DNA of 64,000 nucleotides, taken from Phycisphaerae bacterium. Lineage in GTDB: Bacteria > Planctomycetota > Phycisphaerae > UBA1845 > UTPLA1. The stretch lies in assembly GCA_023150615.1 (NCBI GenBank), contig JAKLKO010000007.1, positions 45,016-109,015 of the forward strand, written 5' to 3'. Below, piece after piece: positions 1 to 64,000 of the stretch. The position numbers and the translations under genes are program-made. The notes below the pieces were generated by a model. It was not told the origin of the DNA, did no database searches, and worked only from the letters and a program-made list of their open reading frames with translations. Each line of letters starts with the position of its first letter. The first letter of the stretch is position 1.

Positions 1-639
1 GACCTTGGCCCCGTCGAACCGGCGGGTCTCGTTCATCCAGTCCAGCTTGCCGATCAACCGTTCCTTGCCGTAGATCATCTCCTGCCGGCCGACACGCAGC
101 GTCAGCGGTGTTTCCTCGCCGAGGAAGCGGAGATCGGCGAAAAGCTGGTGCACGTCGAACGTGTTTTCCATGCCGGGAATCTGCGGCAGGTCCCGATCCT
201 CCACGCGAGCATCCACGCCCTCGACGAACACGCGGAAGAGCTTTCGGTACTTCAAGTCGGCGTGCAGCAGATAGCGATGCAGCAGAAAGGTATCGTTGGT
301 CGGATCGCGCGTGCCGAAATTCCGGTTGGTCTCCGATTCCATGCGCACGCGGACTTCTCCGCCGAGCCGCAGCGTCCAGTCCTCGCTGAGGTGGATGTGC
401 TTGATCGGATCGAAGACGTCCTTGGTGTAGCTGCCTTCGGGACCATCCAGGTACGAAAAGTCCTCGTCATAGCGCAGCAACCGGTACGTCGGGCCGACCG
501 ACGTCGCCGGCGCAGACGTCGTGGGCTTCTTGTCTTCCGCCGGCCTGCTGGTTGCGGACGCCGGCTCCCCCGCGCGCGATCCGTCCGCCATCCCAACGCC
601 GGAAGCGACCACGATCAGGATCAAGAGCCTTGCATGCAT
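1..639 (-). CDS. Alginate-export-family outer-membrane porin, 3' end outside window
   Basis: The reverse strand reads open from an ATG at 639 to the window edge, giving at least 213 residues. The product starts with a short hydrophobic signal-like segment and an Ala/Pro/Thr-rich linker. It then shows strand-like sequence typical of alginate-export-type beta-barrels: a LRLGGEVRVRME segment near residue 95 and a LRVGRQEMIYGKERL segment near 190. Such porins let small anions or sugars cross the outer membrane. It follows the nitrite oxidoreductase-like operon on the same strand, so it could pass nitrate or nitrite, but this is inference from position. The C-terminal barrel lies outside the window. 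Confidence 0.75.
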   Translation of the reverse strand, partial: MHARLLILIVVASGVGMADGSRAGEPASATSRPAEDKKPTTSAPATSVGPTYRLLRYDEDFSYLDGPEGSYTKDVFDPIKHIHLSEDWTLRLGGEVRVRMESETNRNFGTRDPTNDTFLLHRYLLHADLKYRKLFRVFVEGVDARVEDRDLPQIPGMENTFDVHQLFADLRFLGEETPLTLRVGRQEMIYGKERLIGKLDWMNETRRFDGAKV

Positions 640-734
640 CGCCCGCCTCACGCCGGACCCGGTTTCGTTCACGAACGATCGACGCGACGTCCGCCGCGCG
701 CTGCGGTGTCGCGCCAACCCGAATCGCACAACCG

Positions 735-905
735 CTAGACCGGAATGCCGATTGCGGCGGCGACGCTGCGAAACAGAGGCGTGAGAAAGCCGGTGACGAA
801 CGCGTTGATCACCCCGCCGAAAATGCCGGCCAGGATCGTCCCGAAGGTGTTGATCAGGACCGCGCTCAGTTGATCGCCGAAACTGTCGATGAACGGTGGG
901 AACAT
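735..905 (-). CDS. 56-residue hydrophobic membrane peptide
   Basis: A small ORF starts at 905 behind a clear Shine-Dalgarno sequence (AAGGAGC, about 7 bases upstream), which is the main reason to accept it. The product is almost wholly hydrophobic with repeated Gly residues (FGTILAGIFGGVINAF), enough for one or two membrane helices, and has no cysteine or histidine. It sits between the HExxH/zinc protein and the porin in the same minus-strand run as the molybdoenzyme genes. The function is unknown. It could be a small membrane partner of the respiratory complex, but nothing in the sequence shows that. Confidence 0.6.
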   Translation of the reverse strand: MFPPFIDSFGDQLSAVLINTFGTILAGIFGGVINAFVTGFLTPLFRSVAAAIGIPV

Positions 906-955
906 GGGTCTGCTCCTTCGATTCCACTCTGGGGCCGTCGAATGCGTCCCGCGCT

Positions 956-1897
956 TCAGCGCCTCGACCCGAGGCGCACCGCAGCACACGCTTCGTATAC
1001 TTCGGCACACCGCGCACAGATCGCCTCGCCGGGGGACCAATGCGGAAAGTCCTCACGAATCGCCTGCGCCAGCTCGTCGCGCCCGGTCAGATCGCCCGCC
1101 CATTCAAACGTCGAGAATCCGCACAGCGCGCACGAGCCGCCGCGCAACGTCGCACCGTTGTCCTTGGGCGCCCGCCTGCTGGCTTCGACGATTGAAAGTC
1201 CGTGCCGCGCCCAATCCAAAAACGTCTCGTGCCGCGGGGCGCGCCACGCGCCCTGCGCATCCAGCTTCTGGATAATCGACTCTCCGTCCGCCGGCGCTCC
1301 CAGACCGAACGCCCGCACCAGCTCGCCCGCCCGCTTTGAGAGGACGTCGCACGGTGCCTGATCCCGCGATGCCAGGCGTACATCGACGCTGATCGCCCAC
1401 AACACGGCATAGCGATCCTGCGTCAGGTTTTTCGCCGCGGCGGTCGTGCCTGCGGGCCGAAACTCGCGGTCGTATCCGAACGCCGGATCGAGCATGTCCT
1501 CGATGTGAAGGAACTCGTGCCGCGCCCAATACTGAAATACCGCCGCATCGCGCAGCGTCGCGGGCGCGACCGCAAGGACGACGGTGTACCGGCCCTCCGA
1601 TCCGAGCAGCTCGGCAGACTGCGCCGCGGCGCCCGGCGCCGGCACGACGACCAGCCGCCCGACGCGCTCGGTCAGTTGCGTGAATTCGCGGGCGATGCCG
1701 ATGATCCGATCCCGCAACCCCAACTCGCTGAACCAGCGCTCATGCAGCTCGGCGAACGCCTGTTCCCGACGTGTCGCATCCCGGTGCGAATGGCAATCGG
1801 CAAACTGCCGCTCGTAGTTCGACCTCAGCAGTGCGTCGCCGCGCGCCGCCTCGAACACACACCGTTCGACCAGATTCGGCTGCACGGCGAGTTGCAT
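956..1897 (-). CDS. Unknown protein with HEFLH motif and C-terminal four-cysteine zinc ribbon
   Basis: This 313-residue protein begins two bases after the TorD-like chaperone stop, so the two are probably co-translated. Near residue 127 it has a RHEFLHIED segment, an HExxH pattern typical of zinc metallopeptidases. Near the C-terminus are two CxxC pairs (CALCGF and CARCAE), about 40 residues apart, which look like a zinc ribbon. No signal peptide is visible, so it is probably cytoplasmic. I do not recognise the family. Its place beside the chaperone suggests a role in maturation or quality control of the molybdoenzyme, which is inference only. Confidence 0.8.
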   Translation of the reverse strand: MQLAVQPNLVERCVFEAARGDALLRSNYERQFADCHSHRDATRREQAFAELHERWFSELGLRDRIIGIAREFTQLTERVGRLVVVPAPGAAAQSAELLGSEGRYTVVLAVAPATLRDAAVFQYWARHEFLHIEDMLDPAFGYDREFRPAGTTAAAKNLTQDRYAVLWAISVDVRLASRDQAPCDVLSKRAGELVRAFGLGAPADGESIIQKLDAQGAWRAPRHETFLDWARHGLSIVEASRRAPKDNGATLRGGSCALCGFSTFEWAGDLTGRDELAQAIREDFPHWSPGEAICARCAEVYEACAAVRLGSRR

Positions 1898-1899
1898 GC

Positions 1900-2670
1900 T
1901 CAGGACGGCTCCTCAAGGACCGCGGCGAGGGCCGGCCCCAGCTCCACCTGCCCGGGCGCACCGCACGAGATCGTCGAATCCTCAGCGCTCGTCGGTCGCA
2001 ACTCCAACCACCGGGGCCCGATCGCGACGTCGAGTTCCCGGCACCACTGCCCCAACACGGCCTCCGCCAGCTCGCCGACCCGCGCCAGAAACGACGTCGC
2101 ATCCGCGCGGCGGATGCGCTCGACGAATGCGGGCATCCACGCCGCGGCGTGTTCCGTCAGAAACTCCCGCGCCGCCGAAACGCAACACGCCGACTGTTCC
2201 TCGTCTTCAGCGCGCGCCTCCATGATCGACAGCACCGCCAGAAACTCCCATTCCGTCGCGAAGAAATCCGCACGCTCCGTGAGCGGGCCGTACGGCTCAA
2301 ACCCGAACGCGCGATAGAAACCCGCGATGTCCGCGAGCGTCTGGCTCTGCTGGAAGACCTCGGACGCACGATACTCCAGTTCGTACGGCGGGGCCTCGGA
2401 CCGTACCGTGTGACCGAGCAACTGCGCCAGTGAGTCCGCAGCCGAGGCGCCGCTGTCGAGCGCCGCAAGCGCGCTGCGAATCAGGGCCGTGTCGAGGCCC
2501 AGTCCCGCGCACGCCTGTTCGAGATCCGCGCGAATGGCGGGCCCGCGAATCAGCTCGACCCATGCCGGCTCGGATTCGCTGAAGCACCCGGCGATAAACC
2601 TCGCCAGGGTCGCGCGATGCAGCGCAGACAACTCGCTAGATCGAATTGGCATGGATGTCGGGGCGGACAT
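1900..2670 (-). CDS. TorD/NarJ-type redox-enzyme maturation chaperone
   Basis: The 256-residue product has the TorD/DmsD layout: an all-helical protein with a central PPYELEY segment and a following LADIAGFYRAFGFEP stretch, then an ERADFFATEWEFLAVL helix. Members of this family hold the molybdoenzyme catalytic subunit, guard its Tat signal and assist cofactor insertion. The start at 2670 is preferred because GAGGAA lies 7 bases upstream; an alternative ATG at 2652 lacks such a site. The start overlaps the end of the Fe-S subunit gene by 35 bases, pointing to translational coupling. The expected client is the Tat-exported catalytic subunit at 4285-7794. Confidence 0.88.
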   Translation of the reverse strand: MSAPTSMPIRSSELSALHRATLARFIAGCFSESEPAWVELIRGPAIRADLEQACAGLGLDTALIRSALAALDSGASAADSLAQLLGHTVRSEAPPYELEYRASEVFQQSQTLADIAGFYRAFGFEPYGPLTERADFFATEWEFLAVLSIMEARAEDEEQSACCVSAAREFLTEHAAAWMPAFVERIRRADATSFLARVGELAEAVLGQWCRELDVAIGPRWLELRPTSAEDSTISCGAPGQVELGPALAAVLEEPS

Positions 2671-3913
2671 GGACGGGTTCCTCGACCTGGGTTCGGAAGA
2701 TCTCGCGGTTCTTGCGATCGAACGCGATGATCGTGTCGTTGAACATCTCGAACGTCTTGCCGCCCACGGTCGTCTCCCAGACCTTTGGGCCTTCTTCGAT
2801 CTGGTATCGGAAGATGATCCGATTCGACCGGCGGAATAGTTGCAGCACCGCGAGCAATTCGCGGTCCGGCGCGCGATACCGCTCCACGGCCTGCTTGACG
2901 CCGGGTCCGAACATCTGCTCGAGATAGCGCGTCGGCACCCACCGCGGCGGAACGTAGTAGCCGTTCGGCTCCGTGCCGAACTGCGGATAGAGCGGCAGCG
3001 CGACCTTGGCCACGTGGACGAGGTAGTAGAGCGGGTTGTACCGATCCTCGACCCAGGCGTTGTCCTCATCCACCCGGACAAGCCCCTGCATGCGCACCTG
3101 TCCGATGCACGCGGCCATGCACCGCGTCTCCATCGGGACGCCATCGGATTCGGGATCGCGGCCCTCGATCCGCGGATAGCACGCGATGCACTTTTCGCTC
3201 GTCCTCGTCGTTCCGCGGTAAAGCGACTTCTTGTACGGGCACGCCTCCACGCACTTGCGGTACCCGCGGCACTCCTGCTGATCGATCAGGACGATCCCGT
3301 CCTCCGGCCGCTTGTAGATCGCGTTTCGCGGACACGCCGCCAGGCACGCCGGGTAGCTGCAGTGGTTGCACAGTCGCGCAAGATAGAAGAACCACGCCTT
3401 GTGCTTGTTCTCACCGGTCGCGTCCTCGCCACGACCGAAGTCCATCGGGCGGTTCAGGCCGCCCGGCGGCGTGTCCTCGTGGATGTTCGGCGAACGCCAT
3501 TCCTCCTCCGTCGGAAGATACCCCAGGACCAGATTCGGCTGATTGCTGCGCGCCACGACCTCCGGTGCTTCGAAGATCGTCTTGCCCGGAAGTTCCCCGT
3601 ATGGCCGGCGCGTATCGCCATTCGGCGAACCCTGCCACGCCAGCCCGTCCGGGTTCGCCTGGCCGAGCAGATCGAGCCCCTTGACGTCCCAGTGCTGCGG
3701 GTAGCCGCCGTACGGCTTCGTCTCGACGTTCGTCCACCACATGTGCTCCTGGCCCTTCGAAAAGGTCCAGGTGCTCTTGCACGCCATCGTGCACGTCTGG
3801 CACCCGATGCAGCGGTTGATGTTGATGACGAACGCAAACTGCTCCTTCGGCGCCGCCTGCGGATACGGATAGCCCATCGCTCGGCCGAGTTGCCAGTTAT
3901 AGACGGTGCTCAT
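2636..3913 (-). CDS. nxrB: Nitrite oxidoreductase/nitrate reductase-type Fe-S subunit (beta)
   Basis: The 425-residue protein is the four-cluster ferredoxin subunit of a type II DMSO-reductase-family enzyme. Ligands are visible as C35-x2-C38-x2-C41-x3-C45, then C182/C185/C190/C194, then C215-C221-C225 with Tyr218 in the place of a fourth ligand (the [3Fe-4S] site), then C242/C245/C265/C269. It has no signal peptide of its own, so it should travel with the Tat-exported alpha subunit. It would pass electrons between the molybdenum site and the haem subunit. Resemblance in length and cluster spacing to NxrB of Nitrospira and anammox bacteria is from family knowledge; the direction of catalysis cannot be read from sequence. 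Confidence 0.93.
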   Translation of the reverse strand: MSTVYNWQLGRAMGYPYPQAAPKEQFAFVININRCIGCQTCTMACKSTWTFSKGQEHMWWTNVETKPYGGYPQHWDVKGLDLLGQANPDGLAWQGSPNGDTRRPYGELPGKTIFEAPEVVARSNQPNLVLGYLPTEEEWRSPNIHEDTPPGGLNRPMDFGRGEDATGENKHKAWFFYLARLCNHCSYPACLAACPRNAIYKRPEDGIVLIDQQECRGYRKCVEACPYKKSLYRGTTRTSEKCIACYPRIEGRDPESDGVPMETRCMAACIGQVRMQGLVRVDEDNAWVEDRYNPLYYLVHVAKVALPLYPQFGTEPNGYYVPPRWVPTRYLEQMFGPGVKQAVERYRAPDRELLAVLQLFRRSNRIIFRYQIEEGPKVWETTVGGKTFEMFNDTIIAFDRKNREIFRTQVEEPVHVRPDIHANSI

Positions 3914-3922
3914 GACAGGCTC

Positions 3923-4246
3923 CTAGTGCTCCAGGACCGGCAGTTGGATCGAACCGCCGGCCGTCTTGGCGATCTGCACGCGCGCCGCTCGCGGACCGCG
4001 CAACAACATCTGTTCTTGAATCAACTCGAGGATGACCTTCGACCCCAGGCCGTCGAGCGCCAGCGTCGGACCCGCATACCGCCGGCTTTCGAACAGCTCC
4101 GCGATCGCCTCGGCGCTCAGTCCGAGGCGGACGTACTCCTCGATGAAGCACTCCGCCATTGCACGGATTGCGCCGGGATCATCCGTGGCGATTTCGACGC
4201 CAGTCAGCGTCATCGGGTCCGTCGGATCGGGATCGTCGTACGGCAT
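3923..4246 (-). CDS. Small acidic protein between alpha and beta subunit genes
   Basis: This 107-residue ORF lies between the catalytic and Fe-S subunit genes, 38 bases after the former and 9 before the latter, so it is very likely co-transcribed. The N-terminus is acidic and Pro-rich (YDDPDPTDP); the rest looks helical, with no cysteines, no signal peptide and no membrane segment. I do not recognise it. Position suggests an assembly factor or accessory subunit. The reading frame is well used and no better frame exists on either strand here. Confidence 0.72.
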   Translation of the reverse strand: MPYDDPDPTDPMTLTGVEIATDDPGAIRAMAECFIEEYVRLGLSAEAIAELFESRRYAGPTLALDGLGSKVILELIQEQMLLRGPRAARVQIAKTAGGSIQLPVLEH

Positions 4247-4284
4247 GGAGTTGTCCTCTCCAGAAAATCCCCGGGCTTCAGGTC

Positions 4285-7794
<3,510 letters not shown>

Positions 7795-7842
7795 GGTTCA
7801 AACCTCCCGATCACAGGGCGGGCGTCCGCCCGCCCGTCCGTC

Positions 7843-9654
7843 TCACTCGATGACCAGTTTCTGCCAGATGCTGATGTTCTTCTTGCCGTCGCGATCGCCC
7901 GCGCTGCCGTCCCAGATTGCGAACGACACCGGGAGATAATCGCCCGACCGGAAGACGCGCTCGTCCCCGCCGTTGTGCGCGTGCTCGTGCGGCAGCTCCA
8001 GCGTTCGCTGAAGCTGGACCATCCACACGCCGCGCTCGTACGCCGCCTGGCCCTGCACGACCTGCACGTTGGCCGGCTTGCCCGAGAGCGTCCCCGGGCC
8101 GCGGGCCACGAGGCACTCGACCGGCGTCTTCAGTGTCGGATCGGCCACGAGGTTTCCTGCGCCCCACGCCGTGATGAACGCGCGGTTGTGCTGCGTGATC
8201 TCGCCGTGCGGCCAATCGACCGAGGACATGTCCTTGGACCGGATCGGACTTTCGTCGTACATGTCCACGGCCCGGTTCGGAAACACGGCGTCGACATCCT
8301 GGTAGCCGTCGGCAATGTTCTTCTGCCGATCCGCCTTCCACATCCAGATGTTGACGCCGCCGTGCGTGGAGGCATCGCCCATGTAGAACGGCGGATCGCT
8401 GGAGAGCGAGAACTGGATCGCAACGGCGTCGCGGAACTCCTCCACGCGAACCGCCCGATCGTCCTGCGTCGGATCAAGCCAGCTCAGCCGGAGCGCCAAC
8501 TCCTTCGAGTTGTGCAGTGCCTGAACGACCAGGCCCTCCACCCGCTGCTCGGTCCACCACAACGGCGAAAGCGCCACGTAGAGCGGCCGGGCCTGATTCC
8601 ACGCCGCATCCGTCGGCCCCGACGGCAGCGCCCCCTCGACGCGCGGCGCGCTGAACGTACCCTGCTGGAGCCGCGCCCGATCCTGCGATCCGGAACGCGC
8701 CAGCGATTGCACGTAGTGAATCAGGTCCCACACCTCGTCCGCCGAGTAAACCCCCTCCGAGGCCGGCATCGGCGTGCCGCGCATGCCCTTCATGATGCGG
8801 CAATACAGCTCCGGCCCTTCCATACCGCCCTTGAAGATCCCGTTGACGAACGATCGCGGCGGATCGGGGAATCCCTCGTCGTCGAACTTCACGGCCTCCA
8901 TGATCGGATGCCCGTCGGCACCGTGGCACGAGGCGCACGCCTCGATATAGATGCGGCGACCGTTGAACCACCGCAGTTGATCGAACGGCGGCTCCGCCGG
9001 CACGACAATGGGAGCGCCGGGCAGCGTGCGCTCGGCGAGGAGCGTCTCCGCCTCGGCGGCCTCGAGGTTCCCGCTCTTCACGTCCGCATCCAGCTCCGCC
9101 CGAACCGCATCGACGTGGATCTGGCGGACGTAGGCCACCAGCGCCCTGAGATCCGAAATCGGCAGATGTCCCCACGGTGGCATGGCGGACCCCGGCATGC
9201 CGCGCGTGATCGTGCGAAGCAGGTCCTCGTCGGACGGAACCTGGTTCTGCGTCGTGGTCAGCCGGAACTTGCCTGTCTTGAAATTGCGCGGGCGCGGATT
9301 CATCAGGTACGCGAACGTGCCGGTGCCGTCGCCGGTCTCCCCATGGCAAACGACGCACTGTCGCGCGAAGAGCGCTCGACCGCGCTCCACGATACGGGGA
9401 TCGACCGCCGGGAGTGCCGTCGCGCTCTGCGACGTCTTGGCGGCCGCGGCGACTCCGGATTCCGCCTTCGACGCGCTCGCGTCCGGTTCCGGCGCATCCG
9501 GCGCTGAGCGCGGAGCGCTCTCATCAACGGCCGCAACCGGGCGCGACGCATCCTTTGAGTCCAGCGCCCGCACGGAACAGGCGACCAACAGCAGCAGCAC
9601 ACCCAGCGCCCAGAGCACTGGAATCGCCGTGGTTTTCAATCGGTCAGCCGACAT
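7843..9654 (-). CDS. Haem subunit: two cytochrome c domains fused to ethylbenzene-dehydrogenase-like haem-b domain (gamma)
   Basis: The first gene of the operon encodes a 603-residue lipoprotein: a hydrophobic leader ends in LLLVAC26, a lipobox. After a long Ala/Ser/Glu linker come two cytochrome c domains with CVVCH at 100-104 and CASCH at 240-244; methionines in GSAMPP and GTPMPA are likely axial ligands. From about residue 340 to the end the sequence resembles the EB_dh domain that binds haem b in NxrC, ClrC and EbdC subunits. Fusion of this gamma-type domain with two haem-c domains would give a direct path from the Fe-S subunit to a periplasmic or membrane-bound partner. It ends 48 bases before the alpha subunit start. 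Confidence 0.88.
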   Translation of the reverse strand: MSADRLKTTAIPVLWALGVLLLLVACSVRALDSKDASRPVAAVDESAPRSAPDAPEPDASASKAESGVAAAAKTSQSATALPAVDPRIVERGRALFARQCVVCHGETGDGTGTFAYLMNPRPRNFKTGKFRLTTTQNQVPSDEDLLRTITRGMPGSAMPPWGHLPISDLRALVAYVRQIHVDAVRAELDADVKSGNLEAAEAETLLAERTLPGAPIVVPAEPPFDQLRWFNGRRIYIEACASCHGADGHPIMEAVKFDDEGFPDPPRSFVNGIFKGGMEGPELYCRIMKGMRGTPMPASEGVYSADEVWDLIHYVQSLARSGSQDRARLQQGTFSAPRVEGALPSGPTDAAWNQARPLYVALSPLWWTEQRVEGLVVQALHNSKELALRLSWLDPTQDDRAVRVEEFRDAVAIQFSLSSDPPFYMGDASTHGGVNIWMWKADRQKNIADGYQDVDAVFPNRAVDMYDESPIRSKDMSSVDWPHGEITQHNRAFITAWGAGNLVADPTLKTPVECLVARGPGTLSGKPANVQVVQGQAAYERGVWMVQLQRTLELPHEHAHNGGDERVFRSGDYLPVSFAIWDGSAGDRDGKKNISIWQKLVIE

Positions 9655-9683
9655 GAGCAGGTCCTCCGAGTCGCACGCCGGTA

Positions 9684-9712
9684 CATTACCTACATGACGA
9701 TCGACTTGTCAA
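9684..9712 (-). promoter_or_regulatory. Candidate sigma-70 promoter of the nitrite oxidoreductase-like operon
   Basis: Read on the minus strand, TTGACA (9712-9707) is followed after 17-18 bases by GTAATG/TAATGT (9689-9683). The -35 box is perfect and the -10 box weak, as expected for an activated promoter. It lies 30 bases before the lipoprotein gene start. A TACAT-TACC-TACAT direct repeat covers the -10 region and could be a regulator site. Confidence 0.45.
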
Positions 9713-9740
9713 CAATAGAGCGCCGAGAAAAATCGCGACC

Positions 9741-10169
9741 CTACGAGCCACGACGCCGCGTCTTGCACAGCCCCTCCACGCCGATCGAATCCAAAGTGGT
9801 CCGCTCCAGCATCCGCCGATACGCAATCGCGATCGGCTTCCAGTACTCGTGGAAGCCGCACGGATGCGAATCATCGCAACGCGGCTGGCCGAACGGGCAC
9901 CGCGACCGCCCGAGCACATCGTCAAACGGCATCAGCACTTCCAGCAATCGGATCTTGTGCCGCGGCCGCGCCAGCCGGAAGCCGCCCCCAACGCCCCGGG
10001 CCGAATCCAAAAGCCCCGCGCGGACCGCGTCGCGGAGAATCCGCGACAGGTAATGCGACGGCACGCCCGTATGCGCCGCGATCTCCTTCGCGAGAACCGG
10101 ACGCTTCGCATCCTGGGCCGCGATGTACACGAACGCACGCAACGCGTATTGGGCCGTCATCGACAACAT
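9741..10169 (-). CDS. Rrf2-family transcriptional regulator with three-cysteine Fe-S site (NsrR-like)
   Basis: The 142-residue protein has the Rrf2 winged-helix fold: an N-terminal MLSMTAQYALRAFVYIA helix, a VPSHYLSRILRDAVRAGLL recognition segment and the GVGGGFRLAR wing. Cys91, Cys98 and Cys104 form the cluster-binding triplet found in NsrR and IscR. NsrR-type members sense nitric oxide through their cluster, which fits the neighbouring nitrogen-oxide genes. The gene follows the methyltransferase by 54 bases, and a TTGACA sequence (10227-10222) overlaps that stop codon, so it may have its own promoter. A 10-bp motif shared with the nnrS promoter lies just before its start, which suggests autoregulation. 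Confidence 0.9.
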   Translation of the reverse strand: MLSMTAQYALRAFVYIAAQDAKRPVLAKEIAAHTGVPSHYLSRILRDAVRAGLLDSARGVGGGFRLARPRHKIRLLEVLMPFDDVLGRSRCPFGQPRCDDSHPCGFHEYWKPIAIAYRRMLERTTLDSIGVEGLCKTRRRGS

Positions 10170-10174
10170 AGGCG

Positions 10175-10184
10175 ATATCTCGAT
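10175..10184 (-). promoter_or_regulatory. Putative Rrf2 operator in its own leader
   Basis: ATCGAGATAT (minus strand) is located 6 bases upstream of the regulator start codon. The same 10 bases occur in the nnrS promoter (12973-12982), and a 9/10 match occurs before the pentahaem cytochrome gene (13328-13337). Binding here would block its own translation or transcription. The role is inferred. Confidence 0.4.
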
Positions 10185-10223
10185 TTCTTTCTCCGCAGAT
10201 GATCTGCGTCCACTGTTACCCTG

Positions 10224-11015
10224 TCAACCGCGATTCGTCAATGTTCCTCCGCGTTCCCAAACGACGATCAGATCGCCGCTCCGTCGTTCGTCGAACGCCT
10301 CACGTGTGTGCGAGCCATACATCTCCGCGACCTTCGCACCGGCTGCACGCAGCGCCTGCTCGATATCGCCACGCGTGAGGCCCACGAACCTGTTTCGCTC
10401 GACCTGCAATCTCGGAGGCTCGTCCGAAAGGTCGACCTCGAGGATTTCGACATGCCCATAAGACCCCTCGCGGCGGATGCTCTTCAGCAGGACGATCGAG
10501 CGCCCTCGATGGTGCACGCGCCGGACCTTTTGCCAGACCGTCCCCGCCGTGTCGAGCGAGTACAGGTTCAGTACGTGGACCACGCCGACGCCTCCGCACC
10601 GCACGTGCCGGACCATCCCGACAATCGCCCGTGCGGCGGCCTCCACCTCCCCGGCCAGCGCCAGCGAATTGCCCAGGCAGACCACCGCATCGAACGGCTC
10701 GGCCGCCGGCGGCGGATCGATGAAGGAACGCTGCGTCCATCGGAGCGCATCGGCCTCGCCGTGCAGTTGCCGGCAGCGATCGATCATCGCCGAGCTGATG
10801 TCTGAGCCTTCCACAAACAGGCCCCACGAATGGAACATCGCCGCATGATGCCCCGTGCCGCACGCAACGTCCGCGACGCGTTTCACCCCGTGCAACTCGA
10901 ACAGGCCTCGAAAAAACGGCGCCTCGTTCGCGAGCCGCTTCGGCCAGTCCACCAGCAGGTCGTACCGATCCGCCAGCGCATCGAATGCAGACGTCACGAG
11001 TTCGTCAGCCGCCAT
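10224..11015 (-). CDS. Class I SAM-dependent methyltransferase
   Basis: The 263-residue protein has a Rossmann-type SAM-binding core: VADVACGTGHHA (motif I, near residue 48), then EGSDIS (motif II) and FDAVVCLGNS (motif IV, near 110). The C-terminal third is beta-rich, as in ubiE-like small-molecule methyltransferases. It overlaps the end of nnrS by 11 bases and so is in that operon. The substrate is unknown. In nitrogen-oxide clusters such enzymes have no settled role, so I only call the fold. Confidence 0.88.
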   Translation of the reverse strand: MAADELVTSAFDALADRYDLLVDWPKRLANEAPFFRGLFELHGVKRVADVACGTGHHAAMFHSWGLFVEGSDISSAMIDRCRQLHGEADALRWTQRSFIDPPPAAEPFDAVVCLGNSLALAGEVEAAARAIVGMVRHVRCGGVGVVHVLNLYSLDTAGTVWQKVRRVHHRGRSIVLLKSIRREGSYGHVEILEVDLSDEPPRLQVERNRFVGLTRGDIEQALRAAGAKVAEMYGSHTREAFDERRSGDLIVVWERGGTLTNRG

Positions 11016-12891
11016 CCAGCACCGTCAACGAGATGCGGCGGTCCAAGACTCGCGATGAATCGCCGCCCTCCGCACCGAACGCAGCCCGGTTCAACTCAGC
11101 CAACAACTCGACCAGATCCACACCATGATGCGCCGCCGCCGCACGAATCGAGATCGTCCGGGCCATCGTCTTCCGTATGACCGGGTTGGCAAGCGGCGCA
11201 AAGCCCCTGGAAATCAGCAGCGGCAACGTCGCTGGAAACCACTCCACGACCAAGCCGATCCGGTCCTCCGCGGTGATCACCGTTGGTCGCGCGAACGACT
11301 CACCCGCCGGCCGCCATCCATCCATGATCCGCCACAGATGCACGCCCCAGATCGCGATCCCGCTCAACTCCAGAATTCCGCTGGCACCGGCGAACGGAAA
11401 CGCCCACTCGCGAAAATCCGTCCCGATCTGAAAGCTGACGCGCATCAGGCAACCGACGTTTACCAGCACGAACGGTAGCCAGAGCGCACGCAGTCGTCGC
11501 GCGTCGACGCCGTTCAGCGTCGGCACGACCTTCGCGCCCATGCCGAGGATCATGAGACTAATGAACCCGACCGTGATCGCATGCCGGATCGCGCCGTAGT
11601 ACGCGTGCGAGAAACCGATCTCCGCCGCCTCGATGCCGCCAGCCGATAGCGTCGCCGCGGCCGGCAGCACGAATCGCATGTAGATTGGAGCGAGCACGAG
11701 CAGGAACATCGACGTGTGCAGCCATGCCACGGCGAATCGGACGAACTTCGTGCTCCGGCTCGGTTCGGTCGGACGGGCCAGGAAACCCCAACGTAGCGTC
11801 AGCACAACACTCGTCGCCGCGAGGAGGATCATCGCGGCGTACAGCGCGATGCCCCAGCGGTGATCGCCCGTCGTCCGCAGCAGCAGCGTGAAGACCGCCT
11901 CACCGATTGTCGCAAGAATGAGCAGCACGAGCGAATTCCGCACCAGCTTCCGCCCGGGCGCCGCCATGCCGAACAGCGCGGGGAACATCCGGATGCTGAC
12001 GCCGAGGATCATCAGCATTGCGAAGCCGTGGATCTGCAAATCGCGGAGCGGCGCCTGGTACGTCGCGATGACCCGCAACAAACCCACGCGATCGATCGCC
12101 GCCGTCGTCGCGCGCAGCAGTCCGACGTCGTACACCGCCTGAATCAGGAAGAACGCCAGCGATGCAAGGATGTAGCCATCGACGGTTTCGAACGGCTTTC
12201 CGCTGCGCTGGAACGTCCTCAGCAGCACGAGGATGAACAACACGATCGCCGCGATCTCCGCCAATCCGGCCGCGATCGCCGCCTCGCGGAACATCGGCGA
12301 GCGGTGGAGCGGCTCCGCCACGGCCCGCGCGAAGACCCCGAACACCATCAAGTAAAAGCTCAGGTTTGCCAGGTCCGGCCGCCAGAGGCTCGTGTGGCGC
12401 ATCCGTGGAAACGCCTGGTACGCAAAACCCATGACGAACAGGCCGACCCAGCCGAAGATCTGCGCGTGGCCGTGCGCGTTGATGTCGTGGATCGAAATCG
12501 CCGTGAAGTCCCGGTTCGACGCAATCCGCAGCAGGAGCAACGCCCCCCACGCCGCACCCGCCGTGAGCACCACGGCGACGCCGGCCTTGAAGAACCGCCG
12601 GTAGATCGTGTCGGCCAGATGATCCGCCCAGGAAGGTCTCGTGTCGGGCGAATCCGCCCGCACGCCAGTCGGGGCGGCCAACGCGTCGTTCAGTTCCCTC
12701 AGAAGCGCCGACTCATCCACGCCGTGCGCCCGCGCGAAGAAGCCGACCGTCTCCGCCGGCCCGTACGGTCCGCCGCAGCCCCGCAGCCCATAGCGATCGA
12801 ACACCGCGCGAAGGAACGGAAAGCGCCGCAGGACGTCCGGCAGCATCATCTCCGAACGAATGGGATCGGAACTCGTGCAGCCGCCGGTCAT
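11005..12891 (-). CDS. nnrS: NnrS-family haem/copper membrane protein with extra soluble domains at both ends
   Basis: The start at 12891 is chosen because GGAG lies 8 bases upstream; a GTG at 12945 has no such site. The 628-residue product has an N-terminal ScdA_N/DUF1858-like segment with a GLRGCGGPYGPAETV core, about twelve membrane helices with the NnrS signature (HDINAHGHAQIFGWVGLFVMGFA is split over positions about 140-165; HxH and conserved aromatic residues), and a C-terminal DUF1858-like helical segment (MARTISIRAAAAHHGVD). NnrS proteins protect against nitric oxide stress. ScdA_N-type domains occur in Fe-S repair proteins. The combination fits nitrosative stress defence under the adjacent Rrf2 regulator. 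Confidence 0.88.
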   Translation of the reverse strand: MTGGCTSSDPIRSEMMLPDVLRRFPFLRAVFDRYGLRGCGGPYGPAETVGFFARAHGVDESALLRELNDALAAPTGVRADSPDTRPSWADHLADTIYRRFFKAGVAVVLTAGAAWGALLLLRIASNRDFTAISIHDINAHGHAQIFGWVGLFVMGFAYQAFPRMRHTSLWRPDLANLSFYLMVFGVFARAVAEPLHRSPMFREAAIAAGLAEIAAIVLFILVLLRTFQRSGKPFETVDGYILASLAFFLIQAVYDVGLLRATTAAIDRVGLLRVIATYQAPLRDLQIHGFAMLMILGVSIRMFPALFGMAAPGRKLVRNSLVLLILATIGEAVFTLLLRTTGDHRWGIALYAAMILLAATSVVLTLRWGFLARPTEPSRSTKFVRFAVAWLHTSMFLLVLAPIYMRFVLPAAATLSAGGIEAAEIGFSHAYYGAIRHAITVGFISLMILGMGAKVVPTLNGVDARRLRALWLPFVLVNVGCLMRVSFQIGTDFREWAFPFAGASGILELSGIAIWGVHLWRIMDGWRPAGESFARPTVITAEDRIGLVVEWFPATLPLLISRGFAPLANPVIRKTMARTISIRAAAAHHGVDLVELLAELNRAAFGAEGGDSSRVLDRRISLTVLDGG

Positions 12892-12971
12892 CACCCGATC
12901 TCCGCGTTTGCGTCCAGCCCCGACCTCAACGGTGGCGGATGCCACCCGAAATCCCGCGACGCCCTATTGTA

Positions 12972-13001
12972 TATATCTCGATATGTTGACATGTACATCA
13001 A
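12972..13001 (-). promoter_or_regulatory. Candidate nnrS promoter with overlapping Rrf2-type motif
   Basis: On the minus strand TTGATG (13001-12996) is followed 18 bases later by GATATA (12977-12972). The motif ATCGAGATAT (12982-12973) overlaps the -10 box, a good position for a repressor. It is identical over 10 bases to the site before the Rrf2 gene. Confidence 0.45.
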
Positions 13002-13287
13002 TAATAATTCCCCGATCGCGCGCCGGCAAGCGCGGCCCCGAAAAAATGTCGTCCCCGGCGCGCGGAAATGAACCACACTGAACCGACCGCCGGGACCAGC
13101 GCCAGAACGCATCCCAGGCGCGCGATGCCCCTGATTTCGTTCCGCGGCGGTCGCCCGGCGCACCCACGGCATGCGCTTGCCCGGCCCGGGCGAATCTCCA
13201 CGGCCGCAACCGCGCACTCGCGGCGTCCGGCGGTGCCGAAAATACCTTTTCGCGCGCCGCCGACGTGCCGCACCCGCCACGGCGTCC

Positions 13288-13316
13288 TTGACAGAACCGC
13301 GCGCTAAGGGTATATA
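13288..13316 (+). promoter_or_regulatory. Strong sigma-70 promoter of the pentahaem cytochrome gene
   Basis: TTGACA at 13288-13293 and TATATA at 13311-13316 are separated by exactly 17 bases. Directly after the -10 box is the perfect 10-bp palindrome TGGATATCCA (13317-13326), followed by ATCAAGATAT (13328-13337), a 9/10 match to the motif near nnrS and the Rrf2 gene. Both lie around the expected transcription start, where a repressor would act. Confidence 0.7.
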
Positions 13317-13368
13317 TGGATATCCAGATCAAGATATGCCCCGTGCGAGCCGATCGAGGAAGCACCTG

Positions 13369-15219
13369 ATGAAACTGTCACGATCCATCCTAACCCTCAG
13401 CGCCAGCACCCTGCTCGCACTCGCCGGCCTCGCACCCGCCGACATCGTCTCCGGCACCGTGGTGCGTTCCGGCGATCTGGTCCCGATCGCCGGCGCGAAG
13501 GTCACTTTCCAGGCCTCCCTCACCCACGTCTTCACCCTCGCCGATGGCACCTTTTCCATCGACGTCCCCGCCGGACCCAACCGCGTCGTCGTCGGTGCGG
13601 CCAAGGGCTACTACAACACCGGTGTCACCCTCACCTCGCCCGCATCCGGCGTGTCGATCGTGCTGACCGCCGTGCCGGCGGGCAACGACCCAAACTACCA
13701 GTTCTTCGGACCCGATGGCTGCGGAAGCTGCCACCCCGACCAGCTTGCGGAATGGACCGGATCGCCTATGGCCCGCGCCGGCCTGAACACCTGGGTCCAC
13801 GACATCTACAACGGGACGGGCACGCCTCACGGCATGGGCGGGTTTGTGTACACCCGCGACTCCGTCTTCGCGCCGACGAATCCGAACTCCGAATGCGCCT
13901 CCTGCCACCAGCCGGAATTGTGGATTCCATCGCCCTTCAGTCGCATGGAAGCCCCGACCGATCCCGGGTATCCCTCCGACGCCGCCGTGCACGGGATCTC
14001 GTGCGACGTCTGCCACAAGGTCGCGGACGTCGACGTGTCCAAGATCGACTTCCCCGGCATCTTCCCCGGCGCGGTCGTTTTTACCCGCCCGACGGGAAGC
14101 ACGCCCCAACAGGTGCAATACGGCCTCCTCGGCGACACGACGATCAATATGCAGTTCCTGATGCGCGCCTCGTACCAGCCGCAGTTAATGGCGGAGGTGT
14201 GCGGCACGTGTCATCAGGATCGCAGCGATCCGGAGGAAAACCACACCTACACGGGCCCCGTCTCCGAACCGACCTACATCGAGTGGCTCGAGTCGCCGTA
14301 CAGCGATCCGCAGCATCCGCTCTACGCGAACTGCGTCACATGCCACATGCCGCCGACCGGCGCGACGCAGTTCTGCTCGATTCAGTTCCCCCCGCTCGTC
14401 CGCGATCCGAGCCTGATCCGCTCGCACGACATCCGCGGAACGACGCAGCAGTTCCTCGAGAATGCCGTGACCATGACCATGGAAACCAGCTTCGCCAAGT
14501 CGACGCTGACCGTGGATGTGACGATCAACAACGACTTCACGGGACACCACGTCCCGACCGGCGTCACCACGCGGAACATGATCCTGCTCGTCGAGGCATG
14601 GCCCGATGGACAGGACCCCATTGCCGACCTGCTGCCCTTCACCGGAAGCCAGACCGTTCACCCGCTCGGCGGTGTCGGCGATCCCGCGCAGGGATACTAC
14701 GCCGGCCGACCCGGAAAGCTCTTCGCCAAGGTCAACCACGATGCGCAGGGCGCCAGCCCGACGTTCTTTACCGATGCCACCGGAATCGTCTTCGACAACC
14801 GTCTCATCGCGCTTCAATCCGACGTCACGTCCTACGCGTTTGAGCTGCCGGAGACGAACGGCGACCTCCGTGTGCGCGCGCGATTGCTTTACCGCCGCGC
14901 CTGGCGCGCCCTCGTCGACGCCAAGCAGTGGACGCAGGACGGCCACGGCAACCCGCTCGGCGACGTGCAGCCGCCGCATTACGGCTACCTGATGGAGATG
15001 TCCGAGACCGTCATCCCCTACTGCACCGCGCCGGGCACCGGCGACGTGAACGGCGATTCCGCCATCGACGGACTCGACATCGAAGGGTTCGTCGACGCGC
15101 TGCTCAATCACCCGAATGGGCCGGCAAACGCGCAGTTCTGCGCCGCCAACATGCAACCCGACGCGACCGTGGATTCCGCGGACCTGGGCCTGTTCGTGTC
15201 CGAATTGCTCGGCCCGTGA
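13369..15219 (+). CDS. Secreted pentahaem cytochrome c with carboxypeptidase-regulatory-like domain and dockerin-like tail
   Basis: The start at 13369 has GAGGAAG 6 bases upstream and gives a 616-residue protein with a Sec signal peptide (MKLSRSILTL and following hydrophobic residues). Residues 27-100 resemble a CarboxypepD_reg beta-sandwich. Five CxxCH sites follow: 118-122, 176-180, 212-216, 278-282 and 322-326, in a cytochrome c554-like arrangement. The rest is a large beta-rich region ending in a dockerin-like EF-hand pair (GDVNGDSAIDGLDIEGFVD and a degenerate second half). The product should sit outside the cytoplasmic membrane and carry electrons, possibly in nitrogen-oxide chemistry. 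A strong promoter with palindromic sites precedes it. Confidence 0.88.
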   Translation: MKLSRSILTLSASTLLALAGLAPADIVSGTVVRSGDLVPIAGAKVTFQASLTHVFTLADGTFSIDVPAGPNRVVVGAAKGYYNTGVTLTSPASGVSIVLTAVPAGNDPNYQFFGPDGCGSCHPDQLAEWTGSPMARAGLNTWVHDIYNGTGTPHGMGGFVYTRDSVFAPTNPNSECASCHQPELWIPSPFSRMEAPTDPGYPSDAAVHGISCDVCHKVADVDVSKIDFPGIFPGAVVFTRPTGSTPQQVQYGLLGDTTINMQFLMRASYQPQLMAEVCGTCHQDRSDPEENHTYTGPVSEPTYIEWLESPYSDPQHPLYANCVTCHMPPTGATQFCSIQFPPLVRDPSLIRSHDIRGTTQQFLENAVTMTMETSFAKSTLTVDVTINNDFTGHHVPTGVTTRNMILLVEAWPDGQDPIADLLPFTGSQTVHPLGGVGDPAQGYYAGRPGKLFAKVNHDAQGASPTFFTDATGIVFDNRLIALQSDVTSYAFELPETNGDLRVRARLLYRRAWRALVDAKQWTQDGHGNPLGDVQPPHYGYLMEMSETVIPYCTAPGTGDVNGDSAIDGLDIEGFVDALLNHPNGPANAQFCAANMQPDATVDSADLGLFVSELLGP

Positions 15220-15316
15220 TCGACGCGGGTGCGCGACTCGCGCGCCACCGCCGCGATCGGCCGGTAATCCGATGACGAGCGATGTTTCGCTAAAGCCCCT
15301 GACCAGACGATCTCGC

Positions 15317-16276
15317 TTAGCGCTTCCCTCGATAGACGTCGGTACTCAAGTACTTCAGCCCTGAATCCACCATCAACGTGACCACATGCGCGTCCGCGCC
15401 GAGTTGCTTGCCGACCTCAATCGCCGCGATGACGTTCGCCCCCGATGACGTCCCCGCGAACAGACCCTCCTCACGCGAGAGTCGCCGCGCCATCGCCTTC
15501 GCATCCTCCGTCGGGACTGCCACGATCCCGTCGATCAAGCTCGGTTCGAACAGCGGCGGCGTGTACCCGATCCCGACGCCTTCGATCTTGTGCGGGCCGG
15601 GCGGGCCTCCGGACAGGACTGCCGACTCGGCCGGCTCGACCACGACGATCCGGACCTTCGGCTGGCGCCGCTTAAGCACGGTCGCGACTCCGCGTGACGA
15701 TGCGCCGGTTCCGACGCAGTGCACGAAGGCGTCCACGCGACCGCCCGTCTGGTTCCAGATCTCCTCGCCGAGCGCGAAATAGCCGGTTACGCTGTCGCGA
15801 TTCTCAAGCTGGTCCGTCCAGAACGTCCTCGGGCGGCGGCTCAGTTCCCGCGCCGCCTCGATCATGTCCAGGATCAGCTTCTTCGTCGTCCGGCCGCCCT
15901 CGCTCGGCACGAGCGTCAGCTCCGCGCCGAGCGCGACCATGTGATCGAGCTTTTCCTGGCTGAACGCGTCGGAGGTGACGATCTGAAGCCGATAGCCCTT
16001 CGCCGCGCCGATCAGCGCCAGCGACGTACCCGTGCTGCCGCCCGTGTACTCGACGATCGAATCACCGGGCTTCAGCCGGCCGTCCGCCTCCGCGCACGAG
16101 ATCATCGCTTGCGCAACGCGGTCCTTCATGCTCCCGGTCGGGTTTTCCCATTCCAGTTTGACCGAAATCCGGGCGCAGCCGGCCGGCACCACCCGCCGCA
16201 GGGACACCAGCGACGTATTGCCGATTGCATCGAGAACGTTGCTCCGTGCGCCGATCACCTGCGCCTCCCGGTCCAT
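15317..16276 (-). CDS. cysK: PLP-dependent cysteine synthase / cystathionine beta-synthase family protein
   Basis: The 319-residue protein has the fold-type II PLP layout: the internal aldimine Lys lies in NPTGSMKDR (near residue 51), the phosphate-binding GTGASSRG loop is near 185, and a EEGLFAGTSSGANVIAA segment is near 275. Such enzymes make cysteine from O-acetylserine and sulfide or condense serine with homocysteine. There is no CBS regulatory domain. It is divergent from the arsenic operon; thiol supply would support arsenate reduction and arsenite chelation, but the link is only positional. The stop is 97 bases from the convergent cytochrome gene. Confidence 0.9.
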   Translation of the reverse strand: MDREAQVIGARSNVLDAIGNTSLVSLRRVVPAGCARISVKLEWENPTGSMKDRVAQAMISCAEADGRLKPGDSIVEYTGGSTGTSLALIGAAKGYRLQIVTSDAFSQEKLDHMVALGAELTLVPSEGGRTTKKLILDMIEAARELSRRPRTFWTDQLENRDSVTGYFALGEEIWNQTGGRVDAFVHCVGTGASSRGVATVLKRRQPKVRIVVVEPAESAVLSGGPPGPHKIEGVGIGYTPPLFEPSLIDGIVAVPTEDAKAMARRLSREEGLFAGTSSGANVIAAIEVGKQLGADAHVVTLMVDSGLKYLSTDVYRGKR

Positions 16277-16369
16277 CCCGCCGCCGATCCATGGCGCCCG
16301 CTGTCGTTTCGAGCCGATCGGCTCCGCCCCGTCGGTCGCGGGCGGACCCGGCCATCATAGGTCGGCCGC

Positions 16370-16398
16370 TTGACGCGCGCGAGGCCCGCGGCTATCAT
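16370..16398 (+). promoter_or_regulatory. Sigma-70 promoter of the arsenic operon
   Basis: TTGACG at 16370-16375 and TATCAT at 16393-16398 are spaced by 17 bases. The start codon of arsR follows 16 bases after the -10 box, so the transcript has almost no leader. AAGGA at 16405-16409 is the ribosome-binding site. Confidence 0.75.
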
Positions 16399-16416
16399 TT
16401 GCACAAGGACGCAAAT
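16397..16416. promoter_or_regulatory. Inverted-repeat operator for ArsR
   Basis: ATTTGC (16397-16402) and GCAAAT (16411-16416) form a perfect inverted repeat with an 8-base spacer. It overlaps the end of the -10 box, the expected transcription start, the ribosome-binding site and the arsR start codon. Position and symmetry fit autorepression by ArsR. Confidence 0.6.
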
Positions 16417-16771
16417 GAGCAAACGACGCCCCGCGACCCCCAAGTGCTGTTCCGACCTGACCGCGGCCATCAACCCGCGGTTCTTCAAGGCCCTCTGCGA
16501 CCCGACCCGCGTCGCGATCCTCGTCCGCCTGGCCACCTGCGGCCGGCCCTGCACGGTCAGCGAGGTCGCCAACGGCTGCCCGATCGACGTCTCCGTCGTG
16601 TCGCGGCATCTCGCCCAACTCCGCGACGCGGGGATGGCGGCCGGCGAGCGCCGCGGCAAGGAGGTTTACTACGCCGTGCGCTTCTCGGCCATCGCCTCGA
16701 CACTGCGACACCTGGCGGACGCAATCGACGCCTGCTGTCCGCCGACGTGGAGCAAACCGAAGAGGAATTGA
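16415..16771 (+). CDS. arsR: ArsR-family metalloregulatory repressor
   Basis: The 118-residue winged-helix protein has the ArsR core: FFKALCDPTRVAILVRL, then VSVVSRHLAQLRDAGM as recognition helix and GKEVYYAVRF as wing. Cysteine pairs occur at the N-terminus (KCC, residues 10-12) and C-terminus (DACCPP), and more cysteines lie in CGRPC and NGCP. The classic ELCVCDL metal site is absent, so arsenite is probably bound by cysteines elsewhere, as in other divergent ArsR proteins. It is the first gene of arsR-arsM-acr3. The start at 16415 is chosen for AAGGA upstream; an earlier in-frame codon at 16370 lies within the promoter. Confidence 0.92.
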   Translation: MSKRRPATPKCCSDLTAAINPRFFKALCDPTRVAILVRLATCGRPCTVSEVANGCPIDVSVVSRHLAQLRDAGMAAGERRGKEVYYAVRFSAIASTLRHLADAIDACCPPTWSKPKRN

Positions 16772-16773
16772 GA

Positions 16774-17571
16774 ATGAAATCAGAGATTCACGAACTTGTC
16801 CGCAAGACCTACACCGACGCCGTCACGCGACCCGGCGGATGCTGCGGCGGTGCCGCACCCAAGGGCGTCCTCGCCCGGATGGCAGGATACGCTCCGGCCG
16901 AACTCGCGACGCTTCCGCCGGATGCGGTCGCGAATTCGTTCGGCTGCGGCAACCCGCTTGCGTTCAGCGAGGTCGGCGAGGGTGACGTCGTCCTCGACCT
17001 GGGCAGCGGCGCGGGAATCGATCTGCTGATCGCCGCGCGAAAGGTCGGCCCGCGCGGACGCGTCATCGGCGTGGACATGACGGACGCGATGATCGAGCGC
17101 GCCCGCGCGAACATCGCCGCAGCGGCCGTCACAAACGTCGAGATCCGCAAGGGCCTGATCGAGGACCTTCCCGTTGTGGCAGGCAGCGTCGACTGGGTCA
17201 TCTCCAACTGCGTGATCAACCTCTCGCCCGACAAGCCCCGCGTCTTCGCCGAGATCGCCCGCGTGCTCCGCCCCGGCGGCCGCGTGCGCGTCTTGGACAT
17301 CGTGGTCGAAGACCTCCCCGACGGGGTGCGCCGCAACGCTGCGTTATTCGGAAGCTGCATCGCCGGGGCGATCAGCGAAGCGCAGTACGTGGCGGGCTTG
17401 AAGGCCGCGGGACTCGTTGATGTCCAGGTCCGCGAGCGGCTCACCTATGACGCGAGCCAGCTCCGCGCGATGGCGTCGTGCGGTCTGGCCACGAATGAAG
17501 AAAGCGCCGCGCTCGCCGAGCGCCTGGCCGGGAAGGTCTCGAGCGCCGTCTTCTTCGCGCGACGACCATAG
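16774..17571 (+). CDS. arsM: Arsenite S-adenosylmethionine methyltransferase
   Basis: The 265-residue protein starts 2 bases after arsR, preceded by GAGGAATTGAG. It has the SAM motif VVLDLGSGAGIDLLIAARKVG (around residue 70-90), followed by IGVDMT and a VISNCVINL segment characteristic of ArsM. Cysteines in GGCCGG, SFGCGNP, SNCV and SCIAG/ASCG supply the arsenite-binding set. ArsM methylates arsenite to methylated and volatile species in the cytoplasm. Translation coupling with arsR and acr3 points to one arsenic-induced transcript. Confidence 0.93.
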   Translation: MKSEIHELVRKTYTDAVTRPGGCCGGAAPKGVLARMAGYAPAELATLPPDAVANSFGCGNPLAFSEVGEGDVVLDLGSGAGIDLLIAARKVGPRGRVIGVDMTDAMIERARANIAAAAVTNVEIRKGLIEDLPVVAGSVDWVISNCVINLSPDKPRVFAEIARVLRPGGRVRVLDIVVEDLPDGVRRNAALFGSCIAGAISEAQYVAGLKAAGLVDVQVRERLTYDASQLRAMASCGLATNEESAALAERLAGKVSSAVFFARRP

Positions 17572-17581
17572 GGAAATCGAC

Positions 17582-18727
17582 ATGAATGCAGCCACCGAAA
17601 CGTGCCGTCTCAATCCGTTCGAGCGCTACCTTACGCTCTGGGTCGCCGTTTGCATGCTCGCCGGAATCGCGCTCGGAAAACTCCTGCCGGGGATGACCGA
17701 TGCGCTGCGCCGGCTGGAATTCGGCGGCGGCAGCCAGATCAACGTGCCGATCGCCGTGCTCATCTGGCTGATGATTTACCCGATGATGCTCAAGGTCGAT
17801 CTCGCCTCGGTGCTCGGCGTCGGCAGGCGACCGAAGGGCCTGCTCATCACCTGCTTCGTCAACTGGCTCGTCAAGCCGTTCAGCATGGCCCTGTTCGGAT
17901 GGCTCTTTTTCAAGGGCCTGTTCCTTCCGCTCATCGGGCCGCAACTCGCCGACCAGTACATCGCCGGCGTGATCATCCTCGCGGCCGCCCCTTGTACCGC
18001 CATGGTCTTCGTCTGGAGCTATCTGACGCGCGGGGACCCGGCCTATACGCTCGTCCAGGTCTCGGTCAACGATTTGCTCATGCTCGTCCTGTTCGCGCCC
18101 ATTGTCACGTTTCTCGTCAGCGGCGCATCGGCATTGACCGTGCCATTCAATGTGCTTCTGTACGCCGTCGTCTGCTTCATCGTCATCCCGCTCGCGGCCG
18201 GTTCCGCGACCCGCTACTTCCTGATCCGATCCCGCGGCCGAGACTGGTTCGAATGCTCATTCCTGCCGAGGTTTCACCCGGTCGCCGTGATGGCCCTGCT
18301 CGCGACGCTCGTGCTGATCTTCGCGTTTCAAGCCGACAACCTCACGAAGCGCTTCGTCCACGTCGTCCTCATCGCGATTCCGATCCTGATCCAGGTCTAC
18401 TTCAATTCGTCGCTGGTGTACGGGCTGATGAAGCTGTTCCGCGCCCCGCACAGCGTGGCCGCACCGGGCGCGCTGATCGGTGCAAGCAACTTCTTCGAGC
18501 TGGCCGTGGCCACGGCCATCGCGCTCTACGGTCCCGAATCCGGCGCGGCCCTCGCGACCGTCGTCGGGGTGCTCGTCGAGGTGCCGGTCATGCTCTCGGT
18601 CTGCGCCGTGTGCAACCGCACCAGGCACTGGTTCGCCGCCGCCGGACCGGACGAATGCCCGCAGCCCCGGCCGGGCTGCTGCGCGAACTGGCAGTCGTTC
18701 ATCATGGCGCCGTCCGGCGGCTCGTAG
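17582..18727 (+). CDS. acr3: ACR3-family arsenite efflux permease
   Basis: The 381-residue membrane protein has about ten helices. The ACR3 signature is clear: AAAPCTAMVFVWSYLTRGDP with its essential cysteine near residue 139, followed by QVSVNDLLML and later GASNFFELAVA. ACR3 carriers expel arsenite across the inner membrane using the proton gradient. The gene begins 10 bases after arsM. The C-terminal tail has a Cys-Cys pair (PGCCANW) after the last helix, which is not part of the core fold. Confidence 0.95.
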   Translation: MNAATETCRLNPFERYLTLWVAVCMLAGIALGKLLPGMTDALRRLEFGGGSQINVPIAVLIWLMIYPMMLKVDLASVLGVGRRPKGLLITCFVNWLVKPFSMALFGWLFFKGLFLPLIGPQLADQYIAGVIILAAAPCTAMVFVWSYLTRGDPAYTLVQVSVNDLLMLVLFAPIVTFLVSGASALTVPFNVLLYAVVCFIVIPLAAGSATRYFLIRSRGRDWFECSFLPRFHPVAVMALLATLVLIFAFQADNLTKRFVHVVLIAIPILIQVYFNSSLVYGLMKLFRAPHSVAAPGALIGASNFFELAVATAIALYGPESGAALATVVGVLVEVPVMLSVCAVCNRTRHWFAAAGPDECPQPRPGCCANWQSFIMAPSGGS

Positions 18728-18899
18728 TTCCCACCGCCCGGCCGACTCGTGAATCCATCGAGCGGCGACGGGGCGAGAGGGCCAAGGGCGTTTTCCGGCA
18801 GTCTTGATCCTGTAGAATAGTCGGTAGTGCCGCTGCGGGCGTCAGCGATGCGCGCGAACCAACCCCAATCATCCGCGAGCCGGCCGAGGGTCTTCCATC

Positions 18900-19661
18900 G
18901 TGCGGGATAACAAGGCCGTCTACAGCACAGTCGAGTTCGACTTGTGGGCCCATGCTTCGCGCCTGATCCCGGAGGAACGGTACATCATCGAAACGTATCT
19001 GGACCGCGCCGGCCGGACGCTCGAAGCCGGGACCGGAGGCGGACGAATCGTCCTGGCGATGAAGGAGCTGGGATTCACGTCACTTCACGGGTTCGACTTC
19101 GTACCTGGGATGATCGAAGTGGCGCGGCGGCGCGATCGAGAGGGGGCGATCCAGTTTGACGTGCAGGACGCGCGCTGCCTGTCGTACGCCGAAGCGTCGT
19201 TCGACCAGGTGGTCTACCTGCAACAGGTCCTGTGTTTCATCGACGGCGAGTCCGACCGGACCCGCGCGGTTCGGGAGGCCCATCGCATCCTTCGGCCCGG
19301 CGGCGTTGGGGTGTTCTCGTTCCTTTGCCTTGAATCCCGGCGAGGCAGCCTGGCATACAAGCCGTTCCTGGCCTATCTCCGGCTGTGGCGCCGACTGAGC
19401 GGTTCGGAACGGACAATCCAGTATCAGCCGTGGCTGCGTTTGGGTGGCCGAATCAACTTCGCGGCCCTTCGCGACGCGAGTCCACACATCTATTGGTATC
19501 GAATCCGCGAGGCCGGCGCGCTGCTCGAGGAAGTCGGGTTCCGGGTGGTCGCCGCCGGAACAAGCAGACAGCTCAACGGCGGGGGCCGCATGCTCGGATC
19601 GTGCGACGAACTGGCCGCCGAACCGGTCGATGGGTTCCTGTACCTTGTGGGCCGAAAGTGA
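18900..19661 (+). CDS. Class I SAM-dependent methyltransferase
   Basis: The gene starts with GTG at 18900. The 253-residue protein has a SAM motif LEAGTGGGRIVLAMKELG near residue 40 and a FDQVVYLQQVLCFI motif IV region, then HRILRPGGVGVFSFL (motif VI), typical of ubiE/bioC-like enzymes. The C-terminal half is longer than the core and may bind substrate. A TAGAAT box at 18816-18821 could be its -10. It stands alone between the arsenic operon and a cluster of gene fragments. The substrate is unknown. Confidence 0.85.
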   Translation: MRDNKAVYSTVEFDLWAHASRLIPEERYIIETYLDRAGRTLEAGTGGGRIVLAMKELGFTSLHGFDFVPGMIEVARRRDREGAIQFDVQDARCLSYAEASFDQVVYLQQVLCFIDGESDRTRAVREAHRILRPGGVGVFSFLCLESRRGSLAYKPFLAYLRLWRRLSGSERTIQYQPWLRLGGRINFAALRDASPHIYWYRIREAGALLEEVGFRVVAAGTSRQLNGGGRMLGSCDELAAEPVDGFLYLVGRK

Positions 19662-19762
19662 CGGGTGCGCCGGTGCCGGGATACGGGTTCCAGTTGTGCG
19701 TCTCGTTGCGGACGTGCCTTCCGGCCCTTGAGCGAGAGGCTGAGACCATCGGCCGGCTGAGA

Positions 19763-20251
19763 CTACCGGGCAATGCCCGCGGGAGGGACGGCGAGCGCGC
19801 GCGAGGAATACTGCATGGCCCGCACGGCCAACTCGACCGGCTTCTCGGTCAGGTGAATCATCGACTGCGGGTTGACCTTCTTGACGCTCCAGACGTCCGG
19901 CACGTTGTTGGGGCCGAGATAGACGTGCGCCGCGCCTTCGCGCCAGCCGTAGAAGTACCACTCGTGGTTGCCCATGAAGTCCTTGCGGGTCAGGACGGGA
20001 TGCTCCTTGACCCAGATGATCGCCTGCGAGAAATACAACTCGCAGGCCTTCAAGACCGGCGGGTAGTTGCCGATGTTTGCGTAGCCGCCCCAGATGTACG
20101 CGATGTGACCAGGCAACAACACGCGAGCGACGTTGCCGAACCAGGCGTGCAGGAGCCGGTCGAACTCCTCGTCGGAAACGAAGTCGTTCGCCAGCGGTCG
20201 GTCCTTGGCCCGCATCTTCGCGTGCGTTGGCTTGGCGATCACGTCATACAT
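19763..20251 (-). pseudogene. Internal fragment of a DNA N4/N6-methyltransferase
   Basis: About 140 residues match the middle of a beta-class DNA methyltransferase: IWGGYANIGNYPPVLKAC, then WVKEHPVLTRKDFMG, GWREGAAHVYLGPNN and the HLTEKPVELAVRAMQYSS segment. The DPPY catalytic motif expected upstream and the SAM-binding FGGSGST motif expected downstream are both missing, so the fragment cannot be active. It joins a cytochrome-like fragment at its 5' end. Confidence 0.7.
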
Positions 20252-20460
20252 CGCACACGCCGATCATCCCGACCGCCAGCTCTACACGTCGCTCTACTGG
20301 GCTTCGTCTTCATGACCACGATCGTGCTGGGCACGTTTGTCTTCTTCAGCGGGCACACGGCCTTGTGGTTCCTGCGTTCGGCCGTGCTGTTCATGCGCGG
20401 CCCGGCGGCGTTCTCGCGGATGGCGTCTTCGATGGTTGAATCGTCGGGCATCCCCGCTGT
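20245..20460 (+). pseudogene. Frameshifted C-terminal fragment of a membrane cytochrome b-like protein
   Basis: One frame reads ADHPDRQLYTSLYW and stops; the next frame continues GFVFMTTIVLGTFVFF then SGHTALWFLRSAVLFMRG. Adding one G after TACTGG at about 20300 would join them, so a single-base deletion is likely. The combined sequence looks like the last helix of a bis-haem cytochrome b subunit (GHTALWFLR), though the family is uncertain. No N-terminal part is present. Confidence 0.5.
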
Positions 20461-20464
20461 CGCC

Positions 20465-20803
20465 TCAGTTCAGGATGGGCACCATCCGTTGGCGGTGCCG
20501 CCGCTCGCGTCGGGCATTCATGTTCACCGCCCGCGCCGTGTTGCGGCCTTCCAGGTGCGCCAGCCACGCCTCTTGAACCGCGTCGTCTCGATCAGTCCAG
20601 ACGACCAGGCGCAGCTCGAGCGCGAGCCTGCGGTGGTCCCGCAGCGGCGGAAGCACCAGCCTGACGTTTCCATGCTCCAGCGATGCCGTCAGCGCAAACG
20701 TCCGATCGGGACGCGCCCACATGCTTGCGTCCGAGGTTGAGAGATCGAGGACGGCCTGGACGTCGCGATCGATGATCCCAACTCGTCGCGCGAGCGTGTA
20801 CAG
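20465..20803 (-). pseudogene. 5'-truncated hypothetical gene
   Basis: Codon usage and composition look protein-like from about 20803 to a stop at 20465 (TLARRVGIIDRDVQAVLDLS, later DDAVQEAWLAHLEGRN and ARRERRHRQR). The latter part resembles the region-2 DxVQEAWL pattern of sigma-like proteins, but only loosely. Upstream the frame runs into the antisense of the transposase fragment, so the true N-terminus appears lost to that insertion. Confidence 0.4.
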
Positions 20804-20812
20804 GCGGCCGAG

Positions 20813-21193
20813 ATGCTGGAACGGACGTATCGACGCCATCGTCTCTGGCCGCGGACACTGGGGGCCGACGCCAACTATCGAGAGGGGGAGTTCCTGGCCG
20901 TGCTGGAGGGCATCGGCGTCACGCCGCACGTGCCGATGCCGTCCACGGTGATCCGCGGCGCCGGGGACACGTCGGCGGCGCGGCGTCGCGCGCGACGACG
21001 GATGCGGACGATCGCCTACGCCATCAGCCAGAAGGTTCGCAAACGAATCGAAGAGCTGATCGGCTGGGCCAAGACCATCGGCGGCCTGAAGCGGGCCGGC
21101 TTCATCGGACGCTGGAAGATCACCTTGCAGGCAGAAATCACGGCCGCAGCCTACAACCTCCTGCGACTGGCGCGACTGGCCCCTGCAACGTAG
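20813..21193 (+). mobile_element. C-terminal fragment of an IS5/IS1182-type DDE transposase
   Basis: The frame carries GADANYREGEFLAVLEGIGVTP, then RMRTIAYAISQKVRKRIEEL and GWAKTIGGLKRAGFIGR followed by AAYNLLRLARL. This is the typical C-terminus of IS5-related transposases, including the last acidic residue region (KRIEELIGW). The N-terminal two thirds with the first catalytic Asp residues are absent and no terminal inverted repeats were seen. It is a dead remnant. Confidence 0.75.
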
Positions 21194-21295
21194 TCGTCCA
21201 ACGCAGCGCCCTCGACGCCCCCGCCCCTTCACACACCTCGACCCCGACCTCGAATCCATACGGAGACCATCGCGCATTGTCCGCAACTCACTTAT

Positions 21296-21481
21296 TTAGC
21301 GGCCTGCTAGAAGCCCAAATGCGGCGGCGCCGCAGGCAACTACCCCAAGGCCGTGCCGCATTCTTGCTACATGCGGAGCGACGCTCTGACCGAGATCCAA
21401 CGAATCGGCGAACCAGCCGACTAGAGCGCCGACTGCAACAAGGCCAAAGAGCAAGGTCGCGTGCAGTTTAAGAGATCGCAT
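21296..21481 (-). CDS. Possible 61-residue membrane protein
   Basis: From an ATG at 21481 the product has one or two hydrophobic segments (LLFGLVAVGALVGWF and VVACGAAAFGLLAG) with charged residues between. Only a weak ribosome-binding site (TGGGGAC) precedes it. The rest of 21194-21636 holds nothing I recognise. Treat as tentative. Confidence 0.35.
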   Translation of the reverse strand: MRSLKLHATLLFGLVAVGALVGWFADSLDLGQSVAPHVARMRHGLGVVACGAAAFGLLAGR

Positions 21482-21636
21482 TGTCGTTGTCCCCAGCGGC
21501 TTATGTCCCGGAAAACCTATTCTGACACCCACTGAGCCTCTCGTGATCACCCCGCGTGTCTTCACCGCTATCGGGTTTAAGGTCGATTTCCGCGCAACTC
21601 TCTGCCCTCGGACCATGGTTCATTAATTACCAGGCG

Positions 21637-22425
21637 TCACTTCCACAGTTGCCACCATTTCTTCTTATTGGCTGCTCGGGGGAGAGGCGATCTCCGGGTT
21701 GCGGGCCCCGGACCAGATTCCAGAAGTTGCAGGATCGCGGGTAGATTCTCGTGGTTGTGCCGCTTAAGGCGCCGCGCGTATTCGAGAACTGTACCACCAG
21801 CTGCGCTTTGGGCGTTTGGGTCGGCACCATGTTCTAGAAGCACTCGCACGACTTCGGGATTGTAGTAGCCAACGCCGATTTCCAAAGGAGTCTCCCCCCG
21901 CATGTCGCGCGCATCTACCTCATGTCCAGCACGCAAATACCTTCTTATCTCCGCCAGGTCCCCGTCTCGACAGGCGGTGTGTAGCGGAGTCGTTTCCTGT
22001 ATATTCTTGGCTGCAGCTTCATCCTGCGGGCTGATCTTATGTGATGGACAAACAGGGTCGCCATTGACTTCAGTGACTTCGATCCCGTCCTGCCGAAGTC
22101 GCGCGATCGCGATATCCTTGCTACTGGTCCATATCGAGCCCATTTCGTGACGACCCTTAAACTTGCCACGGTATTTGAAGATCATTGCCTTGTTCGACCT
22201 TCCGCCTGGCCCGCGTTCCCCCGCGGCCTTCTCCGCTGCTTTGTCCAACCGGTCACCGCGCGCAAACCGGAGGAGCCGCTTTGCGCGATCAGCCACAGCT
22301 GGGTCATCCACACGGCTCATCCGTTCCATCAGTTCAAAGCCCTTCTCGTCCTGAAAGAACTCCTCGCCGAGAGATTCTGCCATTGACAGGAGGGCCATCG
22401 CTCTTGCACGGTCGGACTCGTTCAT
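21637..22425 (-). CDS. Ankyrin-repeat protein with GspF-N-like segment
   Basis: The start at 22425 overlaps the upstream stop as ATGA. The 262-residue protein has an N-terminal helical region, then near residue 90 a KYRGKFKGRHEMGSIWTSSK stretch continuing into DIAIARLRQDGIEVTEV, which resembles the small alpha/beta domain that opens GspF/PilC proteins. Three ankyrin-type repeats follow (TTPLHTACRDGDLAEIRRYL, GETPLEIGVGYYNPEVVRVLL, then a partial one), and a Lys/Trp-rich end (NKKKWWQLWK). There is no signal peptide. Function is unknown; ankyrin repeats suggest protein binding. Confidence 0.75.
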   Translation of the reverse strand: MNESDRARAMALLSMAESLGEEFFQDEKGFELMERMSRVDDPAVADRAKRLLRFARGDRLDKAAEKAAGERGPGGRSNKAMIFKYRGKFKGRHEMGSIWTSSKDIAIARLRQDGIEVTEVNGDPVCPSHKISPQDEAAAKNIQETTPLHTACRDGDLAEIRRYLRAGHEVDARDMRGETPLEIGVGYYNPEVVRVLLEHGADPNAQSAAGGTVLEYARRLKRHNHENLPAILQLLESGPGPATRRSPLPRAANKKKWWQLWK

Positions 22426-22736
22426 TGCGAATGCCTCCGTTCTTTGAGTTCTCTCAAGCGCCGTTCGGCATCCTCTCTCGAGGGCTGTGCGGCTTCTTCC
22501 TTCCAGAGCCGTTGGGCCTCTTTGAAGCTCAATCCTCTTGCCGCGCACGCGGCAAGGAATTCGTCCTGCTCAACGCAGTCTTTCTGGTAGGCCCCTTCTG
22601 CTTCTTGCGGCGTCATCCCAAATGTCGCCATGAGCTGAAGATAGCTTGCCTTTCGAGCCGCCTCTAAGCTAGCGAGCTCTTCCGGCGTAGCGCCGAAGAT
22701 TCTCCACTTTAGCCGTTTCCAGATAGTTATTCGCAT
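22422..22736 (-). CDS. Small helical hypothetical protein
   Basis: A start at 22736 gives about 104 residues; an in-frame codon at 22781 is also possible. The N-terminus is basic with tryptophans (MRITIWKRLKWRIFG), and the rest is helical and charged, with two similar segments, MTPQEAEGAYQKDCVEQDEF and LSFKEAQRLWKEEA, that look like short SHOCT/EF-like helices. It is translationally coupled to the ankyrin gene. I do not recognise a family. Confidence 0.6.
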   Translation of the reverse strand: MRITIWKRLKWRIFGATPEELASLEAARKASYLQLMATFGMTPQEAEGAYQKDCVEQDEFLAACAARGLSFKEAQRLWKEEAAQPSREDAERRLRELKERRHSQ

Positions 22737-22829
22737 GGCCTTCCTCTTGCAGTGTCGGTTCGACCTTGTGGACACCGACATGGCGGAGCTCGGCGGTCGG
22801 AACGAAAGTGCGGAGACATAGTCATGGCT

Positions 22830-23105
22830 GTCTTCTCTGATTCGCCATCAGTGCGACGGAGCGAAACCCAATCCTCTCACATCGCTCAGACCGTACCGCG
22901 TAACGTGACGACGTCCGCAGGTAGAACGGACGATCCGCCCACGAGCCGCCGCGGCATGGTCGAACGAGCTGCCAATATGGCGGCTTCACCGCCGGGTCCG
23001 GGTGGCCGTCGTAGCACCGATGGGGCCCATCGGGCTCGCACTATTCATGGACGTTACCGGCCATATCCATGACACCAAGCGCACTTGCGACCTGCGGATA
23101 CTCGT
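22830..23105 (-). pseudogene. Decayed C-terminal copy of an FGE-sulfatase domain with nonsense codon
   Basis: The reverse strand encodes ALGVMDMAGNVHE, then a TAG stop, then CEPDGPHRCYDG, and later RPCRGGSWADRPFYLRTSS. This closely matches the end of the intact kinase-FGE gene at 23889-26006 (ALGVMDLAGNVHEWCEPDG and RPCRGGSWADHPFYLRTSS). The conserved Trp codon TGG has become TAG. It is therefore a partial, inactivated duplicate. Confidence 0.75.
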
Positions 23106-23108
23106 GAA

Positions 23109-23252
23109 TCATACAAACGCCCACCCCGGTGAGTCGACGCAGATGTCGTCCGCAATGTCATACGTGTCTACATAAAGTTCAACCCTGTGCGCTCCACAAT
23201 TGCAGTTGATCTCGTAGCGGTCAATCATGAACACTTCTTGCTCATATGCCAT
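23109..23252 (-). CDS. Possible 47-residue hypothetical protein
   Basis: The frame from 23252 ends in a cysteine-containing, acidic sequence (INCNCGAHRVELYVDTYDI, then DDICVDSPGWAFV). Base composition between 23109 and 23560 is visibly richer in A and T than the neighbours, a sign of foreign origin. No ribosome-binding site is convincing, and the rest of 23253-23565 holds nothing recognisable. Confidence 0.3.
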   Translation of the reverse strand: MAYEQEVFMIDRYEINCNCGAHRVELYVDTYDIADDICVDSPGWAFV

Positions 23253-23565
23253 CTTAATGATAGGATCTGAGAGCAACATAAGGTTCGGCTTCGCAATGCC
23301 ATTTCGCAGATGGACATGATCACTTTTCGAGATACCCACTGCGCCCAGTCGCCGCCACTGGACTTCGGCTCCGCCTGGACATCGCAAGTGACGACAATAT
23401 CTATTTATTCCGCGAGGACCAATTCCAGTGCAAACCGGAGTTACAGGCGACAAACCATAGCCTCTTGCGGAGTTAGTTCCTAGCATTCGTGATCTCCCCA
23501 AATAGCATGCGTATTCCTCGCATACCGAGCCGAATAACCACTCGCACCAGCACGCTCCCGCAATG

Positions 23566-23892
23566 TCAAAAGACCTCGCGAAGCAAGGACGAAAGCTCAA
23601 CCTTTTGTCCCGCAGAAGCGCGCTGAAATGCATGCTGGTATATGTCTTGGCCGATCTTCATGATCGCAACTGCGTTTGCGGCAAAGTTTTCCGCAAGACC
23701 TTCATCTTCCGGCGACAGTCCGTGCTCCCGGAGGGCTATCGACCATGAAAGAAACAGGAGCCGCTGCGGGTCCTCTTCGGGGGCGAGGAAAAGCCGACAA
23801 CAGAAATCTTCGCACGCCTTTCGTGACACAGGGTTCATAACAGCAATAATGCTTTTGATCTCAGATAGTGGTCGAAGGGTCGGCATGATCAT
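23566..23892 (-). CDS. Small hypothetical protein coupled to the kinase-FGE gene
   Basis: The 108-residue ORF starts at 23892 inside the kinase stop (ATGA overlap), so it belongs to the sigma-kinase operon. It is helical (LRPLSEIKSIIAVMNPVSRKACEDF, here broken into two parts in the protein), with a paired cysteine (FCCRLF) and no signal peptide or membrane segment. No family is recognised. Coupled small genes like this may serve as partners of the kinase, but the sequence does not prove it. Confidence 0.65.
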   Translation of the reverse strand: MIMPTLRPLSEIKSIIAVMNPVSRKACEDFCCRLFLAPEEDPQRLLFLSWSIALREHGLSPEDEGLAENFAANAVAIMKIGQDIYQHAFQRASAGQKVELSSLLREVF

Positions 23893-26006
23893 CCTCCCAA
23901 GTACGCGATGCATCGAAACCCGATTCTGTCGTACCGTTCCGACCGCACGGCGTAGCGCGACGACGTCCGCAAATAGAACGGATGGTCTGCCCAGGAACCA
24001 CCACGGCACGGCCGCACGAAGGGCCAATCCTTAGTTCTCACGGCTGGATCACGCCTACCGTTATAGCAGCGCTGCGGTCCGTCGGGTTCGCACCATTCGT
24101 GGACGTTGCCGGCCAGGTCCATCACGCCCAGCGCACTCGCACCCTCGGGATACTCGTAGACCTTCGTCAGCAACTCGAAGCTGTTCGCTTCGTGCGGGTC
24201 GAGCCGCCGGAACTCCTGAAACCACAGATATGCGGGGTCGGGTCCTGGCGACTTGAATGGCGCGAACGCGCGGCCAGCGGCACGTTCAGCGGAATTGGCG
24301 CGATCGTCGTCCCAATCGTCTCCCCACGGGTAGCGCCGATGCGTCCCGCTGCTCGGGTCCCATGAGGCTGCCTTCTCCCACTCCGCCTCGGTCGGCAGGC
24401 GCTTGCGCGCCCAGGCGGCATATGCGCGGGCGTCGTCGTGCGTCACCATGATGACCGGGTAGTCGTCCTGGCCCGGCGGGTAGGTGCGCGTATTGGGGTC
24501 CCAGTTGTAGGCCTCCCCCCACTCGGCATCTACTCGCGGCACCGGATAGTTCGGTACGGTGTCGATGAACTTCTTATAGCGCGCGTTGGTAACCGGGTAC
24601 TTGTCGATCAAGTACGCACAGGTGCGGGCCTCGTGTTCGGGCGCCTCCGCTGGGAGGCATTCGTTTGACCCCATCTGGAACCGTCCGGCCGGTACGAAGA
24701 TCATCTCCGCACCGTCCACGGGCCAAACCCAGGTGTCGCCGGGCCCGGCTTCCTCTAGGCGAAAGTCGTCCAGCGTGAATAGCCGCGGGGCCTTAGCACA
24801 ACGAATCACGCCGTCCGGCTCGTATTCTCCAACGCCCGACCCGCGGAGTCGGACGATTCTCGGACTACGCGGAGCGGCAGAACCGCTCGCGACAATCTCT
24901 GCGAGCTGCTGTTTCAGCGCAGCCGCAGCTGCTGGCCGCTTTCCGGGGTCCTTCTCGAGCAGTCGATGGATGATCTGAACGAGCGCCTTCGGGATGCCGG
25001 CAGCGATTGATTCAAGCGGGATCGCAGGCGTCTCCGTTATCGACCGGATCAGTTGTACGAGATTCAATGCTCCACGCATCTCGAAATACGGACGCCCGGC
25101 GAGCATGAAGTAGATGGTGGCCCCGAACGCATAGATATCCGCTTGCGCGGTAACTTCGTGCCCCAACACCTGCTCCGGCGCCATCCAGATGAGTGTGCCC
25201 GGTTGTGTCCCGGGTTGAGTCGTGGCCCCGGCGTCGGCGGGCCCATGCGGCACAAGGATGATGCCGAGGTCGGCAAGCTTGGCATGCTCTCGGTCGCCCC
25301 CCGTGAAGAGGATGTTGGCGGGCTTGATGTCTCGATGCACGAATCGATGGCTGTGAATCAGGCTCAGCGCGTCGCAAAGACCGCTTGCATGGCGGACGAC
25401 GGATTCCCACGGCTGTGGCCCGCGCTCGCGCACCAGATCGCCAAAGGTCCCGCCGGCCAGGAACTCCATTACGATGAACCCGTCGCCGTCCTTCGGGCAC
25501 TCGGCATCATGAATCGTTACGATGTGTGGGTGCGGGAGGTTGGCGGTCGCAATGATCTCGCGCTCAAACCGACGGCGGTTAGCCGGATCACGATCGAGAA
25601 CGTGGCGGGGTAAGAGCTTGACCGCCACGATGCGGGGCACCTTCCGGTCGTATGCCTGATAGACGTGCGCAAAGCCTCCGGTTCCTTTCAGCCCGGTGAT
25701 CTCATATCGATTCTGGAATACCGACCCGGGCCGGAGCACGCCGTCGTTCGAACATGTGCTACCGACGACATCTGCGAGTTTGCCATCCGCAGCAACGGCG
25801 CTTTGCGTCCGGGTGCCAAGGAGTCGCCGAAATTGACCCTCGTCAGCAAGGAAGGCGTTGATTTCTTTAGCGAATTCAGGATATCGGGCGAGCCATTCGT
25901 CGCGGCTTGGGGCGCGGCCGGCCTCGCGCGCCAGTAGATACTGCGCAATAATTTCGTCGAGCTGCTGGTCACCCGTCGAGTTGTCGTGTGCCTCACGCAT
26001 CGGCAT
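23889..26006 (-). CDS. Ser/Thr protein kinase fused to a formylglycine-generating-enzyme-like domain
   Basis: The 705-residue protein opens with a short helical region, then a Hanks-type kinase domain from about residue 100: GTGGFAHVY glycine loop, VAVKLL lysine, HRDIKPANI catalytic loop, and LADLGI in place of the usual DFG, then an MAPEQ segment. After a linker, residues about 420-705 form an FGE-sulfatase/SUMF1-like domain (VPAGRFQMGSNE, RLPTEAEWEKAA, YPWGDDW, LAGNVHEWCEP, RGGSW). No membrane helix is visible between the domains. This fusion is common in planctomycetes, with the FGE-like part probably a binding module. It lies between an ECF sigma factor and a small gene. Confidence 0.92.
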   Translation of the reverse strand: MPMREAHDNSTGDQQLDEIIAQYLLAREAGRAPSRDEWLARYPEFAKEINAFLADEGQFRRLLGTRTQSAVAADGKLADVVGSTCSNDGVLRPGSVFQNRYEITGLKGTGGFAHVYQAYDRKVPRIVAVKLLPRHVLDRDPANRRRFEREIIATANLPHPHIVTIHDAECPKDGDGFIVMEFLAGGTFGDLVRERGPQPWESVVRHASGLCDALSLIHSHRFVHRDIKPANILFTGGDREHAKLADLGIILVPHGPADAGATTQPGTQPGTLIWMAPEQVLGHEVTAQADIYAFGATIYFMLAGRPYFEMRGALNLVQLIRSITETPAIPLESIAAGIPKALVQIIHRLLEKDPGKRPAAAAALKQQLAEIVASGSAAPRSPRIVRLRGSGVGEYEPDGVIRCAKAPRLFTLDDFRLEEAGPGDTWVWPVDGAEMIFVPAGRFQMGSNECLPAEAPEHEARTCAYLIDKYPVTNARYKKFIDTVPNYPVPRVDAEWGEAYNWDPNTRTYPPGQDDYPVIMVTHDDARAYAAWARKRLPTEAEWEKAASWDPSSGTHRRYPWGDDWDDDRANSAERAAGRAFAPFKSPGPDPAYLWFQEFRRLDPHEANSFELLTKVYEYPEGASALGVMDLAGNVHEWCEPDGPQRCYNGRRDPAVRTKDWPFVRPCRGGSWADHPFYLRTSSRYAVRSERYDRIGFRCIAYLGG

Positions 26007-26033
26007 CCGATCCGCATCATGTGCGCAGGGTCA

Positions 26034-26615
26034 TCAACCAACGAACTCCCGTATCCGCTCATCTTCCGACAGCGTTTGGTTCAGCGCCGAAAGGCCCCTT
26101 CGTAGCAGCCCGGCTACTGAGGGAAGGCTGCGCTGCATTTCGGCCGCCGTTTCCTCCAAAGTCAGGCCCACAAGATGATGTAGTTCAACTGCGATGCGCT
26201 GATCATCGGGGAGACAAGCCAGGGCGTCCGCTACGGCCAGGAGACGTTCCGCTAGTCGCATTTGTCCCGAAGGCGTCGATTGGGCGGCGGGAATCAGGTT
26301 ACCCAGACGAGAAGAGGAATCGTCGATGGCTGCGTCGATGGACCGCTCGAGTGCGACATCTCGTTTGTCTGCGGTCGCCTTGCGACACTCGTCGATGATG
26401 TGGTTGCGGAGGATCCCGGCCAGATACGCGGCGACATCTTGGGTGTTCGCGCCTTCGATTCCGCCAATGCCCTTGAATGCCTTGATCATGGTTTCCTGCA
26501 CGATGTCAGATGCGTCAATCTTGCCCTGGAGCTTGCGCGGGAGCGCACGGCGAGCAATGATCCGGAGGTAGTTCCGGTGCCGCTCGAACTTCGCAATGAA
26601 CTCCTGTTCGTTCAT
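26034..26615 (-). CDS. ECF sigma factor paired with the kinase
   Basis: The start at 26615 is taken because the protein then begins MNEQEFIAKFERHRNYLRII, usual for this family; an upstream codon at 26660 adds an unlikely tail. Region 2 reads DASDIVQETMIKAFKG, and region 4 ends with GLTLEETAAEMQRSLPSVAGLLRRGLSALNQ, split in the fold as helix-turn-helix. There is no anti-sigma gene nearby; control by the adjacent Ser/Thr kinase is the pattern known for planctomycete ECF groups. The gap to the kinase start is 27 bases. Confidence 0.88.
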   Translation of the reverse strand: MNEQEFIAKFERHRNYLRIIARRALPRKLQGKIDASDIVQETMIKAFKGIGGIEGANTQDVAAYLAGILRNHIIDECRKATADKRDVALERSIDAAIDDSSSRLGNLIPAAQSTPSGQMRLAERLLAVADALACLPDDQRIAVELHHLVGLTLEETAAEMQRSLPSVAGLLRRGLSALNQTLSEDERIREFVG

Positions 26616-26694
26616 GCGGATGCCTTGGGCAAGTCCGTGTTGCCATTGCAGCGGGCGCATTGCATCGCCGGCAACGCGAAAAGCACAAGTTCAA

Positions 26695-26892
26695 TCACCC
26701 CTTCGCCCTCACGACCTGCGCCAGCACGCAGCCTACCATCGTGACGATCCCAAGTAGCCGGGTCGCGCGCCGGGTGCGAGGGTCCGTCGCGACAATTCGC
26801 TTGTACTCGACCCAGAGCATCTGCCCGTCGTCGTCTCGATGTTCGATCCGCTGGAGATCGGGCCACGGGGTTGATTTCACTATCGTGGTCAC
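26695..26892 (-). CDS. Doubtful short ORF
   Basis: The 65-residue frame (STPWPDLQRIEHRDDDGQ, later RLLGIVTMVGCVLAQVV) ends in a hydrophobic helix and could be the C-terminal remnant of a membrane protein. No ribosome-binding site or family match supports it. Confidence 0.25.
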   Translation of the reverse strand: MTTIVKSTPWPDLQRIEHRDDDGQMLWVEYKRIVATDPRTRRATRLLGIVTMVGCVLAQVVRAKG

Positions 26893-27652
26893 GGCGGCGG
26901 TCCGCCTTCCGATGGACGCCGTTCAGCCGTCGGGCCGGTTGCCTCGCCTGGCTGTCGCCGCTGGGCAACACGCCGGAACGTGTCCATAAGGGAAGGGACG
27001 TAATCGCCGCCGGAATTGACCGCGCCGTGCTGAGATTCTCTGATGGAATGACGGCCGGGAGATCGGGGAAGGCTGAACCAGCGTCTTGGTCAGCAGCTTG
27101 CCAGGATGGCCTCGCGGGGTGCAGGAGGGACGCGCGCTCGCGGCGATGGCCGCGGCGCAGTCGGTGCTGCCCGGCGCTTGAAGCGGCCGGGCGAGGCGGA
27201 TTCCGCGAAGGGACATCCATAACGCCGGCCTTCTGAAGATCGACCCTTGATTCTCCCATCTCGGGGCTTGTCGAGCAAGCCCCCTGGTGGATGTCGCGGT
27301 ATCCCGGTCGCCCTACCCCTTGGCGGCCCGCGGCTCCGGCCCCAACAATCACCGCTCCATCAGCTGGGCTGCGACGGGAGAATAACCGCGCAAACAGCTG
27401 CACAGCGATCCGGCGGCGCGTGCGGGTAGTTGTCGTTCCCGCAACAAGCCCCAGTGTCGCCCCAGCTTCGCTTGACCCTGAACTCGTGTCGAGGACGCCG
27501 CGTGATCCCGATGCCGAGAGCCTGGCTCGACCGTGCCTGATCGAGCTGTCGGGACACCTCGGCGCTCGTCCTCGCGTCGGACTAGTCGAATGCAGTCGGG
27601 CACTCGGAAACCAGACCTCGCTCACGACGGCCCAAGGCCTGCCGAATGGGCC
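26893..27652. other. Stretch without a convincing gene
   Basis: Long frames exist on both strands because of high GC, but all are Arg/Pro/Ser-rich with no motif. No inverted repeats of note or transposase pieces were recognised. It may be decayed DNA between the kinase operon and the redox island. Confidence 0.5.
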
Positions 27653-27678
27653 GTAACTCCGCGAGACGCCTTGCATCA
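27653..27678 (+). promoter_or_regulatory. ECF-type promoter motif, ferric-reductase/Rieske operon
   Basis: GTAAC (27653-27657) and CATCA (27674-27678) are separated by 16 bases. The next gene on this strand starts 168 bases downstream. It matches two other perfect sites at 30110 and 44944. Confidence 0.5.
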
Positions 27679-27846
27679 CACTTGCATGCATCCGGCTGAG
27701 GGAAGGGCCGTGCGTGTTACGCCGGGTGCGGCGGACTATCATCGGCGTGGATTTGTACGATGGCACGGTTTCGGCGGAGCGACAAACCGTCGGCGGCGCC
27801 GCCCACCGGTCAAGTGCTCGCCGCCAGCGCCTCTTGTGGAACACCA

Positions 27847-28062
27847 ATGCCTGGCTTGATCTTGTTAGGAGCCTCGATCTACGCGACCGTCGGCACGCTT
27901 TTCGGCGCGGGTTTCGTCTTGCGCGGCGTCGAGCGCGTCGATCCGGCCGCACTCGGCGCGCCGTGGACGTTTCGGATACTGATTCTCCCGGGCGTGATCG
28001 CGCTCTGGCCGCTGATGGCGTGGCGCTGGTGGTGCGCGCCGCGAACGAGGGGCGCGGCATGA
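27847..28062 (+). CDS. Small two-helix membrane protein
   Basis: The 71-residue product from 27847 has two hydrophobic helices (LILLGASIYATVGTLFGAGF and FRILILPGVIALWPLMAW) joined by a short loop (RGVERVDPAALGAP). It overlaps the next gene as GCATGA. It precedes another small membrane protein and a ferric-reductase-like Rieske fusion, so it is probably a small subunit or anchor of that membrane redox system. The family is not recognised. Confidence 0.65.
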   Translation: MPGLILLGASIYATVGTLFGAGFVLRGVERVDPAALGAPWTFRILILPGVIALWPLMAWRWWCAPRTRGAA

Positions 28063-28247
28063 CGCGATCGCAACGGCGCTGGCACGTTTACGTCTGGATC
28101 GTACTGGGACCGTTGATTGCCCTGGGGCTGGTCGCGGCGTTGTCCGCCCGGGTGCCGCCAGCGATCCAGCCGGAGATTCGACCGGCCGCCGGCGCAATCG
28201 ACAATTCAAGCACGGAGGGATCCAGAGTCGTCGAGAGAAGGCCGTGA
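28059..28247 (+). CDS. Small single-helix membrane protein
   Basis: This 62-residue product starts in the previous stop (ATGA). It has a basic N-terminus and one helix (VYVWIVLGPLIALGLVAALSA), then a Pro/Ala-rich outer segment. The next gene starts with a GTG overlapping its last codons. Four-gene coupling suggests the small proteins act with the Rieske fusion. No family is recognised. Confidence 0.6.
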   Translation: MTRSQRRWHVYVWIVLGPLIALGLVAALSARVPPAIQPEIRPAAGAIDNSSTEGSRVVERRP

Positions 28248-29314
28248 GCGTCGGATACGTCAGCGTCCAATGGAACCGTCATAAGCGCATCTACGACGCG
28301 TGCGTCGCGGGCGGGATCGTCCTGTATCTGGGCGTGTTCTTCGCGGCCGGGAAGGCGCTCTACACCGGACGCAACGCGATCAGCGGCGAAATCCTCGCCA
28401 TGCGCGCACTCGCCACGTGCGCCTTCCTGATGCTTAACGTCATATTGTGCATTGGTCCATTGGCGAGACTGGACCGGCGATTTCTCCCGTTGCTTTACAA
28501 CCGCCGTCATTTGGGCGTCGCGACGTTTCTGGTCGCACTCGCACACGCCGCGATCGCGATCGGCTTCTACCACGGCTTCGGAAACGTCAATCCATTCGTC
28601 GCACTGCTGACGAGCAATACGAATTTCACGTCGCTTTCCGCGTTCCCATATCAGACCCTTGGATTGTTCGCTCTGCTCATCCTGTTTCTGATGGCGGCGA
28701 CGAGTCACGACTTCTGGCTCAAGAACCTCGGGGCACCAGCCTGGAAGCGACTGCACATGCTCGTGTACATCGCATACGGGCTGCTCGTCATGCACGTCGC
28801 GCTCGGAATCCTTCAGACGCAGCGGAGCCCGTGGCTGGCGTCGTTGGTCGGCGTCGGTGTGGTCATAGTGGCGACGCTGCATCTGATCGCCGGCCAGCGC
28901 GAGCGCCGGCACGATGAGCGGGGATCGCAGCTCTCGCCGAGAGCGGGCGAGGAATGGGTCGATGTCGGCGCCGTGGACGACATTGCGGACCAACGCGGGT
29001 CCACGGTTACCGTCGGCGCGGGCGAACGCATCGCACTGTTTCGCTACAACGGCTGCGTCTCCGCGACGACGAACGTCTGCGCGCATCAGGGCGGCCCGCT
29101 GGGCGAGGGCAAGATCATCGACGGCTGCATCACGTGCCCGTGGCACGGCTGGCAATATCGGCCGGCCGACGGCCGGTCGCCGCCTCCGTTTGCGGAGAAG
29201 ATCCACACTTACCGCGTACGCGTGGTCGGCCGCCGCATCCAGGTCGATCCGACGCCCCTTCCGCCGGGCACGGCCGTGGAGCCGGCGCGCGTCGAGGAGG
29301 TGCAGAGTGCCTGA
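28244..29314 (+). CDS. Ferric-reductase-like membrane domain fused to a Rieske [2Fe-2S] domain
   Basis: The gene starts with GTG at 28244 and encodes 356 residues. The first 225 form about six helices of the ferric-reductase/cytochrome b type, with histidines in RRHLGVATFLVALAHAA and KRLHMLVYIAYG positioned for haem. The last 120 form a Rieske domain with CAHQGG and CPWHGW as cluster ligands (C-x-H and C-x2-H). The fusion would move electrons between membrane haem and an Fe-S centre. It is co-translated with small membrane proteins before and a membrane-anchored protein after it. Confidence 0.88.
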   Translation: MSVGYVSVQWNRHKRIYDACVAGGIVLYLGVFFAAGKALYTGRNAISGEILAMRALATCAFLMLNVILCIGPLARLDRRFLPLLYNRRHLGVATFLVALAHAAIAIGFYHGFGNVNPFVALLTSNTNFTSLSAFPYQTLGLFALLILFLMAATSHDFWLKNLGAPAWKRLHMLVYIAYGLLVMHVALGILQTQRSPWLASLVGVGVVIVATLHLIAGQRERRHDERGSQLSPRAGEEWVDVGAVDDIADQRGSTVTVGAGERIALFRYNGCVSATTNVCAHQGGPLGEGKIIDGCITCPWHGWQYRPADGRSPPPFAEKIHTYRVRVVGRRIQVDPTPLPPGTAVEPARVEEVQSA

Positions 29315-30086
29315 AACGAACGAGTTCTACGTCGGGTATCTCAAATCGCCACGGACACTCACCGTTTTCCTGGGGTGGGCGATACCGAGCTTGATCGTGG
29401 CGGCACTGGCGATTGGATGGTTGGTGTCGCGGTCGCAGAACGACCCCGGCGACGGTGTTTGGCACCACGAAGCGAACACCCTCGTCGGTCGTGTTGGCGC
29501 GACGCCCTACCCGCTCATCCGTGTTCCGTCGAAGTCTCCGGGCCACGCGGCCGAGACCGTATTGCTGGTTTCAGAAGGAAAGCACGGCGGCGGAGAACGC
29601 GTCGCAGCGCTGGACGGTCGCATCGTCCGCGTGCGCGGAACGATCCTGGAGCGCGACAGTTGCCGCTTGCTTGAACTGGCCCACGGCGACGCGGTGAAGC
29701 CGGACGATTCGCTGACCGCGGCGGACACGGGCCGGCTCGCTGCGCCAATCATCGTCGCGCTCGGGGAAGTCACGCTGCGCGGCGAGATCATCGACCCCAA
29801 GTGCTATTCAGGCGCGATGAAGCCGGGCGAGGGCAAGACGCACAAGGAGTGCGCCACGCTGTGCATCTCCGGCGGCATCCCGCCGATGTTCGTGACCATC
29901 GACGCGGCCGGGCGGCGCAGCTACTACCTGTTGACCGACCCGGACGGTCGAGCGCTGACCGGCGGCGCGCTGCACGACGGGCTCCTGCCCTTCGTCGCCG
30001 ACGTGGTTGAGATTAGGGGCACGCTCGAACGGCGCGACGATCTTCAGGTGCTGCGGGTAGACCTGAAGAGCATCCGGCGGCTCTAG
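29307..30086 (+). CDS. Membrane-anchored protein of the Rieske operon
   Basis: Starting at GTG 29307, with an 8-base overlap, the 259-residue product has an N-terminal helix (TLTVFLGWAIPSLIVAALAIG) and a periplasmic part with two similar beta-rich halves (VRVRGTILERDSCRLLEL and VVEIRGTLERRDDLQVLRV). Between them is GEIIDPKCYSGAMKPGEGK, followed by KECATLCISGGIPPMF. That cysteine-rich part resembles segments found beside Rieske or heme-oxidase redox systems, possibly binding a metal. Exact function is unknown. Confidence 0.75.
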   Translation: MPETNEFYVGYLKSPRTLTVFLGWAIPSLIVAALAIGWLVSRSQNDPGDGVWHHEANTLVGRVGATPYPLIRVPSKSPGHAAETVLLVSEGKHGGGERVAALDGRIVRVRGTILERDSCRLLELAHGDAVKPDDSLTAADTGRLAAPIIVALGEVTLRGEIIDPKCYSGAMKPGEGKTHKECATLCISGGIPPMFVTIDAAGRRSYYLLTDPDGRALTGGALHDGLLPFVADVVEIRGTLERRDDLQVLRVDLKSIRRL

Positions 30087-30109
30087 CCCCTGGGCTTTTG
30101 GGGGCGGTT

Positions 30110-30136
30110 GTAACGCACTTGCCTCGGTCGCATCAA
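30110..30136 (+). promoter_or_regulatory. ECF-type promoter motif, peroxiredoxin-YHS operon
   Basis: GTAAC (30110-30114) and CATCAA (30131-30136) are 16 bases apart, 70 bases before the gene at 30207. It lies just after the end of the Rieske operon, so the following five genes can be expressed separately. Confidence 0.55.
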
Positions 30137-30206
30137 ACCGATGAACGTTGGGCCGGGTGCATTACGCGGGCACCGAAACTAGCCGCTGCGAGGAGCGATC
30201 GTCCCC

Positions 30207-31145
30207 ATGACCAAGACCCTCTGCGTCCTACCCGTGGTACCACTACTTGGCCTGCTCAGCGTCGCGGGAAACGCGGTTGCCGCGCCGAACGACATCTCTG
30301 TCTCTTCCGGCACGAGGACATTTCGACTGTCCGAGGCCCGCGGCAAGTACGTCGCACTGCACTTTCTGCTCAAGACGGACTGCCCGTACTGCCAGATGTA
30401 CGTCGCGGAAACCGTTCGTCGCGCGCCTGAAGTCGCAGGAGTGGTTCACGTATTCCTGAAGCCGGACTCCGAAGAGGAGATCAAGACCTGGTCGGACAAG
30501 CTTCAGCAAGCCGGCATCGCCGTGACGATCTACCGCGACCCGGACGCGAAGCTGGCGGCCGAGTTCAACATCCCGGACGGCTATGCCTTCCACGGACAAT
30601 CCGTTCACTATCCGGCGCTGGTGCTGCTCGATCCGGACGGCCAGGAGGCGTTCCGCTACGTTGGAAAGGACAATACCGACCGGCTGCCATTCGACCGCCT
30701 CGCGCGAAAGATCGCGGAGCTTTCGACATACGCGGCTATCGCGCAATACAATCTGTCCGAAGGCACGCTGGCGCTCGAGGGACATGACCCCGTTGCATAC
30801 TTCGAGTCGGGCAAGCCCCAACCGGGCAAACCCGAGTTCACAAGCCGATATCGCGGCGTCACGTACCGTTTCACGAGCTCAGACAGCCGGGTGAAGTTTG
30901 CTGACAACCCCGAGAAGTACGCTCCGGCGTACGGCGGGTGGTGCGCCACCGCGATGGCCGAAGGCCGCAGGGTCGAGATCGATCCCGGCAACTTCAAGGT
31001 AACGAACGGACGGCTGTTTCTGTTCTACAAGGGCTGGCTCGGCGATGCGCGAAAGGAATGGAACAAGGACGAAGAGAACCTGACCGCGCGGGCGGACGAG
31101 CACTGGCGGAAGACCGCGCCGGCTGACACAAACGAGAGGCGGTGA
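30207..31145 (+). CDS. Secreted peroxiredoxin/thioredoxin-like protein fused to a YHS domain
   Basis: The 312-residue protein has a Sec signal peptide ending around AVAAP (residue 26). Residues 30-170 form an AhpC/thioredoxin-like fold with a CPYC motif (LKTDCPYCQMYV) where a redox-active site is expected. Residues about 180-285 form a YHS-type metal-binding domain (LEGHDPVAYF, YAPAYGGWCATAMAEG, DPGNFKVTNGRLFLFY). YHS domains usually bind metals through Cys and His. The fusion suggests a periplasmic thiol or metal handling role. Five genes follow in tight coupling. Confidence 0.85.
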   Translation: MTKTLCVLPVVPLLGLLSVAGNAVAAPNDISVSSGTRTFRLSEARGKYVALHFLLKTDCPYCQMYVAETVRRAPEVAGVVHVFLKPDSEEEIKTWSDKLQQAGIAVTIYRDPDAKLAAEFNIPDGYAFHGQSVHYPALVLLDPDGQEAFRYVGKDNTDRLPFDRLARKIAELSTYAAIAQYNLSEGTLALEGHDPVAYFESGKPQPGKPEFTSRYRGVTYRFTSSDSRVKFADNPEKYAPAYGGWCATAMAEGRRVEIDPGNFKVTNGRLFLFYKGWLGDARKEWNKDEENLTARADEHWRKTAPADTNERR

Positions 31146-31149
31146 GCCG

Positions 31150-31659
31150 ATGATTGCGGACCAGACACCAGTGACCGTCGACGAGGGCCGTCCAAAGCCT
31201 GCGAACGCAGCGATGTACCCACTGGGCCGCCGCCTCATGATCCTCTGTTGGATCCTCCAAATCGTGACGGCGGCGATCTTGTTTCAGACACTCTTCTTCA
31301 AGTTCACTGGGGCTGAAGAGTCCGTGTACATTTTCACGACGCTCGGCCTGGAGCCGTGGGGTCGGATCGGATCGGGCGTGGCCGAGCTGATCGCGTGCAT
31401 TCTGTTGCTCATCCCGCGAACAGTGCCGCTGGGCGCCCTGCTATCGCTGGGCGTGATCAGCGGTGCTATCATGAGCCACGTGACGAAGCTGGGAATCGTC
31501 GTTAAAGGCGATGACGGATTGCTGTTCGGCCTGGCGCTGGTTGTGTTCGCGTGCAGCGCGGCGATCTTGTGCATTCGGCGGGGACAGCTGGCGTGCATCG
31601 TTCGGACAATCGTGTCGGCGCGAGGTCTCAGCGCCGAAGAGTCGAAGGGTATTCGATGA
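31150..31659 (+). CDS. DoxX-family membrane protein
   Basis: The 169-residue protein has four helices with the DoxX pattern: ILFQTLFFKFTGAEES, then GVAELIACILLLIP and GALLSLGVISGAIMSHV. DoxX-like proteins occur in small redox systems linked to thiol stress. It begins 4 bases after the peroxiredoxin-YHS gene and its stop overlaps the next start (ATGA). This supports a shared membrane redox role. Confidence 0.8.
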   Translation: MIADQTPVTVDEGRPKPANAAMYPLGRRLMILCWILQIVTAAILFQTLFFKFTGAEESVYIFTTLGLEPWGRIGSGVAELIACILLLIPRTVPLGALLSLGVISGAIMSHVTKLGIVVKGDDGLLFGLALVVFACSAAILCIRRGQLACIVRTIVSARGLSAEESKGIR

Positions 31660-32240
31660 CGACAACACTGGACTCACCCGTTGCGATGCAGGCCGTTCCG
31701 CACTTGGCGCAAGACCCCGTTGCACCGCTGATCGGGATGCTGCGGCAGCTCGACAAGCTGCTCGCCGCAACATCAAACGGGCAATACGTGCAGAAGCCGG
31801 TCGGCGTTGTCCCCAGCAGCCTGGGCGGGCACATTCGCCATTGCCTCGACCACGTCGAGGCACTGCTCGTCGGGACGGACACGGGCGAGATCAATTACGA
31901 CCACCGCGAGCGCGGCACGGCGGTCGAAACGGATCGGTTGGCGGCGCGGGTCGTGATCCGTGATCTCGAAGAACGGCTGGCAAGCCTGGATCGCCGCATC
32001 ATCGGCAGGTCGGTCCTCGTGACGGCAATGGTGTCGGGAGACCGCACGTACCTTCGGGCGACATCGACGGTCGGGCGCGAGCTGTTGTTCGTGCTGAGCC
32101 ATACGATCCATCACGATGCGCTGCTGGCGGCGATGTGCCGGACGCTCGGGATTCCGATTCCGGACCGCTTCGGCTACGCGCCGGCGACGATCGCGCATCT
32201 CGAAGAAGCAGAATGTGCACCGTCAGCATCATTCGGATAG
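31656..32240 (+). CDS. DinB-superfamily protein
   Basis: The 194-residue product has a four-helix-bundle pattern with three metal-binding His positions typical of DinB/YfiT proteins: GHIRHCLDHVEAL near residue 55, and LSHTIHHDALLAAM near residue 152. DinB-like proteins use metal and small thiols in transfer reactions. It starts within the DoxX stop and overlaps the next gene by 28 bases, so it is part of the same transcript. Confidence 0.82.
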   Translation: MTTTLDSPVAMQAVPHLAQDPVAPLIGMLRQLDKLLAATSNGQYVQKPVGVVPSSLGGHIRHCLDHVEALLVGTDTGEINYDHRERGTAVETDRLAARVVIRDLEERLASLDRRIIGRSVLVTAMVSGDRTYLRATSTVGRELLFVLSHTIHHDALLAAMCRTLGIPIPDRFGYAPATIAHLEEAECAPSASFG

Positions 32241-32956
32241 GCGCCGGCGCACGGCTGGCCTGCAATCGCGACGAGCTACGGACAAGGCCCGCGGGGCTTC
32301 CACCCGTCATTCGCCGGTTCGGGGCGCGACAGGCCATCATGCCAATTGATCCAGTTTCGGATGGTACATGGATTGCCGTGAACGACGCCGGACTCGCCGC
32401 CGCGCTACTCAATGTCAATCTCGGTCCGGGTAACGGTGGTACAAAGGAATCACCGACATTGAGCCGAGGGACGATCCTTCCCAAATTGATGTTGTGTTCA
32501 ACCCTGGCCGAGGCGAAACGGGTTTGCGTCGCGATAGACCCACGGCAGTATCCACCCTTTCAACTTGCGGTAATCGACGACCGTCGCATCGAGCAGTTCC
32601 GCAGCGACGGCATGGCGCTGCGGAACGACGGCATGCGGCTTGACGATCGCGCGTACATGTTTACATCGTCAGGCCTCGGCGACGCGTTCGTCGAACAACC
32701 GCGGCGCGAGCTATTCGATCAGATTATGACGCCGAGCGGCGACCGGATTGCGCAGCAGGACGCGTTTCATCGGCATTCATGGCCGGACCGCCGGCATTTG
32801 AGCGTGTGCATGGAGCGCGCAGAGGCGCGGACGGTCAGTCACACGGTGATTGACATCGAGCCGGACCGCGTCGTGCTGACGTACGTTCCCGATGCGCCGG
32901 ATCGCGCGCAACCGCTGGCGCCGATCGAGCTTGTCAGACCGGGGGCGAGCCCATGA
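32213..32956 (+). CDS. NRDE-family (TANGO2-like) protein
   Basis: The 247-residue protein begins MCTVSII and has the CNRDELR signature near residue 18 that names the family, followed by NDAGLAAALLNVN. The N-terminal Cys after Met suggests an Ntn-hydrolase-like fold. Eukaryotic TANGO2 is linked to haem trafficking; bacterial function is unsettled. The start at 32213 lies 28 bases inside the DinB gene, and the end overlaps the DedA fusion by 4 bases. Confidence 0.85.
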   Translation: MCTVSIIRIGAGARLACNRDELRTRPAGLPPVIRRFGARQAIMPIDPVSDGTWIAVNDAGLAAALLNVNLGPGNGGTKESPTLSRGTILPKLMLCSTLAEAKRVCVAIDPRQYPPFQLAVIDDRRIEQFRSDGMALRNDGMRLDDRAYMFTSSGLGDAFVEQPRRELFDQIMTPSGDRIAQQDAFHRHSWPDRRHLSVCMERAEARTVSHTVIDIEPDRVVLTYVPDAPDRAQPLAPIELVRPGASP

Positions 32957-34581
32957 GCGTCGTCGGGATCGACCAGTGGTTGCACGCCGCTGTCATCAGC
33001 GCTGCGACGTTCGTCTCCGAGGACGCGACGTGTATCGTGACTGGCTTGCTGATTCGGGCCGGACAGCTCTACTGGGCGGTCGGCCTTGGCGCTTGCGTAT
33101 TCGGCATCTTTCTCGGCGACCTTGGGCTGTGGCTGCTTGGCCGCGTCTTCGGACGGCGTGTGCTTGCATGGAGTTGGGTGCGCGCCCGTTTGCCCCCGAG
33201 TCGCGTGGAGCACTTCGGGCAATGGTTCGAGCGCCGCGGGTGGACGGCCGTGCTGGCGGCCCGGTTCGTGCCAGGAACGCGCCTCCCGGTGTATATCGCG
33301 GCGGGGATTCTCGGGCGCCGTGCCCGTCGGTTTGCGTTGTGGGCCTTTCTGGCCGCTCTCGTCTGGACGCCGGTGCTCGTGTTGTTGGTTGTGGTGCTCG
33401 GTGAAGCCGTGGTTGCGCCGATTCAGCGAGTCTACGGCGTTGGATGGCTCACGTCTACGATTGGGCTGGCGGCGTTGTGGTTCATCGTGCGTGTTGCGCC
33501 GCACTGCGTGACTCCCACCGGCCGCGCGCGACTCTGGGCGGGCGTCCAGCGCATTTGGCGCTGGGAGTTCTGGCCGGCGTGGCTCTTCTACATTCCGCTC
33601 GTCCCCTGGCTCGGCTATCTCGCCGTGCGCTATCGCGGACTGATGACGCCGACGGCCGCGAACCCCGGAATCGTGCCACACGGCGGCGTCGTGGGCGAAT
33701 CGAAGTACGCGATTCTGTCGAAGCTGCCGTCGGAGTGGATCGTGCCCAGTGCCCTCATCGAACCGGCGCCGGTTGCCAAACGTGTCGATGAGCTTCTTCG
33801 CGTCATGGCCGAGCGCGGGTGGGTCTTCCCCTTGATCCTTAAACCCGATGCGGGTCAGCGCGGCGCGGGGCTGCGCCGAGTTTGCGACGCGGCCGCCGCC
33901 GCGCGCTACTTCGACGAGAATCTGCGGGCCGTTCTCGCGCAAAGTTATCATCCCGGACCGTACGAGGCCGGCGTCTTTTATTACCGAATGCCTGTTGAGC
34001 AAAGCGGCCACATCTTCTCGATTACAGACAAGCAGTTCCCCGCGCTCGTGGGCGACGGAGTATCGACAATCGAATCGCTAATCTGGCGGCACGCCCGACT
34101 GCGCATGCAGGCGGCCACGTTCCTGGCGCGGATGGACGGGCAGGCGGAGTCGATTCTGCGGCGGGGCGAGACAGTGCCGCTGACGATCGCAGGGAACCAC
34201 TGTCAAGGGACGCTGTTTCGCGACGGCTCGCACCTGATCACGCCGGCTTTGACGGATTCAATCGACGCCATCGCCCGACAGTTTGAAGGCTTCTTTTTCG
34301 GCCGCTTCGACCTCCGCTACAGCGATCCGAACGCGTTCAAAGCCGGTCGCGGCTTCGCCATCATAGAGTTGAACGGCGTTGCGTCAGAATCCACGAACCT
34401 GTACGATCCGTCGTGGTCGCTGCTGCGCGCCTACCGCGTGCTGTTTCGCCAATGGTCGATTCTTTTTGAGATTGGTGATCGAAATCGGCGCCTGGGTCAT
34501 CGTGCTTCGGCCCTTACGCGAGTCATCACTGATGCACGCGCCTATTACCGGGAGCGCCCCATGATGCTGTTGGCGGATTGA
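32953..34581 (+). CDS. DedA-family membrane domain fused to an ATP-grasp-like domain
   Basis: The 542-residue protein has about five helices in residues 1-210 with DedA signatures (FLGDLGLWLLGR and AARFVPGTRLPVYIAAG). Residues about 270-540 resemble an ATP-grasp ligase: LILKPDAGQRGAGLRRV as nucleotide loop, LVGDGVSTIESL, GNHCQGTLFRDGS, and FGRFDLRYSDPN leading to FAIIELNGVAS, where Glu and Asn would bind magnesium. DedA proteins flip undecaprenyl phosphate or phospholipids. The fusion could couple lipid transport to modification of a lipid-linked substrate, which is inference. It closes the operon from 30207. Confidence 0.85.
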   Translation: MSVVGIDQWLHAAVISAATFVSEDATCIVTGLLIRAGQLYWAVGLGACVFGIFLGDLGLWLLGRVFGRRVLAWSWVRARLPPSRVEHFGQWFERRGWTAVLAARFVPGTRLPVYIAAGILGRRARRFALWAFLAALVWTPVLVLLVVVLGEAVVAPIQRVYGVGWLTSTIGLAALWFIVRVAPHCVTPTGRARLWAGVQRIWRWEFWPAWLFYIPLVPWLGYLAVRYRGLMTPTAANPGIVPHGGVVGESKYAILSKLPSEWIVPSALIEPAPVAKRVDELLRVMAERGWVFPLILKPDAGQRGAGLRRVCDAAAAARYFDENLRAVLAQSYHPGPYEAGVFYYRMPVEQSGHIFSITDKQFPALVGDGVSTIESLIWRHARLRMQAATFLARMDGQAESILRRGETVPLTIAGNHCQGTLFRDGSHLITPALTDSIDAIARQFEGFFFGRFDLRYSDPNAFKAGRGFAIIELNGVASESTNLYDPSWSLLRAYRVLFRQWSILFEIGDRNRRLGHRASALTRVITDARAYYRERPMMLLAD

Positions 34582-34607
34582 ACGCGGCCCACAAAGAAAC
34601 AAGATCT

Positions 34608-36497
34608 TCACGAGCAGCGGCCGGACATATGATCGGCGTCGGTTGCCCTGAGGTGAAAGTCCACGAAGGTCGCCGCCCCTTCCTTGCCGAGATAGCGATT
34701 GAGAATCGACCGCTCGACCGTCGTCAAGTCGACCAGCAATAACCCGTCCAGCACGTCGCCGAAATCCGGATCGACGTTGAACCCCAGAAGCTTGGCGTTG
34801 AGCTTCAGGTATTGTCGCAGCAGAACCGGTACGCTGCGGCGGTTCGACTCAATTTCGCCGATCAATTCCTCGACATCCGCGACGTCGGTCACCAGCGTCG
34901 CCAGGCGGCGCTCGTCGGCATCGCGGAACCGCTGCACTCTCGGCGGAGTTCTCGGATGGACGAGCGCGGCCAGCTCTTGATTGAAGCTGTGGGCTTTCAG
35001 GAACGCCATCAGGAGCTGCTTCGTCATCGATTGAAACTCATCGCTGATGCTCACCGCGCCGAACAGCCGACGGTAGTGTGGGTGCTGAGCGACGAACCGG
35101 CCGATTCCCTTCCAAAGCAGAAGCAGCGGCGAGTAGTCGCGCTGGTATTCGGGAATTACGAACGAGCGCCCCAGCTCCAGGGCCGGGTCGAGCTGCTTCA
35201 GCAGCCGCATACGATAGTTGAACAGCGTGCTCGTATAGAGGCCCGCTGGGCCGAAGCGGCTGAGCAGTACGTCTGTCTGGCCCATGCGATACGCGCCGAC
35301 GATGTGCTGACGCTCCGCGTTCCAAACGAACAGGTGCAGGTAGTGCTCGTCGAACCAGTCCAGGTCGATCTCACGGCCGGTGCCCTCGCCGACCAGACGA
35401 AAGGTAGATTCTCGTAGTCGGCCGATCTCGCGCAGGACGTACGGCAGTTGCCGAGCATCGCCGTAGTGCACGCACAGCACGCCACTCGCCGCCAGGCACT
35501 GCGGGGCAGGCAACGCCGCGATCTCGGTCGCAAGCAGGTCCGGCGGCGTCGCGTCGATCACCGGCCGGGGCGCGGCGGCCGGTGCGGCAGCCGCCTTTGC
35601 TGCCGGGTGTGCCGCCGATCTCGCCGCACTGCGCCCTTTCAAGATGTACGTGCGGACTCGCAGGTACTCGGTCATCTGTGCGTCAGCAAACCGCTCGCAA
35701 TTCGACTCGGCGGCATCGATCAAATCAAATCGCGCCAGTCGAGCGTACGGAATAACTGAGCCGATCTGCGCGCGGACGCGCCGGCCGCGCTTCGCTAACA
35801 GTTCGCGCGGCAGCATCGCCGTGCGCAACCGCGGATGTAGCAACCCGACGACCTGAAACAGCCGACTGTTAAAGCCGTCGAAGTGCATAGGCAGCACGGC
35901 CGCGTTCGTGACACGGATCAGCCGCCCGAGCGACTCTGCCCAGGGCGGATCGGTGATGCAGCCGCGTCGCCAGGTGAGATGAGAGACCTCTCCGGCTGGA
36001 AATACGCCCAGCGCGCCACCAGCGCGAACCCAGCGAACCGCCGCCCTCATCGCACTGAGATTTCGGGTAGTCGCATTGGGCCCACCGAACGGATCGACGA
36101 AGAAACACAAATCGCGCATCTCGGGAATAGCGCGCAGTAGATAGTTTGCCAGCAGCCGCGCATCCGGCCGCACGCGTTGAAGGAGCGCCGCCAGAATCAA
36201 CCCGTCGAGGCCGCCGAATGGGTGATTGGCGACGACGATCAGCGGGCCCGAGATCGGAATCCGGCGGAGGTCCTCGTCGGAGAATTCGACCGCAACACCC
36301 AATGCGCGCAGCGACCGTTCGCAGAAGGGTTCGTCGACCGGGAATGTCTGGGTCTGGGCGTAAATCGCGTTGAGCGTTGGAAACGACAGTGCCCGTTCGC
36401 AAGCGCTGCGCATGGCTTGTGAAATCAATTTGGGAAACGACGAGAACGCGCCCGCGCGCAGCGCGAATGGATCAGCCGTGCCCACTCGAGTCGTCAT
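34608..36497 (-). CDS. olsF: Bifunctional ornithine-lipid synthase (O- and N-acyltransferase)
   Basis: The 629-residue protein has an N-terminal PlsC-like acyltransferase with NHPFGGLDGL (His92 and Asp98) and FPAGEVSHL near residue 165. After an Ala-rich linker (about 300-325) comes an OlsB-like GNAT domain: RLVGEGTGREID, HIVGAYRMGQTDVL, GRSFVIPEYQRDY and GAVSISDEFQSMTKQLL. The order matches OlsF, which first N-acylates ornithine and then O-acylates the product. Ornithine lipids change the membrane under phosphate limitation or stress. The gene follows the double-glyoxalase gene by 7 bases. Another acyl-amino-acid head group cannot be excluded. Confidence 0.82.
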   Translation of the reverse strand: MTTRVGTADPFALRAGAFSSFPKLISQAMRSACERALSFPTLNAIYAQTQTFPVDEPFCERSLRALGVAVEFSDEDLRRIPISGPLIVVANHPFGGLDGLILAALLQRVRPDARLLANYLLRAIPEMRDLCFFVDPFGGPNATTRNLSAMRAAVRWVRAGGALGVFPAGEVSHLTWRRGCITDPPWAESLGRLIRVTNAAVLPMHFDGFNSRLFQVVGLLHPRLRTAMLPRELLAKRGRRVRAQIGSVIPYARLARFDLIDAAESNCERFADAQMTEYLRVRTYILKGRSAARSAAHPAAKAAAAPAAAPRPVIDATPPDLLATEIAALPAPQCLAASGVLCVHYGDARQLPYVLREIGRLRESTFRLVGEGTGREIDLDWFDEHYLHLFVWNAERQHIVGAYRMGQTDVLLSRFGPAGLYTSTLFNYRMRLLKQLDPALELGRSFVIPEYQRDYSPLLLLWKGIGRFVAQHPHYRRLFGAVSISDEFQSMTKQLLMAFLKAHSFNQELAALVHPRTPPRVQRFRDADERRLATLVTDVADVEELIGEIESNRRSVPVLLRQYLKLNAKLLGFNVDPDFGDVLDGLLLVDLTTVERSILNRYLGKEGAATFVDFHLRATDADHMSGRCS

Positions 36498-36504
36498 GAC
36501 CGAC

Positions 36505-37587
36505 TTACTCCTGGACGATCTTCATCGCATGGCCATCCGGGTCGCGGACGATGAATGCCTTTCGGCTCGCGGGCTGCGATGCGGCCGGTTCAGTGATTCC
36601 GGCGGACACGAATCGGGCCCCGTTGGCGCGCAGGTTGTCCGCGAGGCGCTCAACGTGTCGCGACACCAGCGTCGTTTGCCAATGCAGCAGGTCGTTCGAC
36701 CGGGCGTCCGGCGGATAGAGCCGTCCGTCGCGCGGATGGAGGTACTCCAGGAACTCGATCGCCGGACCGGCCGGCGCGCGCAGTGTCGTGATTCGCAGGT
36801 GGGCACCGGGGACGTTGTTCAGATCCTCCTGTTCCATACCGTAGTTTTCGCTGCCGCCCACGACCTTGAATCCCAGCTTGTCGCGGTAGAACCGCAGGCT
36901 TGCTTCCGTGTCCCCGACGACGATCGCCGTGTGGTCGATCCCGAGAAAAAGCCGTGCGGAGGCTGGCGGGACGCCGACGCCCCCCGGGCGGCGCCATTTC
37001 GGGTGGCCTTTGTCGGGCGGGAATTCCAGCACCTCCAGGAAGTGGCCGTCCGGGTCGCGAAAGTAGAACGCCTTGATCCCAGCCGCGTTCTTGTTCCAGT
37101 CGGGCAGACGTTGCGGATCCTTCGAGGCGTGGCGAACCATCTTCTCGTGCAGCCAGGCATGCGCCTTCTCCATGTCGCGGACGACGATGGCGATGTGCTG
37201 AAACCAGCGGTCGTTGCTGCGTGAGTCGGCGGGGAATAGTCGGCCCCTGGGCGATTCGTACTCCGTCAGTTCGATGAACTCGTCTCCGAGGTTCAAGCGC
37301 GCCGTCCGCGCCCTTGGCGACGGCAGTCCCTGAAGTCGGCCGAACTCGTTGCCAGAGAGCTTCGTCTCCGAAACCTTCTCGAAGGTCAGCACGTCGGTGT
37401 AGAACGAGACGGCACGGTCGAGGTCGGAAACGGTCATGCCGACTGCGGCGACGGCGTCGACCGCTGCGCCCCTCGGGTCCAACGTATCGGCGAGAGATTG
37501 CGCGAGTAGCGTCGCTGCGGAGCGCGTCAGGAGGATGATCGCGACAAAGGTGCCGCGCTGCCATCTTGCGACGAGTGCATGAGCCAT
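36505..37587 (-). CDS. Secreted protein with two glyoxalase/VOC domains
   Basis: The start at 37587 gives 360 residues with a Sec signal peptide (GTFVAIILLTRSAATLLAQS). Two vicinal-oxygen-chelate modules follow: residues about 48-205 (VGMTVSDLDRAVSFYTDVL to FYFRDPDGHFLEVLEF) and about 217-358 (GIDHTAIVVGDTEASLRFYR to FIVRDPDGHAMKIV). Metal ligands His and Glu are present in each half. VOC proteins act as dioxygenases, glyoxalases or binding proteins, so the reaction is unknown. It lies in an operon with olsF and has an ECF-type promoter motif. Confidence 0.85.
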   Translation of the reverse strand: MAHALVARWQRGTFVAIILLTRSAATLLAQSLADTLDPRGAAVDAVAAVGMTVSDLDRAVSFYTDVLTFEKVSETKLSGNEFGRLQGLPSPRARTARLNLGDEFIELTEYESPRGRLFPADSRSNDRWFQHIAIVVRDMEKAHAWLHEKMVRHASKDPQRLPDWNKNAAGIKAFYFRDPDGHFLEVLEFPPDKGHPKWRRPGGVGVPPASARLFLGIDHTAIVVGDTEASLRFYRDKLGFKVVGGSENYGMEQEDLNNVPGAHLRITTLRAPAGPAIEFLEYLHPRDGRLYPPDARSNDLLHWQTTLVSRHVERLADNLRANGARFVSAGITEPAASQPASRKAFIVRDPDGHAMKIVQE

Positions 37588-37608
37588 CGGAGTTCCGTTC
37601 AGGAGTGT

Positions 37609-37635
37609 GAGATGCACGACGTTCCCATCGGTTTC
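37609..37635 (-). promoter_or_regulatory. ECF-type promoter motif, glyoxalase-olsF operon
   Basis: On the minus strand GAAAC (37635-37631) and CATCTC (37614-37609) are 16 bases apart, 21 bases before the start at 37587. It begins at the stop codon of the aquaporin gene. Confidence 0.45.
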
Positions 37636-38461
37636 AGGGGCGTCCGGCATCGCGGTCGGTCGACGCCGTCCGCGGCCGCAGTTGCTCAAACTCGCACCGG
37701 AAGATGCAGCGACGATCGTTGCAATGGTCCAGTTTCGCACAGTAGACGTGGTTGTGGAACGGCAGCGCCGCGTACACTCCCGACGCCAGCAGCATTCCGG
37801 CGAGAGGAGCGGTGAGGTAGACCCAGAACGCCTTCCAGTGACGCGCGACGACCGCCGAGCCGAACGTTCGAGCCGGGTTGAGGCTCATCCCCGAGAGCGG
37901 GGCTTCAAACGTGATGTACAGCGCGACGAGCGATCCGGCGAAGAGGCCGGTGTAGGCTGTCAGCACAGCGTCGTTGCTGACGTACAGGACCATGAACATC
38001 ATGCCAAAAGCGATCGCAAGCTCTGCACCCCAGGCCACCATCACGCCGAAGCGACCCGGCGCCGTGACGACGTGGTTGACCGACGCATGTCGGAGCCAGT
38101 CACGCAAGGCGAATCGAGCAATCGTGACACCGAAAACCGCGCCAAGCAACTGGGCCACGACGTAGAAGTGCGCATCCCAAGGCGCGACCTTGCCGCGACT
38201 GAAGAACGTCAGCGTCGTGGCGGGATTCATGTGCGCCCCGGATTGCCGGCCCCAGGGCGAGTAGATCAGCCCCATGGCGGTCAAGCCCATCGCCAAACCC
38301 ATCAGCACGCGCCGCGCGAACGAACTGCGTAGAGCGCGGCGACCCGGCCCATCGGGATGTTCGAGCAGCGTGCAGAACGCACAGGCCGAGATCATGAAGG
38401 TGCCGAGGAGCGCAGCTTCCATCAGGTATTCGGGCCAATGGAGAGACAGCGCGTCAAACAT
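37634..38461 (-). CDS. MIP-family aquaporin
   Basis: The start at 38461 gives 275 residues with six helices and two half-helix loops. The NPA boxes are present as HMNPATTLTF near residue 85 and SLNPARTFGS near residue 200. The protein has extended ends; the C-terminus after the last helix is Cys-rich (YCAKLDHCNDRRCIFRC), unusual for the family. It conducts water or small uncharged solutes. It overlaps the debranching enzyme gene by 8 bases, so both should be expressed together, perhaps in response to osmotic change. Confidence 0.9.
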   Translation of the reverse strand: MFDALSLHWPEYLMEAALLGTFMISACAFCTLLEHPDGPGRRALRSSFARRVLMGLAMGLTAMGLIYSPWGRQSGAHMNPATTLTFFSRGKVAPWDAHFYVVAQLLGAVFGVTIARFALRDWLRHASVNHVVTAPGRFGVMVAWGAELAIAFGMMFMVLYVSNDAVLTAYTGLFAGSLVALYITFEAPLSGMSLNPARTFGSAVVARHWKAFWVYLTAPLAGMLLASGVYAALPFHNHVYCAKLDHCNDRRCIFRCEFEQLRPRTASTDRDAGRP

Positions 38462-40472
38462 GGCGTCCCTTAGGCTGCGGCGCGGCGGCCGTCTCGGCCA
38501 TCGCACGCGACAGTCGCCGTGCGCCGGTTGCCGGCCGATCGGCCAGAACGACGTGCTCGAGTCGCAGCAGTTCGCTGAGCGACCAGGCCTGGAACGGGCA
38601 GCCGCCCGGCGCGTGCGGCGGCGCGCCATCCGCGACTTCGGACACGTGTCCCAGCCCGGCCTGATTCGGCTGATCCATGAGCGGCGCGACAAACCGCGCG
38701 CGGGCCTCGCGACGCGCTTCTGGCGTGTCACCGCGCACCCGCAGCCACGCCTCCACGAACGGGCCGATCAGCCACGGCCAGACCGTGCCTTGGTGGTATG
38801 CCCCATCGCGTTCGTGCACGCCGTCGCGATAATGCGGCGCGTATTCCGGGTCATCGGGGGCCAACGAGCGCAGCCCGAGCGGCGTCCAGAGCCGCTGTTC
38901 CACAGCATCGACAATCTTCCGCGCCCGATCATTCTCGATGAGCGCGATCGGCAACCCGCCCACGGCGAAGATCTGGTTCGGCCGAAAGCGCGGATCGGCC
39001 TTGCCCGGACGGTGGTCGCAATCGACCACATCGTAGAGACATCCGGCGTCGCTCCAGAATCGGCTGCGAAAGCTATCCCGGCCGCGGACGAAGAGCTCCG
39101 CCCAGTGGTCCGAAAGGTGCCGAGCAGACCAGAGTGCGTTCAGCCAGAGCGCCTGCACTTCCACCGGCTTGCCGATGCGCGGCGTAACGACCCAATCGCC
39201 GACCTTGGCGTCCATCCAGGTGAGCTGCACGCCGGGTTGGCCGGCGGCGAGCAATCCATCGTCAGCGCAGCGGATGCCGAAGCGCGTCCCACTCGCATAA
39301 CCGGTGAGAATCGCCTGCACGGCGTTCTCAAGCCGTTTCCGGTCGTCGCGCGGAACGCGGCACTTTCCGTCATCCACGGCCGCGAGGTATTCATGCACGG
39401 CGACGATGTACCAGAGCGATGCATCGACGGCGTTGTATTCGGGAGCTTCGCCGTGATCTGGGAAGCGGTTCGGCAGCATCCCTTCGGAGACCGCGCCGGA
39501 CCATTCGAGCAGAATCGAACGGGCATCGTCGAATCGGCCGGTCGCCAGGCACAGTCCGCGCAGTGCAATGAATGTGTCGCGGCCCCAGTCCGTGAACCAC
39601 GGATAGCCCGCGACGATCGTCTTTCCATCGCCGCGCTTCACCAGGTAGGCGTCGGCCGCGCGGTGTAATGGAGAAGGGAAGCGCGCACGGCGCTTGCGTT
39701 CGGCGCTGCGAAGCGTCGCCAGCGAACGCACGGCGTCGGGCGCGTTCGGGATGGCCTGCTGCCCTTCCGGGCCAGCGCCGACCAGCCAGGCAGCCTCGCC
39801 CGCAGATAGTTCAAAACGAAGCACGCCGGGCGCGGCAAGGTCTTCGACACAATCCAGTCCGCGGCGCTGTTCTTCTGAATAGTGGAAATTTCGATACCAG
39901 TAGGGCTCGTGCCGATACTCGGCGTTCGAACATGAAACGATCTCCGGCACGCCGTCGTACGTCTGCCAGAACAGGCATCCGTCGCGCTGCTGGGGCGCGA
40001 ATCGCAGAGACGAGTTCTCGTGATGCAATGCGTGATAGTCGCGGCCGGACAGGAACGCACGTACACACAGCGTGATCCCGGCCCGCAGTTCGAGCAATCG
40101 CCAGGATACTGCAACCAGCGGCGAACCGTGCCGGACGAAAATCTCCTGTTGAACCGGTGTGCCGTCCTTCAGGCGGAACACCCATGTTGGCCACGGTTCG
40201 GTCGTGAACGACTCCGGATCATGCCCATTGTCCGGATGAATGACGCCGGGGGCGTATTGCTGCGACGAAAGCGGGAACGTCCCGTCGGGCGTCTCGATCC
40301 ACGCGTCGAAGCCGTTGACGAGCATCATCCGGCCCGTCGGCGGATTTGTAGCCGTCAGCAGCAACCCGTGATAGCGGCGTGTCCGTACGCCGCCGACCGT
40401 GCCGGAAGCGAAGCCGCCCAGCCCGTCGGCTTCTAGCCACTCAGCGCCAGCGTCAATAGCCTGCGTCATCAT
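38454..40472 (-). CDS. Glycogen debranching enzyme (amylo-alpha-1,6-glucosidase family)
   Basis: The 672-residue protein has an N-terminal beta-sandwich (EWLEADGLGGFASGTVGG, then RTRRYHGLLLT) and a C-terminal (alpha/alpha)6 barrel (YPWFTDWGRDTFIALRGL, NAVDASLWYIVAVHEYL, EVQALWLNALWS, HQGTVWPWLIGP). Acidic residues in WGRDT and the VDAS loop are the likely catalytic positions. It releases side-chain glucose from glycogen or related alpha-glucans in the cytoplasm. It is translationally coupled to the aquaporin, an unusual partner suggesting osmotic or stress control. An ECF-type promoter motif lies upstream. Confidence 0.9.
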   Translation of the reverse strand: MMTQAIDAGAEWLEADGLGGFASGTVGGVRTRRYHGLLLTATNPPTGRMMLVNGFDAWIETPDGTFPLSSQQYAPGVIHPDNGHDPESFTTEPWPTWVFRLKDGTPVQQEIFVRHGSPLVAVSWRLLELRAGITLCVRAFLSGRDYHALHHENSSLRFAPQQRDGCLFWQTYDGVPEIVSCSNAEYRHEPYWYRNFHYSEEQRRGLDCVEDLAAPGVLRFELSAGEAAWLVGAGPEGQQAIPNAPDAVRSLATLRSAERKRRARFPSPLHRAADAYLVKRGDGKTIVAGYPWFTDWGRDTFIALRGLCLATGRFDDARSILLEWSGAVSEGMLPNRFPDHGEAPEYNAVDASLWYIVAVHEYLAAVDDGKCRVPRDDRKRLENAVQAILTGYASGTRFGIRCADDGLLAAGQPGVQLTWMDAKVGDWVVTPRIGKPVEVQALWLNALWSARHLSDHWAELFVRGRDSFRSRFWSDAGCLYDVVDCDHRPGKADPRFRPNQIFAVGGLPIALIENDRARKIVDAVEQRLWTPLGLRSLAPDDPEYAPHYRDGVHERDGAYHQGTVWPWLIGPFVEAWLRVRGDTPEARREARARFVAPLMDQPNQAGLGHVSEVADGAPPHAPGGCPFQAWSLSELLRLEHVVLADRPATGARRLSRAMAETAAAPQPKGRHV

Positions 40473-40538
40473 TCACCCTCTCCGATGGGCACAGGACAGG
40501 CGCGAACTCGGAAGCGACACCAATCGTCGTTGTGAAAT

Positions 40539-40565
40539 TGGATGCGGCACGCACGGGATGGTTTC
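40539..40565 (-). promoter_or_regulatory. ECF-type promoter motif, debranching enzyme-aquaporin operon
   Basis: On the minus strand GAAAC (40565-40561) and CATCCA (40544-40539) are 16 bases apart, 66 bases before the start at 40472. Confidence 0.45.
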
Positions 40566-40583
40566 TGCCGGCGATTTGCCGTT

Positions 40584-40829
40584 TCAGGGATTTCCCGGAC
40601 GGCTGGCCAGGATCGCTCGCACCAGTTCCTCGGGCGCGCTCGCGGGAACCGGCTCATCGTCCGGCGTCCTGGACAGGCGAGCAAGCTCAACCGTCAGCTC
40701 GTAGGACGTCAGATACCTGCGACACGCGGAGCACATCGTCAGGTGCAGGTTGAACATCGCCCGCGGCCGCCACGGCAATTCCCCGTCCGTGTACTGCATC
40801 AGGAATTGCGCGATCTCGCGACAGGTCAT
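40584..40829 (-). CDS. Short zinc-finger anti-sigma-like protein (zf-HC2)
   Basis: The start at 40829 has GAGG 5 bases upstream and gives 81 residues; a GTG at 40895 is possible. A zf-HC2 motif is visible: CREIAQFLMQYTDGEL followed by FNLHLTMCSACRRYL (Cys, then His-x3-Cys-x2-Cys). Such domains bind ECF sigma factors. Unlike typical anti-sigma factors there is no membrane helix and no sigma gene beside it. It sits downstream of the SMP-30 gene. It may act on a distant ECF factor such as that at 54505-55164, which is inference. Confidence 0.75.
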   Translation of the reverse strand: MTCREIAQFLMQYTDGELPWRPRAMFNLHLTMCSACRRYLTSYELTVELARLSRTPDDEPVPASAPEELVRAILASRPGNP

Positions 40830-40903
40830 CGGCGCCTCAATCGCCTTGGATGCGGTGGAATGGGAATCGTAACGCTGGGCGACCGTGTCGGACACCGGCT
40901 CTG

Positions 40904-42586
40904 TCAGTGCCCACGCGCAGCCTGTGTTTCCCCGACGCGCGGACGCAGGCCCGGTACGTTCAACCGGATGCGATAGATGCTCGTCTGCGCCGCCCAGTAA
41001 AGCGTCTGGCCGTCGTCATCGCCCCACGCCAGGTTGTGCGGGTGTTCGGGGCCGCGGAGCGTGCCGAGGTGCTTGCCGTCGGGCGAGAGAATCCACAGGC
41101 CGCCGGGGCCGGAGACGTACACGTTGCCGCGCTGATCGACCTTGATGCCGTCGATCGCGTCCTCGCCCGGGGCCGGCGTCATGTCGAAGAACACGCGGCC
41201 GTTCGTGGCGGCGCCGTCCGCGGCGATGTCGTAGCGCATGATGACCTTCTTCTTCTCGTCCCAGTCGCCGACGTACAACTGTTTTTCGTCGGGCGAGAAC
41301 GCGATGCCGTTCGGGCCGGTCATGTCGTTCGTGACGAGTTTGAGCTTGCCGTCGATCAGGCAGTAGACACCCGTGTAGGGTGACTCGCGACGCGGATCGC
41401 CGCCGAACTTCGGCAGGCCGAAGGGCGGGTCGGTGAAGAACAGCGCCCCATCCGAGCGGTACACGAGGTCGTTCGGGCTGTTGAGCCGCTTGCCGTCAAA
41501 CCGATCGATGAGGACGGTAAGAACGCCGTTAGGCTCAAGCCGCGTGATGCGGCGATTGCCGTGTTCGCAGATGGTCAGCCGGCCGTCGCGGTCGAGCGTC
41601 AGGCCGTTGGAACCGGGCTGGCGGTACTCGCCGATGTCGACGCCCCTGTAGCCGCGCTTGGTGCGATAGACGTACACTTCGCCGTCGCGCGTGCAGCGGT
41701 AGATGACGTTGCAGTTCGGGTCGGAGAAGAGCAGATAGCCCTCGGCAATGGGCGTCGCGCCGGCGCCCGCGATCGTGGCGGGAACCCAGATCGGCCCCTC
41801 GGTGAACGTGAAGCCGGTCGCCGCCCGCTCCAATCGCGCATTGGACGGGACAATCGCGTCGAGCGCCGCGTCGCGCTTCTCGACATCTAGCTTGACTTCC
41901 TGCGCCCTGCTCCCGCGCTGTGGGCGGTAGAAATCCAGCGTGGCCGAACGCACCCAAACGAAGTTCGCCGGCGGGTCGGAGAGCGGGCCGTTGGCCGCGA
42001 AGATCGCGAGCTGAAATTGCTGGCCGGGCTTCGCGTCCCAGGTGAGCACGACCCGATTCGGCGCGTTCCAGCCGCCGATGAGCGGGCCGCCGGACTGACC
42101 GAGTACTTGGGGAAGCTTTCCGTTGACCCAAACCTCGGCGTAGTCGTCCATGACGATTTCGAAGACGGAAGTTGCTCCCGTCGTATCGAACGTGCCGACT
42201 TTTTCCGGAATAGTGACCTTCAGCCGGTACCAGTTGAACGCCAGTCGCCCAGTCGATCGGCGCGCGTCCAACGTGTTCGGGTCCAGCACTTGCCATCGGC
42301 TGTCGTCGAAGTCGGCCGCGCCGGCATGCGGCTCGATATCGTGCGTTCGGCTGGGCTTGCCGCTGGCCTTCAGGTCGGGCCCCGGCTCGCGATGATCGAC
42401 TTCGACAATGCGCGCGTCGCTGTAGCGCCATCGTCCCTTGACGAGTTCGACGCCCTCGCGCGTTGCAAGATCGACGATCGCGTCGGGGACATTGGCTGGC
42501 GCGTCCGAACCCGCAACGGCCACACACCCGACGCCACCGAGCACGGCGAGTATCAGCCTGAATCCATTCCGACTCGCACTTCGCAT
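40904..42586 (-). CDS. Secreted SMP-30/gluconolactonase-like protein with N-terminal beta-sandwich
   Basis: The start at 42586 is followed by a Sec signal peptide (FRLILAVLGGVGCVAVAGS). Residues about 60-250 form a sugar-binding-like beta-sandwich (FNWYRLKVTIPEK, YAEVWVNGKLPQ, WVRSATLDFYRP). Residues about 280-560 form a six-bladed propeller of the SMP-30 family (FTEGPIWVP, GSNGLTLDRDGRLTICEHGN, LNSPNDLVYRSDGALFFTDPP, GPNGIAFSPDEKQLYVGDW). Conserved Glu, Asn and Asp residues bind calcium or zinc. It likely hydrolyses a sugar lactone in the periplasm, consistent with the nearby GMC and SDR sugar oxidoreductases. Confidence 0.88.
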   Translation of the reverse strand: MRSASRNGFRLILAVLGGVGCVAVAGSDAPANVPDAIVDLATREGVELVKGRWRYSDARIVEVDHREPGPDLKASGKPSRTHDIEPHAGAADFDDSRWQVLDPNTLDARRSTGRLAFNWYRLKVTIPEKVGTFDTTGATSVFEIVMDDYAEVWVNGKLPQVLGQSGGPLIGGWNAPNRVVLTWDAKPGQQFQLAIFAANGPLSDPPANFVWVRSATLDFYRPQRGSRAQEVKLDVEKRDAALDAIVPSNARLERAATGFTFTEGPIWVPATIAGAGATPIAEGYLLFSDPNCNVIYRCTRDGEVYVYRTKRGYRGVDIGEYRQPGSNGLTLDRDGRLTICEHGNRRITRLEPNGVLTVLIDRFDGKRLNSPNDLVYRSDGALFFTDPPFGLPKFGGDPRRESPYTGVYCLIDGKLKLVTNDMTGPNGIAFSPDEKQLYVGDWDEKKKVIMRYDIAADGAATNGRVFFDMTPAPGEDAIDGIKVDQRGNVYVSGPGGLWILSPDGKHLGTLRGPEHPHNLAWGDDDGQTLYWAAQTSIYRIRLNVPGLRPRVGETQAARGH

Positions 42587-42639
42587 TGTCGTTCGTCCTG
42601 TTGCTACCCGGCGCATTCGCGCCGGCTGCTTTTCATGGG

Positions 42640-43149
42640 TCACAGACCGTTCCGCTTGACCAACCCGGGCCAATTCCTCTCCGCCTTGACGAGGTTGCCC
42701 GGAACGTCCTTTTGCCAGAGTTCCCAGGCCTTCTTATTGTGCTGAAGCACCAGACGTCCGTTGATGATCTCGAAGAACTCGACGCTGATCGGCGAAATCT
42801 TGTCGATGGACGCGGCGTAGCCGCAGAAACCTCCAAACTGCGGCTCATATTTCGCGGGATTCCTCTCGAACTCGGCCTTGTTTTCCGCGGACGCGAAGTA
42901 GTAGATCGCGCCCTTGTAGGCCGTCTGGTACTTCGGATCGCCCTTCACCGGTTTGTGTTCGGTGAAGAACGCCACCGGATCGTGGCCGCCCTGTAGCGCC
43001 ACGCCGTTCTTATCGACGTTGACGAGGAATTTGCCTCGGACCGGCTCGCCGGGCGATGCACTCACGACCGGCGGATGTGCCACCGTCGCACAGCCGCACA
43101 GGAGGCTAAGACGGCCAGACAGGGCCATCAGGGAAATCGTTCGTTTCAT
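42640..43149 (-). CDS. YHS-domain lipoprotein
   Basis: The 169-residue protein has a signal peptide that ends SLLCGCATVA, with Cys20 in a lipobox-like context. The body is a YHS domain (LQGGHDPVAFFTEHKPVKGD, AIYYFASAENKAEFERNPAKY, PQFGGFCGYAASI). YHS domains bind metals. A close relative is fused to the peroxiredoxin at 30207-31145, so this genome keeps at least two envelope YHS proteins. It stands between the SMP-30 gene and the GlcG-cupin gene on the same strand. Confidence 0.88.
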   Translation of the reverse strand: MKRTISLMALSGRLSLLCGCATVAHPPVVSASPGEPVRGKFLVNVDKNGVALQGGHDPVAFFTEHKPVKGDPKYQTAYKGAIYYFASAENKAEFERNPAKYEPQFGGFCGYAASIDKISPISVEFFEIINGRLVLQHNKKAWELWQKDVPGNLVKAERNWPGLVKRNGL

Positions 43150-43186
43150 CTGTGTCTCCAGAATTTCGATCGAAATTCGGCGCTGC

Positions 43187-44071
43187 CTACGAACGCACTT
43201 TCACGACGTAGTACAGCAGCGGGCCGTTTACTTCCTTGAACCAATGCGGAACACCGCGCGGAACGATGATCACGTCGCCCTTGGCCAGCGTCCGCGTCTG
43301 GCCGCCTTCAATCCGCGTGCCGCGAATCTCACCTGTCGCGGTCTCCTTTGGATCGACGACAGCGCCGCCGGTGACGAGCGTTGCGGCGCCTTCCTGGATG
43401 TACACGACGTCCGCTTCATCGCGATGCACTTCCGCCTGGCCCGGACCGTCGCGTCGGCTGGGGTTGACGGCGCAGCTCACGGCCGCGTTTCCAGTGAAGA
43501 GCGGTTCGCCCTTCGCGAAAGCGGCAGCGACTCGATCGCGACCAAAGTAGGCAACTTCGTCGGTCGCGGTCAGCGGCTTCGACATGGCAGCCGAGCTTGC
43601 ACGCAGTGAATTCGCACCGGCGATCGCGATGTCTTCGTCCTGCTGTTGGTTGGCGGCGCCGCTCACTCCGACGGCGCCTACCACCTGGCCTTCAACCACG
43701 ATGGGAACGCCGCCCTGGAGCGGTGTGAAATCCGGCAGCGCCACCATCGCGGTCCGCCCATTCTTGATGATGTCCTCAAATGCCTTGGTCGGTTTCTTGA
43801 ACATCGCCGCGGTGCGGGCCTTGCCGATCGAGATATTGGCCCCGGCGGAGAAAGTGCCGTCGATGCGATGCACGGCGATCAAGTTGCCGCCGTCATCGAC
43901 GACGGCAATCACGCCGGTGGCATTGTTCTTCTTCGCTTCGGACTCGCACGCCGCCAAAACCGTCTTGGCGCCGTCGAGGGTCAGCGTTCTCTTCTCGACA
44001 ACCTGCGCCCGGGCCGACGCGGCCAGGCACACGCCGGCGGCGATACAGACTGCGACGTGATTGCGGTTCAT
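43187..44071 (-). CDS. Secreted GlcG/HbpS-like domain fused to a cupin domain
   Basis: The 294-residue protein has a Sec signal peptide (VAVCIAAGVCLAASARAQ). Residues about 30-170 form a GlcG/HbpS-type haem-degrading domain (GVIAVVDDGGNLIAVHRIDG, ISIGKARTAAMF, GGVPIVVEGQVVGAVGVSGA). Residues about 195-290 form a cupin (AEVHRDEADVVYIQEGAATL, then VIIVPRGVPHWFKEV) with metal-binding His and Glu. HbpS-like proteins bind haem or cobalamin outside the cell. The fusion suggests a metal- or haem-dependent oxidative-stress sensor or enzyme. Confidence 0.87.
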   Translation of the reverse strand: MNRNHVAVCIAAGVCLAASARAQVVEKRTLTLDGAKTVLAACESEAKKNNATGVIAVVDDGGNLIAVHRIDGTFSAGANISIGKARTAAMFKKPTKAFEDIIKNGRTAMVALPDFTPLQGGVPIVVEGQVVGAVGVSGAANQQQDEDIAIAGANSLRASSAAMSKPLTATDEVAYFGRDRVAAAFAKGEPLFTGNAAVSCAVNPSRRDGPGQAEVHRDEADVVYIQEGAATLVTGGAVVDPKETATGEIRGTRIEGGQTRTLAKGDVIIVPRGVPHWFKEVNGPLLYYVVKVRS

Positions 44072-44158
44072 GTTGACTGTCTCCCGGTTTCTCGGCTTCG
44101 CACGTCGACGGTGGTCTCATTATCTAACGGTGCGCTTGCGTGGTCGTGGAGTCGTACA

Positions 44159-44241
44159 CCGGTTGAGCCTGTGGTCCGCGGCGAGCGGCGGCGTCGCACC
44201 CGCGTTGTCTTCATCGCCGCTACACGCACAGGCTCAACCGG
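44159..44241. repeat. Long inverted repeat (15-bp arms)
   Basis: CCGGTTGAGCCTGTG at 44159-44173 and its exact reverse complement at 44227-44241 enclose a 53-base GC-rich loop. It lies between the stop of the DM13 gene (44265) and the start of the GlcG gene (44071). It could act as a transcription barrier, or be a small non-coding mobile repeat. No T-tract follows. Confidence 0.7.
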
Positions 44242-44264
44242 CGGAATACGAGGATCGCGCGACG

Positions 44265-44732
44265 TTACTTGACCGTGCTCTCGAACGACGCCTCGCCGAG
44301 TAGCACTTCTGCCCACGCGCACCAGATCTGCACCTTGGCGATGTCCTGGATGTACGACGGGAGCGTGATGGTCTTGTTGAACTTGTCGCCGCCGACGAGG
44401 CCGCCTTTGACCATCAGTCGGTTCAGCAGATACACGTTCCCCTTCGAATCGACGACCTGCCAGTGCGGGGCCGGTGTGTCCGGCGTCTTGAAATCGTCGG
44501 ACAGCGTCAATACGTGCTTGCCATCCTTCATCTCGTGCGTGACCGTGCCGCCGTTGACCTTGGCGCCCTTGAACACGCTGGTTGTGTGCTTGTCACCCAT
44601 CATGTGCTTGTCGTCCATCATGGGTTTGCCGTCCCTGCTCTGCGCGAGCACGGTCGTTGCTGCCAGCGTGCCGAGAACGAGCATGGCGACGCCTGGCAGC
44701 GTGAGGGGAAACTCGCGAACTGCACGCATCAT
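44265..44732 (-). CDS. Secreted DM13-domain protein
   Basis: The start at 44732 gives 155 residues with a Sec signal peptide (PGVAMLVLGTLAATTVLAQ). A Met/His/Asp-rich linker follows (MMDDKHMMGDKHTT), which could bind copper. Residues about 50-150 form a DM13 domain (SVFKGAKVNGGTVTHEMKDG, DTPAPHWQVVDSKGNVYLL, ALVQIW-type ending with AKVQIWCAWAEVLLG). The DM13 Cys in QIWC is thought to take part in electron transfer. It probably handles metals or electrons in the periplasm. A motif of the ECF type is upstream. Confidence 0.85.
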   Translation of the reverse strand: MMRAVREFPLTLPGVAMLVLGTLAATTVLAQSRDGKPMMDDKHMMGDKHTTSVFKGAKVNGGTVTHEMKDGKHVLTLSDDFKTPDTPAPHWQVVDSKGNVYLLNRLMVKGGLVGGDKFNKTITLPSYIQDIAKVQIWCAWAEVLLGEASFESTVK

Positions 44733-44760
44733 CGAGCGACTCCTTGAAAAGAAGGTCTGA

Positions 44761-44779
44761 CACAGGGCACAACCCTGTG
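44761..44779. repeat. Short hairpin in the DM13 leader
   Basis: CACAGGG (44761-44767) and CCCTGTG (44773-44779) form a perfect 7-bp stem with a 5-base loop. It is located between the DM13 promoter motif and its start codon, so it could affect mRNA stability. Confidence 0.5.
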
Positions 44780-44866
44780 GTCTTGTGGCCCAGGGCCTGA
44801 ACCTGTGGATCGCCGGCCTGCTGCCGCACACGCGGCCTTGTCGGCAGCCGGCGAATTGCAGATGTG

Positions 44867-44893
44867 TGATGCGTCCGCGCCGGCGACGGTTAC
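44867..44893 (-). promoter_or_regulatory. ECF-type promoter motif, DM13 gene
   Basis: On the minus strand GTAAC (44893-44889) and CATCA (44871-44867) are 17 bases apart, 134 bases before the DM13 start. It is divergent from the site at 44944. Confidence 0.45.
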
Positions 44894-44943
44894 GCGATTG
44901 GCCTTCTGCGACGTGCCGATCGTCCATCCGGCCTCGTCCGCGC

Positions 44944-44970
44944 GTAACCGGCATGCGGATCATGCATCAA
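44944..44970 (+). promoter_or_regulatory. ECF-type promoter motif, glucosidase gene
   Basis: GTAAC (44944-44948) and CATCAA (44965-44970) are 16 bases apart, 46 bases before the glucosidase start. It matches the sites at 27653 and 30110 in both boxes and spacing. Confidence 0.55.
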
Positions 44971-45016
44971 ACGCAGCGACCCACTCGGGGTCTATAGCGG
45001 TCGATAAGGAGAGATC

Positions 45017-47815
<2,799 letters not shown>

Positions 47816-47928
47816 TGGGGAGTGCGGGCCTTCCACCCGCCGACTCGTCACGCCGCAGTGGCTCGCGCGAGACTCCCGCCTCGTAGCCAACGCCGATCGA
47901 TTCCGGTCCCAGGCCGCAGCATGAGCGC

Positions 47929-48392
47929 ATGGTTGCCGGCGAATTGTACGAGGCCTGGGATTCAGACTTGGTACGTCGCCGCGCCCGAGCGCGCGACTTG
48001 ACGACCCGCTACAACGCGACGCGTCAGGACGATCAGGAAGGGCGCCAGGCGCTGCTGCGCGAGCTGCTCGGCCATTGCGGCGAGAAGGTCTGGATCGAGT
48101 CGCCATTCTATTGCGACGACGGCGAAAATGTCGAGCTCGGCGACGGGACCTATCTGAACTTCGGCTGCGTGGTACTTGACTGCGCCCCCCATCAGGCTCG
48201 CCCGCAACGTCTTCGTGGGCGCGTATGTCCGGTTCTACGCCGCCTACCACCCGCTCGACGCCCGCGCGCATTCAGGGGCCCGAGTTGGCCGCCCCGATCA
48301 CCGTCGAAGAAAACGTATGGCTCGGCAGCGCCGAGGCGACCTGTAACCCTACGACGGGTGTTCGCATCGAATCCCCGTACTTCAGCGCGTAA
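47929..48392 (+). pseudogene. maa: Frameshifted maltose O-acetyltransferase (LbH type)
   Basis: The first frame reads AGELYEAWDSDLVRRRARA, TTRYNATRQ, and YLNFGCVVLDCAP, the start of a Maa/NodL acetyltransferase. A run of six C at about 48185 shifts the frame; the next frame continues IRLARNVFVGAYVRFYAAYHPLD. A second shift near 48270 leads to IQGPELAAPITVEENVWLGS and then a wrong C-terminus and a stop. The catalytic His is in AAYH. The repeat-rich C-terminal end is lost, so the gene is inactive. Confidence 0.8.
48343..48368 (+). promoter_or_regulatory. ECF-type promoter motif, SDR-GMC operon
   Basis: GTAAC (48343-48347) and CATC (48365-48368) are 17 bases apart, 84 bases before the SDR start. 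It lies inside the maa pseudogene. Confidence 0.35.
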
Positions 48393-48452
48393 TTCATCGG
48401 CCGCACGGCGCGTCGCAACGAACGCGGCGCGGCGGTCCCTTGGGAGCCCCAA

Positions 48453-49373
48453 ATGCCTACTACAACGATGCCCGATCGATCGACGCCCATGAGCAGCACG
48501 CTCATCCGCAATCTCACGCCCGACCAACTGCCCAAGGTGGTCATGCCGGAGTGCGAGGTGCGGCCGGTCTTAAAAGGCCAAAGGGCGCTCGTCACCGGCG
48601 CCAGTTCGGGCATCGGCCGCGGCATCGCCACGGCGCTCTGTGCGGCCGGGGCGGACGTGATGATCAACTTCGTCGGCGACGAGGCCGCGGCCCGCGCCGT
48701 CGTGGACGAGGCGACGCACTGCGGCTGCGCGAACCGCGGCCGGATGATTGCGCATCGCGCGGATGTGTCCGATGAGGCGCAAGTCGCCGAGATGTTTCGG
48801 CGCATGAAAGACGAATTCGGTACGATCGACATCCTGGTCAACAACGCCGGCCTTCAGCAGGACGCGCCGATCGAAGAAATGACCCTCGCGCAGTGGAACA
48901 AGGTCATCAGTGTCAACCTGACTGGGCAGTTTCTTTGCGCACGCGAAGCGATCCGCGAATTCAAGCGCCGCGGCGTGCAAAAAGACGTTTCCTGCGCCGC
49001 GGGCAAGATCATCTGCATCAGCAGCGTCCACGAGGTAATCCCGTGGGCCGGGCACGTGAACTACGCGGCCAGCAAGGGCGGCGTGTTCCAGCTCATGAAG
49101 TCGATCGCCCAGGAGGTCGCCCCGTGGCGCATCCGCGTCAACAGCATCTGCCCCGGCGCGATCCGCACACCCATCAACATGCCGGCCTGGGCTACTCCGC
49201 AGGCGTACGCCGAGCTGCTGAAGCTGATCCCCTACAAGCGCATCGGCGAGGTCGAGGACATCGCCCGCCTGGCGGTGTGGCTGTCCTCCGATGAGGCGGA
49301 TTACATCACGGGCGCGAGCCTGTTCGTTGATGGCGGGATGACGCTCTATCCGGGTTTTGAAGCAGGTGGATGA
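48453..49373 (+). CDS. Short-chain dehydrogenase/reductase (glucose 1-dehydrogenase-like)
   Basis: The start at 48453 has GGGAG 6 bases upstream. The 306-residue protein has a 35-residue N-terminal extension and then a Rossmann fold: ALVTGASSGIGRGIA for NAD(P) binding, NNAG at about 130, a catalytic Ser in ICISSVHE, and Tyr-x3-Lys in NYAASKGG. The end, ITGASLFVDGGMTLYPGF, is typical of glucose 1-dehydrogenases in stress gene clusters. It would oxidise a sugar or sugar alcohol. The GMC oxidoreductase gene follows 98 bases later. Confidence 0.92.
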   Translation: MPTTTMPDRSTPMSSTLIRNLTPDQLPKVVMPECEVRPVLKGQRALVTGASSGIGRGIATALCAAGADVMINFVGDEAAARAVVDEATHCGCANRGRMIAHRADVSDEAQVAEMFRRMKDEFGTIDILVNNAGLQQDAPIEEMTLAQWNKVISVNLTGQFLCAREAIREFKRRGVQKDVSCAAGKIICISSVHEVIPWAGHVNYAASKGGVFQLMKSIAQEVAPWRIRVNSICPGAIRTPINMPAWATPQAYAELLKLIPYKRIGEVEDIARLAVWLSSDEADYITGASLFVDGGMTLYPGFEAGG

Positions 49374-49471
49374 ACCGAAGACCGTCTGAACGCGGTCCGC
49401 GAGACCTGGGTCAGGCGCCGATTGCAGCTTCTTGTGCTGAGCGCTCAGCGTACCGATCTGTGGAGTCATTC

Positions 49472-51049
49472 ATGAGCGATCGTTACGACGTCATCATCAT
49501 CGGCACCGGCGCCGGTGGCGGGACGCTTGCGGCCAAGCTGGCGCCGTCGGGCAAACGTATCCTCCTGCTGGAGCGCGGCGATTTCGTGCGGCGCGAGAAG
49601 GACAACTGGAGCACGCGGGCCGTCAACGTGGAGGGCAAGTATCACACGAAGGAGGTCTGGCGCGACCGCGCCGGGCACGAACTGCACCCGCACACGAACT
49701 ACTATGTCGGCGGCAACACGAAATTCTACGGGGCGGCGCTGTTTCGACTGCGGAAACAGGACTTCGGCGAGATTCACCATCACGGAGGGGTCTCGCCCGC
49801 GTGGCCGATCGCGTACGACGAGTTAGAGCCGTACTACACCGCAGCCGAGCGGATGTATCACGTACATGGACAGCGCGGCGAAGATCCGACCGAGCCGCAG
49901 GCCAGCGGGCCGTATCCGCATCCGCCCGTCAGCCACGAGCCGCGCATCCAGCGCCTGCACGACGACCTATCTGCGATCGGCTTGCGGCCGTTTCACGTGC
50001 CGCTGGGCATCATGCTCGACGAGGACAATCCGCGTGCCAGCAACTGCATTCGCTGCGAAACCTGCGACGGCCATCCGTGCCTCGTGCAGGCCAAGGCGGA
50101 TGCGCAAACGTGCGGCGTCGAACCAGCCTTGGCCCACAAGAGCGTAACGCTGGTCACCGGCGCGCTGGTGCGGCGGTTGGAGACGAGCGCGTCGGGCCGC
50201 GAAGTGACCGAAGTTGTCGTCGAGCGGAACGGCGTCGAGGAGCGCTACCGCGGCGACATCGTCGTCGTCTCGTGTGGCGCGATTAACTCTGCCGCCCTGC
50301 TCCTACGATCACGAAGCGATACGCACCCGCGCGGGCTCGCCAACGGCTCGGACGTCGTCGGGTGCCACTACATGGGCCACATCAACTCGATCCAGATGGC
50401 CATGTCGCTGTGCCCCAATCCCACGGTTTTTCAAAAGACGCTCGCGATCAACGACTTCTACGGCCCATCCAGTGAATGGGACTTCCCGATGGGCCACATC
50501 TCGTTCGTCGGGAAACTCGATGGCGACACGTTGCGGGCCGGCGCTCCAGCCGTCGTGCCCGGCTGGACGCTCGACACGATGGCGCGACACTCGCTGGACT
50601 TCTGGCTGACGAGCGAAGACCTGCCCGACCCAAACAACCGTGTCGCGCTCGATGGCGACGGCAACATCGTGCTCAGCTACACGCCGAACAATGAGGAAGG
50701 CCACAAGCGGCTCATTGGCAAGCTTAAGAACCTGATGAAGCAGACCTCCAGGTGCGGCGTTCATGGACACGAATGCCACCAGGGCTTGCTCGCCCGCTCC
50801 CTTTGGGTGGGACAGCGCATTCCGCTCGCCGGCGTCGCGCACCAATGCGGGACAATCCGCTTTGGCCGCGATCCGAAGACGTCGGCGCTCGACGTGAACT
50901 GCAAGGCACACGAGGTGGACAATCTATACGTGGTGGATGCGAGCTTCTTCCCGAGCAGCGGGGCAGTCAACCCGGCGCTGACGATCATGGCCAACGCGCT
51001 GCGGGTCGGAGACCACCTGTTGGAACGGCTGGGCTGCCCCGCGACCTGA
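49472..51049 (+). CDS. GMC-family FAD-dependent oxidoreductase
   Basis: The start at 49472 gives 525 residues. An FAD-binding [14 protein letters not shown] motif lies near residue 12, and an LLLERG acidic end of the second strand follows. The [20 protein letters not shown] segment near residue 190 has a four-cysteine cluster seen in gluconate/sorbosone-like GMC enzymes. The C-terminus has the catalytic His region ([13 protein letters not shown]) and [20 protein letters not shown]. It oxidises sugars or alcohols, likely in series with the upstream SDR and the lactonase at 40904. Confidence 0.9.
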
Positions 51050-51090
51050 CGCTGCAAATTACTCCGGCCCGGCGCGGCGAGGACGAACAT

Positions 51091-51411
51091 GTTCACTGTG
51101 GCCGGATTATCAATGTCGGCAGCCGCGCGGCCCTTGCAGGCGTCGCGGGTCTCGGCGCCTACTGCGCATCCAAGGCCGCGGTTGTCCGTCTGACCGAGAG
51201 CCTCTCGGCCGAGCTGCAGTCCGCGAATGTCCACGTCAACTGCCTGCTCCCCGGCACGATCGACACACCTGAAGACCGCCGGGCGATGCCCGATGCCGAC
51301 CCCGCGACGTGGGTCGCTCTCGATTCGGTCGCCAGCGTGATTCTTTTTCTCGCGTCCGATGCGGCCCGTGCGATCCACGGCGCCGCGATTCCGGTCTACG
51401 GCAAGGGGTGA
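51091..51411 (+). pseudogene. C-terminal fragment of a short-chain dehydrogenase
   Basis: The frame carries [38 protein letters not shown] and [20 protein letters not shown], then the [16 protein letters not shown] end. The Tyr-x3-Lys pair (YCASK) is intact, but the N-terminal nucleotide-binding half is absent and no start codon with a ribosome-binding site is present. It follows directly after the GMC gene, so it is likely a deletion remnant. Confidence 0.75.
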
Positions 51412-51487
51412 TGCGATCCCGGTCACAGCGGATGCCGCAGGGGCGAGCTGGTATCGCCGGTGTATGAGACAGCGGTTAGGAACCAGG

Positions 51488-51518
51488 TTGCCACTCCCGA
51501 GACGCGCTTGGTTATAAT
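51488..51518 (+). promoter_or_regulatory. Candidate promoter of the sigma-54 activator gene
   Basis: TTGCCA (51488-51493) and a perfect TATAAT (51513-51518) are 19 bases apart. The spacing is long, but the -10 box is optimal. The gene starts 78 bases later. Confidence 0.45.
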
Positions 51519-51595
51519 TGGGGCTTCCGCTCGTGGCCGATTCTTGAAACGAGACTGTCACGATCGCGATCCGTTGCTCTGACCGGCCGAAGCGG

Positions 51596-53653
<2,058 letters not shown>

Positions 53654-53707
53654 CCGAGCGGTACCGCATCGCGCACGTCGGACGCGCCCGGCAAGGACGC
53701 TTCCGGG

Positions 53708-53947
53708 CCCTTCCGGCGTACCGGGCAGCTTCACTTCGCCGCACAGCGCCAGCCGTCCGCCCGACGCTGCGGGTTCGAAGAATCGCAAGTCCTTTCGCTT
53801 CCGCCGGCCCGCGCCCGTCCCGAGGCCCTCGACGCGGGCTTCGCCGAACGGGAAGGCGGCCGGGTCCTGCGCGAACAGGACGTTCGCCGCGGACGCGATC
53901 TGCCCGCAGAAATCGACTTCGTGAATGGACTGTTCGATAGTGCTCAT
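53708..53947 (-). pseudogene. N-terminal fragment of an N-6 DNA methylase/restriction protein
   Basis: From an ATG at 53947 eighty codons read STIEQSIHEVDFCGQIASAA, then FPFGEARVEGLG, GRRKRKDLRFF and LCGEVKLPGTPEG. This is the opening of a family of type I/IIG-like N-6 DNA methylases. The frame then enters the antisense of the sigma-54 activator gene and nothing of the catalytic part remains. No other gene is seen between 53654 and 54241. Confidence 0.6.
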
Positions 53948-54194
53948 CGCGCTCACACCTGACGGGACTTCGGGAAACGCCTGCGCGACCGTCCGCGTGA
54001 TGCGGCTACGATAGCCGCGCCGCTGACGCAGCCCAAGTCGCCCTCGCATGCCCACGAACCCTCGTAGCCGCCACGACATTTCGTGAGCGCACCCGCCGGC
54101 GGCATCGTGGCGCATGCCGGGGGCACCCATCTCACATTGCCGTAACCCACTCATCTGAAGGCACTTGCGATTCTACCGCCCAGGCGGTGCTGCG

Positions 54195-54211
54195 TTGGCA
54201 CGGGCCGTGCA
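54195..54211 (+). promoter_or_regulatory. Sigma-54 promoter of the STAS-ECF operon
   Basis: TTGGCACGGGCCGTGCA matches the sigma-54 consensus with GG (54197-54198) and GC (54209-54210) exactly 10 bases apart; only one base of the -12 box differs. The STAS gene starts 31 bases after it. An activator gene lies just upstream. Confidence 0.75.
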
Positions 54212-54241
54212 AAACGCCTGCATCAACGCGAGGAGACGGCA

Positions 54242-54520
54242 GTGCTCAGGATCACACGCGAAACGAAGGACGGGACCGTATGGCTCAGACTCGAAGGCAA
54301 GCTCGTCGGGCCGTGGGTGGACGAATGCCGCAGCGCGTGCGCACAGGAGACGGCCAACGGCCGGCGAATGGCCTTGGACCTTTCGCAGGTCACGTTCGTC
54401 GATCGGGCAGGCGTTCACCTACTTCATCAATTGGCCGAAAGCGGCGTGGAATTGCCGCTGTGTACCAGCTTCGTGGCCGAACTCCTGCGTTTGGAGGAAT
54501 CGCAATGCAAGCGCCTATGA
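54242..54520 (+). CDS. STAS-domain protein (anti-anti-sigma-like)
   Basis: The gene starts with GTG at 54242 with GAGGAGA upstream. The 92-residue protein is a single STAS fold: TVWLRLEGKLVGPWVDE, RMALDLSQVTFVDRAGVHLL, then a C-terminal helix. The position usually holding the phosphorylated Ser in anti-anti-sigma factors reads DRAG, with Ala-Gly instead of Ser-x, so phosphorylation control is doubtful. It overlaps the ECF sigma gene by 16 bases, so it likely acts with that factor. Confidence 0.85.
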   Translation: MLRITRETKDGTVWLRLEGKLVGPWVDECRSACAQETANGRRMALDLSQVTFVDRAGVHLLHQLAESGVELPLCTSFVAELLRLEESQCKRL

Positions 54521-55164
54521 GCAATTCGCTGACTGTCGGTTATCGTGAGCAACCCTGCACCGACGAAGCCTCAATGCTCACGCTCGTCCGCTGCGGCGAT
54601 GAGTCGGCTTGCGAGGAGTTCGTTCGGCGGTTCGGCGGCCAGATGCTCGCGGTCGCGCGGCGCTTTCTGCGCTGCGAGCACGATGCTGCCGATGCTGTGC
54701 AAGAGGCATTTCTTTCGGCGTTCCGCTCGATCCACGAATTCGCCGGCGGCTCCAAGGTCAGCACGTGGCTCCATCGCATCGTCGTCAACGTCTGCCTCAT
54801 GAAGCTGCGCTCGGCCAAAAGCAGTCCCACCACGTCGATCGAGAGTCTGCTGCCGATCTTCGACGCCACCGGGCATCACGCGCGCAGGGTCTCCGCCTGG
54901 GAAGTCCCGCCGCCGGAACGAATGCACACGACCGAGATGCGTCTCAGAGTGCGCGAGTGCATCGCCGAGCTGCCGGAACAGTACCGCGTCATTCTTCTGC
55001 TTCGCGATATCGAAGAACTCGACACGCAGGAAACCGCCGAACGGCTCGGCATCTCGCAGGCTGCGGTAAAGGTCCGTCTGCACCGGGCGCGGCAGGCACT
55101 GCGGACGCTGCTGGAGCCGCTCTTCGTGACCGACCGCGAATGCAGCAGCATACCGGAGCGGTAG
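54505..55164 (+). CDS. ECF sigma factor under sigma-54 control
   Basis: The start at 54505 has GGAGGA 8 bases upstream, inside the STAS gene. The 219-residue protein has region 2 (DAADAVQEAFLSAFRSIHEF, with KVSTWLHRIVVNVCLMKLR) and region 4 (LPEQYRVILLLRDIEELDTQ, then ETAERLGISQAAVKVRLHRA). No anti-sigma gene is adjacent; a solitary zf-HC2 protein lies at 40584-40829. The factor is the best local candidate for reading the G(T/A)AAC-N16/17-CATC promoters between 27.6 and 48.4 kb, but this is inference. Confidence 0.92.
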   Translation: MQAPMSNSLTVGYREQPCTDEASMLTLVRCGDESACEEFVRRFGGQMLAVARRFLRCEHDAADAVQEAFLSAFRSIHEFAGGSKVSTWLHRIVVNVCLMKLRSAKSSPTTSIESLLPIFDATGHHARRVSAWEVPPPERMHTTEMRLRVRECIAELPEQYRVILLLRDIEELDTQETAERLGISQAAVKVRLHRARQALRTLLEPLFVTDRECSSIPER

Positions 55165-55302
55165 TCAGTCCCACGCTCGCATGCGGTTCGGTCGCACCAT
55201 TAGCAGTGCATCCAGCGCCGTCGATTTGATCTCGCCGAGCCCCGACACACGGTCGTTGCGCTCGCTGCGCAGATCATGCTGTAAAGCGGAGCCGAACCGA
55301 TT

Positions 55303-56390
55303 GTGCTCGAGCAACTCGCCATGGCCCAGCGCCTCTTTGGCCCCGACGAGCGACGCGTCGCCGATGCCCACAACTCCCTCGGCACGCTGCTCTACCACAG
55401 CAAGCGGAGCACCGAGGCGGAAAAGCACCTCGAAATCGCGATCGATATCCGGCGTCGCCGCCTGGGACCCGAGCACACGCAGGTCGCCTCCGGGCTGACG
55501 GACCTTGGCGCCGTGCGGTCGGGACTGGGCAGGCACGACGACGCTGTGGCATGCTTCCAGGAGGCGGTGCGAATCGATCGCAAGCGACTTGGCCCCGGTC
55601 CGGACCTCGGCGGCGAGATCGCCATGCTCGGCCGCGTGCTGCAGATTAAGGGCGATCGTGCGGCCGCGGAGCGAGCCTTCCGTGAGGCGCTCACGATGCA
55701 GATCGGGGCTAAGCGCCAGGAAGCCCTCACCGGCCTGGCCGAAATCTGCGCCTCACGCGGCGAGCACGGTGCGGCCGAGGGCTACGCACGTGAAGCCCTC
55801 GCGCTCGTCTCACGGGCCTGGGGGCCGTCCGGTTGGCAGGCCCACTGCGCGACATGCATCATCTCCAACGCCGTGGCGGAACAAGGCTGCCCCCAAGAAG
55901 TCGAGGCCCTGCAGCGATTCTGGCTCGAGAAGCTGCTTGCTAAAGTCGGCCCCGACCATCTCGCCACGGCCCACTCCATGAAGCTCCTCGGCAGCGCCCT
56001 GATCAAGCAGAAGCGCTTCGTCGAAGCCGAATTCTGGCTTCGCCGGGCACTCCCGCCCTTCGAGCGTGCGCCGTCCGAAGAATGGCACTGCCTCTGGACC
56101 CGTAGCAACCTCGCGACATTGAACAGAAGCAATTCGACGACGCCATCGCCCTGGTCGAAGCGAACTACCGCCTCCGACTCCAGAAATTGGGACCGGACAA
56201 CCCCGAGACCCGCGGAACCGCCAGACGCATTGCGAACCTTCGCCTTGCAGCCGGCCGGCCGGAGGATGCAGCCCGCTGGATCGCAAAGACTACCGGCAAG
56301 TCCGAACATCTTTCCGACCGTGCTAAATCGGGGCGCAACGCCAACGCGGCGATTCCGCCGGCCGCGTCGGCCGGGCATCGCCGTGATTAG
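55303..56390 (+). pseudogene. Frameshifted TPR-repeat gene (kinase-TPR remnant)
   Basis: From 55303 the frame shows tetratricopeptide repeats of 42 residues: VADAHNSLGTLLYHSKRSTE, TQVASGLTDLGAVRSGLGRH, then LGRVLQIKGDRAAAERAFRE and LLGSALIKQKRFVEAEFWLR. At about 56125 the frame shifts; another frame carries GPDNPETRGTARRIANLRLA up to 56390. In planctomycetes this type of TPR region follows a Ser/Thr kinase domain, which is missing here. The gene is truncated at the 5' end and shifted at the 3' end. Confidence 0.75.
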
Positions 56391-56517
56391 TTAGACAATG
56401 CGAGAGCTTCTCGAGTGATGAATTCCCGCACCCATTGCCGTTATAATGAACGCACTTCGGGCTACTCGGGATTGATGATCATGTGGTGTTTGCGGCTCTT
56501 GTCGCCGGAGGTGCCAG

Positions 56518-58290
56518 ATGCAATCTTCAAATCAGCTTTCGTGTTCGATGACTTGCCGCCTGCACTGGACCGCGGCGCTGGCGACGGCAGGTTGGTTGAT
56601 TGTCGCGTCGGGGGCCATCGGTGCGGATCGTGTGCCCGATGGACTGTCCGCGTCGGATTGGTCGGGCATTCGCGCGGCGTATGAGGCCCGGCGGCATGCG
56701 GTCGTTGCGACCGGCAATGGCGACTACGTGGCCCGCAATCCGGGCCAGCAATGGCGGACGCGGTTTGACGGGCGTGGATTCGAGATCACGCCCGACAGCG
56801 GCGGCTGGTCGTGGGGATTAGCCTTGGTCGGCTACGGCCGCGCCGACGCACGGCGTGCGATCGGCCATCCAAGCCGCGACCGTGAGGGAGCGGTTTCGCA
56901 GCCTGCGTGCGTGAAGGCCGATGGCGGGCGCGTGTGGTATGACTGGGACGACGTGCTGAGCGAGTGGTATGTCAACGATTCGCGGGGTCTGGAGCATGGA
57001 TACACGGTGCATCGGCGGCCCGCCTCGCTCGTGCGTGAATCCGTTCTCGCACGTGACGCCGCCGGAATCCCTTCCGTCGAAGCGGCGTGGCTTGATTACA
57101 CCGCATTATCAGGGATGGATTCCTGGACGAGTGCGTGCGAGAGGGGATTCTCGCACCAGCGACCGCTGCAATTCACGCTGGCGGTGCGTGGCGATCTGCG
57201 TCCGCGGGTTAGCGGCGACGCGCGAAACGTGACGTTCGTCAACGACGCCGGCGCGGCGGTGGTGAATTACGCCGGGCTGAAGGTGACGGATGCGAATGGC
57301 GCGGAAGTCCCCGCATGGTTCGAGGCAGACAGTGGTGAGCAGGCTGTCTCGATTTTCGTGGACGACCGCGGGGCGCTGTATCCCCTGACCATCGACCCCA
57401 TCGCCCAGCAGGCCTACCTCAAGGCCTCGAACACCGGGCCGAATGACACGTTCGGCTACTCGGTGGCCGTCTCGGGCGACACGGTCGTAGTCGGGGCGCG
57501 TGGCGAGGACAGCAGCGCCACGGGCGTGAACGGCAACCAGGCCGACAACAGCGCCACCTTTTCCGGTGCGGCCTACGTCTTCGTCCGCTGCGGCGCGGCC
57601 TGGAGCCAGCAGGCGTATCTGAAGGCCTCGAACACCGGGGCGGATGACCTGTTCGGCAACTCGGTGGCCGTCTCGGGCGACACGGTGGTGGTCGGGGCGA
57701 TCGGCGAGGACAGCAGCGCCACGGGCGTGAACGGCAACCAGGCCGACAACAGCGCCAACAATTCCGGCGCGGCCTACGTCTTCGTCCGAAGCGGCGGGGT
57801 CTGGAGCCAGCAGGCCTACCTCAAGGCCTCCAACACCGGGGCGAGCGACAACTTCGGCGTCTCGGTGGCCGTCTCGGGAGACACGATCGTGGTCGGGGCG
57901 TATCTCGAGGACAGCAGCGCCACCGGCGTGAACGGCAGCCAGCCCGACAACAGCGCCTTCGCTTCCGGCGCGGCCTACGTCTTCGTCCGCGGCGAGGTCT
58001 GGACCCAGCAGGCGTATTTGAAGGCCTCGAACACCGGGACGGGCGACCAGTTCGGCTGGTCGGTGGCCGCCAGCGGCGACACGGTGGTGGTCGGGGCGCT
58101 TGGCGAGGACAGCAGCGCCACGGGCGTCAACGGCAACGGGGCCGACAACAGCGCCCTTGGTTCCGGCGCGGCCTACGTCTTTTCCCTGGGAACCTGCTGT
58201 GCCGGCGACATGAACGGCGACGGCGTGGTCGACGGCAACGACGTCCAGCTCTTCGTCGACACGTTGCTCACCGGCGGCGCGTGTCCTTGA
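56518..58290 (+). CDS. Secreted FG-GAP repeat protein with dockerin-like tail
   Basis: GGAGGTG lies 5 bases before the start at 56518. The 590-residue protein has a Sec signal peptide (HWTAALATAGWLIVASGAIG). Residues about 30-290 form an unknown N-terminal domain, followed by four FG-GAP-like repeats of 66-67 residues from residue 297, each starting QQAYLKASNTG and containing a SVAVSGDTVVVGA core. The end is a dockerin-like motif (CAGDMNGDGVVDGNDVQLF). Such proteins are exported and may be surface-bound. A GHPSRDREGAVSQ insert near residue 118 looks foreign to the family. An AT-rich TATAAT at 56451-56456 may be the -10 box. Confidence 0.85.
   Translation: MQSSNQLSCSMTCRLHWTAALATAGWLIVASGAIGADRVPDGLSASDWSGIRAAYEARRHAVVATGNGDYVARNPGQQWRTRFDGRGFEITPDSGGWSWGLALVGYGRADARRAIGHPSRDREGAVSQPACVKADGGRVWYDWDDVLSEWYVNDSRGLEHGYTVHRRPASLVRESVLARDAAGIPSVEAAWLDYTALSGMDSWTSACERGFSHQRPLQFTLAVRGDLRPRVSGDARNVTFVNDAGAAVVNYAGLKVTDANGAEVPAWFEADSGEQAVSIFVDDRGALYPLTIDPIAQQAYLKASNTGPNDTFGYSVAVSGDTVVVGARGEDSSATGVNGNQADNSATFSGAAYVFVRCGAAWSQQAYLKASNTGADDLFGNSVAVSGDTVVVGAIGEDSSATGVNGNQADNSANNSGAAYVFVRSGGVWSQQAYLKASNTGASDNFGVSVAVSGDTIVVGAYLEDSSATGVNGSQPDNSAFASGAAYVFVRGEVWTQQAYLKASNTGTGDQFGWSVAASGDTVVVGALGEDSSATGVNGNGADNSALGSGAAYVFSLGTCCAGDMNGDGVVDGNDVQLFVDTLLTGGACP
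57406..58190 (+). repeat. Four tandem coding repeats of about 200 bp
   Basis: Repeat units begin at 57406, 57607, 57808 and 58006, spaced 201, 201 and 198 bases. They are very alike at DNA level, so recent duplication or gene conversion is likely. They encode the FG-GAP-like units. Confidence 0.85.
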
Positions 58291-58326
58291 CGGTTCGCAT
58301 CGCAGGCGCGCCCACTGGGTCCGCGC

Positions 58327-58425
58327 ATCGATTGCACCGGCCGACCGCTGCGCGACTGCGACGGCGGCTGCGCCGTCAACGGAATCGACGTGCCCTGTAT
58401 CGTGCAGGCGCTGCTCGGCTCGTAA
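58327..58425 (+). pseudogene. Remnant of a second dockerin-like tail
   Basis: A frame distinct from the upstream gene reads RIDCTGRPLRDCDGGCAVNG, then IDVPCIVQALLGS and a stop at 58425. It resembles the second half of a planctomycete dockerin (DCNxDGxVNGxDIxxFVQALLG) with a frame change. It may be the original end of the exoprotein gene or of a deleted paralogue. Confidence 0.4.
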
Positions 58426-58456
58426 CCCGGAAACGCCGCGGCGGCGGCCGGGAACA

Positions 58457-58996
58457 ATGGTCTCACAGAGGATGAAAGCGATGATGAGCAAGGCCAGAAC
58501 GGTCAAGGAGTATTTCGCATCGCTGCCGGCCGATCGCCGCGAGGCGCTCGCCGCGGTGCGCAAGGTGATTCTCGACAACCTCGACAAGGACTACGAGGAG
58601 GGCATGGCGTACGGCATGATCAGCTATCACGTGCCGCACCGGGTCTATCCGCCCGGCTACCACTGCGATCCGAAGCAGCCGCTGCCGTTCGCCTGCCTGG
58701 CGTCGCAGAAGAATCACATGGCCATCTATCTGATGTGCATCTACGGTTCCCGGGAGCACGAGGCGTGGTTCCGCAAGGCGTGGGCCAAGTCGGGCAAGAA
58801 GCTGGATATGGGCAAGTCGTGCATCCGGTTCAAGAAGCTCGACGATCTGGCGCTGGACGTGCTGGGCGAGGCGATCGCGCGCGTGCCGGCGCGGCAGTAC
58901 ATCCGTTTCTACGAGGCGGTAATAAAGTCGTCGGGTCGGGCCGGCTCCAAAGCGACGTCCGCGGCGAAGCCCAGGAAGAAGGCGGCGAAGAAGTAG
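58457..58996 (+). CDS. DUF1801-family protein
   Basis: The product has up to 179 residues; a start at 58484 is also reasonable since GAGG lies 10 bases before it. The body is DUF1801 (VKEYFASLPADRREALAAVR, then GMISYHVPHRVYPPGYHCDP and LMCIYGSREHEAWFRKAWAK), and the C-terminus is Lys/Ala-rich (KAAKK), which suggests nucleic-acid binding. The family is widespread with no settled function. It stands alone with no operon partner. Confidence 0.85.
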   Translation: MVSQRMKAMMSKARTVKEYFASLPADRREALAAVRKVILDNLDKDYEEGMAYGMISYHVPHRVYPPGYHCDPKQPLPFACLASQKNHMAIYLMCIYGSREHEAWFRKAWAKSGKKLDMGKSCIRFKKLDDLALDVLGEAIARVPARQYIRFYEAVIKSSGRAGSKATSAAKPRKKAAKK

Positions 58997-59626
58997 GTTC
59001 GGTGCTGCGGCGGAAATTCACGGCCTCCGGGTTTGCGATGCGAGGCGGCGACGTGCCTGCTGGAGGCAGTCTGCCTTCCTGTGGCGATTCCTGAAGGAGA
59101 GGGGCCTCCTCCGGTTGTTGAATGCACTCGGTTCAAAGGAGGGCGCCCGAAGGCGAACAGACACCCGAGGCGGGACGGCGTCAAGCCGTGTCATCACGCA
59201 TCGCGGCGGGGCAGGCAGCGATCCGAGCGGTACCGTTACCCGACTCAGGTCCGCGCGGCCGAAAACGGCAAGCGCGAAGTGCGACGATTCTTGTCAAATC
59301 GACACACAACGATCGGTTTCACGAAGTCCACAAGCCCCCCATCCCGGGGACCGGTGCGCAGCGGGGGTTGAGATTCCGCGACCAATACTCCCCGCGAACG
59401 ACGATCGACTGCGAGTGCCATCAACGGTGCACGAATGATGTCCACGTCGGCTGAGGTCCCATGATCCATGCCGACTAAGGTGTGCTCCCCACCGCCTACT
59501 TCGCACGCAATCCGCGCTTCATGCGGAATCGCGTGGCGCCGACGGATGACCCGAGAGTGTCGGAACTGTCGCTGCGATGGGCCGGTGGTGGGAAGACGCA
59601 GGCTCGCGCGTGCGCTGCGCAGTGTT
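58997..59626. other. Stretch without a convincing gene
   Basis: Frames on both strands are Arg/Ser/Pro-rich and lack motifs or ribosome-binding sites. No repeat or RNA gene was recognised. It separates the DUF1801 gene from the response regulator, whose 3' end faces it. Confidence 0.5.
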
Positions 59627-60016
59627 CTACGGCGCGGCGTGCGACTGCGGCTGGAGCGTGGCGCGAACCACGTCGCGGAGTTCTGCGAGGGAGAAGTGTG
59701 TCTTGACCAGCCGGCCCTGCACGCCGCAGCGCTCCGCGCGTTCGATCGGCTCCGACTCGTTCGAGGCGGACATGATGATGACACGCACGGACCGCAGCAC
59801 CTCGGTCGCGCGCATGCGCTCCAGCACGTCCAGCCCGCTCAGGATCGGCAGGCCGAGATCGAGCAGCACGAGGTCGGGCGTCGTGGTGCTCATGATCTCC
59901 AGCGCATCGCGGCCGTTCTCGGCGGTGAGGACCTCGTAGCCTTCGCGGCGCAGCACGATTTCGATCGGCCGGCGGACGATGGCGACATCTTCAACGATGA
60001 GGATGATCGGGCTCAT
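59627..60016 (-). CDS. Single-domain response regulator
   Basis: The start at 60016 gives 129 residues, a lone receiver domain: IILIVEDVAIVRRPIEIVLR with the acidic pair, LVLLDLGLPILSGLDVLERM with phosphorylated Asp near residue 54, an IIMSAS Ser/Thr position, and Lys in RLVKTHF. It lacks an output domain, so it works by protein contact, as CheY-like regulators do. No histidine kinase gene is next to it. Confidence 0.9.
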   Translation of the reverse strand: MSPIILIVEDVAIVRRPIEIVLRREGYEVLTAENGRDALEIMSTTTPDLVLLDLGLPILSGLDVLERMRATEVLRSVRVIIMSASNESEPIERAERCGVQGRLVKTHFSLAELRDVVRATLQPQSHAAP

Positions 60017-60245
60017 GGCGTACACCCCTCCGGCGGTCGGCCTGCGTTTTTCCAGCCGTGCTCGTCGAACGTCTCGACGCGGCCCTTCGCGTCCCCTCGC
60101 GGGCGGCTCCAAGGCTTCCATCGGCGCGAGGCGCGGGCGGGATTACGAGCGTGGCGTAGTATGCGACACGCGCGATAGAAAATCGGAGAAATTCGCAGGC
60201 GGTCCGAGAAACGGCCGGAACCCGGCGCGCTGCATCGGCGGCGGA

Positions 60246-61604
60246 CTACGGACGCGGCAGCGATTCGAGGACCTCGTCGAGGCAATCGGCGAGGAAGTCC
60301 GCGTCCGATTTCGCGATGCACATCGGCGGCTTGATGCGGAGCGTGTTTCCGAACAGTCCGCCCTTGCCGATCAGCAGGCCGCGCTTCCGCGTTTCTTCGA
60401 GGACGGTGGCCGCCTCGGCGCTCGCCGGCTCTCTTGTCGTTCGGTCTCGGACCAGCTCGACGCCGAGCATCAGACCCATGCCGCGGACCTCGCCGATGAG
60501 TGGGTGCTTGTCTGCGAGCGCATCGAGCCGCTTGCGGAGGTGGCCGCCGACGACGCGGGCGTTTTCCTGGATGCCCTCCGCGTCGATGACATCGAGCACC
60601 GCCAGGCCCTGCGCCATGGCGACGGGGTTTCCGCCGAAGGTGTTGAAATGCAGCTTGCCGGTCAGGGCCTTGGCGATCTCCGGCCGTGTCGTGACCGCGC
60701 CGAGCGCCATGCCGTTGCCGATGCCCTTGGCCATGCAGACGATATCGGGTGTCACGCCCCAGTTTTCGAAGCCCCAGAACTTCGTGCCCGTGCGGCCGAA
60801 GCCGGTCTGGACCTCGTCGGCGATGCAGAGGCCGCCGGCCTTGCGGACTTCTTCATAGACGATCTTGAAGTACTCGGGCGGCGGCGTGACGGCCCCGCCG
60901 ACGCCCATGATCGGCTCGGCGATGAAGCAGGCGACTTCACCGGGAGTGGCGTAGCGGATGAGTTCGCCGACGTCGCGGGCGCACTTCATGTCGCAGGCCG
61001 GATACGTCAGCCCGAGCGGGCAACGATAGCAATATCCCGGCATGGCGTGGTGTACTCCGAAGCTGTGCGGCGTGGTGTACTTCCACGTCGAGTGGGCAGT
61101 CAGGGCCATCGTCGATTGCGATCCGCCGTGGTAGGCGTTGCGCAGGGCGATGACGTCGAAGCGCCCCGTGTACATCCGCGACGTGAGCGTGGCGAGATCG
61201 TTCGCCTCGCTGCCGGAGTTGGTGAAGTAGGAGACCTTGAGGTCGCTTCCGGCGGGCATATGATCGGCGAGCTGTTTCGCGAACTGCCCGGCGGTCGGGT
61301 GGATGTAGATCGTCGTCGTGTGCTGGAGCGTTCCGAGCTGCTGCCGCACGCGCTCGACAACCTGCGGATGGCAGTGGCCGACCGAGACGGTCACGATCCC
61401 AGCGAACGCGTCGAGGTACTGCTTGCCGGTCTCGTCCCAGACGTACTGCATGTGGCCCTCGACGACCATCAGCGGGTCCTTGTAGTACGTGATCAGCGCG
61501 GGCGTGAGGTATTCGCGCCGCATTGCGAGGACCTCGTCCTTCGACGGTCCGCGGTAAGGCTGAGGCTTGTGGTTCGAGACGGGCAGGGACACTCGGACGG
61601 CCAT
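60246..61604 (-). CDS. Class III aminotransferase (alanine-glyoxylate aminotransferase 2-like)
   Basis: The 452-residue protein is a fold-type I PLP enzyme. It shows YFTNSGSEANDLATL near residue 130, a PEYFKIVYEEVRKAGGLCIA segment, the DEVQTGFGRTG region with its Asp, and the Schiff-base Lys in MAKGIGNGMALG near residue 290. A Cys-rich CYRCPLGLTYPACDMKCARD insert matches the AGXT2 type. It likely moves amino groups from alanine or beta-amino acids to glyoxylate or pyruvate in the cytoplasm. It lies alone, 101 bases after lptB on the same strand. Confidence 0.92.
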   Translation of the reverse strand: MAVRVSLPVSNHKPQPYRGPSKDEVLAMRREYLTPALITYYKDPLMVVEGHMQYVWDETGKQYLDAFAGIVTVSVGHCHPQVVERVRQQLGTLQHTTTIYIHPTAGQFAKQLADHMPAGSDLKVSYFTNSGSEANDLATLTSRMYTGRFDVIALRNAYHGGSQSTMALTAHSTWKYTTPHSFGVHHAMPGYCYRCPLGLTYPACDMKCARDVGELIRYATPGEVACFIAEPIMGVGGAVTPPPEYFKIVYEEVRKAGGLCIADEVQTGFGRTGTKFWGFENWGVTPDIVCMAKGIGNGMALGAVTTRPEIAKALTGKLHFNTFGGNPVAMAQGLAVLDVIDAEGIQENARVVGGHLRKRLDALADKHPLIGEVRGMGLMLGVELVRDRTTREPASAEAATVLEETRKRGLLIGKGGLFGNTLRIKPPMCIAKSDADFLADCLDEVLESLPRP

Positions 61605-61705
61605 CGGCGTGGTCTCCTCAGCGCGGCGGCACGTCGGCGCGCCACGCCGCGGATTCTACGGCAGGAGGGGCCGGAACGAAACGTCGTGCGGCATTGGCGG
61701 CGGCG

Positions 61706-62503
61706 TTAGTGGGCCGGCGTCCGCGGGGTGGACGACGTTTCGGGGCGAGTCTGATCGAACTCGTCACCGCGGAAGGTCGTGCCGAGGTAGGAGCGGCGGA
61801 CGAGTTCGTTGTTGATCAGCTCGCGCGGCGTGCCGACGGCGATGACCCTTCCTTCGTGGATGATGTAGCTGCGATCAGTGACGTAGAGCGTCTCTCGGAC
61901 GTTGTGGTCGGTCAGGAGGATGCTCAGCCCGTGTCGCTGCTTGAGGCCGAGGATCTCGCGCTGCAAGTCCTGCACCGCGATCGGGTCGACGCCGCTGAAC
62001 GGCTCGTCGAGCAGGATCAGCTTCGGCCGCGTGACCAGCGCGCGGGCGATCTCGAGCTTCCGCCGCTCGCCGCCCGACAGCGTCCGCGCTTCCTGCCTGG
62101 CGACGTGCATCAGCCCGAACTGCTCCATGAGTTCGGCGGCCTTGCGCTTGCGATCGGCCTTTGAGACATCGGGCAGCAATTCGAGGATTGCGAGCAGGTT
62201 GTCCTCGACCGAGAGGCGAACGAAGACGCTGCTTTCCTGTGGCAGATAGCCGATGCCCTTCTGCGCCCGGCGGTACATCGGCAGCGCGCCGATGTCCTGG
62301 CCGTTGAACAGGACCGTGCCCGCGTCCGGCGTGATCATGCCGATCGTCATGCGGAAGCTGGTGGTCTTGCCCGCGCCGTTGCGGCCGAGCAGTCCGACGA
62401 TCTCGCCGCGGCCGACGTGGAAGCTGACCTTGTTGACCACCGTGCGCTTGGCGTAGGTCTTGACGAGTCCGCGGGCTTCGAGGAGGTGTTGGCTGTCGGC
62501 CAT
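61706..62503 (-). CDS. lptB: Lipopolysaccharide export ABC transporter ATP-binding protein
   Basis: The 265-residue ATPase has Walker A GRNGAGKTT, a Q-loop (YLPQESSVFVRLSVEDN), the ABC signature LSGGERRKLEIARAL, Walker B LILLDEPFSGVDP and H-loop LTDHNVRETL. The YLPQE and FSGVDPIAV wording is typical of LptB. It drives lipopolysaccharide extraction from the inner membrane with LptFG, whose genes are not in the window. The C-terminus has a Thr/Pro-rich tail of about 20 residues. Confidence 0.95.
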   Translation of the reverse strand: MADSQHLLEARGLVKTYAKRTVVNKVSFHVGRGEIVGLLGRNGAGKTTSFRMTIGMITPDAGTVLFNGQDIGALPMYRRAQKGIGYLPQESSVFVRLSVEDNLLAILELLPDVSKADRKRKAAELMEQFGLMHVARQEARTLSGGERRKLEIARALVTRPKLILLDEPFSGVDPIAVQDLQREILGLKQRHGLSILLTDHNVRETLYVTDRSYIIHEGRVIAVGTPRELINNELVRRSYLGTTFRGDEFDQTRPETSSTPRTPAH

Positions 62504-62531
62504 CGGGCACGCCCCAGGTGGATCAGTTTTC

Positions 62532-62540
62532 TGTGGAAAA
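62532..62540 (-). promoter_or_regulatory. DnaA-box-like sequence (near match)
   Basis: TTTTCCACA on the minus strand differs by one base from the DnaA box TTATCCACA. It lies 29 bases before the lptB start. Confidence 0.35.
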
Positions 62541-62806
62541 CCTGTTCAATACCGCGATGCGCTGCGGCGCAAGATTCGGCACGACAAGTTCATGTACGCC
62601 AAAGTCGTGTTGACAAATTCTGCGATCGGAGATGGATGCCTGGCAAGCTCAGGATTCATCGCCAATACGTGCAGCAGTAACGATTTATGGAAAAGAGCGT
62701 TGCGGCTCCGTTTCGATCGGTTTCGCCGAGAGCGGATCGATCGTGCCGAGGATCGGGCCCCGCTGGGCCCTCGATCGAGGCGCGGCAGCGACTCGCGAAG
62801 TCGTCC

Positions 62807-62815
62807 TGTGGATAA
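62807..62815 (-). promoter_or_regulatory. DnaA-box-like sequence (perfect match)
   Basis: TTATCCACA on the minus strand is the consensus DnaA box. With the site at 62532 it flanks a 335-base gene-free gap (62504-62838) between the signal peptidase and lptB genes. Two boxes alone do not make an origin. Confidence 0.45.
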
Positions 62816-62838
62816 CTCCTCGCGCCGGAATCGCTCGT

Positions 62839-64000
62839 TCACCGTATCACTCGCATCCGGCCCACGTTAGGGATCACCGGCAGGCCGCGCTGTCCGAGAC
62901 GGTAGCCGGCCGGCCAGTAAACGAAAAACGCTCGGCCGATGAGTTGATCCGCCGGGATCGTGCCGCGCTGGTACGCATCGCCGCGGCGATCGACGAAGTC
63001 GCCCGTCTCCCACCACAGCCGCGAGTCCTTGCTCGCCGGACTATTGTCGCCGCAGGCGAAAAACTCGCCCTCGCGGAGGAAGATCGGGTTGCCGGCCGTC
63101 CCCCACGCGGGGATCCCGGCCGCGAGGTACGGATTCCGGTCATCCGGGCCGCCGGTCTCGTGGTCGACGCTGCGGTAGTGGATATCGCGGTGCACGGCCA
63201 GGTGCCGGATCTCCAGCGGAAGGCCGGTCGCGCTGATCGACACGCGCGACGGCGGGCCATCGCCGTCGTGTCGGCGGCGGAGCCAGCCAAGGTCGGGATG
63301 GAACTGGTCGTCGGTCGTGACCGCCACGTCCGCGTCGTCGATCCGCACTCGCACGCGATAATCGACGATCTGGAAGTCGACGACGACCGGCCGGTCGGTG
63401 CGGAGCGCGTCGATCTTCGCGCGGGTCAGATCGCGGAACGGCGCCGATGCGCCGAGCTTGTGATGCGCGAGGCTGACGTGACCATCCGCGTCGATCGTCG
63501 CGCGGAACTCGTCCTGCCGCTTGCTGAGCAGGAATGAGATCGATCCCGTGGATCCGCGCGGAACCACGACGCCGCTCACCCGGATATCCGTGACGTAGCG
63601 CAACTGTCGCACGCCGCCGGCCGCGAGCATCTCCTTGTTGTAGCCGTACAGGTCGGTGATCGGTTTTCCGGTCAATTCGAGCGACCGCGCAGCGCCGGAT
63701 CGGCCGTCGAAGGTGATGACGGGCGTCGAGACGTCCCAGCCAGTCTCATTCGGGTTCCCGCGGGCCGACCAGCGCGGACCATCCTCCATCGGCACGAGCG
63801 GCAGGTAGTCGTGGTCGTAGTGGATCATCCAGAGGACGGATTGCGCGGAGTCGGTCTTTCGCTGAATGCGCAGGTGCTTGTCGAGTTCGTGGAAATCGGC
63901 CTCGCTCAGGTGGCGACCGCCGGGCGTGAGCGGGTCCTTCAACAGCTTCTCGGTCAGTGCCGGCGGCAGTTCCGACGCCGGCGCGGCGTAGATGTCGCCG
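62839..64000 (-). CDS. lepB: Signal peptidase I, 5' end outside window
   Basis: The frame is open from 64000 to the stop at 62839, at least 386 residues. The visible part has a long insert typical of planctomycete homologues (residues up to about 290), then the C-terminal signature of type I signal peptidases: FLREGEFFACGDNSPASKDS (box E) and GRAFFVYWPAGYRLG. The catalytic Ser and Lys boxes must lie upstream of the window edge. It cleaves leader peptides of exported proteins at the inner membrane. Confidence 0.88.
   Translation of the reverse strand, partial: GDIYAAPASELPPALTEKLLKDPLTPGGRHLSEADFHELDKHLRIQRKTDSAQSVLWMIHYDHDYLPLVPMEDGPRWSARGNPNETGWDVSTPVITFDGRSGAARSLELTGKPITDLYGYNKEMLAAGGVRQLRYVTDIRVSGVVVPRGSTGSISFLLSKRQDEFRATIDADGHVSLAHHKLGASAPFRDLTRAKIDALRTDRPVVVDFQIVDYRVRVRIDDADVAVTTDDQFHPDLGWLRRRHDGDGPPSRVSISATGLPLEIRHLAVHRDIHYRSVDHETGGPDDRNPYLAAGIPAWGTAGNPIFLREGEFFACGDNSPASKDSRLWWETGDFVDRRGDAYQRGTIPADQLIGRAFFVYWPAGYRLGQRGLPVIPNVGRMRVIR

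Follow-up and report, generated by a model that had tools for sequence, protein, structure and literature searches.

A DedA–ATP-grasp fusion protein and its genomic tie to acyloxyacyl-aminolipid synthesis in Planctomycetota

The window analyzed here, a 64,000-nucleotide stretch of DNA from a Phycisphaerae bacterium (GenBank contig JAKLKO010000007.1), encodes a protein in which a DedA-family (VTT) membrane domain is followed on the same chain by a predicted ATP-grasp ligase domain. The genomic tie between this fusion and the synthesis of acyloxyacyl aminolipids is firm. The fusion is probably a membrane-tethered ATP-grasp carboxylate-amine ligase and a DedA-family lipid transporter combined in one polypeptide, serving the metabolism of acyloxyacyl aminolipids of the ornithine-lipid type. 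Its partnership with Ols proteins in two phyla points to a route, so far undescribed, by which membrane lipids built on amino acids are modified; in the open-access literature searched, we found no description of a DedA/ATP-grasp module or of its tie to ornithine lipids.

Reading frame and domain architecture

The reading frame of the fusion gene is exact at 32953–34581 on the forward strand (+) and yields a product of 542 residues. The DedA/VTT membrane domain spans residues ~1–190 (32953–33522, +), and the ATP-grasp domain residues ~205–515 (33565–34497, +). An AlphaFold2 model of the 542-residue chain built with 46 homologues has a mean pLDDT of 90.3 and a pTM of 0.75; the family profile and the conservation analysis draw on 46 relatives. 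A first-pass annotation of the DNA had proposed that a DedA domain is joined here to an ATP-grasp ligase-like domain, a reading borne out by the open reading frame, the Pfam VTT match, the AlphaFold2 model, and the structural alignment. Homologues with 50–74% identity occur in 13 further genomes of the same order and are full-length and free of internal stops in 12 of them. One copy (G056:C134:1635-3379, locus L022) is broken into two frames that cover residues 6–339 and 350–542, because of a frameshift or else a mistake in the assembly. The DedA and ATP-grasp domains also remain fused in other classes of Planctomycetota. With full-length homologues in 12 genomes and the same pair of domains on one chain in these other classes, the fusion is not a chance event.

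The DedA half

Pfam VTT_dom (PF09335) matches residues 30–146 of the fusion with an E-value of 1.8e-16 and 61.2 bits, exceeding the gathering score of 33.9, and 41 of the 46 relatives match the same model. The conserved positions are E23-D24, D56, and the stretch R104-x2-PG-x-R110-x-P112. Among relatives that have the respective column of the VTT domain, R104, P107, G108, and R110 are invariant (41/41), D56 is kept in 41 of 42, and the E23-D24 acidic pair is found in 29 of the 32 sequences of set A2. Canonical DedA proteins contain an acid after a conserved Glu, in the motif PG[D/E]. The canonical acid following the Glu is not evident in the DedA subfamily to which the fusion belongs; since this second canonical acid is not evident, lipid transport by the DedA half is not to be assumed. 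Among the NCBI models, the UptA transporters come nearest to the DedA half, yet far under their cut-offs, and identity with the undecaprenyl-phosphate transporter UptA was ruled out (38.9 bits versus the 250 bits of the NCBIfam equivalog). Positive charges are concentrated in loops 62–92, 115–124, and 181–205, which precede the ATP-grasp domain, a distribution consistent with a topology in which this domain would reside in the cytoplasm.

The ATP-grasp half

When the window protein was searched alone, Pfam returned no match in the C-terminal half and no ATP-grasp model; the single-sequence clue was a weak NCBIfam hit to cyanophycin synthetase (TIGR02068, residues 274–474, E 6.8e-5). The ATP-grasp domain was therefore detected from the family profile and the structure, not from Pfam on the window protein. 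The profile of the 46 relatives matches solved cyanophycin synthetases with a best E-value of 2e-8, and 17 of the 46 individually match the Pfam RimK ATP-grasp model. Foldseek places cyanophycin synthetase (E 5e-9) and a bifunctional glutathione synthetase (E 1e-8) at the top of the matches to the AlphaFold2 model. Queried with residues 206–514, that is, the ATP-grasp half, VIA-align 2 gives cyanophycin synthetase 7wae_A as its best match (Z 17.1, rmsd 4.2, 269 aligned residues, model residues 210–506), and ranks RimK, LysX/ArgX, Ddl, and glutathione synthetase below it.

The residues of the putative active site are strongly conserved. K251, K297 (which comes with the glycine-rich stretch KPDAGQRGxG), G304, Q330, E338, and K360 are invariant in all 46 relatives; for R451, D453, E472, and N474 the count is 45 of 46, the remaining sequence having a gap. 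The GRfD...ELNG stretch, which is the metal-ligand region, aligns with the corresponding region of cyanophycin synthetase in the profile alignment, and we take these residues individually to fill the ATP- and metal-binding roles of their counterparts in Ddl. As judged from the alignment, the C-terminal domain keeps the predicted ATP-binding lysines, the glycine-rich loop, and the Asp/Glu/Asn metal ligands, and sequence and model together make it a predicted ATP-grasp enzyme that would act as a ligase. The earlier proposal hinged on intact ATP-binding residues and on the C-terminal fold; the former are conserved and the latter is that of an ATP-grasp protein.

Neither of the two named enzymes closest at hand describes the domain. 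Identity with cyanophycin synthetase was rejected at 21.1 versus 850 bits, the match being limited to residues 274–474 and no Mur-ligase half being found, and identity with Ddl was rejected on scores. Two proteobacterial members of the ATP-grasp family (L100 6926-8038 and L101 6968-8053) are annotated as D-alanine--D-alanine ligase, a label that the present comparison does not support.

The gene row in the window

The fusion is the last gene of a tightly packed row on the forward strand, in which the final three junctions overlap by ATGA or more. The row opens with an AhpC/TSA-redoxin domain fused to a YHS-like domain (30207–31145, +; Pfam AhpC-TSA E 2.2e-13; YHS E 2.3e-6, with 27.9 bits below the cut-off of 30.3) and continues with a DoxX-like membrane protein (31150–31659, +; Pfam DoxX_2 E 3.2e-7), a DinB-family protein (31656–32240, +; Pfam DinB_2 E 5.3e-6) that shares an ATGA overlap with the DoxX gene, and a TANGO2/NRDE-family protein (32213–32956, +; Pfam TANGO2 E 3.1e-8) whose gene shares the 4 bp ATGA with the start of the fusion gene. 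The TANGO2-family product begins with Met-Cys-Thr. A Met/Val-Cys start is expected of an N-terminal-Cys hydrolase, and 34 of 36 TANGO2 homologues have an M/V-C-T start together with an RDE motif. DinB neighbours the fusion in 33 of 47 loci and TANGO2 in 32 of 47, in a count that left out some large clusters representing antisense shadow frames.

Convergent with the fusion lies a gene for a bifunctional aminolipid synthase (34608–36497, −) with both an acyltransferase (Acyltransf_2) and a GNAT (Acetyltransf_5) domain. Its best NCBIfam match is OlsF (E 4e-115), and we call it OlsF-like because its 385 bits fall under the NCBI equivalog cut-off of 620. The first-pass annotation had simply called this neighbour olsF: the adjacency and the two domains hold, but the full name exceeds what the score allows.

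Association with aminolipid synthesis in Planctomycetota

The association was examined at two taxonomic depths. At the level of the order, 61 relatives were sampled, 14 of which encode the fusion (the genome of the window and 13 others). An OlsF-like gene is present in all 14 versus 2 of the 47 others (Fisher 5e-12, a value that ignores relatedness). In 20,000 within-family permutations, the overlap between fusion and OlsF-like gene reached a maximum of 11 and never the observed 14, so the association holds within families. The quick ATP-grasp tree of the order interleaves family codes f1, f4, and f8, a mixing of families that suggests the cluster may have moved horizontally within the order.

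At the level of the phylum, the ATP-grasp part is found in 50 of 392 genomes. Where a fetched locus has its N-terminal half complete, this part is fused to DedA, except in a subset of family f9. An OlsB-type GNAT domain occurs in 40 of these 50 genomes versus 30 of the 342 others (Fisher values again ignore relatedness). Eight of the ten fusion genomes without this domain belong to family f9, and the other two are fragmented assemblies of 84–86% completeness. In a second planctomycete clade, homologues of OlsB and OlsA adjoin the fusion in 14 loci, mostly directly upstream and on the same strand; their best NCBIfam matches are OlsB and OlsA (1e-33 to 1e-44), under the equivalog cut-offs.

Relatives in Proteobacteria

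A tblastn search of plasmid records revealed relatives in Alpha-, Beta-, and Gammaproteobacteria, and the proteobacterial ATP-grasp sequences form a group set apart with strong support in a quick tree. Vibrio sp. THAF191d and Photobacterium sp. GJ3 carry separate genes in the order VTT, ATP-grasp, DinB, TANGO2, YHS, DoxX, and OlsF. The DoxX proteins of the window and of the Vibrio cluster are 44% identical over 121 aa, and the redoxin-YHS protein of the window and the Vibrio YHS protein share 32% identity (E 2e-22). The gene order in Salinivibrio is VTT, ATP-grasp, DinB, and NRDE. In Paracoccus denitrificans PD1222 (L106 7920-10611), the adjacent genes PDEN_RS24485, RS25810, and RS24475 separately encode ATP-grasp, alpha/beta-hydrolase, and VTT proteins, respectively, which correspond to the parts of a triple fusion found in planctomycetes. 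Only 4 bp lie between the ATP-grasp gene and OlsB in Variovorax. Among the plasmid copies, Azospirillum has VTT and ATP-grasp fused and Komagataeibacter has ATP-grasp alone, both with no recognizable aminolipid neighbour; no Ols gene lies within 7–8 kb of the Salinivibrio, Azospirillum, Komagataeibacter, or Paracoccus copies. The family profile was also run against viral contigs, where no relative turned up. The pairing of the fusion with olsF, which had made the first-pass proposal attractive, is thus sustained by the co-occurrence in the order of the window, by the same pairing in Vibrionaceae, and by olsB-olsA operons elsewhere.

These gene neighbourhoods bear on a reading in which the fusion serves undecaprenyl-phosphate recycling, peptide-stem chemistry, or the like, with the ols genes as nothing but frequent neighbours. 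Ddl-type ATP-grasp enzymes act in the cell wall, and the nearness of the DedA part to UptA, though far under the cut-offs, points the same way. The association with OlsF or OlsB, however, is kept in two phyla, with two Ols routes, in rearranged gene orders, and within families, and we regard an envelope role of this kind as very unlikely, the least probable of the explanations considered. A role of the fusion in aminolipid metabolism is preferred.

A third domain and family f9

In 24 of the 47 fetched fusion loci, an additional alpha/beta-hydrolase domain precedes the DedA domain at the N-terminus. The predicted structure of this three-domain form has a mean pLDDT of 88.5, its first domain matches esterase-type hydrolases, and the triad Ser146-Asp250-His277 is conserved in all 23 aligned members. 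The hydrolase domain is preceded by a basic N-terminus and then a hydrophobic (signal) anchor. This arrangement, together with the positive loops before the ATP-grasp domain, would place the hydrolase outside and the ATP-grasp domain inside the cytoplasm.

A subset of family f9 (L088, L093, L095, and L096) has lost the DedA core or has it in degenerate form, while the hydrolase is kept and the ATP-grasp residues are intact; the neighbourhoods of these four members yielded neither DinB nor TANGO2 nor Ols genes. Carriers of family f9 retain the hydrolase and ATP-grasp domains, and no OlsF or OlsB homologue was found in them. The lipid source may therefore not always be OlsF or OlsB, or transport may be dispensable.

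Two further explanations take their support partly from f9. According to the main rival, the ATP-grasp domain itself would link a free fatty acid to an amino acid through the N-acyl bond, and the alpha/beta-hydrolase would be an OlsI-like O-acyltransferase, making the fusion another aminolipid synthase. A planctomycete ornithine lipid is indeed made in this manner in Singulisphaera, where OlsH is a GH3-type ATP-dependent amide synthetase and OlsI an acyltransferase of alpha/beta-hydrolase fold (PMC12493201), and f9 holds hydrolase and ATP-grasp domains without OlsF or OlsB. The likeness to the fusion system lies in the planctomycete host, the ATP-dependent amide synthesis, and the use of an alpha/beta-hydrolase-fold enzyme in aminolipid formation, the hydrolases being likened by fold class; in contrast, OlsH is an adenylating GH3 enzyme rather than an ATP-grasp protein, and no DedA protein is reported with it. 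A second synthase would be redundant in nearly all other fusion genomes, which already have OlsF or OlsB/OlsA; the hydrolase sits behind a signal anchor, probably outside the cytoplasm and away from acyl-CoA and ACP; and the two-domain form does without the hydrolase. We therefore hold a synthase function to be improbable.

Only slightly less probable is that the ATP-grasp domain would join soluble amino acids to a dipeptide, which OlsF or OlsB would then acylate, DedA being a mere membrane anchor. Relatives of Ddl and RimK, whose folds match the ATP-grasp half, use soluble or protein substrates, and some f9 members have lost the DedA core with the ATP-grasp domain intact. Yet each of the 41 members whose VTT domain is intact keeps the DedA motif residues, and Vibrionaceae and Paracoccus retain VTT nearby as a gene of its own, which would be needless for an anchor. 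A ligase coupled to lipid transport remains our preferred reading.

Proposed working of the fusion

We infer the chemistry, substrate, product, topology, transport, and order of steps of the preferred system as follows. First, OlsF, or OlsB with OlsA, would N-acylate an amino acid and so produce the lipid on the cytoplasmic side of the membrane. Second, the cytoplasmic ATP-grasp domain would phosphorylate a carboxylate (most probably this lipid's free alpha-carboxylate) and couple it to an amine, such as an amino acid or similar compound, to give an extended headgroup. Third, the DedA domain would carry the substrate or the product across the inner membrane. Fourth, TANGO2 (with its N-terminal-Cys hydrolase fold), DinB, and any alpha/beta-hydrolase domain may trim or remodel the lipid. 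In cyanophycin synthetase, the ATP-grasp half uses a free C-terminal carboxylate as the site to which it attaches an amino acid. Amide formation on the aminolipid is proposed because the ATP-grasp domain is nearest to the cyanophycin synthetases, because the fusion co-occurs with Ols genes, and because clusters are shared between two phyla.

A more ambitious version, which we put forward tentatively and consider somewhat less likely to be right than wrong, is that of a trans-membrane aminolipid-processing enzyme. Here, an outside hydrolase, DedA, and an inside ATP-grasp domain, combined on a single chain or, in Proteobacteria, encoded side by side, might make and export a headgroup-extended aminolipid (lipodipeptide- or taurine-ornithine-like) that has not yet been described chemically, and DinB, TANGO2, YHS, and DoxX proteins might carry out further steps.

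Relation to known systems

Each part of the fusion system belongs to a known kind, and MprF provides a precedent for the concept. MprF combines a lysyl-phosphatidylglycerol synthase and a flippase on one chain, adding an amino acid to a membrane lipid and flipping the product; the likeness, which is one of analogy only, lies in the pairing of such an enzyme with a flipping domain in one chain. MprF differs in its use of aminoacyl-tRNA, a GNAT-like synthase domain, and an unrelated membrane domain, in contrast to the ATP-grasp and DedA domains of the window fusion. The ATP-grasp (G) domain of CphA1 is the best structural and profile match to the fusion, and the match extends to the GDG, GRfD, and ExN motif regions, but no Mur-ligase half was found in the fusion, and its ATP-grasp domain is joined to a membrane transporter and tied to lipid genes. 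If the proposed working is true, the fusion would represent a second synthase-plus-flippase design beside MprF and would give a biochemical context to TANGO2- and DinB-family proteins.

Chemistry that extends the headgroup exists, since taurine-ornithine and serine-glycine headgroups are listed among the acyloxyacyl aminolipids (PMC12493201). The taurine-ornithine lipid of Gluconobacter and the serine-glycine lipids would need an amide-forming step of the kind proposed here. We know of no enzyme or ligase assigned to either headgroup extension, and this gene family is a concrete and testable candidate ligase for headgroup-extended aminolipids. In Vibrio cholerae, the proven ornithine-lipid synthase VCA0646 (OlsF) is encoded by the last gene of the four-gene operon vca0649-0646 (PMC12186959), which is activated by HapR and whose overexpression can drive cell death (PMC11573629). 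OlsF is likewise the last gene in the cluster of another Vibrio (L107), a likeness of OlsF position alone. The present findings could be relevant to operons for ornithine lipids, among them vca0646-0649 with its role in quorum-sensing-controlled cell death (PMC11573629).

Other genes of the window

Two further arrangements lie upstream of the row. A Rieske and ferric-reductase-like membrane protein (28244–29314, +), identified by Pfam and present in 11 loci, is followed by one that contains a CATLCISGGIPP motif; the pair occupies 28244–30086 in the window and is found upstream of the cluster in ~11 loci. At 23889–26006, a by-eye reading suggests a 705-aa protein with a Ser/Thr kinase-like domain and a formylglycine-enzyme-like (SUMF1) domain, encoded beside a gene for an ECF-like sigma factor.
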